A DNA stretch of 64,000 bases from Liquidambar formosana. Taxonomy: Eukaryota; Streptophyta; Magnoliopsida; Saxifragales; Altingiaceae. The notes under the pieces were generated by a model. The model ran no database searches and was not told the DNA's origin. It saw only the letters and a program-made list of their open reading frames with translations. The stretch is from positions 7,768,107 through 7,832,106 of the forward strand of contig CM077823.1 in assembly GCA_039720395.1 (NCBI GenBank), read 5' to 3'. Below, piece after piece: positions 1-64,000 of this stretch; positions within the stretch are counted from its first letter, which is position 1; every line of letters begins with the position of its first letter. Both the position numbers and the translations under genes were made by a program.

Positions 1-968
1 TCATGTCGGATATTCTCCACCAAGGACAGTTCCACGAATACCATGACAGGAAATGTTAGAAAGCATGCCGCGAAGCTCCTTGATGCTAGGAAAAGGTTTA
101 ATCAAGGCCCGACGGCGGTAAAGTTGTGGTTGGTACGCCCAAGGACTCACGTGGGGTTCTACTATGAGCTGCAAGCGTTCGAATAACCAAATCTGAAAAA
201 TTGGGAAAAGTGGATCAAACCCTTTATGCGTACGCATCAAGATTCAATGCGTACGCATCCCATCCACATGCGTACGCACTGATGAAGGAAAAAGAAGCCA
301 AATGCAGAATGAAAAAGAAAGGATGGACGGGAATGAAGGGGAATTTACCTGCAACAGCAAGGGACTGCCACCAACAAAGGGGACCTCACCCCTCACAAAC
401 CTATCTAGAGCATTGAGAGTTCCGGCTAAGACCATCATGCTTGGATTGGATTCCCTCAATAAAGGAAGGATCTGCAATAGGGCCACGTCGGCGGAGTCGG
501 GGGCATCCACAAACAAGTAACATGCCAAGATACAAAAGCAAAGGGCATTTAAACGGTGTTGGAGTTGATTACCTGTAACTATAGGAGGAAGTTGGCTGAA
601 GTGCGAAACTACAAGTTGGAAGTCTATCCTTGAATTTGAAAACCATCCCCGAGCTACCCTGGTGGAATACCGAATAAAGAAGAAATTAGGCCCTCGACTT
701 TGAGCGGTACTACGGGTGGTAGTAATATATGGTCGAAATCTGGACGCCCAAGGATGGCCCCAAATTCCTCCATGGTGGGACACACTTCCGTGTTATTGAA
801 GCGGAACACATGACGAGAAGGATCCCAAAACTCGGTAGCCAGTTTGAGAAAGTCTTGGTTAACCCGCACTTGGGAATAATCAAGCAAAGAAGACAGTTGA
901 AACTGGGATTTAAATTCCCTGCGAGATTGGCCATCCAAAGACTTGAGCCAGTTAGAAAGGTTCGCCAT
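1..968 (-). CDS. Antisense DUF7745-like ORF of the retrotransposon, cut by the window start
   Basis: The minus-strand reading starts at ATG 968 with MANLSNWLKS. Its first exon, to about 655, contains FWDPSRHVFRFNNTEVCPTM followed by EEFGAILGRP, the hallmark of plant retroelement DUF7745 proteins (a WDP motif, then PTxEEF/Y). Later exons carry LNALCFCILACYLFVD and, after an intron, IWLFERLQLIVEP. The last visible intron is clear: donor CAG|GTAAAT near 349, acceptor TTTTTCAG|ATTTGG near 202. A 21-bp palindrome array lies inside it. A TATA-like box is at 1041-1050. Middle exon joins are uncertain and a frame break cannot be excluded. The C-terminus lies beyond base 1. The function of DUF7745 is unknown; such ORFs are common in Tat-like elements. 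Confidence 0.6.
227..278. repeat. Palindrome array 1 (3 x TGCGTACGCA)
   Basis: Exact decamers start at 227, 248 and 269, so spacing is 21 bp twice. The array lies in an intron of the antisense DUF7745-like gene. The 11-bp spacers are not conserved. Confidence 0.95.
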
Positions 969-1040
969 TAGTGAAAAATAGGAGGTGGAAGGGATGATGC
1001 TGGTAGAGTTCAAGTGGCGGCTAGGGTAATGAAGAAGAAG

Positions 1041-1050
1041 CCTTTATAAA
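1041..1050 (-). promoter_or_regulatory. TATA box of the DUF7745-like antisense gene
   Basis: The minus strand reads TTTATAAAGG, about 75 bp upstream of the ATG at 968. Palindrome array 2 starts 87 bp further upstream. Assignment is by position and consensus only. Confidence 0.5.
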
Positions 1051-1136
1051 GAAAAAGTACAGCAAATGCCCTTTTGGGAAAGAGACAAACAAGAGAGACT
1101 GCTGTGGGCCCTAAAAAAGGACAGAATTTCATTTGA

Positions 1137-1188
1137 TGCGTACGCATTAATTCCAAGTGCGTACGCATTAATAGTGGGTGCGTACGCA
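1137..1188. repeat. Palindrome array 2 (3 x TGCGTACGCA)
   Basis: Exact decamers start at 1137, 1158 and 1179 (21-bp spacing). The array is upstream of the TATA-like box of the DUF7745-like gene and downstream of the end of the PMD gene. Confidence 0.95.
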
Positions 1189-3280
1189 TTACGTGTTTCC
1201 TACACTGTCAGAACACCCTGTTTCAGTAACCGAGCCACCTGGTTTCATCTATATTTACACTAAGCAGATCAATGCAACTTCAAAATCATTTCAGGCAGCA
1301 CACAACAATTCAAAGCAAGAAAAGCACATACTGAAATAAAAACCAAGTGCAAATGTTTAAGTACATAACCCCGAAATTGAAATTGCAAATTGTCCAAAGT
1401 AAAGAGAGATAGAGTCTAAAAGCCCCTAGGGCGATAAGATGGACCGCTGGATGAACCAGCCCCACCACCACCTTGCCCACCATCATCACCACCCTCATCA
1501 TCATCACCACCTCCACCTGCATCTGCTGCACCTCCGGGTGCCGGCCCTCCCCGCATGCGCAAGATTGTCGCGGAATGAGCAGTCAACATCCGCTTGAGCC
1601 CACCAAACATCTGGTATACAAGCTCCATCTCCGCAAGGGTAAGCTGAAAAATCAAAGTGCGATTAGGGCATGCATATTTCGAACTAACTATTTTGCAGGA
1701 CCTGTCAAGAGAAAGAAGAAATGCTACCTGACGCGTGCCAGGAGGAAAAGGGAGTGGATGCGCTCGCGGGTCGGGGACAATGGACTCCTCATACGCCTCG
1801 CCCTTCTCATCATAAAGAGGAACCGACCACGAGGGGAATGCAGGAGGAAGTCCCTCGGGAGGAATGCCCGCATCAGGAACCTGGGTATGAAAAAAGTGCA
1901 ATGACAGGGGCAAGCTTATGGAAAGCAAAACAGTGACAAGAATGGAACAGAATGGATACCTGGTGACCAATGAAGCGGGGCATGAGGCGCTCCCTGGCAA
2001 AGGTGGCATAGTCATGCTCTAGGCTCAGCAGACGAGAAATGTAATGAATGCCACCTCGCCACTCATCCAAATCTAGCTCACCCATCTGATAGGGCACCAA
2101 GGAGAAGGCAGGAGGATCATAGGGGACTCGGGCACACAACTCAAGATCTGTAGTCAGCTGGGGCACGACCCTTTCGGCAAAGTAAAAGGCCCGGGCACGG
2201 GGATAGGACAGCAAACAGGACACCTCAGCCATGGCGTGCGCGTCCTCCTCCCACTCTGGGGGACCAACCTCGGCTCGACCAACCCAAGGGCGGGGATTCA
2301 CCTATTGTCAGGACATGATCAGCCAAAAGGAAACAAAAAGGGGAAAGAGAACAATAGAAAGCAAAAAGTGGACCCATACACGCTCAAGCCTGTCTAGGAA
2401 CTCTCGGACTCCAATGTGGGACAAGTCCTCCTGATCGCCCAGAGGTCTCAAGTCAATGTACTCCTGGGCCCATAGCTGCAAGACAAACAAAGAGAATCAA
2501 TAAACATCTTGAGAAGAGAGCAAAGCATGAAAATAGAAGAGAATGGAACCCATATACGGTTACTTACCGCCCAAAGCCTCCAGCAACCTGTCAAAGAGTC
2601 GGATTTTACCCGACTAAGGGCATCCGTGGTGGCATAAAGGTGTGCCAAGACAGCCGACCCCCATCCATACTCATATGCAGCCTCAAGGTCCTCCAATGCT
2701 AAGAGCCAACCTGGCTCAAAAGTCTGCGCAGCATTAGGGACTAGAAAAGCCCCTATAAGGTAGAGGATGAAAGCCGAGCCATGATAACACGCTCCTCCAC
2801 AGAGTCCTGCCCCTCCCAAGAAACTCATTGTACAAGGCTGGATACTTCATGGTGGCATTGGGGCAAGGCACGCCCAACAAACGCTGGGTCAACGCCTTCC
2901 TTTGATCCTCAGTCAGCTCAAAAGTGAAGGGCCTCCCCCTCATTCGAAGACCTGTCAGACGGTGGAAGTCATAAGGGGTGAGAGTCCACTCCCTACCCGC
3001 CAAATGGAGGGTATGGGTGGTATCCCACCATCTCTCTGCCAGGCAGAAAACCAAGGTGTTGCTGGTAGCCCGATGAATCGTCACTGCAGCCACGGTCCCA
3101 AACCCGACATCCGACACTAACTGCTGAGTATCGGGGGTCAACCGGTCCCACCAAGTGGTCAAACTCTCCAGACTGCCACGTCCACTCTTCTTCTTTGGAA
3201 TCTGAAAAGAATGAAGACCCAGGTAAGTACAGGTACAGGTGAGCATGGATTTAGATTGATTCTGCCAAATAAATGCGTGG

Positions 3281-3352
3281 TGCGTACGCATGGTCAATGG
3301 TGCGTACGCATTGGCCACAGTGCGTACGCATATGAAAGTCAGTGCGTACGCA
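3281..3352. repeat. Palindrome array 3 (4 x TGCGTACGCA)
   Basis: Exact decamers start at 3281, 3301, 3321 and 3343 (spacing 20, 20, 22). It lies in intron 1 of the PMD gene and is the only cluster not at 21-bp spacing. Confidence 0.95.
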
Positions 3353-3410
3353 TCAGTGCTTAATTTCATCTGATTCCCGTTTTATTTTTATTTGTGTAAT
3401 CAATTCATGG

Positions 3411-3483
3411 TGCGTACGCACTATGTACTGATGCGTACGCACTACATACTGATGCGTACGCACATACCATCTATGCGTACGCA
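3411..3483. repeat. Palindrome array 4 (4 x TGCGTACGCA)
   Basis: Exact decamers start at 3411, 3432, 3453 and 3474, all at 21-bp spacing, in intron 1 of the PMD gene. Confidence 0.95.
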
Positions 3484-4120
3484 CTCAGGACCCTGGTTCG
3501 TCTTCAACCTCGAGACCATGAACCCCCTCAACCTCCAAACTCAGATTTCACAAGTTTTCTCCAGTTTTTATGATGTATACAGACATACTATGATCATTTG
3601 AGGATAAAGTTCACATTTTTATGGACGGTGAGAGATAAAAATCAGATCTTTGAAGGCATGCATATTCAACAATGGAGGAATGGGTTTCAAGACTTACTCT
3701 TTGTTGCCGTGCAATGTGGGAGAGATGCTCCTGTGGCCTGAAGATGATGTCGGGGATTTGCTGCGGGTTGAGCCGTGGATCCCAACGGTTGATGGTGAAC
3801 CCTTCATCATCGCCGCGAAACCGTTTGTTCTTGGGAGGCATGTTTGCCGGCGGGAAGTTGCAGAGAGAAAGTAAGAAGAAAAGAATGGGAAGAATGAGAG
3901 ACAGAGGAAGGAGAACAGTTGGGTTGGGAATGGGTTTGCAAGAGAATAAGAACAAGTTTTTTTAGGAGTGAGTGGGAGAGGGAGTTATGGAGGAGTGGGG
4001 AGTGATTTTCGGGGTAATGGGAAGCGTCGCCGGAGAAGAAGAGGTCGTTTCAGAATTTGAAACACCCCTTAAAAGAAACGGTGCCGTCTCGGTAAAAAAT
4101 TTTGGCAGAATTGCATCTTA

Positions 4121-4172
4121 TGCGTACGCACTAAACATGGGTGCGTACGCACTAGGTATTCATGCGTACGCA
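4121..4172. repeat. Palindrome array 5 (3 x TGCGTACGCA)
   Basis: Exact decamers start at 4121, 4142 and 4163 (21 bp). The array is 280 bp upstream of the PMD gene ATG and about 46 bp upstream of a weak TATA-like CTTTTAAGG (minus, 4067-4075). It borders the minisatellite. Confidence 0.95.
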
Positions 4173-4226
4173 TCATGCCTTCCCCCACGTATTCCTCGAT
4201 CCCATCTCGCGTCGCCGTGTGACAAA

Positions 4227-4710
4227 TCCGATACGACTGAAATCGTACCTAATCTAAGGTCCGAAATGAAGGAAATCGCACCTAATCTGAGGTCCGATAC
4301 GACTGAAATCGTACCTAACCTGAGGTCCGAAATGAAGGAAATCGCACCTAATCTGAGGTCCGATACGACTGAAATCGCACCTAATCTGAGGTCCGATACG
4401 ACTGAAATCGCACCTAATCTGAGGTCCGATACGAAGGAAATCGAACCTAATCTGAGGTCCGAAATGGAGGAAATCGTACCTAATCTGAGGTCCGATACGA
4501 AGGAAATCGTACCTAATCTGAGGTCCGATACGAAGGAAATCGTACCTAATCTGAGGTCCGATATGACTGAAATGTTACCTAATCTGAGGTTTGATACGAC
4601 TGAAATCGCACCTAATCTGAGGTCCGATATGACTGAAATCGTACCTAATCTGAGGTCCGATTGCGAAGGAAATCGTACCTAATCCGAGGTCCGATATGAC
4701 TGAATCTACG
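4227..4710 (+). repeat. 33-bp minisatellite, about 14.5 copies, in the element's 3' UTR
   Basis: Units begin TCCGATACGACTGAAATCG and end CCTAATCTGAGG. Two sub-variants, one with ATACGACTG and one with AAATGAAGG, partly alternate. The length of 33 keeps an 11-residue repeat (SDTTEIVPNLR) open on the + strand until a 1-bp insertion near 4660. Hypervariable tandem repeats at this position are typical of Ogre/Tat elements, so translation is probably incidental. Confidence 0.95.
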
Positions 4711-5009
4711 CCCACCCTGGGGCCCAATGTATCCTTTTAACCCGCTCTGGGGTCTGCTTTATTCTTCAAGATAACTGTCATCCATTGATTTATACCTATT
4801 ACCATCCTCGTTATAACCCAAACGAGGTCGGATTCTCACATATGCATGAACTACGGCGGGTCTGATCCCTTACAAAAGGGTACGTAGGTAGTTAGGTGAT
4901 CCCTAATTCGACCCCATGCATGGTTACATTTGATTTTGAGTTGTTAGGCGGTCAAAATGATTGGGTCTATGGAATCTTTCGACACCACTCGAAGGAGCGA
5001 GTGAAATCG

Positions 5010-5019
5010 AAAGAGGGGC
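5010..5019 (+). other. Polypurine tract of the LTR retrotransposon
   Basis: AAAGAGGGGC lies immediately before the LTR start at 5023 and is the expected plus-strand primer site. It indicates that this LTR is a 3' LTR in + orientation. Confidence 0.75.
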
Positions 5020-5177
5020 AACTGTAGACACCCCATTTTGTACCACCTAATTAATTTGAAATCACGTATTTTGGAAACCCAATGATGAGGTTTATTGTAT
5101 GTTTTGAGATAATGACAAAGCAATTCCCGACGAGTAGCCAAGATTACAACAGGAAAATACTGTCCATCTACATTTCA

Positions 5178-5229
5178 TGCGTACGCACCAATGGGTGGTG
5201 CGTACGCACCAAGTTTCCATGCGTACGCA
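5178..5229. repeat. Palindrome array 6 (3 x TGCGTACGCA)
   Basis: Exact decamers start at 5178, 5199 and 5220 (21 bp). It lies in the LTR U3 region, ending 157 bp before the TATA box. Confidence 0.95.
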
Positions 5230-5386
5230 CCTTAAGCCTTTTTCAGGCCCCTTCAGATCTGTCTCCCACTAAACATGAGAGCATGGGGGAGAGTATGGGG
5301 GGGGAGTGGGGAGATTCCCACGGGTGTTCCCCGCATGGGTAGGGGATGGGCCAGTCAGGGGATGTTTTCAAAACCTAATTGAGCCC

Positions 5387-5394
5387 TATTTATA
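5387..5394 (+). promoter_or_regulatory. Probable LTR TATA box
   Basis: TATTTATA is followed by a GA-rich leader, and is 365 bp into the LTR. This suggests the U3/R boundary is near 5420. Positional inference only. Confidence 0.5.
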
Positions 5395-6243
5395 CTCTAC
5401 TGATGGGACTGGAGAGGGGATGAATCAATCAGTCGGGAGGGGTCCTTTTTTTAGAGATAGAGCTATTTCCTTTTTTGGATAGAGGCTTAAGGGAGAACGG
5501 CCAGAAAGAGAGAGTGAGAGAAACCAAATACCCACCAAAACACCAGAAAACCAGAAGAGAGAAAGGAGGGTTGAGTGTTGTAATCTGAAGCTGCGAGAAG
5601 GGAATTGCTGCGTTGATATTGGAAGCATTCAAACCTGAGGGGTACGTATCACAGACACACATATATATATGCACTGTAAATTTATACTGCATATTTGTTT
5701 CTATGAGTTATTGTTTAATATAATGATGCCATGTTACATTGTTAAGGTCAAGAAAATCATTGGTAATGTTAGATTTGAAGGAAAATAGCCGTGACATGAG
5801 TTCTTGAATTGACGGGTTTTCGGGTTATAAACTCAAAACTTTGACCCAAAAAATAATCATGATTCTGCAAGTTTTTGGATGAACGATTTATGCGCGCTTG
5901 TAGTACGCTGCAAGAGCTTCAATTTGGTTTTTGAATCATTAAATTCGGTTAAGAAATGAGTAAGATAAGTTAGGGAGAAGTTAGCATGGGACAAAGCTCA
6001 ATACTGCATTTTTCAGCTTCAACCCGTTCTGAGGTTGAAGGTGAAGTGGACAGTGATCCAGTGTGGGCGTACTCACCCACAGGTACCGTGTTCCCTAGCA
6101 TTTGAAGACCTTAGGTTGGCCCGATTGACTCCAAATTTGACAGGCGAATTCGTCTTGTTGAGACCTATCATGTGGGACCTTTGGTTGGTCATTTTGACCA
6201 CAGTTTGACCAACTTTGACCGTTCATCATTTAAGCTAAGTTGG

Positions 6244-6274
6244 TACGTACGCACCACTGCGTGGTGCGTACGCA
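6244..6274. repeat. Palindrome array 7 (2 copies, one variant)
   Basis: TACGTACGCA at 6244 (one substitution) and an exact decamer at 6265, spacing 21, in the LTR downstream of the TATA box. Confidence 0.85.
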
Positions 6275-6626
6275 CCACTTCTCCTGGTAGAGAATTAGTT
6301 AATGTTAGAGTAATTAGTTTTAATATTATATTCATGGGTTTAATGTGAGTACGTGTGGGTTATATTGTTTATCATAATTTATTCTGGTTTTGATTAAAAT
6401 AGATTAGATTATATCATTATAATATTAGTTAGGTTATTTTATTAAGTATGGTTAGAATATTTAATGTTAGTGTGAGTATTTTTTGTATATATTAATGGTT
6501 GTATCTTTTGTTTAATATTAGTGTATGCTGATTGGTAGTTTTGTAGATTAAATTAATGTTAGTGGTGTTAATATTTTATTTATAAAATGCATGTTAGTGG
6601 AAAATGTAGGGAAATTGTCTTGCTGA

Positions 6627-6657
6627 TGCGTACGCACCACTTCATGGTGCGTACGCA
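6627..6657. repeat. Palindrome array 8 (2 x TGCGTACGCA)
   Basis: Exact decamers start at 6627 and 6648, spacing 21, in the LTR. Confidence 0.9.
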
Positions 6658-6716
6658 CCCTATGCTCTGACAGAAAAAATTAGTTTGCTTCAAATGGCCA
6701 TTTTGAATCCACTTGG

Positions 6717-6768
6717 TGCGCACGCACCACCATATGGTGCGCACGCACCAACACCTGGTGCGTACGCA
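6717..6768. repeat. Palindrome array 9 (3 copies, two variants)
   Basis: TGCGCACGCA at 6717 and 6738, and the exact decamer at 6759, spacing 21 twice. The same T-to-C change in two adjacent copies suggests local duplication or conversion. Confidence 0.9.
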
Positions 6769-7138
6769 TTGTAGTTTAGGTACTCTTTTATCTGTTTATT
6801 CATTTTTGCTTTCCGTGAGTTATTATCTCCTGTATATTCTGTCATGCCATGTGCTACTAACCATTTCTCTACTTGATTATTTTCTTATTTGCATAATCAT
6901 TTGCGTGCTTGGCATATTGTTGCATTTTCGCATGCTTAGGGTTAAATTTGATTAAATACCTTGATTAATTAAAGCCAACAATTATTCACGGAGGCCGGTT
7001 TCGACCGGGCATTTTTGGGTGCCTAATACCTTCCCAATAATGTACCCTAGCTCCGGACTTGAATCTCTGGACCTCGAATTTGACCAAAAACACAGTTCCC
7101 AAAGCTAAATTGGGTGGCGACTCCCGCTTGCGCTCACA

Positions 7139-8350
7139 CACATGACAATGTACTAACCATTGTCAAAGTAGCATGAACAATTTAAAACAGAGTGAGTAGT
7201 GGTATATGTACAAAGTAGTTTAGTAGTATACATTTTTAAATTGTCCAAATGGAAGATTCAAGATTAATCGATGTGTCTGATGGGCTAACTACTAACATTA
7301 ACCCATAGGATCCTGTTAAGAAACATGTTGTTTCATAAAGACAAAACGTATTGTCCAGACACCATCCTTGCATTAGGAAAAAAAAAAAAAGATAGGTAGC
7401 ATCTTGTGGCACTGTATCATTCTTGAACAGCTATCCTAGGTGGGTATGAAATATAATAATAAAGGAAACAAATATAACACATAAAAGCGAAATCTCCAAC
7501 GGGTAAATATAACAAAGTTTCTAAATTAATGACTAATTTTTTTCTCAAAAGACATGTGCAAACTTAAACAAAAGCATGAGGCAACTTGAAGGGACACCTA
7601 GCACCACCAATTCAAATTATAGTATTATACAAGTACCATTATAAAAAGAAAATCCTAACAAGTTGACCAAACCTCCCAACAACACAACAAATATGGGATC
7701 TCCTCTACCATAATTTTATGTTTTCATAAACAAAGAAATTCTTCAAGGCCTATCAATATTTTGCCAGTAACTAGGATTACATCATGGGAAAAAAAGTGGT
7801 TTTAAAAAGTCACCCCAGTAACACCAACTAGGGTTAGGGTTTAGGTGACATGATGTTGACATATTATTATATACTGTATTCACTACTTTAATCTCAGGAA
7901 GGGTTAACTGATGATGATTAATTCCATGTGTGAAAAGTCTAAATCCAAATTTAATTCGTCAAATGCCAGATCCCTAGCTTAGTGGCACTTGATTCCCCCC
8001 ATTCTAAAGGTGTACCATTCTTGTCATTTAGAAAGAAACCAGAACCTCTATGATCTTAGCATACATGGAAAAGAAATAGTAAATTAAATTAATATTGAAA
8101 AGAAGTATTTGGGTTGCAGATGAGTTTAACCCCACCAATTGGGTCATCCTAGCATGAGACATTTGTTCTCAAGCTAGGGACACACTAACAATTGAGACTC
8201 TAACCAATTTTTTCATCATGCAAATGCTTTGGAACTCAGAATTTACTGAACAGCATCCTATAATTTTCTAATCAAGTTGCACAAAGGTAATTCCAACTTT
8301 CTTCTCACATTTATCTTTGCTAAGTAGATTATTATTTTACAAAAGAAATA
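7139..8350. other. Intergenic stretch without a recognised feature
   Basis: AT-rich sequence with a short A-run near 7378. I see no gene, terminal inverted repeat or retroelement motif. Confidence 0.6.
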
Positions 8351-8354
8351 TGCT

Positions 8355-9270
8355 TAAAACGATTGGCGTGCAGCCTGGCCAATATCATCTTGAAGAGGCA
8401 GAAGATCGATATGCCAATCCAGGGATACTGATATCTCTAAGACATTAGCTTTCAAAGCAGATTTTACACCAGGAAGCAAGCCAATAACTTCAGCAACCAA
8501 AGCACGTACCTAAACCTTGCTTGAGTGCAGAGCAACAAAAAGTGAAAGCACCTCCCAAATCAAACAAAATGGCTTCCCCAGTAACAAAATTTTTCCCTTC
8601 TTTGTAAGCTCCATCGCAAAAATGCTTCCAAAAACTCCCCTCATCAACAGGAAAAAGAGGGGAACAAGGCCATGCATCCTCAACCCGCCAAAACCTGCAT
8701 TGGCAAAGTTTGAGCCAGAGCAAAGATATTATCCTCAAGAATTCTATAAACATGGCAAGCTGGTTTATTAATGCAGGGATTATTGTGTCTAAAAACAACT
8801 CTATTCCGTTCCAACCATATTGCCCACCTCACTGAAAATTTGACTGAATGGATCCATTAACAATCAGTGCCCAGCATAGAAGAATCAACCTTTGGAAATA
8901 ACCAATCACAGAGTTGAACATTTGGAAAATTCTCCAAATCAACAGAAGGGGGAAGCAAACCAAAACTTGCGAGAGAAAGGGCAGCTCAAAAAGAAATCAT
9001 AAACTAACTCTTCATGAGACTTAAACATAAGGCATAATATGTCCATCTCCATAACCCTATCTCTCAGAATTTTGAAAACAGGCACTGTATCGTAGAGGTA
9101 TTTCCAAATAAACATTCTGAACTTTGGTTGGACAAGAGTATTCAAAAGTTGCTTCCAACAAAAGGTGGAAACTGCCAAAAAGGAGGATGACACTCTGCTG
9201 GAGAATTTGTCAGTTATATTTTTGGCGAAATTCAGTGTATTTTTGTTACATAAATTTTCTCGGCACAAAA
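8355..9270 (-). pseudogene. L1-type LINE 3' fragment (zf-RVT plus RNase H-like), decayed
   Basis: The minus strand encodes a zf-RVT region near 9200-8945, with WKQLLNTLVQPKFRMFIWKY and HEELVYDFFLSCPFSRKFW. An RNase H-like region follows near 8650-8360, with DGAYKEGKNFVTGEAILFD and EVIGLLPGVKSALKANV. This is the usual order at the 3' end of plant L1 ORF2. At least two frameshifts and stops separate the pieces. The solo LTR begins about 20 bp beyond its 5' end. Confidence 0.7.
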
Positions 9271-9321
9271 CTAAAAATCTATGTATGAACCTGTGATGAC
9301 CTGACTTTTTTTATATATATA

Positions 9322-9580
9322 TGTATAGAGGGATCATTAGCCGCACCCATCACTTGCATCTGCTTTGGATGTGTATATATATATATATGTATAGAGGGAT
9401 CATTAGCCCCACCACTTGTATCTGCTTTGGATATATATATATATGTATAGAGAATCATTAGCCGCACCCACCACTTGCATTTGCTTTGCATTTGCTTTGG
9501 ATATATATATCTGTATAGAGGGATCATTAGCCGCACCCACCACTTGCATCTGCTTTGGATATATTTATATGTATAGAGGG
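9322..9580 (+). repeat. Minisatellite (55-67 bp units, about 4 copies) inside the solo LTR
   Basis: Units read TGTATAGAGGGATCATTAGC, then a CACTTGCATCTGCTTTGGAT segment, then a variable TA run. Starts are near 9322, 9389, 9444, 9511 and 9570 (partial). Length variation comes from the TA tracts and one internal duplication. Confidence 0.85.
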
Positions 9581-9730
9581 ATCGAGACAGAGAGTTAGAG
9601 AAAGAGCAACAGAGAGAGAGAAATTGAGGAAGAACAGAGGAGAAAAAAAAAAGAGTGGTCTGGTGGAGGTTTTTGGCTGAGTTCGTGGAGCTCTCTTAGT
9701 GAGGTAAAATCCTCACCTCCTCTATTGTTG

Positions 9731-9767
<37 letters not shown>

Positions 9768-11823
9768 GCAATTTTATTTTCTTATGTTATTCTTAGAAAG
9801 GATGATCATATTTTATGTTTTTGGGACCAAGGAACACCATGGTAGTGTCAAATTTTAGAGAAATTGACTGTAGGTTGAAGTTTTAGAAATTTTAGAATTT
9901 TGGATCATGAAAACCCGAAACTTTAGGATTAAAAACAAATATGATTTTATAGGATTCTGAATGAACAATTTATAGTCGCACGTAGTACTCCGCATGAGCT
10001 TCGATTCGACACTTGAATCACTGAAAACGGTTAAGAAACAAGGGAGATATTAATCATCGAAGTTGGCTCGTTGAACACACGGTGTAACCCGGTTACACAA
10101 TTCAACCCGCGGGAGGGTGAAGATGACCCCATAGGTCTATGATCCTGTGTGGGTGCATCTGTGTACCTTACCGTGTTCTCATGCATTTAAAAGCCATACG
10201 ATAATCATATGAACCCCAAATTTGACCGTTGGACTCGTCTTGGAGAGCCCTACCATGTGGGACCCTTAGTTGACCATTTTGACCAAGTTTGACTATAGTT
10301 TGACTTTTTGGCCAAATTAATATTTATTAAAAATTCTAGAAAATACCAGAAAATTCCAAAAATTACAGAAAATTCCCAGAAATTATAGAGAGTGTTTTAA
10401 AAATTATTTTGATGATTTTGGGACCATAGTTCACTGTTAGAAGGCCAATAGTAATTTTTGAGTGCGTTATATTTATTTTGAAATTTACCTAAAGATTACG
10501 TATGCATAATTATCAGATTTTATCGGTCCTCAGGAGGACCCTAGGGAGCATTAACGCTGCATTCGCATTGTCAGTGTCTATCACGTGGTTTTGGGTTGGT
10601 ATTGCTCGCAATTGAGGTAGGAAATGTGGCTTCTTTACATTTAATATAGTGTTGTTCTATAAATGTGATTTTAAATGCTTTAATGATATTTTTGGATTTT
10701 CCCACTGATTTATAACCAAATATTTTATTACTTGTTCAAAATTTAGGGAATCCTTCAATATATCATTTGATACGACTGTTTTATATTGTTCCTTAAAGAT
10801 ACATGGTTATATACTCGTTTAAATGTTATTGTGAAATATCTGTTAAATGTGTGGAATTTTCATGATACTTGGATCTTGGAAAAATGCTTTATAAATGTTG
10901 TTTACTTGGAAATGCTTTAGAAATGTTACTGAAATTCTAGAAATTTATCAAACATGTTTATGGATACTTTTGGACACTCGGATATTTATTTGAATGATGG
11001 AAAATGTTTTGGATATATGGACCTTGGGTCTTGGTATGCATCAAATGGGTGGGGGCATCACAATGAAGTGGTGTCCTGCGTTGAGAATACTCCGCGAATA
11101 GCAAGCAGGGTAAAGTGCCCTTGGGTGAAAGACCCTGAAGCCCTCGAGGAAGAACGCCGCGTAGGTGTTGGTTATTTTCGTGCTTGGCTGAGCCGGGGGT
11201 TGACGTGACGACGTAACCTGTGATTAGCGACGGTTGATGCATGGTTTGATCCCATAGTCTTGGGAATTAGAGATACTATGAGAATTTTGGGAAATTAACT
11301 CAAAACCTACACAAAGTATTGATTTGTGACTGGTATTTGATTTTGAGTTATTAAATGATTTTAATTCATATACCATGTATCTGCACATATATTAATTGTA
11401 TAGAATCCACACATATTTCCTATTGGGCTTTGCAGCTCATCCTATTATTATTTCAGATGATCAGGTGATGAATGAAGGTTCGCCGATGGCGGATGCCTAG
11501 TGGCATGATTTGAGGTTGGAGTGTGAAGGTTGCATACTAACATAGTCATGGATGAGGATAGATGCACGTGCCTTACATAAAGACTATGTTATTTTGGTGT
11601 GTAGACATTACTATTATTATTGTTATTACAATTAGTATTTACTGAACTTTGAGTAGTTTGAATCTAGCCTATATGTGCCAGGGATGTTGGCATTATTTTG
11701 GGGGATTATATATTATTATGGGCATGATGTGTGAGCATAACATTTCATATTAATTATTTGGGTATTATTGATGAGCTGGCACCATTATTATTAAAAATAA
11801 AAAAAAAATAAAAAAAAAAAATA

Positions 11824-11909
11824 CACGTGGATTTGACTAAGTCTTCCGCAACTTTTATACTTTGACTTATCCACGTGTACACCTTTTTACTTTGACTTTT
11901 ATCCACGTG
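11824..11909. promoter_or_regulatory. Three G-box hexamers at the 3' end of the solo LTR
   Basis: CACGTG at 11824, 11872 and 11904, within a short repeat ACTTTGACTTNTCCACGTGT. G-boxes bind plant bZIP and bHLH factors. Any activity here is inference. Confidence 0.5.
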
Positions 11910-12074
11910 TCGACTCTCCGAGTCGGGGCGTGACAGAACCAATTGTGCCTAATAAATTCATACAGCTTTACAAAACTGACTAACAAACCACACAAAGACA
12001 AAAACATACCAAGCAAATCATATTACACTTCTAGTTTTCAAGTTTCAATGGAAGGTACTAGCTGAAAGAAAAAA

Positions 12075-12599
12075 TGCTAAGAAGCTAATGCGTATTGTCT
12101 TGGGAATCCAAGTCAATTGGGTATTGGGGGGATGTTTAGTGGTTCTAAAAAAGAAGGTTTATGAGTTTTCTTTGCCAGTAGGAGAAGGAATTGCCTTAAA
12201 AGGTTGATAATGCTAATTTGTAGGGGTTACGGGAAGCTAAGAGGCCGAGTTTAACTAATTTAATTGTGGAGGGTGACTTTTCATTGTTACTAGGAGGGTG
12301 AGAGCCAGAAGGATTGGTGCTTGGAGGTTTACGAAATTTTATAGGGAAATTTTGGATTTAGTGAACCTCTTGCAAGTTCAAGTGCATTGGGTGGCTAAAA
12401 TGGGGCTGTGGGTGATTGAGCTTGCTATAAGAGGGCTGCTATTTCTTTACAGACTTATCGCGGGCATTTCTTTTCCTCAATAAGACTTTTTTTTTTTTTT
12501 TTTTTTTTTGTTTCAAGCAGTTTTGCTCTTGGTTTTGCTTGTAAATCTTTCCTTTTGTCGTCAAATTCATGTAGTATTGTATTTATTAAAAAAAAAAAA
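12075..12599 (+). pseudogene. Decayed RNase H-like retroelement fragment with A-tail
   Basis: A + strand reading with stops gives NLXGLREAKRPSLTNLIVEG followed by DFSLLLGG, resembling the helix and VEGD strand of the RNase H domain of plant LINEs. An A-run ends it at 12588-12599, as expected of a LINE or processed copy. A T-run is at 12486-12510. Too degraded to classify further. Confidence 0.4.
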
Positions 12600-12947
12600 G
12601 AATTAATAATAATAATTCCAAGAATACCAAAAAGAATACAAAGTATTCAATAGATGGGTAGATCGGGATAAAATATCATACAACTACCATCACATACATG
12701 TGTATGAATATGATATTCCTCAATCAAGCATAACAAACCAATAAAATCATCCAACATCACAATAACATTCAAATTAAACAAAACTGTGAAAAGGGTATTC
12801 CTCAATCAATGATGTTAACAACCTGATAAAAACGCAGACCTCACACTAACATTCATGTTTACATTTTTTAGTCCTTTCCGTCCTTTTTTTTTTTCTTTTT
12901 TTGAGACTGTTTTCATATTAATCTTACCGGGGGAAAAAAAATACATA

Positions 12948-12994
<47 letters not shown>

Positions 12995-13378
12995 AAAATA
13001 ATAATCATAGAAGGAACCAAGCACCCAAGTATGGATGAAATTGAAAAGTTTTAGGTTTCCTAAAAAATGTAATAACTGATATATTTATTCAGGTGGCTCG
13101 GACCTCTTTTTTCCTTTTGTAATCTTCTTTGTTCTTTATTAATATAATTTGTCTCTGTTGTTGATCAAAATATATATATAAAATGCCTACCTAAAAGTTA
13201 TAAGCAGTACATAAAATGCTTTCCAAAAATTGTTCAAATCAACCGAAACCGTTTGAAAAAAAAAAAAAAAAAAAAAAAAGGGAAGGTTTCAAACATAGTG
13301 TCCATAATCACTTACGACTATTTGAAATGAAAGATTCAGATATCAATCAAAGCAGAACAGAAGGAGTCAAGCAGAATT
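12600..13378. other. Intergenic stretch with simple repeats
   Basis: Holds a (TA)n run at 12953-12992, an A-run at 13256-13279, and a LINE-tail-like T-rich segment near 13090-13170. No gene seen. Confidence 0.6.
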
Positions 13379-13394
13379 TGTTCTAGACTACTGA

Positions 13395-14458
13395 CTAGTA
13401 TGTATCTTCAGGGGTACGGTCATTTTCTTCATCTTCTTCTTCTTCTTCTTCTCCGGGATATTCTGAGTCCTTCTTGCGCATATAAGCCTCCATTCGTTGT
13501 AGGCCCTGGGAGATCACTTCTATCTGGACAGATATTGTGGCCATTGAGACGTTAGGCCCCTTAAAAAACGACGATGCTTCAGCTTGAGATTGCACAGCTT
13601 TTCCTTTGTTAGTGGTCTCATCGAAACCCATTTTGAGTACGGTAGTGGCTGAAATAGGTAACAGAGGATATACAGGCACACAGTTTGCCCTAAAACAACG
13701 TCACAATCTTTGCATATGAGACACACTAAACCCCTAAATGGAAGACTTCTTCCACCCATCCTTCTTCCACTCGTCACATTAACCATAACTTTCCAAATAA
13801 TCAAAGCCGGATCGAGGACATACCCCTTTGCGATGCACCAGAGAATATAGACCACATCCGCACCGGCATCATTCATATGACCTCCTTTGGGGACCAGATT
13901 ATTGAAAATCATCATGCTCAAGATACTGTATTTGGGAAGCAAGAACTTCCTTTCCAATGTATTGTGCCACACTACCTTATGCCCACAAATCTTTTCAGTG
14001 ACAATCATTCTTTTGAGCTTGGAATATGATGGTGGTGGAAATGCTCGAGGATCAGCAGGCCTCGTGAGTTTGAGCAGCTGGGCTATATACCCAGGGCTGA
14101 TATTCAACGAATGGCCAAAGACATTGGTGACGAATCCTTGCTTTTCAGGGTCAGGTATGGTGAGATTGCTGTAGAACAGCTTCACTGGTTCCCCGTACAT
14201 GTCATTGTATTGGACATCGAAAAGGGTCTCCCAGTTAAGCCTTTGGGTCGTCTCTTTTATCCCAAAATCAGATAACCCTTCAACCACAGCCCTTCTTTCT
14301 GTAACCACTTTAAACTTTGAGTAATGCTTCTCATATCTCTGCTTAGCTTCTTCACTGACGAAATCTTCGGCGGTGATGCCGTTATGGGAGCTGCCCCCTT
14401 GTGAGCTCGCTTTTCTTCTGCTGCATTTCGTTTTTGGCCTTTTCTTTTGCGAGCCATT
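13395..14458 (-). pseudogene. Retroelement ORF of the putative plant transposon protein family (PF20167-like)
   Basis: From ATG 14458 the minus strand reads MARKRKGQKRNAAEEKRAHK (basic N-terminus). After a 1-base loss in a G5 run near 14398 it continues DFVSEEAKQRYEKHYSKFKV, the FVSxEAxxRY motif that opens this family. The core follows: EPVKLFYSNLTIPDPEKQGF, NVFGHSLNISPGYIAQLL, then GHMNDAGADVVYILWCIAKG. A second frameshift near 13685 leads to the usual coiled and acidic C-terminus (GLQRMEAYMRKKDSEYPGEE then an EEEDEEN run). Domain order and length are near normal, so two single-base lesions inactivate an otherwise nearly complete ORF. Such ORFs are usually carried by Ty3/gypsy elements, but no LTR was seen beside it. 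Confidence 0.65.
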
Positions 14459-14699
14459 GTTGCTGGAAACCCTGGGTACGCTGTGGGAGGAGAAATGGAG
14501 AAGAATGGTCTGTTCTTGGCCATAGAGGTCGCTTAAGCTGTAAGAAATTTTTTGAAGGCCTTCGGAATTCGGACTGTGAATATCATAGACCCGGGTCGGA
14601 ATATATTGACCCGAACCAGAAAATGGCGGCGTGCCTATTGTATAACGGACGTGCCGAAGCTGAACGTTATTTCAGTTATTAGATCTCAGTAGTCCCCAC

Positions 14700-15072
14700 C
14701 AGTGGCCACCACTGCTCGTTGTGTGCTTTTGAATAGAACTATGCCACCCACCTAAATTATTCACCTCTCAACACTCATCATATGTGATAGTTTTTGCATT
14801 TTTCATATTAGACCCCATGTGTTTTCACTTATTCATTTTTACTTCGTTTGGTAGGTGATGAGAGATGATTGATTTAGATGTGCTTATAACCCATGTTTTA
14901 TTAAAAGAGAATAAAATGAACAAACAAATAAATAATAAAGAAGAGGAAAGGGGAAAAAAAATAAAAAAGTTGGTTCCGGTAACTTATAGACAATGTCACA
15001 TTCCAATTCACAATGAAAAGCTTAATGTACAAATTTATAAAAAAGAAGTCTAGACATATCTCTAATAAATTC
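14700..15072. other. Intergenic stretch, nothing recognised
   Basis: AT-rich; no coding or repeat structure that I can support. Confidence 0.5.
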
Positions 15073-15079
15073 CCTAAGA

Positions 15080-15255
15080 CTCTATTTGGTTCATGAATTC
15101 TACTGAGAAAAAAAAAAAACAGAAAGGGAAAAAAAAATGAGGAGGAAAGAAAATGAAAGGAAAAGATAAAAATCATATCAAGTCAAAATAATTCCAATTC
15201 TTCTTTTTCTTCTAATTTTCTATTGCAACCAAATAAAGAAAAGTACAATTCTTTA

Positions 15256-15290
<35 letters not shown>

Positions 15291-15320
15291 TCTTCAATAA
15301 AATCCACAAACCAAATAGAG
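15080..15320. mobile_element. MITE, 241 bp, with flanking 7-bp direct repeat
   Basis: Left end CTCTATTTGGTTCATGAA and right end AACCAAATAGAG form terminal inverted repeats of about 12 bp. CCTAAGA flanks both sides (15073-15079 and 15321-15327). The interior is A-rich with a GT/TA microsatellite. The superfamily is not certain; a hAT-like element with an 8-bp duplication is possible. Confidence 0.65.
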
Positions 15321-15327
15321 CCTAAGA

Positions 15328-17052
15328 GTGATACCCAGATTTGAGGGCCACCAAGTCAATTGAGAAAAACTAAGAGCATGAATATTAGCTTCCTATTCTG
15401 CTGTATAATTGCCTTCTCAATACGCATAAGATGATACCACATTCATTTTACGTACTAATAAGATACAGACACTTAGACCATTGAGTAATAAGAAACCAAG
15501 GCGGCTTAAAGACTACTATGTAAGCATGAAATAACTACTAGAGAATCACATTCAATCTAAAAGCTATGCCAACCATTTTCCTAAGCATAATTAATAGCTA
15601 TAATTACACTCATAAGCTCTGCATGATTAACTATCCTTTTTTGGTTTATTGAGAATTGACTTTTCATTCAGCTTTAATTTTTAAAATTAAGGGACCAATT
15701 CATTTCCATTATGTTTTAATTAAATATTTTTAAAGTTTAAAATGATTTTTGAAAAGCTTTAGCGAGAAAATGGTTCAATCAGTTAATAAAACCATTTTAG
15801 CTCCTAAAGGTCCCATTTTGGCTCTTACGGCTAACCAACTCTCAAACCTAACCAACCTAACCTTGGTTAGTATTTTTTTACTCAAACTAAATGGTTTCAA
15901 GCAGTAGTTTTTTTTCAATTTAAAATATTTCCCAAAAATAACGGATGTGGGATGGCCATCAGGGCCTTCTTTGCTTGTTGTAGTCTCTCTTTTTTATTTA
16001 AACTCTTTTCCACCCAAATTTCCATGGTATTAGCCCAAAAAATCATTAGAAAAATTGGTTTTAAGGAATTTTCTAGAGTCATTGATCAACTCAAGGTTTG
16101 ATTGCTATGAGCCATCGAAAATTTTTAGTTGTACTCTATAAAAAAGAGCTCGATTAAGTTAATTTAATTTTCAGTACTATTAAACCTTATATGTGCCTCC
16201 TAACCGAGCTCTAAAGAGATAGTGAGAGAACCACCCTTCTCTTTCATAATTCACCTCCATTGAAGAGATTTTTTGGAACGTTCGAGACCTTATTTGAAGC
16301 TTGAAGAGGAAGAGAGAAAGCACAGTTGCCTGGGAAGATATTCCTCCTACCCTATCTTCTCAATCTTTAATGTTCTATTCTCTTTTTCTCTTCTCTTAAA
16401 ATAATCTTTAGGGTTATCTGCATGCATAGTTGATTTTGTCCGTCTGATTAGGTTGTTTTGTTGTGTGTTTTGCATGATTATATTGCATATAGCATGATGG
16501 CATGGATTCTCTTATTGTACATAGGAGAGCATATCTCTTTAAGGTAGTATGTTGTTCTTCATACAATGATATGTTTATTGCTATTTCATGTTTTTGTTAG
16601 CATGTTAGGGCTATTTTATTAGTATTTTGCATATTCGTTTTGCCTTAGAATTACTGCTTTTCTAAGGGTAATACTGTCATTTCAGGTTAAGGCATTTCAA
16701 AAGGTGTTTTTGCCAAATAGGAAAAGCATCACTTATGGTAGCAAAATTACTTTTGAAACATAGGTGCCAAATACAAACATGACTCTCTTCTTCTACCAGC
16801 AATGTATGATTCACTTATGTATGCCCAACAACAAAATCAGAAGCTATCCCAAACGAGTCCTTAATCTTGGAGGTCTCCATCTAAAGTGAATAATTGAATT
16901 AAATGAAAAATTCAGCTCAAATTTGAAATTTTCTACGAAGTAGGATTTAAGGAAAAACATTAAATGAAAAAGAATATAAAAAATCCAAAAACTGTCAATC
17001 TATTTATCTTCTTCAAGAGAGAAGGATAGTGAATTTTTTATCAACCTTTACT
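15328..17052. other. Intergenic stretch, nothing firmly recognised
   Basis: AT-rich. I found no convincing gene or transposon ends. Confidence 0.5.
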
Positions 17053-17254
17053 TTCAATTGTAATTAATGAACACTCCCTATAGTGTAAAATCTACAATTT
17101 GGGACATGAGTAGGTCATGCACACACCAATCACAGTGTGACGATCTAATCATTGTCAATTGTAATTAATGAACACTCCCTATAGTGTAAAATCTACCATT
17201 TGGGACATGAGTAGGTCATGCACACACTAATCACAGTGTGACAATCTGATCATC
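17053..17254 (+). repeat. Tandem duplication, 101-bp unit x 2
   Basis: CAATTGTAATTAATGAACAC recurs at 17055 and 17156, and the two copies differ at only a few bases. It abuts the TRIM element at 17262. Confidence 0.9.
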
Positions 17255-17261
17255 GTGAATG

Positions 17262-17499
17262 TGTGGGAAGTCCCACATCCCACATCGAGTAAATATCGAG
17301 TTTGACACATATTTTTCTCTCTATCTATAAGTTTAGGCTTTTAGGTTGAAAACTTAACATAGTACTAGAGATGTTGTTCTTGAGCCTGTCTTTGTTGTTT
17401 ATGTGATAAGTCCGTTTTTGTTTTATTAAGCTTGCACGTGAAGGGGATCGAGTTTTAGGAAATCTCACATTCCACGTCGATTAAATATCGAGTTTGACA
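17262..17499 (+). mobile_element. TRIM element, 3' LTR truncated
   Basis: LTR 17262-17359 starts TGTGGGAAGTCCCACATCC and ends AACTTAACA. It is followed by TAGTACTAGAG, a decayed copy of the initiator-Met primer-binding site TGGTATCAGAG. The second LTR starts near 17452 and stops at 17499, where a Helitron-like end begins. Same family as the elements at 42518, 56989 and 63330. Confidence 0.65.
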
Positions 17500-19022
17500 T
17501 CTATATCTATATTATTATTATATAAAACCCAGTTTGCTTATGTGGCAAGCTTCTTTGGCCTTCTGATTCAATCTCTTTCTCTTCTCTCATTAACTGTGGT
17601 CCCACTTTTAAATTTGACGTGGCACTTTAGCATTTCTTCAAAAAATTAATTAATTTAACATTCACTTATTTGTTACTAGTTGTGGCACATGTATGTTACA
17701 CGTGAATCTTTATGTATCATACATTCTCAAAGCTAAATAATTCATTAGTGCTAGCACTCTCTCATTGAACGCTAGTGACTACCCTTCTCCCTCTTTTCTC
17801 TAGTATTGTCTTGCATCAAAATGTGAAGAAAGAAGGGATTTTTGTGGCTCTCTACTTGGTGTGGATCAATTGATAAGCTTCCCTTGAAAGAGCTATTGCG
17901 CGCGGAATATGGGACGTTCACCCCAAAGAGGACAATACTAACATATATAAGTATAATTGAAGATCACCTCCTCAATATCTATATCTATCTATATTTATTT
18001 TATATTTTATACTACCTATAAAATGGTGAACGTCAGAAAAACTTTTGATTGACCTTTATATCCTCATTTTTGAACTTAATTACTTTTTTAACCTTATCCT
18101 TAATAAAATCCATAAGGATAAGAGCAGTCCTATTATTTAGCTATTTTCTTATTAAATTCTAATTAGGTTTCTAAACATTAATGGTCCTTTATCTTTTTCT
18201 TCTACTCCAACTCTCTTCCTTTTTTCATTCCTATACATTTCTTCCCTATTTTTACATTCTAAGGTTTGATTAGCTTTTTAATATATATTGTTTATAAACT
18301 CTAATGATCATGAACTACTTGTTAAAATTATAATATATCATTAATATTTAAATAAACCACTACGAAAAAAAAAAAAACAAATAATACTTGATGAAAAATC
18401 ACGTACCATTATCTTATATTCCTTATGAGATTACATTTGTCACAATTACACAAGATACATAAATAGTTGTTGATATTATTTTTAAAATATTCTCCTTTAA
18501 TTTTACAAAGTGTACATCTGTCATAGTAAGTCATAATTACTATGACGGTTGGTATGGCTGAGGAGAAGATAAATGAAACATGATAGTAGGTGGAGGTTCA
18601 AATTTTGAATATTAAAGGAAAAAATGAGAAGGGGAGAAGATAAATGAGAGAGATAGAGAGTATAAAAGGAAGTAATATCATGTGGAGCAAAACAATAGAA
18701 AATAAAAAACAGTATAAAAAAATTAAGTATTAATTTAAAAATACTACTTTTCATTACACGTTTAATATAACTTTTTATTTTAATTAATATTAATTTCTAT
18801 CAATTTCTAATTGTTGCAGTGTTTTCCAAAATTTTACTTGTTTACAGATTTCTTTTTCTCTCTCTATTTTTATTTATTTATTTTGTGTGTGATTTTTTCT
18901 TGAGAAATTGTATTTCTTAAATTATTTTACATTCTATGAAGTGAGCTACAAAATTATTATCATTTATGAAAACAACTACAAATCAAGATGGTCCATGTGT
19001 AATGCATGCGTGCACTAACTAG
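17500..19022 (+). mobile_element. Candidate non-autonomous Helitron
   Basis: It starts TCTATATCTATATTATT after an A and ends ACTAACTAG before a T, with a short TGCA/TGCA hairpin just upstream of CTAG. These are the Helitron end rules (5' TC, 3' hairpin plus CTRR, insertion between A and T). There is no RepHel ORF. The ends are short signals, so this is tentative. Confidence 0.4.
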
Positions 19023-19623
19023 TATATGATAAAGTTACAGTCATTAATTGGATATCAAAGGCAAGAAAACTTACTTTTCTAGTATATCCAAATTTGGCTA
19101 TAGTAATGTTCAACAGTTTAAGGGTCTCTGTGTTTTCTGTAAATCCAATATCACATAAAATTATCTAAGTGGGAATTTATGCGCATTTATAAGCAAAACC
19201 AAATTCCTGCTAATTAACTTTGTAAACTTTGAGTTAAATTTATATCAAACATCCAATGTCAAAAAAAATTTTCAAGATAAGTTCTCAAGCCCCTCTGATT
19301 CCAAGATTATATTAAGCTAACCAGTTTGCAAATAACTAATTATAATGTAATTTCTAGAATAAAAATGTAAAAGTGAAGAATACCAAAAAAAAAAAACCAT
19401 ATTATCTTCTATAATGGACCAAATAAAATCTAATTGTAAGATCCATTTTTAAACAAGAGAGATCAGGATATAGTAATTAGCCAATATTCCCATAGTCAAA
19501 ATGCCAATTAACCTTAAAACCATAAATAGAAAAACACATACCAACTTTGTTTTGACTGCAAAAATGAAGATCCAAAAATAGATATTTCATATAATTAGAA
19601 TTTTAGCTCTAACTCAATCATTT
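19023..19623. other. Intergenic stretch, nothing recognised
   Basis: AT-rich, no supported feature. Confidence 0.5.
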
Positions 19624-19631
19624 GAAGACTT

Positions 19632-19834
19632 CTTATTTTATTTTATTTTATTTTATATTAATGACTAGGGATATCCAAGCACTACTTCCGTCGTAGTTTC
19701 AACTCAATTTAATCTCCTAATACCCGTGTGAGATACCTCATATCCGTAAGCAACGGTAGCTACGATGAGTCGAAATGATGACCTCTGGGAAGTACACTGG
19801 TAACCTGACTACTTGACCAACCCCAAAGGGGCTC
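19632..19834 (-). mobile_element. tRNA-derived SINE with 8-bp direct repeats
   Basis: On the minus strand an A-box-like GGTTGGTCAAGTAGTCAGG is followed by a B-box-like TCATCATTTCGACTC. The 3' tail is an (ATAAA)n run at 19632-19660. GAAGACTT flanks both sides (19624-19631 and 19835-19842). Confidence 0.6.
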
Positions 19835-19842
19835 GAAGACTT

Positions 19843-20537
19843 AATATATGCATTCATATGAAATTATATATATATATACTGTACGAAAACATATACGTAT
19901 ATTTAATATAGATAAGAAATCCCAATGTCGCATTTTAAATCCACTTTAAGATCTAGGTCAGACCGTCAAAATTTGAATCCAACGCAATCAAAAGTTGTTC
20001 TCAGCCACCAATTCAACTCTCTTGTTGCTACCATTAACTCATTAAAGTTTGTTCTCCTTCCCAAGTAGTATATCAATATATCTTTGCCTTTAGGTCCCCG
20101 AGATGGAGGAGATTCATCCTTCATCTTAACAATAGAAGTCATGCTTTTCTTAGTAATAACCAAGCAGTAGAAAATGAGTTTCTTTGTATTAAAAACCTCA
20201 ATTCACCCCTTGTGCAAATCTAAGATGTTTGTGCTGTCTATTGATCATTTGGAATCTCTTCCATTGCAGGCTTTAAAAGGTGCAAAAACAGTTCCAAGCC
20301 CTAACCCTAAATTTCTCTCTAAATCTAATTCTTTCTTCAAACCAGAGAGTTACAGAGGTTGTAGATATTCTAAAGATGTATTTTTTAAAAATAAATTTTT
20401 ATCCTTCTTGCATTCCATTTTTAATAGGATTTCATTGATTTTAGGTTTTTAAGTAAGGCCTTTTTTGTCATATTATCTTTAAGTGAAGGTAAAATAGTCA
20501 ATTAAAAGTTTTTCTGAATAAGAGACATTTAGAATTA
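19843..20537. other. Intergenic stretch, nothing recognised
   Basis: Contains a 92-codon + strand ORF (20174-20452) without recognisable family features; treated as chance. Confidence 0.5.
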
Positions 20538-20946
20538 GGGTCAAACTATTGCCACCACATAAAATACTCTAAGTCTCCTACTTAGTTTACATTTTTTAAG
20601 GTTTTATGAAAATATAAAAGGTTTTTATGAAAACTAATAATGTAGTCTAATAGAAAACATCATTCTAAACAACTTTGTAGAAGAAATTTTTTTCAAAAAC
20701 TATCATTCAAGTGGACTTTTGGGCCATTTTTTATGGAAAATATAATAGAGATTATAAATGACCAAAAAGTCCACTTAAATGACAAATTCTGAGAAAACTT
20801 TCTTTATAAAGTTGTTCAGAATGATGTTTTCTAATAGACAGCACGGTTAGTTTTCGTAAAAACTTTTCATATTTTTCATAAAACCTTAAAAAGTGTAAAC
20901 AAATGGGGGGCTTAGAGTACTTTATGTGGTGGCAATAGCCTCCCTC
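20538..20946. mobile_element. Mutator-like foldback MITE, copy A
   Basis: The two halves are near-complete inverted copies. CTATTGCCACCACATAAA at the left is mirrored by TTTATGTGGTGGCAATAG at the right, and AACATCATTCTAAACAAC is mirrored near 20820. It belongs to the same family as 54595-54992, which has a 9-bp target duplication. No clear duplication was found for this copy and its exact edges are estimated. Confidence 0.7.
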
Positions 20947-21120
20947 TTATAACTAATACATATATATAGATATAGATTTATTTAAATTTAATTTAAATAG
21001 AAACTTAAGAATCTTGAGAAGAAAAAATGTAACAATTAAAGAATGGTAATATTAAATGCAAAAAATTATCATATCTTAATTAAATCGGTTGGACTTGCAG
21101 ATCCTCAAAAGAAAAAAAAA

Positions 21121-21390
21121 TACTTCCTCCGTTCCTAATTGATTGTCTCCTTTGAAAATACATGTTTTTTTAGGAGACTCCTATTAAATTCTTTCACATC
21201 AACACATATGTTTGAATATTTCAATTTTACCCTTAAATGTACAAAACATTGGAAAAAGAGAGAATACCATATCAAAAGTAGTTTAGGAAATTAAATAAGA
21301 AAAATCAATGACTTTTTGAAAATAAAAAGGCCTTTTGGAGAAAAGGCATTTTCAAGAAGTCATTTTTAAAAAGGTAATTGGAGGAAACTT
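21121..21390. mobile_element. Stowaway-like MITE, degraded
   Basis: Left end TACTTCCTCCGTTCCTAATT is close to the Stowaway consensus with a TA target. The right end, near GGTAATTGGAGGAAACTTA, is an imperfect inverted match. Confidence 0.45.
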
Positions 21391-21581
21391 AATATTTGGT
21401 GAACGTACATTTTGAAAGTTGAGAGTCTTTTGCGCCCTTTTATTTATTTTTTATTTTTATATTTTCACTTGAGAGCCTTTTGCCTTCCCACAATTGGCAT
21501 TTTAAAAAGTTACCATGCCTTTTAGAAGAAATGTATTTTTCTTAAAGGCTCTTTAATCGCCTACCAAACACTTTCAAAATA

Positions 21582-21914
21582 CTAGATATCAAAGTACACG
21601 CGTTGTATGTATCAAAAATAAAATTACAAAAATCTCCCAAAAAAATAAAAAACATTTGAATTCAAAATGAGAACAAAAAACTGATATTAAGTAGTTAACA
21701 AGAGAGAATAAGAGGGTAGTTATGATAGGGGGAGAAAAGTGTGAGAAAGGAAGAAGATAGTGGGTTGTTAAGTTAGAGTTTATTTAGGAGTCCTTATTTA
21801 AAAAACTTTTTTAATCCCATTAACATCTATCTTATCTAAAACTAATGAGGGTTTTCTAGTAATCTACCCTATGCATCTAACCAAAGTTCCAAACACTTTC
21901 TATATTAGTATAGA
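21582..21914 (-). mobile_element. Non-autonomous Helitron, 333 bp
   Basis: On the minus strand it begins TCTATACTAATATAG after a host A and ends GATATCTAG before a host T. A TACA-ACGCG-TGTA hairpin lies about 12 bp before the CTAG end. These are the standard Helitron termini. No coding capacity. Confidence 0.55.
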
Positions 21915-22008
21915 TATAAAATGACTTTTAGCTCTAAAAATGCCCTTTGGATCCTCCCAATAGGTGCTCCAAACCCACACTCAATATCCCCTATCATAAA
22001 TTTTAAGA

Positions 22009-22152
22009 GGGAAATTACCTTTTGGTAAACACTTCCCAAAATTAATACCAAACAAAAGAAGTTGATAGTCAATGTGTAATAAGTTAACAAGTAAAATTGT
22101 TTATTTATTTTTGTATTAGTTTGGAGAGTGGTCACCAAAAGGTTATTTTCCC
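22009..22152. mobile_element. Small TIR MITE, 144 bp
   Basis: Left GGGAAATTACCTTTTGGTAA is mirrored by CACCAAAAGGTTATTTTCCC at the right, about 25 bp of imperfect inverted repeat. Flanking 9-mers are only partly alike. Confidence 0.55.
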
Positions 22153-22637
22153 AATTTAAAGGCCGGCATACACCGAATGTTTGGTTAAGAGATATTTACA
22201 AATTACAAAAGATCCCATTTTCACTGCCAAATTTAATAGGAACAGCACACACGCTACCTGTTGAAGTAATATATTCTCTCTGAGCCGGTCATCAATTCTT
22301 GCCTTTTTGTGGATTAATCGAAAAATCTCTACCAAGATGTGGTCGTGCCCAATTGACTTTATCATGTCATACGTTGTGCCCAAATAATTAATCTTCTAAT
22401 AGCCAATAGATAAAACAAATTTCCCCGTCTTGACAGCCTTACCCAGATGCCAACAAATCTCAAGGTTCAGCCTTACTCAGGAAAGCACTAATTCAAGAAA
22501 GGAGAAAAACAAGGAAACCATGGATAAATAAATAAATGGAATGTGCCACTGAAGATAGTGTGTAGCATTCATCTTACCCAAGTCGGAGAGGAGTCCTTAT
22601 TTTGGTATAACAATAAAACCCCCCAACACTTCTTCTA

Positions 22638-22746
22638 CTTTCTCTCTCTCTCTATCTTCTTTCTCTCTCTTCCGATCCAAGAAACCCCCCAGCTGTGCCA
22701 CCAACTTCTCTCTCTGTCTCCCTCTCTCTCTCTCTCTCTCTCCTCT
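22638..22746 (+). promoter_or_regulatory. CT-rich tract in the NIPA 5' leader
   Basis: Runs of CT/TCTC lie 250-350 bp upstream of the NIPA ATG, just below a TATA-like TGGTATAACAATAAAA near 22598. CT tracts near transcription starts are common in plant genes. The exact start site is not determined. Confidence 0.5.
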
Positions 22747-22991
22747 CTACAAGCGCCGACAGATCTGTAAACCCCATCTATAAGTCCAATCTCACTCATC
22801 TCTCTCTCATATATTTACATACACACATTACATACAGATATATTCATATATACACACACATATATATAGATATCTGAGATCGACCAATTCTGTGTGTTTG
22901 AACCGAGTGAAGAGCTTTTGTGATCACATGTGGTGAGGGAGTGAAGCTATTTCATTGAGCTTTGGAGGAGTTAGGGTTTTATTTTGCAGCG

Positions 22992-25900
22992 ATGGCGACG
23001 GAGGGTTCGCAGAGCTGGAAACTCTCCTACAAGGGCATGTCATCGGATAACATCAAGGGTTTGGTACTCGCGCTGTCGTCCAGTTTCTTCATTGGCGCCA
23101 GCTTCATTGTCAAGAAGAAGGGATTGAAGAAGGCCGGCGCTTCTGGAATTAGGGCAGGTATGGAGATGGATCTTTGCTTGGAAATGTTGGTTTTTGAGGT
23201 ACTGTTTGGCTAACATTTTGTAAGTTCTGCTGTTTGAAAGCAGTAAAAGCACTTCCACAATGCTAAACAAATGATGCCCTAGTTATTTGAAAATGTAATT
23301 TTTCAGTTTCGAATCATTTGGTAGTGCAGATGGGGATACATTTGGTTCATAATTGGTCTGTCTAATTGTTGTAAATTTATGGGTTCTTTTTAATTTTTTC
23401 AATTTTGATGTGCTTTGTGATGTTACGATGTAGCATTGGTGCGGATAGAGCTATCCCGTTACTAATTGCTCCGTATGTTGTTTTTAGTTGGATAAAAGCA
23501 ATGTGGTTTTTCGCAGATTTGTTGTTTTTAGTTGTTGAATTGACGTTTCTTAAGCTTTGAACCTATTGGCAGTGAAATTCTGTTTGGTATTGGTGTGTCT
23601 ATTTATAGGGATTTGTGGGTCTTTTGTATGATTTTTGAGTTTTGTGTATTTTTTGATGGATCAATGTGGCATTCTTAATCATTAACCTCAAGCAGGTGGA
23701 TACCTTGGAAAATATCAGTTCAGTTGGGAGTTCACTTTAGAACATTTTTGATCCATCATGGTTTTATGAAATAGATTGGGAAAATTGATCTTACATTAAT
23801 CCAATTGTTGGCCTAATTAAAGTATATTTTTTTGCTTCTTATTAAATAGGTAGTGTGTGTGTGTGTGTGTGTGTGTGCATGGATCTGGAAGGAACACTAT
23901 GGGGAAACTTTGAGGATTCATAGCCCTCATCTTTTATGTTGTGGCAAAGGTTTTTGAAGTTCTTATTATTATGGGATTCTTGGAGAGGGAGTTTATACGA
24001 TTTCTTCTTTCAAATCCTTTTTTTATTTTTTTATTTTTTGTATCCATTAGTAGTGGTGATCTATAGCTTACTTGCATTTGTTATGGCTTTTTGTACATCC
24101 TGTGTATGTAGGATTGTAGGGTTCGTCCTTTTTTTTGTAATCTTTAGACATTTTTAGTTTAAGAAGTAAGATGGCTGTATCAAATTTGTGTCTGAACTGA
24201 GGATAGTCATAACTTATAAAAGGGGAGGTGCATTTGTATCCATGGGATAAAATGATCCTCACATGCTTCCTGTTTATAGTAAATCAACTTTATCTGATTA
24301 GTGGAACTGCGATTATATTCACTTGCCCTTTTCTTGTGCGTATTTGAGCATATTGTTGAAAATAAAGACATACAGTGCGGAGGTGATGGTGAATTGTATA
24401 CAAAATATTGTTGCCTTTCCCAGATCAGTTGCGATGCATTTGTATATATATCTGTCTATAGCATTTAGAATATGCCATGATTCAGTGCTTGGTCATTCCT
24501 TTTCAATAAAATTTTCAGGTTACCATCATGAGTAACACTGTCTCATCACAAATACATTCACTGATTTTGACAGGAGTTGGAGGCTATTCCTACTTATATG
24601 AGCCGCTTTGGTGGGTGGGAATGATAACAAGTAAGTTTTATGTTTGTTTTTTTCTTTGATGAATTATGAATTAGAGCTACTGAACAATTTATGATGGGAG
24701 TTCACTTTGAATTTTTTTTATCTGTTCAATGGATTATAAACTACAGATTATAAACTACAATAGTAATATTTTTTGATGGAGGTTGAACAATGGAGATGGT
24801 TGCTTTGTCCATATTCTTAATTGTACTGATGTGTTTTCACTACTTGGTAGAACATATTAATCCACCAATATTTTTATAAAACATCAAAGTAAATGACCCA
24901 CCCTTGGGTAGCCCAGTTGGTAAGGGCGAACTCATAATTGTGTGGTTAGGTGCACGGTCTCGGGTTCGATTCCCCGCTAGGACAACCTAAGATTTTAGTG
25001 GGAGACCGTGGCGGTGGGTTGCTGCACTAGTCTCTCCAGGGGTTTAGGTTCCATGGATGGGTCCAAAGGGCCCTGTTGTGGGATGGTTCCACTGTTAACA
25101 AAAAAAGAAAAAAAAAAAAAGAAGAAAAAAACATTGAAGTAAATGAATTTTGTTAAACAATTTGTCCGTCAGTTCACTATAACACATAAAGACCTGAAGG
25201 GTTTAGTTGTCTTCATGACCAAAACATGTGTCTTTACTTGCGTAAATCTATCTATTGTTAATGCGTGCTTTATTGATAGTGGATGATGCCATATAAGAGG
25301 AACAATTTTAGTTTACATCCCCTTTACATATCCATATTTGACTTCCATATTTGAAAACTGAATGAGACTTCTTGTGTCCCACATGTCTATGCCAAAGTCC
25401 AATAAGTCTAGACTTCTTAAATTCTCAATGTTTGAAAAGAAGACAACATACATGCACATCACACACCTTTACATTTCTATGATTAAGATTTATCAAAAAC
25501 ACAAGATGCCCCTCTCACCTATTTATAAAGTGAGGGACCTTACAGGTAATGACTGATGAAGGCATTGACCCTACTTAGGTGGATTAAAGGGTATTTGAAT
25601 ATCAAACTGAGAAACATTATGGGCAACTAAATCATTTTTATTTGCTCAGTTGGTAAGGATAGTTTAGTCTTCGTGGAATGTTTAAAGTGAGTTCAATCTG
25701 AGTATGTTGTATCATTTTTGGGCTGTAGCTACTACTTGATAAATAATTGATGACTGGACATTTAAAAGGGGAAAAAATGCCCTTAATTTTGAAAAGTAAG
25801 AGGGGGAGGCATCTTTGTTTAAGGAAGAAATGAAGAATAATAATGATGGAGGTGATGAAGCACGGATCTTGATGTATCCTGTTTAAATAAGTTGCATATC

Positions 25901-28900
25901 TATACTGTGTAGAATCTACTAGTGAATGGGTCTAAAAGATGATATTGTCCCTTTCTATTTTTAGTAATGTTTTTTATTTTTTATTTTTATTTTGAATGCA
26001 TTTTAGAGATTATCTTTCATGCAATGGTCCCAAGCTTGGAGAAAAAAGGGGGTTGTGGTTGGTAGTCAGTCAACTCAAAACATGTTGTCAAACCTATATA
26101 CTCGATTCCTAATAATTTTGGAGTAGATGGAGATCCTATGCCTGCTTAATCTTGCCCCCTTCTATGTCCCTCCAAATAATTGGGTCCCATCATCGTCAAA
26201 ATATTATAGGGACCGACCAAACAATAGGTTCTATTAAATATATCATATCCTTTTCATCAAAAAACAAATGAATAAAAATATAATAAATAGAAAAACATAA
26301 TATCCTCAAAAAATAAGCTACAGTGAATCATCTTAGATATTTGATTAATTCGACTTTAATCAAGTTATTTGAATGGTTACTTTTGATATTGTCTTAAGGG
26401 AAATAGTAGTTTTAATCAAATAGTCAAAACCATTTAAATGATCCGATCCAAGACACACGAAGCAAGACCCATTATTTGGTAGGTACCAATGTGGGGCTAA
26501 TGATGAGCAACTAAGGCATCTTAGAGTGGTTCTTCTTTTCTTTGAAGCGGCCTTGGGCTTAAAAGTTAATCTTGGGAAGAGTGAGATCATTCCTATTGGC
26601 ATTATCAACAATATTGAGGATCTTGCCATTAATTTGAATTGTAAAGTTGGGAAGTTGCCAATCTCTTATCTTGGTCTTCCACTTGGAGCCCATTTCAAGG
26701 AAATTAAAGTTTGGGATTTGGTTCTTGAAAAGGCTTAGTGGGTGGAAAAAAGTTTACCTTTCAAAAGGAGGTAAGCTTACTTTAATTCATAGCTCTCTTG
26801 CTAGTATTCCTATCTACTTTTTATCCATCCTCAAAATTCCTAAATCGGTGGCCTTAAGGATTGAAAAGCTTCAAAGAGACTTCTTATGGAATGGCATAAT
26901 GGGGAATTAAAATTTCATCTTGTTAATTGGAACACAGTTTGCTTACCAAAAGAACAAGGGTTGGGTATTAAATTCCATTATGGTCATGAACAAAGCTCTA
27001 CTTAGTAAATGGATTTGGAAATTTGGTATGGGTGTTCAAGGTTTGTGGAGAGATGTTATAGTGTGTTAATATGGTGTGAAGGAAGGGGGTTGGTGGTCGA
27101 AGGAGAGTAGAAGATCCCATGGTATGGGCTTATGGAAAGCTATAATGCTTGACTTTGATACTTTCTTGAAAGAAACAAGTTTTAAGGTAGGTGGTGGAAA
27201 TAGGATTAAATTTTGGAAAGATGCGTGGTGTGGGAATGCTTCTCTCTTGGAAAAATTCCCCATTTTATGTGCTATAGCTAATAACAAAGAAGCTTGGATC
27301 ATGGATTACATTGATAGTGGAAGGGATGGAATTCATTGGAACATCACTGTTTGTATAAGCTTCAATGATTGGGACTTGGAGACCGTCATGATTTTCTTTC
27401 ATGATTTATATGAATGTAAGATTTCTTTGCAAGGGAATGATACTTTGTTGTGGCACAATGACGCAAAAGGTTTATTCTTGGTGAAATCTTATTATTCTTG
27501 TTTGAGTTCTAACTTGGTTGTGTTCCCTCTGGCTAAGTGCATTTGAATCCCTTTGGTGCCCTCTAAAGTAGCATTCTTCTCTTGGTTGATCTCTCACAAG
27601 AAGTGTCTTACCATTGACTTTTTGATTAGAATGAAGTGGGAGATGCCGAATAGATGTATTATGTGCAAAAGGGCGGATGAAACGGTTGATCATCTTTTCA
27701 TCCATTGTGAGATGGCTAGAAGCTTATGGGATCTTATTTTCCACCTTTTCGGGGTCAAGTGGGTTTTGCCATTCACTACACATGATTTGCTTGTGAGTTG
27801 GTGGGTTAAAAGGTCCCGCAAAGATACTAAAGTTGTTTGGCCCATGCTCTTTTTTGGTGCATTTGGAAGGAACTTAACATGAGAACCTTTGAAGGGGTGC
27901 AGTCATCTACGTTGGAGCTCAAATATTTTTTGGTTAATCTTTGTGTTGGTGGTTTTGTAGTTATACAAGAGGATATTATCCCTCTTTGACTCTTTTTGTT
28001 GACTCCCTTAGTTTGCATTAGTTTTTTGGGGATGAATTTTTTGGCTCTTTTTGTTTGGTGAGGCTTGGTTTTGTACTCTTGTATATGTCTCATGTATGAG
28101 GGTTATGGCGCTTCTTTTTTTCCAATACATACATTACTTGATAAAAAAATATGTAATTTTTATGATGCTTACAATCTAGCATGGCCTAATCATGCAGAGG
28201 GACATGAAAAGGGACATAGAGGAGAGGTAGAGAATCTTTGTTCTTTGGGAGTTGGGGTGATCCTTACTATTGATATACTTTATTCGCCTCCAGGTGCAGT
28301 AAATAATTAGCTAGGGTTAGCTATGTTGTTCCCTGGAAGCAACATGCTACATCAGCACCTTGAGAATTGAAATATGAAAATTGATGGCTTTCATTTTCCT
28401 ACAAGCGTCTGTTGTGATTATCTTTGTTCCAAGTTTCTCTAAAAAAATGCCTCATCAAATTGTAACTTTAGTTGAATAGTAAAAGTAATTATGCCTGAAA
28501 TGTGGTTTTGAAATCTTCCAGAGTTCAAACTTAGAGACCATTTTTGGAGAATTAACTTTGGAATTCCTATGAAAAAATTTTAATTTTGGAATTTGACACA
28601 GTACTGATGTGACAGAACCTTTGTAATGCTACTCAATCAATAAGTGAAAAAGACCTTCAAGGACCTCCATACGTGCAAAATGAAGCAGTAGGAATGCCAA
28701 ATTGCATGGGCATTTTGAGGTGGAGGAGAAAGAAATCGGCTAAAATTTACTACACATTGTACAAGGAGAATGATGAGAATAAATTATCCACATAATACTC
28801 CGTTGGAATTTTTAAAGATTATTGTCTAGGATCATTGTTTTAAAAAGCTCTTTCGAGGCTTGCCTTGGGGCAAGGCTGTTCAAAAACGCGTTAAGGCTTA

Positions 28901-31900
28901 AAAAATTAAGCAAGGCTCTCATTAGGCATACACCTCACCAGCTGAGGCATAGTCTAAGGTGCACTTTTTACGCCTTAGCACATTAGGCGTACGCCTCATG
29001 CGACTTCTGTTAAACCTTTTGATTTAATTCTTATTTTTGTATGTTATTTGAATGCATTAAATAAGTTTCAACCGTGTTTAATTTATTTTTGTACATTTTA
29101 TATCAAAGTATCAAACCATGTATATTAGTAGAATTATGTTCATACTTTTTTTTACATGTTTATGTACAGTTTTTGTATAACTTAATCCATAATGCAATAT
29201 GAACTTTTTTCTTTAAATAACTATACTACTATGATTTTAAATGTCCCAAAAATGTTTATATACTTTTTTAGTCTTGGTGTTATTTATTAATTTTCAAAAT
29301 GCTACTCCTTTTTTTTCTCTCTCTCTCCCTTTTTCAAAATGAAAATTACTAACTGAAAGGCTTACACCTTATGCCTTGAGGCTTACGCCTCGCTTTGCAA
29401 GGAGTAAAATGCCTCGCCTAACGCTTTCGCCTTTAAAAACATTGGTCTGGATTGGTCATTGTTTTGCCATGATCTTGTTATGGGTTCTACAATTTGTACC
29501 TAGCAGGACCCTTCTTTGGCCCTTAAATGAGCCCTAAGCACTAGAATGCAGATTTGGACCCTGGCCAGCCCTCTCAAACATTTCTATACCTTGGGAGACT
29601 TATTCGTATGCTTCCCTGGGTTACTGAGATTTATGAATGTTAATAATTTCCAACTGACTTGATTGAATGTGGAGATGGGTCCTCCAATCTCAGTTCCGTG
29701 AAACTTGGGGAATCTTTAGTTTAATCGATATGGTGTGGAGATGAGTTAACGATCTTGGAACATATAGGGTGTGAGTGGCAAAGTGTGTGGACAAAGTGCC
29801 ATGTCACACATCAAGCCTCCTTTCCCTCCTTGTGTCTTTGTGATGATGATATAGGGTGTGAGTGGCAAAGTGTGTGGACAAAGTGCCATGTCACACATCA
29901 AGCCTCCTTTCCCTCCTTGTGTCTTTGTGATGATGATATAGGGTGTGAGTGGCAAAGTGTGTGGACAAAGTGCCATGTCACACATCAAGCCTCCTTTCCT
30001 TCCTTGTGTGAATACACAATATGGAGACTATAAACTACCTCTAAGAATTAATGAAATGTGTTTTTTTGTTTGAAGTACCAATGAATATACAAATGTTTTA
30101 AAAGAAAACAGAATTTTGCATAACCAATTTAATATGAAATTAAAATCCAATGTAATTGTATTATTTTTCCTTGCAACTTTCAAGTTTTTAATGGGAAGTG
30201 TCTTCCCTTTTCTTTAGACTTGAAAATGGGGCATTTTGTGGTATTCCATCAAGAAGTTATTTAGACATTTCATTTTACTGACCAAATGATTACCATGAAG
30301 TATATAAACTTTGGTCTATCTTGTTCCTTTCTACCCCTTTGGTTGTGAAAATGAGAAAAATAGGCATTGAGATCTCTGCAACATTGAGTTTTTAAGATAT
30401 GGCACTTTTATTTGAGGATTGTGAAGAGAACATTATTTTTTTTTTCTTGTCAATGTTACCCTATTTATAGTTTTGTATATATGGAATATTAGTTTTCTTC
30501 TCTTATTAAATGATTGTGTAGAAACTATACTCTTTGGCAAGTACTTTCCAGTATTTAACTTACTGTGAAGCTACATGAGTTTCTTGCATGTATGGTTTTA
30601 ATTGATTCTAATGGGAAATTGCCGTTGCAACAGTGATCGTTGGGGAAATTGCGAATTTTGCAGCTTATGCATTTGCACCAGCTATTCTGGTCACTCCTCT
30701 TGGTGCACTCAGCATTATAATCAGGCATGGTAGAACGTCATGCCAAAGTTAAGTTCAATTCTCTAGTGTTGAGTTCTGACCACCATGTTGTCTTGTAGTG
30801 CTGCACTTGCACATATAATTTTGCGGGAGAAGTTACATATTTTTGGAGTTCTTGGTTGTGTTCTATGTGTTGTCGGTTCTACAACAATTGTTTTGCATGC
30901 TCCTCAAGAACGTGAGATTGAATCAGTGAAAGAAGTGTGGGACCTTGCTACTGAGCCAGGTAGATTTTTTTTTTTTTGCTATAATAATGTCTTTTCGATT
31001 GTCCATTATTTCTTTTTTGTCTGTTTACTATAATGTTTTTTGCTTGCTTATATATATATATATATATATATAGGGGAGGGATCTGTTTACACCCGGTGTA
31101 AAACTTTTTACTCTTACACCCCTAAATATCTTTTTGTTGGAATAATATTTCGCCATTCCAATTGTTGGATTAGGTTCTCTATTCTTGCATGTCTTGTATG
31201 ACGAATTTCAAGTAAATCGAATATTAGGAGCTATGTCATTCATAAAGTGTCCTAAATTATAGTTTTATTTATAAAAAGAAATGTAAGTTTACAGATCAAA
31301 TGCTTCTTGTTTCCGATTTACTTGAAATTCGGCATGCATGACGTGCATGAATAATGTACCTACCTAATCCTGGCGAAATATTATTCCCACAAAATGATAT
31401 TAAGGGGTGTAAGAGTAAAAAGTTGTACACTGAGTGTGAGTGTAAGCAGATCCCTCCCCATATATATATATATATATATATATATTGTAACTAGATGGGC
31501 TTAATGACTACTTTTTTTTGCAGCTTTTCTCTTCTATGCAGCTTTGGTGATAACGGCTGTGTTTATATTGATAATACACTTTATCCCACAATATGGCCAG
31601 ACACATATAATGGTTTATATTGGAGTTTGTTCTCTTGTAGGATCTTTGTCGGTATGTATTTTGTAGTCAATCAGTTTTCAAATGTGTGAGTGCATGGGTG
31701 TGTGTGTTTTTATTATTGCTTTTTTAAAATATTATTTTATTATGCCTTGACAAGTTCCTTTAAAATGTTGATATTCTAATGATATGCTCGGCAGGTCATG
31801 AGTGTTAAAGCACTTGGAATTGCTTTGAAGTTAACATTGTCGGGAACAAATCAGCTAATCTATCCCCAAACATGGGCTTTCACTATAGTTGTCATTACTT

Positions 31901-34658
31901 GTGTGGTTACCCAAATGAACTATCTAAACAAGGTAGTATATTATTTCTATCTCTGCTTCTTCTTCTTCTTCTTCTTCTTCGATATAGCTTGATTTATCTT
32001 GAATTGAATTACCACCTAGCTGGGTTCTAGAAATTTTTTTCATCTAGTATGTAGAATTCTAAATCTTTTGACTTGGTTGACCAATTGACTCTTTTCTGAA
32101 ACTGGATAACTAATTATTGCTGTAGTTGAGGTTTGAATTTATAAGTCTGACTTCGATCTGCAGTTGCATGGAATCTTATAAGCACCTTATTGGATTCACC
32201 TGTTACTAATAGTTTTTATGTAGTTGGTTTACTCCTTTTTCTCACATACATTCTTTTACACTGACTCACTGAGTAGTTTCATGATTATTGCTTTCTAATT
32301 TTGTTCCATTGTTTGTCTTAATTTTGATGTGCAGGCCCTTGATACATTCAACACGGCTGTTGTATCTCCAATATATTATGTTATGTTTACGTCTCTAACT
32401 ATTTTGGCTAGTGTTATCATGTTTAAGGTAACCCCTCTGCTGACTATAAGCATATATTGACTCTTCATTGCTTTTTTATTTTTTATTTTTGGTTTTGTTT
32501 TGAGCAATCAAGAAGTAAGAATTTTATTAATCATAAAAATATAAAGGCAGTACAAGGAGGAGAAGGCATCCTTCCAAATGATAAAATCCTCTAAAAAGGA
32601 CGAAGATAAAAGAAATACATCAAAATAACAAATCATCAACTATCAAAAATTTCTTTCTCACCCACCCTAATCACAAAAAAGGGGAATTCCAACAAAAGCT
32701 TTAGAGACTGATGCTAAAAAATATGCCAAAGAGTGCACTTGCTCCCATAACTCATTCTCAACCTTAGATACGTCACCAACTTGATTAAATGCAAGTTGAT
32801 AACTTTATGAATCAAAAGCCTTTATATTATAAGCCCAGGTATCTGTGGCTTAAAAAAAAATAGTCTAAATTTCATGTCAGCCAGAAAAATCCTTCTCATT
32901 AGGGTATCTGAAAATGAGTCGATTATTAATGAAAATGATTAGAAAGAGAGAAAAAAAAATTATATTTTAATAATATTATTAATATAAAATGGAGGATTTA
33001 TGTAGAGCATAAATTCCGTACGACATCTGCTCAGAATAGGGTTCACATAAGACAGACCATTTGAGTTATGCAAGATCTTGATTTGGGACCAAGGTGTTTG
33101 ATGAACATAAGATTTAGAGAATTTTCAAATGCTATGTGGGGCCACCAATGGAACAATCACCCCTCCATAGGTGTCATATGAAAAAGTTAAGGAGTATGTT
33201 TGGTTGGGGAATGGTTGAACCATGTTGATTCAAGCCTCTGAAAAATATAAGAATTTTAGCTTTAGGGGTATTTTAATAATTTTACATATGTGGGTTTTTT
33301 GGTGTCAATTTTGTAGGCATTTGGTTTCTAGTTGAGTCGATTTTTATCTCTTTAGGAATTAGTTGAGTCCTTCAGAATTTAGAAAGTCTTTGCTAGAAAT
33401 TTCCTATTCAAAGAAGTTCCTATTTCTTAGACTTCTTATTTTCTAAGGATTTTTTTAAAATTTTTTTTAATAAGGTAATAATTTTATTGGACAAAGAGAG
33501 AGCATAGCTCCTTTACACAGGCTATAAACAGAAAAAAACCTATATGGTAAGAGTCTCCAAAAATTCTCTAAGGGGCCTCCAACTACAAAAATCATCCGGG
33601 TTACCCCATGTGAACAAAAATTCTAAAACCTGTTTTTTTAGCTCCTGTACCGAAATCTCCTCATTTGAAAATGTCTTACTATTTCTCTCCTTCGTAGCAC
33701 CCAAAAAATAGCATGTGGAACAAGCTTCAAAACATTTAACGCAACCTCGTTTGAGCTTTTCCACCGCCAATATTCTAAGGATTTTTTAGTTATAATAAGC
33801 TTTGGATTATTTTAGTAGGATTTCCAATTTAGAAAGCAAGTCCTATTTTGACTAGTAGTAGAATTTAGTAAGTATTATGGTTTTCTCAGTATTAGCAAAG
33901 GTTTGTAGACACATTTACCACAAGTTGATCGATGAGAATTTTCTACAGCTTTTGCATTCAATTATTGGTAAAAATCCATTGATTTTCTTCTATGTGAAAC
34001 ACTGTTATTAAACCTGGACTGGCCCGGCCGGTTGGACTAGTGAACCGGTGACTCGGGCCTGTGTCCGATTCGGTTTAACATGTAGATGCGTTATGCAATA
34101 GGACTGGTGAAAACTGGAAAACCCTGCTCAAACCGGCTGGGTTTTTAGCGATTTGGCATCTAACCGGTCCGGTTGAACCGGAATTTTAACTCAATGGATA
34201 GCAATATATCATGTTAATTAAAAACTAACAACTTGTTCAATGCTTAGAAGCAGGAACCTTCTATCAAGGGTGCCGCTCCCGCTTCAGGAACCACGGTTCC
34301 GCGCTTCCAAGTTAAAACCTTGTAAGAACCTCTATTCTCTCTCGAGAGAATCTCGATTCTAAGTAAGATAGAACCTTGTGATGGAGGGGAGAAGGCATGG
34401 CCCCTCCACCGTCAAAACTAAACTCTTTTCAACTTTAACCAAAGTGAAAAATGTTTTTAATAATGATAGGATTTCTATTAAATCATATCAAATTAATGCT
34501 TAGTTTACTCAATTCTTTTCCTCAAGAAAAGAAAAACAAAAAAGGTAAAACTGTAAAAGCATGCTCTCTCTTTCTCTACATTAGTGTGACTTCTCAAAAG
34601 AACACTTTTTTGCACCTTTTTCTAGAATTTCATCCCACAAAATATCATGTTGAGGTAA

Positions 34659-34711
<53 letters not shown>

Positions 34712-37700
34712 TTTTTTAGCCCCCACAAACACTTCCTACACGCCCCAAACCTTTGACTCTTTTATGTTACCCCGTTTCCTTGCCCCAGCCCCCACCCCCA
34801 CTTCGTGCTTCTATGGTTCAATGTAGGAATCGAACCTGGCATCAACAATGAAAAGAAAACAGTGTATGCCACCAGTCCAGATTCTTACTTGATTTTTTAT
34901 ATGCTACTCTTATTATTTGTTAGTGTAGTAATACATTCACCCAAAGTTGCTAAATATTTAAATAAAATAAGAATTGTCAAATTTTTTTAAAATAATATAT
35001 AATAAATAGTTAATGGTTCAAATATATTTATAATAATATAATAATACAACATAATAATAAATTTTATACATATTTTTGCTTTTTAGTAAAATTTCATTTC
35101 TTTTATAATTATTTCAATTATTTATTGATTATTTAATTATAACACCAGGTCCGTCCGGTGACCCGACGGTTGAACTGGTGACCCAGCCCCTGGACCAGTT
35201 CAATGACCAGTCTAGGTTTAATAACTGACAGTGAAACTCCTAGAAACCTATCTTCTTCTTCTTCTTCTTCTTCTTCTTCTTCTTCATTTTACTTACAGCA
35301 CCGCTGTATACTATTAAAATCCATAACTAGCCCTAATTTCAACCCCATAATCATTACCTTTCACCAAATACCCTACCCTTACTTTCTATACAATTTCATA
35401 ATGAAAAACCTGAAAACTCCCATTTTGTCCAGAATTCCAGGAAGCCTTCTCTTTGACTTCTTATCATATTCTTCTGTAAATCATTACCAAATTAGCCTCC
35501 TTCTATCTACAAACGTTAAGACTACCTTCCCTTTTAAAAAACCTAAAGAAGACAGGTTTTTAGCCTGCCTATACTTGATTAGTCTTCACGTTAAGGGCTG
35601 TCCTACACTGGTGTTATTATTGGAAGATATCAATATGCAAAGAAACATGGACTTTGTATACCAATATTGATGGTTTTAGCATATTTGTCACTGATCGTCT
35701 TCTAATGTCATAGTTATTTACGGGTAACTAGAGTTAGGTTTTCTTATCGGTCTAACCAGTTTTGGGGTATATTAGATAAATAGTTCTGAGGAAAATGTTG
35801 ATTCTATTGGTTCTTTACTTTTGAAGCCCTTTTTCTGTCACTGAGTAAACTCGGTGTCAATTCATTTATTTTTTCCCTTTTTGTATGGCAAGTTTAAAAA
35901 ATTTTAAACCCTGTTGAACTCTTTCATTTGTGATGCCTTGGAGTCTTTGTTATCTCCTCTGACTTGTTCAAGCTCTGCTGCTGCTTTTTTCCTCTCTTTT
36001 GCCTGTTTGCTTGTTTGTTTGTTTGTTTGTTTGTTATTTTTTATTTTATTTATTTTTATTTTTTTTTGTTTTTGTTTTTTGGGACAAGAAACGGAATATA
36101 TTGTAAACAAAAACTAGAACAAGCTACAATGAGAAGGAAGAGATTTCCTTCAAGAAAGAAAAACAAGCACTGAACAAAAACTATACCCCTTTCATACAAA
36201 AAAATGCCAACATTATACCAAAATCTATAACCAAAGCTATGCGAGCCGACACAGTATAAATAAAATTTTTTTTAAAAAAAGCTCAGCCTCATAAAGGTGG
36301 AAAATTCCCTCTAAAAGACTGAACTGAAGAAGCTCCCCTATTAGCCAATTCATCCAGCTTCTCATTAGTGTCCCTAGCTACTTGGATGAATGTCTACACT
36401 CCTGCCAAGTCTAAGATTTCTTTGGTAAGACGAGTAAATCTCTGTGCTCCCAAACTTTTAGATCTCAAAATGGCCGTGAGATTGGAAGAATCACCCTCTA
36501 CCCAGAATTGAGATAATCCCAGACGCTTCTTTTCGGCCTATTAAATGCACAAGTGACTCCATCTTTTGAAGCAATGCCTTCTTCAGTTGGACGAGAAAAA
36601 GACCAAGCAATCTTCCCTCTACAATATCTAAACATTCCACCAATGCCCACTTGCCCCAGATTCCAGAGGGACCATTCAAAAGAGAAGGCTTTGGAAGTGC
36701 CTTTCTCCCGATATATGTATTTTTTTTAAATAGAGGGGCAAGACAGTGAACCATCTTTTTCTCCATTGCAGGGTGACAATTGCCTTGTCAAAAAGATTTT
36801 CTAACCATGGGGGGAATATCTTGGGTTGCCTTGCCCTACCTCATATCAATTTCAGGTGGAGATTGATTTTTGTGGACTTAGGAAGGTCCTAGAAAGGAAG
36901 AAGTTTATAGGCTTGTGCCATTTTGTTGGTTCTTTGGGTTATTGGGATGGATAGGGATGCAATAATTTTCTGGGAGAGGTTTGAGGATGTGAGTAGTCTT
37001 TGGGCTAAAATTAGTTTTTTGGCCTCTTTGTAGGTTCTTGTGACCTGAAAGTTTGAAGGTATGTGTTTCTATTCATCTGCAGTGATTAGAGAGTTGTTAC
37101 ATTAAAATATTGTGGTGGTTGGTTTAAACCTCTCTGTGAGGAGTTACAAACTCAATTTTGATGGTTGGGACTCCTAGAGACCATGAAGGAAGGCTTATTC
37201 TTTCCTACTCGAAATCATAGGGGCAGGAGGATGTTATTAAGGTGAGTTGCTTAGTGTGCCTGAGGGCTTAGAGAAGCCTCATTCCTTGAGTTAGGCCAAT
37301 TCATAGCAGTAAGGGGACTCTAAGGTGATTGTGGGCTGGATGGGAGAGGAGGGCTTGTTGAAGATATGATTGTTGCTTCGACACATCACTTTTGTTTGGA
37401 TTCATAGATCTCGAAATAATGAGGCTGTCACATTGAAATAGTTGTGGCGGTTGGTTTAAACCTCTCTCTGAGGAGTTACAAACTCAATTTTGATGGTTGG
37501 GACTCCTAGAGACCATGAAGGAAGGCTTATTCTTTCCTATTCGAAATCATAGGGGCGTGAGGACGTTATTATGGTGAGTTGCTTAGTGTGCCTGAGGGCT
37601 TAGAGAAGCCTCATTCCTTGAGTTAGGCCAATTCATATCAGTAAGGGGACTCTAAGGTGATTGTGGGTTGGATGGGAGAGGAGGGCTTGTTGAAGATATG

Positions 37701-40700
37701 ATTGTTGCTTTCGACGCATCACTTTTGTTTGGATTCATAGATCTGGAAATATTGAGGCCGACTTGTTGGCTAATAGTGTAGCAGCTATGTAGAGCTTTTC
37801 AGAGGCAACTATTATCTGCCATTAGTATTTCTGAGTGGTATAAATGTTTTCATCTTTTTGGTTGTTCATTTGATTTTGATTCTAGCTCTTCTTTAGGGAG
37901 GACTTTTGGTCCTACTTTGTCGTCTTTGGTTTCTTTTTCTATTATTGAACTTTCGTACTTCTTTTTTGCTGATTAATAAAAATTTTCATTTCCTTGAAAG
38001 GCACGTGATGCTTTCTTACCTTTATGCAGGGTACGTGATGACTTCTTACCTTTCATTTTGTGGTAGTCTAGAAGTTCTTATTTGTTTGTGGACTTGTTTT
38101 GTCTGTCCTTCCAATTATATGAACTCTTAACGCTAGGGGAGTAGGGTTGCAAAGAAGCTGAGTTGAGCCAAGTATTTGGTTGCTTGAACTTAGCTTGTCA
38201 AACGTCATTTGCGTTCAGGTTCTATTCGAGTGTGAGCCTAGCTTAGACCAATATGCCCAAATTTGCTCTTGAATGATTAAATAACCTTGATATTGGCTTG
38301 ACTCAGTTCACTTTATAAAACGAGGAAAGCTCAAGCTCAAAATTAGACCACTAATTCTCAACTCTATATATACTCCTTTGTTTGCAAGCCGAGTCCCAAG
38401 TTTTTTTGGGCTCGACTTGTTGAGATAACACCATAGATCAGGTGTCATGTTCAGCTTGTTTGGTAAACGAAAAAGGAAGGGTGGGGGTGGGGGCAGGAAT
38501 CGTGGATCATCTAAGGCCTCGGGGACTTGCTTAAGAAGGAATCTTGTGTAAATACCATGAAATGAGGTTTGATTGATTCATGGAGATTCCGTGAATAGTC
38601 CACAACAATTGGGATTTTAAAATAAATAAATTTTGGATAAAATTACAGATGAATGAGCTTGTGCAAGGTTGTGATTAAGCCAAGATTGAGCTGCTGATTT
38701 GGTCCAGTTATTTTGCACCAGTGCACCACTGCATGAAACCCTTATGATGGTTGGTGTAAAGGGAAGCAACACTTACAAGCTTTGGTGGCTTGCAATCCAT
38801 GACTGTGTCATGCTTTTTCATATCTAATTTTATTGCTTACTTGTTTGTAGTTTTCACCATATCAATTCGAGGGATAGTGGAAATTGTCTAATATGTAATG
38901 ACTAATGCGAAGTATTAGATTGTTTATGTGAGGGTGAGGATAAATATGTGACAGAGTTGGTATTCATGGGATACATTGTGATATTGTTTTAGTGTTACAC
39001 CATAGCTCTCCTTTTTGTAGTTACGTTAGTTGCATTTTAAAGAGCATTTGATTGCTTCTTCTTTTTTTTTTTTTTTTTCCACTTTGAAAAAAAAAAATGT
39101 GAAAACTTGCCTACTGACCAGTGAGGTGGCACATTTTAAGATTAGCCATGTGTCTGTTAACACACGATGGTCACATGGCTATTAAACAAAACAAAACAAA
39201 TTTTTTTGACACCTTAGCCAAGCAACACTCACTCACCCATAATTTCGCAGCACTACCTCATTTCTTACCCCTTAGCCAAAGCTTTCTTTGGTTATGACTT
39301 CATGCTCTTTGCAACCTGCATTGGAGCCTTCTTTGCTTTTGCTGGAGATGGAGAATGGGCTGCAGGTGGGCTTGAAAGGGGAGGAAGAAGATAAATGAGG
39401 ATAAGATGATGAGTGTCATGGGTGAAGAGGTAGTTGTGGGTAGTGGGTATGGAGTTTAGATTGCAGTAAGATCTGAAAATGGTGACCGTGTGGAAAGTGG
39501 TGAGGTGATTGATGGTGTACAAGGGTGACATCGATAAGATGTGGCTTGTGGGTCCCTGGAGATGGTGGTGAATGGCCTGGTCAACAAAGATGGTGTCAGC
39601 TCTGGGAAGAGAGGTGGCGATTATGGAGGAGAGAGAGTGACGGAGGCAGTGAGGACTCGAGATGAGACAAAATAGATAGTGATGGCGAAGGTGGCCCATT
39701 CAGTGGTGTGGCTTCCATCACTGGCAAGCTTGTCATTTTTGCCAATTTTTCATGTTGTTTCATAAACAAATTATTACACGAGGAGACAAGGAATATACCC
39801 ACTGGTTGCTATCTTCTAATTGTCGACTTTAGGTGGTTGGTTAGAGATAGTAGATGGAAGATTGTCAGTTTTCTATAATTTTTTCAACAGGAAAACTATG
39901 GAAATAAGGTAATGTGAGTTGCACGCTACTTGAACAAGTGGTGATATATAATGTTAATACATTAGTGGTCTGGAAGAGCTCCTTCTCACCAGTCAGGGGG
40001 CCAACTATTGTGCCTTTCTAATATAAACCAATTTGGGATTCAAAATTTGTACAAGATTTCATAGAAATCTAGTCTTACAACACTTCAGAGAATATACCAC
40101 ATCATTTTGTGTTGGTTATGGATGAATTAATACGTCATAGGCAAGAGGAAGTCTTATGATGTATGTTGTTGGCCAACAACATTATGTTAGTTTACAGACT
40201 TAACTAAAATACATTTTCTGCGAGGGCCAGCAAGTTTAAGACAATCATAATGTAATTTTGGTAAAAATTCGGGTAGAAATGAGGAATTAGTGACAAGTGA
40301 TGGCTAGGATGTACCTAGATTCTGATCGATCTGTTCAGGAGGAGGAGTTATAAGAACATGCTGGTGATAGAAATACAGTGGGATGATTTTTGTGGAAAGT
40401 TGTGTCTGGAGTGATGCATGTACTAATATGATATATTAGATGGCAATTTTACGAGATGACTATTAGGCCAGCCAAGATTTTTTGGTATAGTATGTTAGGC
40501 AGTCAAGAATAATGATTGCATAGCTTTGAATTGTTTGAAGAAGATGTATCCTCTTTTAAAGCCTAAGAGTGGGGCTATGGGCCCCCCAACAAGCAAGAAG
40601 ACTTTTTGGTCCAAAAAGTGTTTGCAGTAAGTTATAGTTTGGGGTTTGTTTTTCTTTCTTTGGCTGGCACTTGTATATACCTTATGTACATGGGCTTTGA

Positions 40701-42163
40701 CCATTTTTTCTAATATAAAACTTCACCTTATGTACATGGGCTTTGACCATTTTTTCTAATATAAAACTTCATAAATAAAAAAACGAAAGTGTTTGTAGTA
40801 GTTTGTTAGGTGTTTTAGTTGTTTAATTTGAGTCAAAGAATTGTTTGGCTCTATTATTTACAATTTTTATGCTTTAGTATGAAAGAACCTCCCCCATATG
40901 GTCCAAAAAGGATGTTGAGATGTATGAGTGGAAAGACAAGAGGATAATATAAAGATAATGCATTTGTAAGAAGTTGGATGTGGCAATTGAAAACAAATGA
41001 GAGGCAATGATTACTTAGTCCAAAAATGAGAGGTGATGACTACTTATCAAAAAATGACAAGCAATGACCACTTATCAAAAAATGAGAAGCAATGACTACT
41101 TATCAAAAAATGAGAGGTGCTGACTATAAGCTGGTTAGTTTGTGTGAAAAGAAAACAAATTACTGCTTCATTAGAAAGATATTTGGTCCAAGTTGAAGAC
41201 GCTTTAAGTACAAGAAAGCCACAAAGACACTATATTGCGGATATGGCACTAGATAGAGCTGAATGACAAAAGGTTTCATTTAGCTGACTCCATGTAGTTG
41301 GGATGGAGCTTTGTTGAGTTGACCTGACATTATACAATTAGGAATGGTAATGGGGCGGGTTGGGGGGGAGGTTATTGTATACCATCCAAGACCCAACTCT
41401 ATTACCCCATCCCCGAACCCGCCCAGAAACTCGATAGGGCATGCATAGGTTTAACCATCCCCAACCCTATTGGTAGTTTGAAATCCCCAGCCCCCTGCCT
41501 GCCAAGCCAATTATCTCAATTGTTTTATCCTTGATTTCTGCTGTCTTAGTTAGGCAAACCAACATCTAGTAAAAATATATATAAATAAATAAGGCAAACC
41601 AACATCATGGGGAGGGAGTGCCCCACGAAGGGGAATCTACTTGGCAGCAAATTTTGGTGGTGCAAAGGTAGTGTAGCTAATCCAAAGGGCACACGATAAA
41701 ATATCTAACAAATTCAACTGAGATTCAATAGCTGTAATACAAGAAGAATCATATTTTAAATAATCTTCTGGTTTTGATCGTTTGGGACAGCGATAATCAA
41801 AGTAATTGTCAAGGACAATGTCAAGAACCCACTCAACTTGTTTAAGTTCATCAAAGAATACCAGGATAGCGGAATCTTTGGATTAGATTTCGCGAGTGAT
41901 CTTTGAAGTAGTGTCTTGAAGATCAAGGGCAAGGCAGTGATAGGGCATCTTTGAGGATATGATAGATGAGAAACGGTGAGAATGTGAGAAAGATGCAGCA
42001 AAACGACGGTGGCAGACGTCTGTGGCAACGGCTATGGCGGCGATATGGCTTGGTGGTGGTTGATGGCGCATAATAGGGAAGAGAGTTGAGAAAGAAACAA
42101 AGGATTTAGAGACTGACTGTATGGGAGGATTGGAGGCAGTGTTTAGGGTTTAAGGTTAAAGAG

Positions 42164-42195
<32 letters not shown>

Positions 42196-44293
42196 TGGCT
42201 TAGGTATATAAGTTAAGTACTAAGGGTAAAAATGTAAAATTATAGTCGGGGTGGGGCGGGTTTACAGGGTGGTGCATGCTTAATCCATAACTAACCCATA
42301 CCCGACTTTAAAATAAAATTTTGCCCCAAACCTTGGAAAAAAATTGCTAAAACCTGGCCTTATAGGGGCGGGGCAGGTTGGGGCCGCTATGGGGCAGGGC
42401 AAATTTGCCACCTCTAAATACAATTAACGGATCCTTTGAGCACTTGACCCTTGGTGGCTTAGGTTTCCCTGGGTGCAATGTAGCAACCACCTTACTACCA
42501 CCCTCTTATGAGTCTACTGTTAAGTTTCCAACTTAAAAGCCTAAGCTTATGTGGAGAGCCCAAACAGGCATATGAAGCCATGCCAAGATTTATAATTAAC
42601 CAATGTAGGATGTGGTATATTTTCAACACTCCCCCTCACGTGTAGGCCTAACAAGATAGAAACAAGCCTGTCACATGGATAATAAAGACGAGCTCATGAC
42701 CGAAATAGGCCTAACAACAACAGCAATAACGGACTCATAAATGAAACAGCCCAAGAATGACATGCTCTAATATCATGTTAAGTTTCCAACTTAAAAGCCT
42801 AAACTTATAAGTGGAGGGCTCAAACAGGTATATGAAGCCATGTCAAGATTTATAACTAACCAATGTGGGAAATGGTATATTTCCAACACCTACCATGGTT
42901 GCTAGGTGGCTCGGTTAAGTGAGGCAACGGTCCATGCCATCTTAAGCAGGTGCAACTTCTCTATGATTTCGGTGTAGGACTTTTAGGTATTTTGGCAGAT
43001 TGGTCTTCTGGCTAGTAGGCCCTTCTGATATATGCTGTTTCAAAGGGGTCATAGAATTGTAGAATAGGTGATATGTTTCGAGAACATGAGTTTCCATTTG
43101 GAAATAGATGATGAGTTGATGTCTTCTTTAAAGAGCTTTTGAGGGGTTAGCAATGTTGGATATTCTTGTGAATCAGTAAGTTTTCACTCCAGTGAGAGCT
43201 AGCCAAAATGTAAAATTGGTTTTGTTAAAAAAATCCATTAGAGGAGGGATTGACTGAACTCAAGTTTGATAGGAATAACCTGACTTGTGGGTGTGGTAGT
43301 AATTGAGGTAACTAGGGTGGACTTTGCTTGTACTTCACTGGCTGTACAGTGAAGTGGGTATCAAAACTGTGGCCTTCACAAACATTGAGAGATTACTTGG
43401 TGATTATAATGTACAGGACAATGTCATTAAGTGGTTGGGATTAGATGGTAATACTGAATCATAGCCAATAATACGGAATCATGTGTGACAAATGGCCTCA
43501 GGGTGGATTAATATATATATATATATTCATTCATACATAAAGTAATACATATGCTTTATTGGTCATTTTTACACCCAAGTAAAAAGGCTATATTTATATC
43601 CATAACTTTGTATTGCACCTAATTGGATATATTTGTACACACATACACATGATATTGTTGTTCGTTACTTTTTAATAGTTCACTTGTCATTGAAAAGAGA
43701 AATAAGGGTAATAAACTAATAACTTCTGTTCCTTGTGTCAGAATGTTGTCTGAACTGATATCTCCAGAAAGCAATTTATGTTCCTCTCTTTTGACAGTTT
43801 CAATTCTTTTCATTCTCTCACCTTTGCTTTCATAATTCTACAGACTATCTACTAATTTAAACATCTTATGGGTTAAAGTTTGAATTTACAAAGTTTGATT
43901 TTGTTTATTCAGGACTGGGATAGGCAGAACCCAACCCAGATTGTCACAGAAATGTGTGGATTTGTGACAATCCTATCTGGAACTTTCCTTCTTCACAAAA
44001 CAAAGGACATGTCCGATGGTATACTTTCTATACTTTAATTGTCCATTTCTTATTGTATCTGTTAATAGGTCGCTCATCAGGACGGGACTCGTGGCTCACA
44101 CATGGGACTTTCTAATTCATTGTTGGTAATTTGTAAGCAGCAGATGAATAATAGTGTCCAATTATAATTATCTACAGGTTTGTCAACATCTCTGCCCATG
44201 AGAGTTTCTAAGCATGCAGAAGAGGATGGATTTGGTTCTGAAGGCATCCCTCTTAGGCGGCAGGAATCCTTGAGATCCCATGATGCACTATAG
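22992..44293 (+). CDS. NIPA: NIPA-family magnesium transporter (DUF803), 9 exons, 351 aa
   Basis: Exons: 22992-23157, 24574-24630, 30634-30724, 30799-30959, 31524-31651, 31795-31932, 32335-32427, 43913-44018, 44178-44293 (1056 nt, in frame throughout). NIPA hallmarks are [20 protein letters not shown] and [16 protein letters not shown] near residues 17-52, [15 protein letters not shown] near 57-71, [20 protein letters not shown] near 78-97, and [18 protein letters not shown] in exons 5-6. About nine membrane segments are expected, and the length is normal for the family (about 340-370 aa). The ATG at 22992 is the first in frame. Intron 3 (30725-30798) begins with GC instead of GT; all others are GT-AG. 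Introns 2 (6.0 kb) and 7 (11.5 kb) are filled with transposons. NIPA proteins are membrane Mg2+ transporters. The exact plant paralogue is not resolved. Confidence 0.93.
24897..25128 (+). mobile_element. tRNA-derived SINE with 18-bp target duplication, NIPA intron 2
   Basis: The head has an A box (TAGCCCAGTTGGTAAGGG) and a B box (GGTTCGATTCCCC). The A-rich tail runs 25099-25130. Flanks AAACATCAAAGTAAATGA (24879-24896) and AAACATTGAAGTAAATGA (25129-25146) match at 16 of 18 positions. It is sense to the host gene. Confidence 0.85.
26466..28148 (+). pseudogene. 5'-truncated L1-type LINE, NIPA intron 2
   Basis: The end of reverse transcriptase is visible: [38 protein letters not shown], then [20 protein letters not shown]. 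It is followed by a zf-RVT region: [18 protein letters not shown] and then [20 protein letters not shown]. The ORF is broken by several frameshifts and stops. A short A-run near 28142-28148 marks the 3' end. Confidence 0.85.
28833..29445. mobile_element. TIR element, about 613 bp, rich in aGGCnnnnGCCT motifs
   Basis: Ends CATTGTTTTAAAAAGC and GCCTTTAAAAACATTG are inverted repeats. Both subterminal zones are packed with GCCTTG, GAGGC and GGCGTACGCC motifs in opposite orientation. No target duplication is convincing. A widespread type of plant non-autonomous element; superfamily not assigned. Confidence 0.55.
29764..30010 (+). repeat. 87-bp tandem repeat, almost 3 copies, NIPA intron 2
   Basis: ATAGGGTGTGAGTGGCAAAG recurs at 29764, 29851 and 29938. 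The copies are almost identical, which suggests a recent duplication. 87 is divisible by 3, so both strands stay open for about 80-90 codons without this implying a gene. Confidence 0.95.
31073..31459. mobile_element. TIR MITE (387 bp) inside a TA microsatellite, NIPA intron 4
   Basis: GGGGAGGGATCTGTTTACAC at the left is mirrored by AAGCAGATCCCTCCCC at the right. TACTCTTACACCCCT and AGGGGTGTAAGAGTA extend the inverted repeats to about 50 bp. (TA)n flanks both ends, consistent with a TA target (mariner/Stowaway type). It fills 387 of 564 bp of the intron and ends 64 bp before exon 5. Confidence 0.8.
33455..33775 (-). mobile_element. LINE 3'-end remnant, NIPA intron 7
   Basis: The minus strand encodes [20 protein letters not shown] and [20 protein letters not shown], resembling the C-terminus of plant L1 ORF2, and ends in an A-rich tail at 33455-33470. 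A second A/T-rich stretch at 32510-32860 looks like another antisense retroposon tail but shows no coding match. Confidence 0.4.
34001..35230. mobile_element. hAT-like TIR element (1230 bp), NIPA intron 7
   Basis: Left ACTGTTATTAAACCTGGACT is mirrored by the right AGTCTAGGTTTAATAAC. Both subterminal zones are rich in ACCGG/CCGGT. GTGAAAC flanks both sides (33994-34000 and 35231-35237), 7 of a possible 8-bp duplication. The interior holds a TA/T-run microsatellite (34662-34718) and no transposase. Confidence 0.65.
36300..36770 (-). pseudogene. RNase H-like retroelement fragment, antisense in NIPA intron 7
   Basis: The minus strand reads [20 protein letters not shown] and then [20 protein letters not shown], matching the VEGDS strand and the R-x-x-N-x-x-x-D-x-L-A motif of LINE RNase H domains. 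Preceding [20 protein letters not shown] is in another frame. Frameshifted and dead. Confidence 0.55.
36800..37950 (+). pseudogene. LINE RNase H fragment with 332-bp tandem duplication
   Basis: The + strand shows FLASLWVLVT-like L1 sequence near 37015. Two tandem copies of an RNase H segment follow (about 37095-37426 and 37427-37760). Each contains GGTTTAAACC (37121 and 37453), [13 protein letters not shown] and [14 protein letters not shown]. The two copies are about 97 percent alike by eye. It lies tail to tail with the antisense fragment just to its left. Confidence 0.55.
37951..40990. other. NIPA intron 7 interior, no firm feature
   Basis: Contains a segment near 38130-38440 rich in GAGCC/GGCTC motifs, probably an old TIR element without clear ends, T- and A-runs at 39062-39100, and a 75-bp duplicated segment near 40680-40770. 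Antisense ORFs at 39292-39802 lack coding features. Confidence 0.4.
40997..41125 (+). repeat. 28-29 bp minisatellite, about 4.5 copies
   Basis: Units of ATGAGAGGCAATGACTACTT then ATCAAAAA start at 40997, 41026, 41054, 41082 and 41110. Confidence 0.9.
41339..42416. mobile_element. Non-autonomous hAT element (1078 bp), NIPA intron 7
   Basis: Left end TAGGAATGGTAATGGGGC pairs imperfectly with right end GGGCAAATTTGCCACCTCTA; TAGRGGTGGCAA is a common hAT terminus. The 8-bp flanks TATACAAT (41331-41338) and AATACAAT (42417-42424) differ at one base. G-rich GGGGCGGG motifs fill both subterminal zones. Minus-strand ORFs inside (41756-42071) lack transposase features. Confidence 0.75.
42518..42888 (-). 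mobile_element. Complete TRIM retrotransposon (371 bp), antisense in NIPA intron 7
   Basis: LTRs 42518-42628 (111 bp) and 42776-42888 (113 bp) both start TGTTAAGTTTCCAACTTAAA and end CAACA. On the minus strand the primer-binding site reads TGATATTAGAG (decayed initiator-Met type) next to LTR 42776. A purine tract (complement of CTCCCCCTCACGTG) sits beside the other LTR. Flanks TCTAC and CCTAC are a 5-bp duplication with one change. Confidence 0.85.
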
Positions 44294-45597
44294 TTGATCT
44301 CTGCCATTCTTATGAACTTGCATACTTTCTTGGGGAAGGGATCTCACAGACGTCAACCTGTATTTTGTGTATTTTATAAAGCATTCTACCTACCCCCATC
44401 ATATTCTTTTTGAATACCTTAGAAGAGGATGAGTTTTTTTCTATCCTACTCTTTTTTTTTTTTTTTTTTCTTTTTTTTTTTTTTGGACATGGGGGCAGGG
44501 GATCACAATGAGAATGCCTTTCTGGCTGTTGCCATGTATACCCATGACATTGGTCGGTGTAATTCTGCGCATATTGGTTATAAAAGTGTATCTTGACCTC
44601 ATTGTTCCGCAAGATTCTTTAAAAAAAATTTCACAAAATCTGTAGTGGGCAGTTGAGACAGATTTGTATGTGGATCTGTGAGTGTGTGTGTGTGTGTTGC
44701 TCAAGTTTCTATACACTAGCAAAAACTTGGAGGCTTCATATATGTGGTTGGAAATTTTGGAGCTTCATATATGTTCTTGGAAATTTTTATCTAAAAAACA
44801 GATGGTTAGAATTCATCATATATGTGCTGGGGTGAGAGATAATGTCAGACATACATCGCAGTTATCATGCACATTGTTTTAATACAAAAGCTCGCTCAAT
44901 ATAATCGTATTACATAATCGCTGTTTACAGATGCTGATGCTGCGTTATAGGTGAGGAATATGTACGCATTTATCATTAGATCATCATGGCGTTCATTGCA
45001 ATGTGAATTTGACTGCAAGATGATTCTTCAACCAAAAGATTCTGGCTTCTAGATAGATATGTGAGAGATCATGATCAAGTGATATTGTCAAAACACAGAA
45101 GGGCATTATGACATGGGTCAGGTTGGGTTGTGCCAGCCAGTGCAGCCATGGAGTCTGCTTTTCTTGCCAAATTCACTGGCCACACTATCAGCATTTGTCA
45201 ATATAACCAAATTTTTGTCATTTCAATTCCGGTGACCAAATTGAAATGGCTGAAAATGGAGTCTCTTCAAACCACATCAACTTTATTTTAGCTTATGATT
45301 CATTGTGACGTCACCTTCCTCTGCCATTGTAACAATTCTGTATTAATAATAATAATCTGTGACTTGTTTGATTTGCGGCCAATTGTTTGATACAAGTACA
45401 GAAACTTTGACGCACAAATGAATTACAGAAGGGAAAGAAAAGAGAAGGAAAAAAAACTATTAATGATCACATTAGTTAGTTCAAGTCAGCTAACTGGCCC
45501 ACCCTTCCATGAATCGGAACATTTATTCACTTGTACATTGTGGGTGGTGGCTGCGGCCACCACATTCAGGAAATTAGCCAGACCCTTGATCCCACCC

Positions 45598-45641
<44 letters not shown>

Positions 45642-46869
45642 TTCAAATAGTATATGTAACGAAAATTTGATAGATCTAGAAGACAGCTGATTAACAAAAT
45701 TTTTGCTATATGATTGAGAATGTAAAATCTATTTATCGATTACATCAAGCAACTGCATAAGTGCGGTACTGGAGAGATAATGTTCAATACATAATTCATC
45801 CTTAATAAAATATGGTGCCATGCTTTTGTCTCATGACTTGTGCTGAAACTAAACTTTAATACATGTTTACTTTGGCAAGAATTCTATCATACTTCCACAT
45901 GACAAAATGCACCAAACTTCACAAAGGCCAAAATTCCATTCATACAATTTCCAAATGTCAAAATGTAACAAGCTTCACTCCCTGCTTCCACCCATTTTTC
46001 CCTGCCTTCTTTTGGTTCATTGCTTAGATGATACCATTACAACTCCGCAAAGGGCACCCTTCTAGCTGACACCCAAAGAAAATGTAAAATTGTGAACCAG
46101 TGTGGGTCAATAGAAAACACCCTTGTAATTGCATCTATGAGGCATCTCTTCTTTTTTATTTTTTTTTTCCTTATTATTATTTTATCCTAATTATTATGTA
46201 TAATAAACAGGAAACTATGATAAGCAAGAAACAACCAGATGAACTATTCTGTCAGCGACCATACTACTAGTCTTCCAATGAAGGCAGAGAATGATGGTGG
46301 GGAAGGAAAGATGCACAAGCAGTCAAACCAATAAAATAAATACATGCTTGTGTGTGTGTGTGAGAGAGAGAGAGAGGGTGTGGGTGTGTGTAATCATATA
46401 TATTGTTAGGTAATCTGCAAAAACATACCATTGATCAAACCAATTTACGGTGCTAAAAATTATCAAGTAATCTGCAATGACAGTGAGATGTAAATTTGAA
46501 TGTTAGATTGCGCCCATGCACCACCATGAAGCTTCAAACATTGAGATTTAGAGACTGTCACAGGATATAGACATACTAAAATTCCTTCCAGGCAAAATCT
46601 TACATTTCTTCATATTTTGGAGTCCTAATCTATAGAAGGAAAAAAATGACTTCGATTTCCATTTTCCTTTTTACATTCTCTATAGTTGCTGCATTTTGGT
46701 ATAGAATCAGCATCTGACAACCACCACCAGGTCCACCACTACAAGGATTTGCATCTTACAATGTTTGTGGAAACCACTTCCCAGTTTCCATTCTCCAAGA
46801 AGACAAACGACAGTGATAAAATAACCCATTCCCATTTGTCATTGGTCTACACACGGCAGCATTGGTCTC
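44294..46869. other. 3' flanks of the convergent NIPA and CMC4 genes
   Basis: Holds the NIPA 3' UTR (end not determined), T-runs at 44451-44482, a (TA)n run at 45601-45639 and a GT/GA run near 46350-46390. No further gene recognised. Confidence 0.5.
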
Positions 46870-48554
46870 TCACTTGGCATGCTGCTTCAGAAGGCCAGAG
46901 ACAGAAGCACAATGTGTGGAGTTATTGTTGCATTTCTCGCAGCAAGATTGCAGCAACTCAATGACCTTAAGGCACCTAAACCATTTGCGAACAATATAAA
47001 TAAATAAGTGAAAAAAAAATGATAAATAACTACTGTAACCACGATTACACAAAAGTTTGATATGACCACTTTAAGTTCTGGACTGCTTAAACAACGAGTG
47101 CCGCTCACTGGAAATAAGTAAATCGTGTATTAGGTTGAAAAACCTTGGGTTCGAAACCCTCTAGGCAGTAAAACCTCATCAGCGGCTGCTTTGAAACCCA
47201 TCTTCATGCTAACTAACTAGCATCTAATAACTAAATAATAGCCCACCAAAAAAGAAAGAAAAAAAAAATTAAGAAACGAAGAAATAAAGAAAGAAAAGGT
47301 TCAAAAATCATGTATACAGTAGAACTTATCTGAGGAAAGAAGTTGAAAAGAAATTACACCTTCCAATTTTTTTAAACTACAACAGCTACCTATAAGGGCT
47401 TTAGCTGGTTAAACAGTCTGACCAAATTAGGAGGCCTACATCAGATCAGCACATGGATGAAACGATCTCACAGAATACTTTCCAATTTCAGCACATTAAT
47501 TACGGACTCTGGATATTTAATTAATAATGGTTAGTTTGAACAAAAAAATGCTTGATAGCAGTGCCTCAATCAAGCTTGGACAAAGCTATTCATCTGCATC
47601 GAAGAGTCACTTCCTAGTTTACATAGGTGAAAGCTACTAACCCAAGGTTGTCAAGGTCCTTAACAATTGAAAAAAGGTTGTACCCTAGTGCGCAAGACTC
47701 CTGCCTATAGCGGGGTCTGGGAGAGGTAAGTGGTAGGCTGGCTTACCCCCATTTTGAAGAGGCTAATTCCTGAACTCAACCCCCCAAGCATCAGTCGGGC
47801 AGATGAGCACTAGCTATCGCTCCAGGTCCAAATTACCAAATTACTACTCTTTCTACTCTCCAACAGTTGAAAGCTCGGGATGCTGTGCACTAATACACAG
47901 CAACTAAGAAAGCTAAAGCGGCATACTGAAAGGGTGACAAGATTCTTCTGATATAGTCTGTCAATCAGTGTCAAGAAAGCCTCATACAACCAAGTAACTA
48001 ACAGTAAAAAACCTTTCAGACATACACACTACTGGAGGGACGAGTTCTGCCTACTAGAATGACTGTTCCCTAAAACAAGTTTGGAAAGAATTTCAACCGA
48101 AATCCTTAAGGTGAAGTCTGATGTAAAACCGCATCACACAGTCCAAACATGAATTGGCTAGAAACAGGCTCAAGAAGCAAACACAGGCTTGAAAGAGTTT
48201 GGATGGATAAAAATCAGCCACAATGAAAGTATATACCCATCATGCATGATATCTTAACACTCAATTTCAATAACAATGTCATAGTGAATAAGTACACCAA
48301 CTTATTGATCAAACTCACCACTAACACCAATGTCACGATTATTTTTATTTTTATTTTTAAATGATGGCTGCACACAAGACAGGAACACTTTGACAGTGGA
48401 TTGTAGAAAAATATCTTCAAATTGAATTACCAATTGAAGAGAAGCTAAGACAGTGGTAATATTAAAGGCCAACAGCTGAACCAGTCACCAAAAAATTCAT
48501 AGAAAGGCCATGTGTACATTAGTTTTATGGCTCCAAGATCATAACCAACTATGA

Positions 48555-48590
<36 letters not shown>

Positions 48591-50214
48591 AAGAAAGTTT
48601 CACCATAAGTTCCAAGACAGAAAAAGTCAGGGAAGCATTTCCTGAGTGCATAGGCTTCACTTGATATTATTCCTATTGTCCTAAATTGCATGTAATTACA
48701 GATAAAACACAAGTCGAAATGAAAAGAATGTAGAACCTACACCAAAAACCATGGCTTGAAGATTGAACTGGAAACAATTGCACTTCCCAATGAAGAATAC
48801 GAATGCATGAACTCTATGGTTAACACACCATTAGGAGTGGAGTTACTCGGTGACACAACCAGTGTTTCCCAACTGTCTGGCAATGAACTGATTCTTCTCA
48901 AGCAGCTATTCAGTACTAAGACTAGTTATGATGATAAATTGATAACAACTGTCTGAAATTATTTTTGGCTGTGGTTTTCTTTTGTTTTGTTTAAAAAAAA
49001 AATTATAAAATTTTCACTCTGGCTATTTATAATGTGCACGTCTGGAAATGTGTACCCATATTTTTCCACCACGGCGTGCATTTCGTGTCATTGCTTGCCA
49101 CCCTGCTTCTATTTGTCTAGATGTGATCCAAGCAGGTTATAAATGTTCTGGTAGAAAAGGCTGTCACAAATTTTGAGCTTGATGCAGAATCAGATACATC
49201 CATTGAAGCGGTGTGAATCAGCAGCATATGCCTCCGTGCTTAAAAAATAGTTTCCAATCGCTTTTCTGGGCATGCCATGGGGCTCTCCCCAGGGAGAGGC
49301 TGACCAAAAATGCCTTAAGGTGTCAAAATCAAGGTTGTACTCCCACTGGGCAAATGCCGATTGGGTAATTGGGTGCATACCTGAGGAAAGCCAGGCATGC
49401 CTTTTATGCCCTATCTGTAGAGGCATACACCTCTTAGGATTCCAGTCAGATGTAAGCCTAACTATGGTCAGAAAACAAAAACCCCCTAGCCTAATAATTT
49501 CTTTTGAATGAGAGATGAAAGAGAGACCTTTGAACAAACAGCAAGGAGAGAGAAGAAAAGACTGCACTGTCAAAGAAAGGAAAAGGGAAGATTGATGGCT
49601 GGCGATTGCTTCATCTCAAGTTTGGAAATATCTCTTTAGAGTGTCTAGTTGTTCAGCTCTCTTTCCAATCACAATTATTAATATTAGGAACATTTTCCTT
49701 TTTATCTTTTAACTATTAGGGTTAGTAAAAGCCCCTGCTAGTCATTTAAGATTGCTTTATCAGTTAATAACCAATTAAGGTTAAGAACCATCAACACTAA
49801 CCTATTTTATATGGTTAATTAACCACTCTTACATCGGATTTCCATGTTCTTATATATCAAGATGAAGATGGTCAACTCTTCATTTCTCCTACTACAAAAA
49901 ACACAAATTTCAATTGGTTAAATAAGCCAGCAAAACATGGTAATCCAAGATTAGATAAGATTTATGTATTATAATGAGAGCAAAAAGTTATTTTCTATCA
50001 CATATCAAGTAGCCTAAATGAGATTCTCGTTGGATCATAGTGAGGTCATGTTTATATATATTTGAAATTGCTAAAGCTCTGCTTAGAAATTTGCCTAAAT
50101 AACTTCCTCCACTCGGACATGGAGTCTCATGTAGACTGGAATGGGAAAGATTTAACATATAGTTGGCAATCAAGGTTGATCTATTAAGGCACTGGAGCTT
50201 AAATACATACATAT

Positions 50215-50247
<33 letters not shown>

Positions 50248-50282
50248 TTTATATATAAATATACATACATATATATATATAC

Positions 50283-50316
<34 letters not shown>

Positions 50317-51914
50317 ATATATACACATACATACATACATACAGTCATACATACATATATATATATTGTATCTTTTGGAGTTTTAACTTTTAAAGGGGTG
50401 TCCTTTGTTGTTCATAGGATTTGATACCCCCCCTCTCCCCTCCTTCTGTTTCGGTATTCGGCTCATATAAATCATGCTGTTTTCAGTAATTCAGTAGTGT
50501 TAGCTTGTTGTAAGGTAAAATTTTAGAGAATATCTTCTTTCCTTTTCCTTTGTCTCTGTCCTGGGCTTCTTTTCATTAAGAGAGGAGTAAGTGAGTAACA
50601 CATTACCTACAAATGAAGACTTACAAAGAAAATCGTGAAAAAAGTTGGGATAATCAGCACAACTCTGGCCATAGCAACACAATTGGTACCAAATCAAGAA
50701 GGAGAAGTAGGTAGGGAACAGACATCGATTCTTGTTTTGAGCATTAAAATCTTATATATATGCATTCACCTCAATCAAACAAACATCTATCAGATAAATT
50801 ATTTAATTAAGCTAATTTTAAAAAATAGCATCATAACTTCTTTTTTTTCTTGATAGGAAACGGCTTGTATCACATTAAGAAGAAAAACTGAAAAACATCG
50901 TGGAGCAAGAGTCCAACAGAGCAAAAACTAAAAGCCTAACCTGAGTGATGTGCTCATTTGGACTGTCAAAGGGTAAGGCTGTCTTATTTTCCAGCAGCTG
51001 TCTTCAGTGGTTTAGCTTATGCATTTATTTCCTTGAGTTTGCATGTAGTTAGTGGATTATATGCATATAAATAGGAATCTGTCCAGCAGAAGAGTAGTTT
51101 TTCCCGAAATTAATCATTCACAACAGCAGTTGTAAGAGCTTAGGCTCAATTTCTATCCAATAATCAACGGATCCTTTGAATTTCCTTCAATTTCTCTCTG
51201 TTTCTCTCATTTTCTAGCCTTTTCTTAGCTAGATTGCTTGAGTTTCTGGTGCGATTCCATCACTGAGACCATCAGAATACTCATCAAAAGAGCCTAAACA
51301 GACTGTACACAATCAAATCCCACAAACCCAAAAAGTATGCCACCCTATACAATCTATCAACATCCAACCCAAAGACAGTATAGCATCATATTTTGTCATG
51401 ATCTTATTAGGAAAGAGTATTGTATTTTAGAGGGGGAAAAGAAAGATTTTGATAAAACTATAAGCAACTTTGGAAGTCATGATTGAAAAAAAAAAAAGAA
51501 AAAAAAAAAGTTGGGGGGGTATTATTATCATAAAAAACAAAAGACTTCCCCAGACCGCATTACAATCCCATCAAGAATGGAAATAATCCAAGAATAGATT
51601 ATTTTTTATATATGGAATAAAATATATCTTGGTCAATGTCTAAGTGAATCATTAATTATAAAACCTAAACAGCTAAATTATTTGAAATGCAACAATTCCT
51701 CATGGAAAAAAGACAAAACAGAATTATACAAAAAATTAGGGGGAAAAAAAAAAGGCAGACATAAAAGGCTTAGAATTTGAATCATTTTATAATTTAATAT
51801 TATATATATAAAAGTTATTGAGACGTACTTTCGAGGGTCGAAGTTGTTCTTGGTGAGGCAGGCTTGAATGTTGCACGCCTCCTTCTTGCACGGCTCTTTG
51901 CTGTCCTGTGCCAT
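46870..51914 (-). CDS. CMC4: CMC4-like twin-cysteine mitochondrial protein, 2 exons, 63 aa
   Basis: Exon 1 is 51914-51829 ([20 protein letters not shown] then TKNNFDPR) and exon 2 is 46975-46870 ([20 protein letters not shown] then [14 protein letters not shown], stop). The join is AA|G with donor GTACGT and acceptor GGTTTAG; 192 nt stay in frame. Cysteines are at 9, 14, 19, 30, 40, 41, 44 and 51. C30-x9-C40 and C41-x9-C51 fit the Cx9C pattern of the intermembrane-space CMC4/p8-MTCP1 family, which is of similar size. Such proteins are imported and oxidised by the MIA40 pathway. The exons were missed by simple ORF calling because of the 4853-bp intron. The gene converges on NIPA and diverges from EI24. 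Confidence 0.85.
47095..47290 (+). mobile_element. Possible SINE, CMC4 intron
   Basis: A B-box-like GGGTTCGAAACCCT sits near 47149 with an A-rich tail at 47250-47300. The A box is weak. Confidence 0.35.
47645..47832 (-). mobile_element. tRNA-derived SINE, decayed, CMC4 intron
   Basis: + strand segments GTACCCTAGTGCGCAAGACT, GCGGGGTCTGGGAGAGGTAA and the final CAGTCGGGCAGATGAGCACT are those of a common plant SINE read in reverse. The tRNA-like head is at the right end. No target duplication was found. Confidence 0.6.
48558..48587 (+). repeat. A30 homopolymer, CMC4 intron
   Basis: Thirty uninterrupted A residues, possibly a retroposon tail. The 66-codon + ORF further on (48756-48956) has no recognisable family. 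Confidence 0.8.
49190..49573 (-). other. Unrecognised 127-codon ORF in the CMC4 intron, same strand as CMC4
   Basis: The segment is richer in GC than its surroundings. It encodes [40 protein letters not shown], and ends [17 protein letters not shown] cannot match it to a family. It could be a retroposed gene fragment, part of a transposon, or an alternative exon. No splice or promoter evidence. Confidence 0.25.
50202..50365 (+). repeat. (ATAC)n/(TA)n microsatellite
   Basis: About 160 bp of ATAC and TATA repeats in the CMC4 intron. Confidence 0.95.
50880..51280 (+). mobile_element. Possible decayed Copia-type LTR
   Basis: A TATA-like TATAAATAGG near 51067 is followed by a T/C-rich stretch and TTCTGGTGCGATTCCATCAC near 51246, which resembles Copia LTR ends. 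Boundaries were not seen. Confidence 0.3.
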
Positions 51915-52086
51915 TTTCTCTCCCCGTAGCAGCGTTTACCCGCTGGGAACCGACCTTCTCAATGTGAGAAGTCGAAATCTATATATACATGGGTTCTCAT
52001 GCCACGACAGCCAACAAAATGGTTAGATCGCGTCGAGCTTACCCAGCCCAGAACCGAGTTCGGATTCGGTGCTGGTGAGCAATTAC
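51915..52086 (-). promoter_or_regulatory. CMC4 upstream region
   Basis: The leader lies right of the ATG at 51914. Read on the minus strand, TATATATAGATTTCGACTTC near 51980 is TATA-like. Inference from position. Confidence 0.4.
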
Positions 52087-52314
52087 GAGTCACTTGATGA
52101 GGTATTTGACCACTTGAATTAAAAAATTTAAAAGTTATTATTAAAATGTGATCAAAATATCAATTTTTTTGAACTTTTAATCTGAACCATTGAAAGGATC
52201 CGAGTCACTTGATGAAGTATTTGACCACTTGAATTAAAAAAATTTAAAAGTTATTATTAAAATGATCAAAATACCAATTTTTTAAACTTTTAATCTGAAC
52301 CATCGAAAGGATCG
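52087..52314 (+). repeat. Tandem duplication, 115-bp unit x 2
   Basis: GAGTCACTTGATGA recurs at 52087 and 52202, followed by near-identical sequence. It lies upstream of the CMC4 promoter. Confidence 0.9.
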
Positions 52315-52529
52315 TCTAACAGCTCGGCTCCCCAAAACCCACTTTAAACAGGACTAAGAAAAATGGGAAGGATCAAAGAAGTTGAGGGACAAATTTGTCA
52401 TTATGCTTTATTCAAATTAAAGAAATTTGGAGAGAAAAGAAGAGAGTGAAAATAAGTACTAGTGAAAAAATATAGCCATCTATAACTTTCATTTATTGGC
52501 CACCTCTTAACTTTTTGTAAGTACCCAAA

Positions 52530-53392
52530 ATATTCATTTAAATGTTTGATTTTGAAAACAACATTTTTTTATAAAGTTGTTACATTTTCTATTGGACAAT
52601 AAGACGGGTTTTCATGAAAACCTTCTATATTTTTTATAAAATCTTAAAAAGTTTAAAATAAATAGAGGGTGCAAAAAAAGTAATAGGGTGGCAATTAGGG
52701 GTGTTAATGGTTTTGGTTAAAACCGAGAACCAAACCGAACCAAACTGGGCGGTTTGGTTTGGTTTTTTTGTCATTAGGTTCGGTTATGGTTTTAATTTTA
52801 GAAAACCGAACTTAATTGGTTTGGTTTTGGTTTTCAATTTTAAAAAACCGAACCAAACCGGAAAACCGAAAAAACCGAAAAATATAATATATATATATAT
52901 ATATAAACTTAAAGTTTGTAAATTCCCAATTATAATAAGGGTAAAATAGGTAATGGGCTTGTTTTTGTTGATTTTAAGTTTCTTATTGTTTTCCTTTTTT
53001 AGATTGGCATGTATTAAACTAGCTATTAATGTTGTGTGTATTAATATTGTGTGTGATATTAACATATTAATATATGTCAATATGTTTCTATTTTAATACA
53101 ATGTTTGTTTTTTTTAGTTGCTAATGTAATGCTTTTATTAAAAATGTTTTTATTTGGAGTTTGGCACATCATTTTTTTTTATTTTCAATTATTTGTTGTT
53201 ACTTGATAGGTTAAAACCGAAACCGAACCGAACCAAACCGAAATATAATGGTTTGGTTTGGTTTGGTTTTTTTATAATATGGTTTGGTTTTGGTTTGGGA
53301 GGAACAAAACCGAAGTATAATGGTTTGGTTTGAAATCTCCCCTAAAACCGAACCAAAGCGAACCATTAACACCCCTAGTGGCAATAGCTACA
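52530..53392. mobile_element. Mutator-like MITE arm (copy C) split by a hAT MITE
   Basis: 52530-52695 resembles the right arm of copy A (AAGTTGT, then TTTCATGAAAACCTTC, then AAAATCTTAAAAAGTTTAAA). It resumes at 53378 with GTGGCAATAGC after the 682-bp insertion. The left arm is missing or very diverged. Confidence 0.55.
52696..53377. mobile_element. hAT MITE (682 bp) with perfect 8-bp target duplication
   Basis: Ends TAGGGGTGTTAATGGTT and CGAACCATTAACACCCCTA are inverted. GTGGCAAT flanks both sides (52688-52695 and 53378-53385). Subterminal zones are dense in AACCGAACC/GGTTTGGTT. No transposase. Confidence 0.9.
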
Positions 53393-54170
53393 TTCATTGT
53401 GTAATAAGGGGCATATTGGAATTTTATGTAAATATTTTATATTCTCTACTTTTCTTTTAATGAGATCTAACCAAACAGGGTAAAAAGAATTACTTTCTTT
53501 TCTCTTTCTCTTCCCTCTTATTTGTCCAAATAGGGTAAAGAAGAAATTATTTTATATCTTAATCTTATCTGCTGGTCTTCTTTTTCTCCCAACAAGATTT
53601 TCTCTTCTCCCCATTTCTCTTAGTCCATACGAAACTTTAAATATTTTCTTAATTTTTTTAAAAAGTGTTATTTATCCCAAATCATTTTTTAAAACTCAAT
53701 ATCCCAAATGAGGTGACATCTTGGTATTGTATCTATTTTTGATTAACTATTCAAATCTGAATTCAAAATTCAAAATTATGAATAATTATGTTGTTATATC
53801 ATAAAAATTCTACACCGTAATACATTAATATTATAACCAAGCCTCCTAATAAGATATTTCTTTGGTTTCACTTTGTTTAATCACCTTTGACCCAACACGC
53901 ATATTAAGGAGGGGCATATAATTTTATCTCCAAAAAAAATTTTCAAAAGAAAGAAGTAAAATATAATAAAGGTTATTTTTGAAAAGTAAATGTTTCTCTG
54001 CTTTGATTTTTAACAATAATAAAATATTTTGTGACATCTCAAAATAAAAAATGTGATCCAACAAAATGGAGAAAAAGAAACATTATAATCCCCTAATTAA
54101 TAAGAATTTTAACAACCAATAAGAAATAATAATAATCTTTACATAGGATGACTTCTTAAATCTTCCTCTT
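53393..54170. other. Intergenic stretch, nothing recognised
   Basis: AT-rich; no supported feature. Confidence 0.5.
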
Positions 54171-54174
54171 AGGC

Positions 54175-54327
54175 ATCGATGGTATGATAGTATAGTGATA
54201 GTTGCCTCACTTATTAAGTGAGTAATTTAAGGTTCAAGTTTATAGAATAGCCATTGATATTAGAGGGGTTAGGGTTAAGAGATAACTTTAATCCATTTAA
54301 AAAAAAAAAAAAGAAAAAAAGAAAAAC
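54175..54327 (+). mobile_element. Probable SINE
   Basis: A-box-like TAGTATAGTGATAGTTG, B-box-like GGTTCAAGTTTA, and an A-rich tail at 54297-54325. Flanks CTTCCTCTTAGGC and CTCCTTCTTGGGC are an imperfect direct repeat. Confidence 0.45.
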
Positions 54328-54594
54328 TCCTTCTTGGGCTTAGAGTGAGTCTTCCATGTAATTGTGACATGGGCATGTGGTGTCACGGGCTAATAGAAAC
54401 CAAACAAAATAGGATTATGTGATCAAAAAATATACTGATAATTCTACTTTACTTTGTCAGTATTGATCCGTGACAGTACATCAGCCATGTCACACTTACG
54501 TATAAGTTTTTCTCCTTGGGCTTATTCATGGGAGTTCATGCCATTATGTCTTGCTGCAAGGCTGCACCAGAGACTTTTTGAAGTTCCAATTGAA

Positions 54595-54992
54595 GGGAAC
54601 GGCTATTGCAACCCCTATTCTTATAACCCCACCCCTTTCTTTTTTATTTTTAAGATTTCATGAAAAATATAAAAGGTTTTTGCAAAAACCGGTCACTCAG
54701 TCCATTAGAAACATCATTTTGAACAACTTTGCAGAAGAAAGTTTTTCTAAAATTTATTGTTTAGGTAGACTTTTTGACAAAAAAATGAAATAAATGCTAT
54801 AAAGGGCTAAAAAGTATATTTAAACGATAGATTTAGGAAGAACTTTCTTCTACAAAGTTGTTCAAAATGATGTTTTCTAATAGACTTCATGATTGGTTTT
54901 CATATAAACCTTTTATATTTTGCATAAAACCTTAAAAACCTAAAGGATGGGGGGTGGGGTGATAAGAATGGGGGATTGCAATAGCCGTTCCC
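54595..54992. mobile_element. Mutator-like foldback MITE (398 bp), copy B, complete
   Basis: Ends GGGAACGGCTATTGCAACCC and GATTGCAATAGCCGTTCCC begin inverted arms of about 170 bp (AAACATCATTTTGAACAAC is mirrored by GTTGTTCAAAATGATGTTT). The 9-bp flanks CCAATTGAA (54586-54594) and CCTATTGAA (54993-55001) differ at one base, which is the Mutator-type duplication length. Confidence 0.85.
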
Positions 54993-55379
54993 CCTATTGA
55001 ATTCCACGGGGATCACCAACTAAGCTGTAAGCCTGCAAGGGTCACAGCCTTCCTCAATGGAGTGGAGTGGCCCAGAGTGCCAGACTACCTATCTGTGGTG
55101 GTCTCGACAGCACCTGATCTTTAAACGCAATGTAAAAACCAATTCTTGGAATCCACGTAGCTTTCATGGATAAATTAGAAGACCCGCGAATCAGCTTATC
55201 ATTGCCCCATATATATTGCATATTTTTTAGTCCAGTTACAAGTCTTGTAGTCGAAGTTCTCTCTCTCCTGATTCTCTTTGCTTGTCCTCTCTCCCTCTCC
55301 TTCCTCTCTCTCCTCCACGGCTCCGCCTTTATTTTGTGAAGCTATAATTTGCTCCCCTACTCCCTAGCATACATTAAAT

Positions 55380-55426
55380 ATATATATATATATATAGCTC
55401 TCTTTTCTGATTAACTGTAATCCTCT

Positions 55427-55457
<31 letters not shown>

Positions 55458-55466
55458 CGTAGAAGA
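55380..55466 (+). promoter_or_regulatory. EI24 leader with (TA)n and CT-rich tract
   Basis: A TA run at 55379-55395 and a CT tract at 55424-55457 lie directly before the ATG at 55467. Another CT tract (55592-55627) opens intron 1. Transcription start not determined. Confidence 0.45.
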
Positions 55467-55590
55467 ATGGAAACAAGTAGAAAGCCTTTAATGGGAGTTG
55501 TAAGAACAAAATTGAAGCAGGCATCGTTGCTCTGGTTTGAGGGTTTCAGAGAGGCTTGTTGTCTTCACAGGGTCATCATCCTCTGTCTCA

Positions 55591-55640
<50 letters not shown>

Positions 55641-58600
55641 GATACCTATATTATGCGTATATAGTCTGATGTTATATGTCATAATTTTTTACATGACGTA
55701 AATTTGCCTAATTTTCCACTTTTCTTCTTTTTATGCTTCCATTGCGCTCATATTTTATAATTACCTCTACTTTCCGTTTGGTTGCTGAGAAAATCGAGGA
55801 ACACTAAACAAAAGATTATTATTATTATTATTGCGTTTTTGGGTTGTTTTGGTGACCTCAAGGAAGGAAATTTTAGTTGACTTTGGTTCAGTTGAATGGA
55901 GGTTTTTGTTTTCTCGTGTCCCAATAAAGGGAATTTTTTTTTCTTTTCTTTTTTTAAATTTTAATTTCTTCAGAATTTTGATATTTTTTATCATTCTTTT
56001 TCTCGGCAACCAAACAAGAGTATTAATTAATTAATTGGTTAATTTTTCTGGGGCAGGTCGAAAAAACTTTCAATTCGGACAGGACAGTGCTTTCTCTTAA
56101 ATGGTTTGATTTTCTTAGGAAGGTAATCCCCCTTCTCTCTCTCTCTATATATATATATAATGTGAATTGATTTATTAGGCTTTTGTCAGATGTTGAATAG
56201 TTCTTTTTTCAAGTAAAACATGCCAGAATCTTTTAAGTGTTGGATGTCTTGATTTTTGTTCATTTGCAGTATATTTATTCTAAACTCAGTTGTCATCCCT
56301 ACCCTACAATGGATACTACCTGATCAGTGCACACAAATTAGTTCTCAAGAACAATGCTTATCCGGCGGTATTTTGAAACTTTATTACTTATTACGTCTTG
56401 GACTCATACAACTCTTTTATGTAAGTTTTCATTGGTTATCATATTTATCATTTAATATAAAAGTTGTGTGATGTTGTGTCTCCATGTTAAGCTCAATTGC
56501 AACCATTTAACTACTATTATTATGATTATTCTTATTATTGTGATTATTTTGCGGGAAACTTGTATCTCTAATGATGAATATGCATTGTGTGTCATTGATC
56601 TTATCATTTAAATTTATTTTGCGAAGCATAACGTTGGGGCAAATGGAGGTGTTCTGCACCTTATTGCAATGTTGATCTTGTGAATGTCTGGTTTTATTCA
56701 CATGGTTTCCTCAAGCTGTATGTTTTTTCTCATATAGTGGAACTGTTGGCACTGGGGAAGCATTGAATATCCATTTCTTTGTAATAGTGGCTTGGAGATA
56801 TGCAAGAATAGATCAAGAACATCTATTTCTCATATGCCCATGAAAAGGATACCCGAAATGAAACCTTAACCTGACTACTAGGCCAAGCTTGGAATTCACT
56901 AGAGTTTCTCTTTCATAAGAGTTTGACCAAAGGTTTTTAAAGCACAGGTTTCTTAAGAGTGGAGAGAACCCAATTCAACTTTGGGTACTGTTAGGTTTTC
57001 AACCTAAAAGCTTAAGCTATTAGGTAGGAGGCCCAAATAGGTATAATGAAGTCTTATCAAACCCAATATTTGGGTTATGTGGGATGTGGGACTTCCCAAC
57101 AATCGCCCTTACGTGTAGGCCTAACAGACAAGAACAAGCCTATCATGTGAAGAACAAAGACAGGCTCACGAATGGAATGAGCCCAAGAACGACATGCTTT
57201 TATACCATAATAAGTTTCTAACCTAAAAGCTTAAGTTGTTAGGTGGAGGGCCGAAATAGGTATATGAAGTCATATATCAAAGTCAATATTTGGGTGATGT
57301 GAGATGTGGGACTTCTTAACAAATATAATTAAAACAGTGCAATGACTGTGGCTTAAATACCATTAAGCCACCAAATGACATGATGATCCTCATCCTTTTC
57401 ATTACCTTATCACAAACGTACTAATAAGAACATGTGAAGCCCACATGTGGATTGAACTGCCATAACCAAAACTGATTTTATATTTTTACCAAGAGAGGTG
57501 TCTTTAACAAATCTAGATGACTTAAGAGAAAAAAAAATCTAGATGACTTTATCTCAGTGAACAAAAAAAAAAAAAGAAAAAAGAAAGAAGAACAAACTGA
57601 GTCCAATTGAATTTTCCTAACAGTCGCTAACATGTGTCCTGTACAATTATGCTGTTTGGAGTTTAAATTGAGGCGTAGTGTTCACGATGAATCCATCTGA
57701 ACTCGTGTTTTGACACAATTTTTACCAATTAATTACTGCCTTTTATAAGAATCTAAGCACCCCTTAGAACCTTCATTAAGCCACTTGCAGCTGTATAGAC
57801 ACATCTTTTGGATTGTAAGCTAATTAAAGAATTATTATTCTGTTTTGAATTGAAAACATTTTGAAAATTAGGCAACTTTCTTAGATCACCATCATGCATT
57901 TTGTTTCCAGTTGTCCCTGCTCCCTATCTCTAAATTCAATCCATGCCTATGCCTTCTAGGGTGATATTTATTTGGAGACCTTCAAGGAGTCTTCTCATTA
58001 TCCATTATCGTCTCGTCCAACATTACTTGCCAGGCCGGTAGGCAGCACTAGTGTTTCATTTATGTTATTGGGATACACAACATAAGGAAAACTGGAATTA
58101 AGAACCCAATGTCTTTGGAAGGTATCAGCACTTACAAATACTGGGTGAACATTTCCATACCATAATAATTTATTTTAAAAAGATTTTATATTTTCCCTCA
58201 TTTGTTTTTTTAGACAAATCATCTATCGTGTTCCATCTTATTTGAGTACTGGTACTTAATGTTTTTTTTCCTGATTTGAATGTGGAACTAGATTTACTCT
58301 TTTCAAGAGTATTCTTTTACCCTGCCATAACCTACCAAGACTCATGTTGGACTATCAACCTAGGGTACCCTTTTTCTCAAATCATCAAAGAGTAAACTGT
58401 CGTAAACATCTTCCATACAGATTTTACCATTCCCATTATGTGTAGTAGTGATGAGATGCTCGATCCAGAGCCGAAGGAATTACAAGAAGCTCTTATTGCC
58501 AGCACTCAACAAAGCAATTGTAGGCACAACGGAAATTTCTTTATTCTTTTCTTCCTCTTTAATAATATTTCTTTTTGTTGCTGATAAAAAAAAATAAAAT

Positions 58601-61600
58601 AAAAAACAACGGAAATTCTATGTTCAGTGCCTTTTTATAGATTCTGAAGTCTGAACCAAAATCATGTTCAAGGAATAGAAACTTTTACCCGTCTTACCTC
58701 AAAAAAAAAAAGGAAAAAAAAAGAAAAGAAAAAAAAAGAATATATATATATATATATAAATAATTCCAAATGATATAGGACCTGGAGATGAATCTTAACG
58801 AATTATTACCTCGAAATTATCATTTTTAAATTCAAAAGATTTGGCATCATCCTGCTAGGGTGGTCAACCATCAATGATTACTTCTTCTGTTGAGAATTGA
58901 ATGATTATGAAATATTGGAACTGTAATCATCTATTTAATTGCTTATTACCTGGAGAAAGCTTGTTATGTAAGTCCTGGAGAGGAAATTCAGTTAGTGTTT
59001 TTTTAGGAGTCCTGAGCATATAGGCTGATAGCATCAAGTACACGAAATGTATTGTTGACCTGTTACTAGGTTGACATGTGGCAATTGCCTAATATGGAAT
59101 CTTTAACTGGATCTATATTCTATTAATTGGATCTGTGTCTTTCACTTCCTGAATGTGGTAGTGACTTTAAGTTTAGGAGATGCTGTCTTTTCCATTTTAG
59201 AGATAATTATGTTCCTGTAGTTTTTATGGTTAGTTAAAACAAGTGTATGTCACATGTACTTATTGAAATGGTTTGAGAACCGCAATATAAGTCAGATGTT
59301 AATTACATGTTGATGACCCAGCATGTTGTTTATTTGTATTTTTCATTTTCTTTGAAGAAATCTATTTGTATTTCAGTTTTGTCAGTTAAACTTTCACTGA
59401 TTCTGATTACTTTGTTTGACTATTCCTTGCAGGTGTTTTGGTTCTATCCATTGTACATATTCAGTATTGTACTGAGCACCATGTGGTATTGTTTTGTGCT
59501 TCTGTCTTACTTTGTCTTAGTTAGACTATGTATTATAAAGTTATTACATCTTATCTTGGAAAAAGAAAAAAAGAAAATACATACAGTACATGCAATGTTG
59601 GTGGTGTTAAAGTATTTCAACATAGACTACCTAGGCCTGTGGATGTACCTTTTTCCATCTTGCCAGCTAAATAATCATGAAATGCTATTTGTATGACCAT
59701 ATCTTTTTTCAATCAAGTCATTACTGTTTGCACCAAAACATAAAAGTAAAAAATTGAGTTATTATTGTTAGATTGTTGTAGAAATTATGTATGCTGGTAT
59801 CCTTTCTTAACTAAAGTCATATTCTATTGAGATCAGAAAACCTTTTTAAAAGATGAAGTGAGTCAATGTATCAATATAAAATATAGGACATTTACAATCT
59901 GCTCATCAATTTAAAGAGAAAATACTGAGATAAGTTCTGGTGGCCTTATAATTCTATAACTTGTTGCATGTCACTTGCATCACAATTCACAAGTTAGAAC
60001 AGAAATTGGATGTAATGTCCTTGTGTCATATGGATAATTGGAATTTTGTTAAAAATTTATTATTTGTTCGTATGTTTTCCAATTCTTTCTCTCTCTCTCT
60101 ATGTTAATGATTGTGTTTGTTGAGTCTCTCACAAATATAACTCTTTTTTCATCCAAATCTGCAGTTTAAAAGAATGTCTTAATCCAGGTACAATGACATT
60201 GCTAAGTTGGGTTTTGACGCGTTGGGAAGAACCACGCCCACTTTAGCAGAACCCTCAATCCAAAAGGAGGTGTTAACCTCGCAAAATACAGCTCATACTG
60301 AAAAACCTGCTGGCCTTGGAGGGTAAAAGTCTAACTTAATGTGTGATTCTTTCTGGATAGAGCCATTACTGCTGCAGGTGTTTCTTCATAGAAACTAACT
60401 TGTTTCATAATAAATGCATGAAGTCATTTGTTGTTCTTTCATTTTATCGTAGGGTCATGATTGGAATAGGAGAGCAGGTCTATTCAATACTACTCTTGAG
60501 CTTCTTCTTTATACAGGTGAAAATTGGTTTTTGTGCGTGTGTGAATAAATTAATTAATATGTATCTATGTATATATGTTACTCTTCTGTTTTTTCCTTTT
60601 TCATGTTGGTGCATTCTTTGCACTCTAACGATGTTCTCGCTGCATTTCTTTATTTGTGTCTTAATGAGCACGTGTTATCTGCGGACATACTTTTAATGTG
60701 CAATAATCTAGATGACAGACTTGCCTTTGGGGGATTATATGCAGGTTTATGTTACAGGATTTGTACCCTTTATTGGGAAGGCCCTCAACTTCCTACTACT
60801 TTCCTGGATGTATGCCTACTACTGTTTCGAGTATGTTTGGTGAATTTGCATCTGCTGTTGCTTGTGTTGTACCCACTATTGGTTAGATAATTTCTTATTG
60901 CGTTTCTGAATTTCTTAGGTACAAATGGAATCTTTCTGAAGTAAGTTTGGAAAAAAGGCTGGACTTTTTTGAATCCAATTGGGCATTTTTTGCAGGCTTT
61001 GGTAATTTTTTCACTGTTGTCTATTGCTTCCTGTAACTTCTGATAAACCTTTGGTTAAATTACTGGAAATCCCCCTAATGAATGACCTTTTTTCACATAA
61101 CTCCCCTAATAAAAAAATCAATGCAATGTGCCTCCCAAATTTTTTAATGTTTTGCAATCTACCTCCTACCGTCAGTCTCCGTTTATGAGAAAAGAGGGAA
61201 ACTGTCACATGATGGCATGTGATGGTGTTGCCCATAGGTAATACCATAATTACCCTTTATCTCTGCAGATTACCTCACCTGCTCAAAGTCCCATCCCACT
61301 GCTGGCGATCTGCTCATCCTATACTCTTCTCTGTCTCCCTGCACACTCTTTGGCTCACCTGTATCATTGTTGTAGTCGCTGGTGACTTTTGCTCCTCCAA
61401 AGCAAAGCCCTTTTCTCGATTGCTCCCCTTCAAAGAGCTGGATCTATTCCCATAAGAGGAATAGATTTTATAAAAAATAAAAATTAAAAAAATAAAAAAA
61501 GAAGAAGAAGAAGCAGCAGCCGTTGCCACCGGTGACTTATCGGTTGCTGCACTGCGAAGAAGGGAGATTCCTCCCTCTCTATTATTTTTTACCCCTCCAC

Positions 61601-64000
61601 CGCCACACATTCCAAATGCAAGAACCAGACCCAACCCCTCACTCCTCGATCGAAAGAGCCAAACAAAATGAGATTCCCTCTTCAAACCCTTACCAGTTAC
61701 CAGCATCACATACTCACCTTCACCAGAACCCAAATCGATTTGCAACTTCATATCCTCCTCCATCATCGAACTCTTACTGACATAGTGATCCATGGCTGCA
61801 GCGACGCCAAAGAAGAGGATTTGGACACCAAAGAAGAGGATTTGGAGTCATATCTGAATGCCTTTAAGAAGGCAGTGGTGTTGTTCCTTCCTTCGATTCA
61901 TTGTGCTTGGGGTTTACAGTGGTGCCATTGAAGGTTGCGTGGGATGGGGGGAGGGGGGGTCGATTCGAATACCGATGGACATTGTTCTTCTTCCAGGCGG
62001 AACCATGAACTCCTGCTTCCATGGCTGCTTCATGCTTTTTCTCTTCTTCTTCTTCTTCATTTTTTTTTTTCAATCTATTCCTCTTACGGATTTATTTCTT
62101 ATTTTTTTATTTATTTCTTGTTGGGGATTTTTCTAGGATGGTAAAAAATGGAGTTTGGGATTTAAGAAATTTTTTTTTTCTTGTGATGATGAAGAATGGA
62201 TTCGCCGGAAAAAATGGGTTCACCAGAAAAGTTGGAATGGTGTGGGTTTCTGGAAAAAAATGTAGTGTAATCTGTGAACATGTGAGATGGAGGGTGAGGG
62301 GCAAATTAGTCTTTTTGTATCTATGTTAACACCGTTAATTCTATTTAACATTCAATGTGGGGAGGGAAGTACATTGCAATGATTTTTTGATCAGGGAGGT
62401 TATGTGAAAAAGGGTCATACATTAAGGGGGTTTCTTATAATTTACCCTAAACCTTTTCAAGTTTTCATAAAGTGTACTGGTTAGTTTCAATTTCTTCTTA
62501 GTTGTTTTCAATGCAGCTTTCTAAAATGAGACAACTCATGATTGTTGTTTTTAAGTAGCACACCATGAGACTCCTTATTCATGACTCATGAGGTTTTACT
62601 GTAAGAAATTGCAATTGACTTGATAAACAGTATGCAATGGTTTCTGTCACGTGGTTCTGGATTTAGTAGAGACAAGTTTCAATAGTAGGGAAACGGTTTG
62701 ATGATGATAATGTGTTGTAGCAGAATCTTTATGTATTGGCCAATGACCTAAATATTGGGTGTTAGACATGGAAAATGAACACAACACAAATGCCAATTTG
62801 TGATTTTTCATGATAGCTAATATTTCTCCGTATTGTGTATTCTATCACTTATGGGTAAAATACACAAAAGTTTAATTGAAAGAATCATAAATATATACTC
62901 AACTCAACTATACTCAACCAAGCCTTTATCCCAAGTACATGGCGTTGGCTACATGAATCCTTTTCTATCAAGGGTTGTATCTTCTACTAAATCCTTAGTA
63001 GGCATGTTGTTTCTCACTACTTCTAACCATGTTATTTTGGGCCTATTAAGGCCTTCAACTTGAATCAAGTCACCTTTATGTACAAGTACATTCCTCGGTC
63101 TTTATTGCACATGACCAAACTTCCTTAGATGATTTTCCCTCATCTTCTCCTTAATTGGTGCCCTTCGTACCTTCTCACGAATGCTGAAAGATTTGTTTCT
63201 TATTTTATCTTTCTGTGTATTACCACTTATCCTTCCTAACATCCTCATCTTTGTTACATTCAATTTTTTGTTTATGTTTCCTAGTTTCCCTTCATTCAGT
63301 ACTATATAGCATAGCCGGTCTTATAATCTTTTGGAAAAATACCACACATCCCACATTAGTTAATTATAAACTTTGACATTGCTTCATATACCTGTTTGAG
63401 CCCTTCACTTATTAGCTTAGGCTTTTAGGTTAGAAACTTAAGGGCCCGATTCATTTGCGCACCTGGCTTTGTTGTCCACGTGACTGGCCCATTTCTATCG
63501 TGTTAGGCCTGCACATGAGGGAGAGTGTTGGGAAGTCCCACATCCCACTTCAATTAAATATCCAGTTTAACTTAGATTTATATACTTTTTTGGGCCCTCC
63601 ACTTAATAGCTTAGGCTTTTAGGTTGGGCTTTCAATCTTCTTTATTTTTAAACTTGGTATCAGAGTCTGTTATTGTCGTTGTTGTTATTAGGACTATCCT
63701 GTTTGTGAGTGCGCTCCACGTGATAGACCTGTTGTTGTCTTGTGCTATGCCTACACGTGAGGGGAAGTGTTGGAAGATACCACATCCCATATCTATTGAT
63801 TATAAAAAATTTAACGTAGCTTCATATACTTGTTTGGACCTTCCACCTAATAGCTTAAGCTGTTGAGTTGGAAACTTAACATGGTATCAAAGAATGTCAT
63901 TCTGGGCTGTTTTGATTCATGAGCCTATCTTTGTTGTCCATGTAACAGGCCCGTCTCTATCTTGTTAGGCTTGCACGTGAGAGGGAGTGTTGGAAAGATA
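55467..64000 (+). CDS. EI24: EI24/etoposide-induced 2.4-like membrane protein, 3' end beyond window
   Basis: Exons: 55467-55591, 56057-56122, 56270-56420, 59433-59485, 60188-60322, 60453-60516, 60745-60830, 60919-61001. They stay in frame for 254 codons; all introns are GT-AG. Family sequence: LSIRTGQCFLLNGLIFLGSI near residues 46-65, FYVFWFYPLYIFSIVLSTMW across exons 3-4, NDIAKLGFDALGRT, GIGEQVYSILLLSFFFIQ, then GFVPFIGKALNFLLLSWMYA followed by YYCFEYKW. Exon 8 ends at FFESNWAFFAGFG. Roughly 50-60 C-terminal residues of the usual length are missing, because intron 8 (donor GTAATT at 61002) runs out of the window. EI24 is an ER multi-pass protein (the worm homologue EPG-4 acts in autophagy); the plant role is by homology only. 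Intron 8 holds a Mutator-like element, an RTE tail and TRIMs. Confidence 0.9.
56989..57321 (-). mobile_element. TRIM element, antisense in EI24 intron 3
   Basis: LTR 56989-57101 starts TGTTAGGTTTTCAACCTAAA and ends CCCAACA. The second copy, near 57208-57321, ends TTAACA but has lost its TG start. Between them, beside the second copy, the minus strand reads TGGTATAAAAGC, a decayed initiator-Met primer site. No target duplication was found. Confidence 0.7.
57322..59432. other. Rest of EI24 intron 3
   Basis: A-rich runs near 57530-57590 and 58700-58760. No element ends or genes recognised. Confidence 0.5.
61053..62447. mobile_element. Mutator-like element (1395 bp) with perfect 9-bp duplication, EI24 intron 8
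   Basis: Left end GGTTAAATTACTGG is mirrored by CTTATAATTTACCC. Inverted similarity runs about 100 bp (TTTTTTCACATAACTCCCCT against GGGAGGTTATGTGAAAAAGG; CAATGCAATGTGCCTCCC against GGGAAGTACATTGCAATG). TAAACCTTT flanks both sides (61044-61052 and 62448-62456). The interior has further inverted A- and CTT-rich stretches. ORFs inside (for example minus 61314-61793) show no transposase. Confidence 0.85.
62880..63300 (-). pseudogene. RTE-type LINE 3'-end fragment, EI24 intron 8
   Basis: The minus strand reads RMLGRISGNTQKDKIRNKSF, then IREKVRRAPIKEKMRENHLR, KFGHVQ, a stop, and later RPKITWLEVVRNNM. This is the conserved C-terminus of plant RTE reverse transcriptase ORFs (KMRENRLRWFGHVxRRP and RPKKTWxEVV). 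One in-frame stop is visible. Confidence 0.8.
63330..64000 (+). mobile_element. TRIM head-to-tail multimer, running past the window end
   Basis: Four LTR copies alternate with internal regions. They lie at about 63330-63432, 63526-63654, 63768-63881 and 63988 onward (cut). Copies start TGTTGGGAAGTCCCACATCC or TGTTGGAAGATACCACATCC. Primer-binding sites TGGTATCAGAG (63655) and TGGTATCAAAG (63882) follow two LTRs. Purine tracts GAGGGAGAG and GTGAGGGGAAG precede the next LTRs. No coding capacity. Confidence 0.8.

Follow-up and report, generated by a model that had tools for sequence, protein, structure and literature searches.

To our knowledge, the VANDAL elements, a group of plant DNA transposons, are the only ones for which sequence-specific anti-silencing is known. 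The TnpA protein of En/Spm is also encoded by its element, has many short subterminal sites and affects methylation; unlike the arrays described below, the TnpA sites belong to a DNA transposon and are confined to its ends. In the Mutator-like VANDAL transposons of Arabidopsis, VANC anti-silencing proteins act on elements that contain their target motifs (PMC5735166, PMC10398659). These short motifs recur in the element's noncoding DNA, namely in introns, intergenic stretches and termini, and differ between related elements, as outlined in the available part of PMC5735166, where palindromes or spacing are not described for them. In the Ty3/gypsy element Retand, antisense genes and tandem arrays lie between pol and the 3' LTR, and DNA binding has been suggested for the TRP28 protein (PMC11963269, available part), whereas for Ogre elements PMD has been reported in 57% of copies (PMC6317226, available part). 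The accessible text of neither report describes a phased palindrome array, and that of PMC11963269 mentions neither PMD nor DUF. The Arabidopsis PMD proteins MAIN and MAIL1, relatives of Gypsy-encoded PMD-A clades, are host proteins that silence transposons and in this differ from the element PMD genes analyzed here. Promoters of genes needing MAIN and MAIL1 are enriched for a "DOWN" DNA motif, and direct DNA binding by either protein is not reported in the accessible parts of these studies (PMC5418596, PMC7156037).

We compared these systems with a 64-kb stretch of Liquidambar formosana DNA (GCA_039720395.1, contig CM077823.1, 7,768,107-7,832,106, forward strand), hereafter the window. It contains 24 exact copies of the decamer TGCGTACGCA, the first at 227 and the last at 6759, and three copies with a single substitution (6244, 6717 and 6738), which together form nine clusters of two to four sites. 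Our recount agrees with these numbers as given in the original prediction, as well as with its chance expectation of about 0.006 for one 10-mer in 6.5 kb and with its confinement of the exact decamer to the nine clusters: the remainder of the 64 kb contains only words with two mismatches. The full unit is a 12-bp palindrome, RTGCGTACGCAY, with a purine before and a pyrimidine after the decamer in all 27 window sites. A longer extension (TRR...YYA) was seen in the window sites, but it fails in pooled sites and was dropped. Both CpGs are intact in every window site (54/54); a neighboring 33-bp array has kept 33 of 42. The clusters and the features around them are as follows.

227..278, cluster 1, with three sites within the intron of DUF7745 (by count; intron ends by eye)
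1137..1188, cluster 2, with three sites in the intergenic stretch separating PMD from DUF7745, upstream of the start of DUF7745
3281..3352, cluster 3, four sites in steps of 20, 20 and 22 bp, in PMD intron 1
3411..3483, cluster 4, likewise in PMD intron 1, with four sites; two of its spacers are closely similar
4121..4172, cluster 5, with three sites upstream of the start codon of PMD
5178..5229, cluster 6, in the LTR U3 (+155 to +206), with three sites that precede the TATA-like box
6244..6274, cluster 7, two sites, the first with one substitution, in the LTR
6627..6657, cluster 8, two sites, in the LTR
6717..6768, cluster 9, three sites, the first two with one substitution each, in the LTR
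1..968, minus strand, antisense DUF7745 gene that runs off the window, with its start codon at 968 and an intron at 348-193; PF24924 in 657-1043; frame appears broken in this copy
1419..3841, minus strand, antisense PMD gene (Pfam PF10536 in two pieces, splice sites read, similarity, comparison with PMD protein P0002), with an approximate left end and a reading frame that appears broken in this copy
3841-3698, 3697-3202 and from 3201, minus strand, PMD exon 1 (which has relatives), intron 1 and exon 2, into which the gene model reaches
4227..4696, plus strand, 33-bp tandem array between the PMD upstream region and the LTR
5009..5022, plus strand, polypurine-tract-like stretch before the 3' LTR, by reading; 5003-5044 matches several related elements
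5023..7075, plus strand, 3' LTR beginning TGTAGACACCCC, by similarity; the right end is approximate and may in fact be a few tens of bases farther on
5387..5394, plus strand, TATA-like box TATTTATA of the LTR, position +364

Arrays are thus found upstream of all three transcription units (LTR, PMD and DUF7745), in introns, and downstream in the LTR. The window holds only the 3' part of its element, and the order of gag and pol is known from the related L014 and L015, which have LTRs and, on the minus strand, gag, RVT_1 (reverse transcriptase) and rve (integrase) in that order. The antisense PMD gene adjoins the 3' LTR in the window; in L014 it sits between integrase and LTR. No match to the 3' LTR was found in the 20 kb left of the window element, of which 2,707 bases are N. 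By gene order and by the place of the antisense PMD gene, the carriers are Ty3/gypsy elements probably of Ogre/Tat-like type. They are LTR retrotransposons, unlike VANDAL, and they share with Retand and Ogre, as far as the available accounts go, the antisense extra genes between pol and the 3' LTR, the tandem arrays (Retand) and PMD (Ogre).

The decamer exceeds chance level in the 718-Mb host genome, where it occurs 16,267 times, compared with 109 for a reversed control palindrome; exact 21-bp pairs number 4,376 versus 0. Four 10-kb stretches at round coordinates, a small sample, contained no decamer. Related elements carry a different palindrome, ATGCACGTACGTGCAT, in corresponding places and at 21-bp steps; its 14-bp core has 2,170 copies versus 2, and the core CGTACG is common to both motifs, which we refer to as type 2 and type 1 (TGCGTACGCA), respectively. 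In the window, 15 of 18 in-cluster steps measure 21 bp, about two turns of the helix, and the other three (20, 20 and 22) all fall in cluster 3. The exact 21-bp spacing originally proposed thus holds in the window outside this cluster but does not generalize. When we pooled 189 sites from the window and L011-L028, counting both LTR pairs and copies from the same family, the 132 steps of at most 70 bp measured 21 (85), 20 (28), 19 (2), 22 (1), 16 (1), 13 (2) or longer (13). A near-strict 21-bp spacing characterizes the window element and type 2; in the remaining type-1 elements, steps of 20 and 21 occur together, and the decamer is present and phased in these other families as well. Searches of IMG/VR found no phased pair, and a PMD peptide pattern matched 12 stretches there, none of which was confirmed. 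Four prokaryote contig stretches with a single pair each were read as chance in GC-rich DNA.

In the loci examined, the decamer sites lie inside LTR retrotransposons. Because the motif served to select these loci, its presence in them is a given; only its place and phase, the gene content and the lack of the other motif count as free observations. Five elements have both antisense genes, namely the window element (W), L014, L020 and L024 with type 1 and L012/L029 with type 2. All five have arrays in the first PMD intron and upstream of DUF7745; four have them upstream of PMD (a single site in one of them), and three in a DUF7745 intron. The protein pieces of the related elements are only 34-62% identical to those of the window, yet the array places recur. 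Relatives with open PMD and DUF7745 frames exist. Two L024 sites fall inside a tblastn match, which there runs into an intron with a stop codon. Among 15 type-1 LTRs (11 insertions), every one has a site or cluster at +146 to +230 and a second group from about +860, with TATA-like words at +335 to +417. The U3 carries a single site with one CpG-type substitution in five of them (L013 twice, L016, L019 and L022). The L023 LTRs are outside this list, as similarity to the window LTR did not reveal where they begin. From the LTR heads, the type-1 loci form seven groups by eye, and the places of the sites recur in LTRs of other families that align with the window LTR only at the ends and in short stretches. 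Sites are also present in L013 and L017/L018, in which PMD was not found, and this fits a trans-acting factor of element or host source. LTRs of related look (window 9292 onwards, L016 8639 onwards) contain neither motif and no phased palindrome, and L031 has no PMD, no DUF7745 and neither motif.

In L012/L029, type-2 sites occupy PMD intron 1, the region upstream of DUF7745, the DUF7745 intron and the LTR. The nearest protein relative of this element is L024 (62-66% identity in DUF7745, 58% in PMD), which is of type 1, and the motif code has therefore probably been switched between related elements, as judged from the one type-2 element with both proteins. The L017/L018 LTR pair has one type-2 site among type-1 sites. 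PMD pieces of type-1 elements differ at about 40-65% of residues yet go with the same motif. Seven of nine PMD pieces match DUF1985 weakly (E 5.9e-07 to 0.011; best score 30.0 bits, all below the Pfam cut-off of 35.1), and two have no such match; DUF287 is not listed among the PMD pieces. VANC has a DUF1985 domain according to the available literature, and the analogy to VANC drawn in the original prediction is strengthened by this weak match, by the same kinds of places and by the different motif in related elements. PDB sequence searches gave no convincing match and NCBIfam no match, and an AlphaFold2 model of P0002 (mean pLDDT 38) was set aside.

We considered whether the arrays could have arisen or be used in other ways. 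Slippage could have produced short tandem arrays that transposition then spread and that have no function; this would account for the seven of nine clusters that Tandem Repeats Finder reports and for the much alike spacers in cluster 4. The 11-bp spacers do vary, as originally stated: over the 15 steps of 21 bp, their inner nine positions are 0.38 identical within and 0.35 between clusters (permutation p 0.38), against a motif identity of 0.978. Steps of both 20 and 21 bp, together with spacers that retain no trace of duplication, favor helical phasing over slippage, and places recur in families whose LTRs align only in part. The greater conservation of motif than spacer holds in the window and in two of three comparisons between copies; the third, L015/L021, is the opposite (motif 3/108 differences, spacer 1/52). 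Spacer identity and the mixed steps led us to set simple slippage aside, and we consider this origin extremely improbable. Z-DNA formation or nucleosome positioning would call for no specific protein reader, and purines and pyrimidines do alternate over 12 bp in RTGCGTACGCAY and over 16 bp in ATGCACGTACGTGCAT. A structural need would, however, permit many alternating words, whereas the loci examined contain two, each near-identical, and alternation is weak outside the 12-mer, which makes such a role highly improbable.

Perfect palindromes may also pair with themselves in RNA, and retroviruses dimerize at short palindromic sites. Genomic RNA would contain the internal region, where many of the sites are located, and pairing between or within molecules could serve dimerization or packaging. 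This is very unlikely, given that 20/21-bp steps have no obvious meaning for RNA loops, that each LTR examined has a site or cluster upstream of the TATA-like word, and that the R and Y flanks freely form mixed pairs (such as A with C), which RNA self-pairing would disfavor. Host transcription factors could instead read the arrays and drive the LTR and the antisense genes, the elements having adopted host enhancers. SBP/SPL proteins, with their GTAC core, and NAC proteins, with CGT half sites, are candidates, and the CGTACG core of both motif types, the position of the U3 sites roughly 140-260 bp upstream of TATA-like words and the sites kept in elements without a detected PMD would all suit them. 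On the other hand, LTR, intron and DUF7745 upstream sites are all of the other type in one element (L012/L029), the decamer is absent from the small sample of round-coordinate stretches, and helical phase and intron arrays would be unusual for host enhancers. We thus regard host readers as unlikely.

It is rather likely, in our judgment from the sequence, that the clusters are recognition arrays for a DNA-binding regulator of this Ty3/gypsy lineage that co-evolves with its sites in a VANC-like manner. We infer protein binding, the identity of the protein and an effect on transcription or silencing. The regulator would be sequence-specific, encoded by the element and evolve along with its sites. 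The palindromic form of the 12-bp sites leads us to expect a two-fold symmetric complex, and sites 20 or 21 bp apart would present one face of the helix, suiting side-by-side binding. Bound protein may activate the element promoters or, as VANC proteins do for VANDAL transposons, protect them from silencing marks, each site having two CpGs. The likeliest reader would be the PMD protein, with or without DUF7745. In this predicted reader the arrays differ from the VANC system, from which anti-silencing is carried over by analogy, and they also differ in being strict palindromes at helical phase, the VANC motifs being YAGTATTAY and AGTTGTCC/AGTTGTAC in the published text available. More tentatively, the whole lineage may run its own sequence-specific anti-silencing or self-activation, with PMD/DUF7745 reading phased palindromes at promoters and in introns; the code would have diversified into two or more cognate words (TG-CGTACG-CA, TGCA-CGTACG-TGCA), one replacing the other throughout an element. 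The original interpretation as a whole, in which a cooperative, dimeric protein would bind the palindromes, is partly supported, and as far as its three refuting conditions could be checked, none of them speaks against it.

These arrays suggest that LTR retrotransposons may hold an analogous anti-silencing code with exact words. They provide a candidate ligand for the PMD and DUF7745 proteins of these elements, and the two motif types with the same layout form a natural specificity-swap pair. If true, our proposal would assign a molecular task to Gypsy PMD genes and to the ancestors of MAIN and MAIL1.

The palindromic decamer TGCGTACGCA is present in the window as 24 exact and 3 one-substitution copies between 227 and 6768. 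They form nine clusters, and the rest of the 64 kb contains no further exact copy. Fifteen of the 18 in-cluster steps measure 21 bp, and the remaining ones 20, 20 and 22. The original prediction had counted and spaced these sites correctly, and even understated them: all 27 sites are preceded by a purine and followed by a pyrimidine, and the unit is therefore RTGCGTACGCAY. The spacers, already noted as variable, resemble one another no more within clusters (identity 0.38) than across clusters (0.35; permutation p 0.38), versus 0.978 for the motif. CpGs are intact at 54 of 54 positions in the window sites versus 33 of 42 in a neighbouring 33-bp tandem array, a contrast that is suggestive only, as differences in the array could predate insertion. 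This array (about 14 units, 4227-4696) separates the PMD upstream region from the LTR, and several of its units carry CpG-type changes.

The clusters belong to an LTR retrotransposon with two antisense genes, and occupy the following positions (splice signals were read by eye):

5023, + strand: start of the 3' LTR, TGTAGACACCCC, with a polypurine-like stretch directly before it
348-193, - strand: DUF7745 intron, containing cluster 1
upstream of DUF7745: cluster 2
3697-3202, - strand: PMD intron 1, containing clusters 3 and 4
upstream of PMD: cluster 5
within the LTR: clusters 6-9

Both genes lie left of the LTR on the minus strand; PMD matches PF10536 in two pieces, one just below cut-off, and DUF7745 matches PF24924. 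Both genes of this copy appear broken, because the matches jump frames where relatives keep one. The 20 kb to the left, of which 2,707 bases are N, gave no match to the 3' LTR. In the related element L014/L015, from elsewhere in the same genome, gag, reverse transcriptase and integrase follow the gypsy order on the strand opposite PMD; here a G-patch domain lies upstream of reverse transcriptase in one open frame (L015, 861-2894). A PMD protein, P0002, shares 98% identity with the PMD piece of the window. It is translated through the intron, and its residues 1-45 (corresponding to 3204-3381, minus strand) include those expected from four intact decamers, with changes between them, which fits another copy in which cluster 3 is preserved. 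A diverged LTR-like stretch at 9292-10400 (9931-10304 is about 68% identical to 5849-6219) contains a separate tandem array (9312-9575), but a search for phased palindromes there found none. The window also holds a Transposase_32 (PF20167) open frame (13520-14671, minus strand) and three foldback- or MITE-like self-reverse-complement stretches of about 400 bp (20546-20938, 31049-31484 and 54595-54992), two of which are related to each other.

Random placement of the decamer does not account for its frequency. The genome of 717,955,123 bases contains 16,267 copies versus 109 of the reversed control palindrome, and 4,376 exact 21-bp pairs versus none. These copies are not independent, because transposition multiplies them, and the comparison of families is thus the real test. 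We fetched 20 stretches. Fourteen were picked for the motif and all contain it by choice; the decamer is absent from four placed at round coordinates and from two that lie to the left of the window. Among 189 pooled sites with at most one mismatch (window and L011-L028), a purine precedes 181 and a pyrimidine follows 184; of 132 steps up to 70 bp, 85 are 21 bp and 28 are 20 bp.

By eye, the LTR heads of the motif-bearing loci sort into seven groups, which align with the window LTR only at its ends and over short stretches. In all 15 decamer-bearing LTRs examined (11 insertions), a first site or cluster is found 146 to 230 bp from the LTR start, a TATA-like word at 335 to 417 bp (six words tried) and a second site group from about 860 bp on; in five of them the first group consists of one site only, which carries a CpG-type substitution. 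Five elements contain both genes: that in the window, L014/L015, L020/L021, L024 and L012/L029, the last with a second motif. Their protein pieces are 34-62% identical to the window's (38-54% for L029). Relatives of PMD exon 1 were found in the other four elements, and the intron 1 position could therefore be tested. Arrays are found in PMD intron 1 and upstream of DUF7745 in all five elements. A DUF7745 intron contains an array in three (window, L024, L029), and sites precede PMD in four (three sites in the window, seven in L014, seven in L020 and a single one in L024); upstream of PMD in L012, no clear array was found. In six loci, 2 of 134 sites fall within stretches of detected protein similarity, to which this count is confined, and each of the two proved to lie in an intron. 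Where PMD was not detected (L013 and L017/L018), sites are still present in the LTRs. L013 is a compact element (1845-9660) with gag as its one long frame, LTRs 99.66% identical and sites in both; it is a young user of the motif and probably non-autonomous.

The L012 LTR (start near 3140) lacks the decamer and instead carries ATGCACGTACGTGCAT in 21-bp phase at the corresponding places. This type-2 word also occurs in the rest of the element:

L012 6862-7057: PMD intron 1
L029 667-709: upstream of DUF7745
L029 1538-1559: DUF7745 intron
L012 9518 and 9539, L029 180-222: further sites, in a further LTR copy between both genes

Ten of the 11 decamers in L012 lie within a nested LTR of the first type, and the eleventh, at 6699 and with one mismatch, in the PMD intron. 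The type-2 14-mer TGCACGTACGTGCA is found 2,170 times genome-wide versus 2 for its control. Five further loci chosen by this 14-mer share the LTR start and end of the L012 group and have sites at corresponding offsets, with no decamer at up to one mismatch. Steps of 21 bp make up 15 of 15 under 60 bp in the first four type-2 loci and 13 of 15 under 70 bp in the further five. The type-2 proteins are most closely related to those of L024, a decamer element (DUF7745 62-66%, PMD 58%; remaining pairs 32-52%), and both the L024 and L012 LTRs begin TGTTAACACC. Judged from the one type-2 element that has both proteins, the simplest account would be that the word changed within the L012/L024 branch. 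In L017/L018, LTRs 99.4% identical (from 3859 and 3648, respectively) contain a mixed array in which a type-2 site precedes two decamer sites by 23 bp, a possible intermediate between the words.

We compared motif and spacer divergence between copies:

L014/L020: motif 11/321, spacer 14/153, other DNA 299/7,521
L014/L020, other copy as guide: motif 10/305, spacer 10/139, other DNA 306/7,643
L015/L021: motif 3/108, spacer 1/52, other DNA 476/8,824
L023/L024 (two LTR alignments mixed): motif 5/144, spacer 12/72, other DNA 175/2,585

The predicted sparing of the motif relative to its spacers is thus seen in two of three comparisons and not in L015/L021. The two LTRs of one element diverge only after insertion. 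Here, the motif differs at 3/108 versus 10/1,251 positions elsewhere in L014/L015, 2/108 versus 18/1,228 in L020/L021 and 0/60 versus 10/1,635 in L017/L018, with no spacer differences; in these three pairs, with small numbers, it is not spared after insertion. The pattern fits selection on replicating elements together with CpG decay in fixed ones, again on small numbers. The stronger argument is that the word is retained in families whose surrounding DNA no longer aligns.

The few papers listed for the decamer, its 12-mer forms and the type-2 core all concern other subjects, and none was found for DUF7745. Work on palindromes of Ogre LTRs, on anti-silencing among LTR retrotransposons and on PMD genes in antisense orientation mentions no such arrays in the titles, abstract openings and passages covered, in a search largely confined to open-access papers. 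Published surveys place PMD in 57% of Ogre elements (PMC6317226) and also describe it from clades restricted to Gypsy elements (PMC5418596); its function in such elements is stated to be unknown (PMC9289625).

The sites are two-fold symmetric, helix-phased, placed at promoters and in introns and mostly of one type per element, features that together point to one trans-acting DNA-binding protein evolving with its sites. VANC anti-silencing proteins of VANDAL transposons had been invoked as a precedent. VANC proteins contain a DUF1985 domain, VANC21 binds a nine-base motif located in intronic, intergenic and terminal noncoding DNA, and the motifs of related VANDALs differ (PMC5735166); noncoding DNA is described as the place where RdDM and VANC meet (PMC10398659). 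Seven of nine PMD pieces match DUF1985, all below Pfam's cut-off (E 5.9e-07 in L014, 7e-06 to 0.011 in six others), and DUF7745 of L014 matches PMD (E 0.0013). By this analogy, PMD with or without DUF7745 is the most likely candidate reader. The core CGTACG shared by both words carries two CpGs, so methylation could act on binding. The proposed interpretation survives the tests run on it, with the binding protein itself a candidate, and the arrays would most likely serve to counteract silencing of the element's promoters or to activate them.
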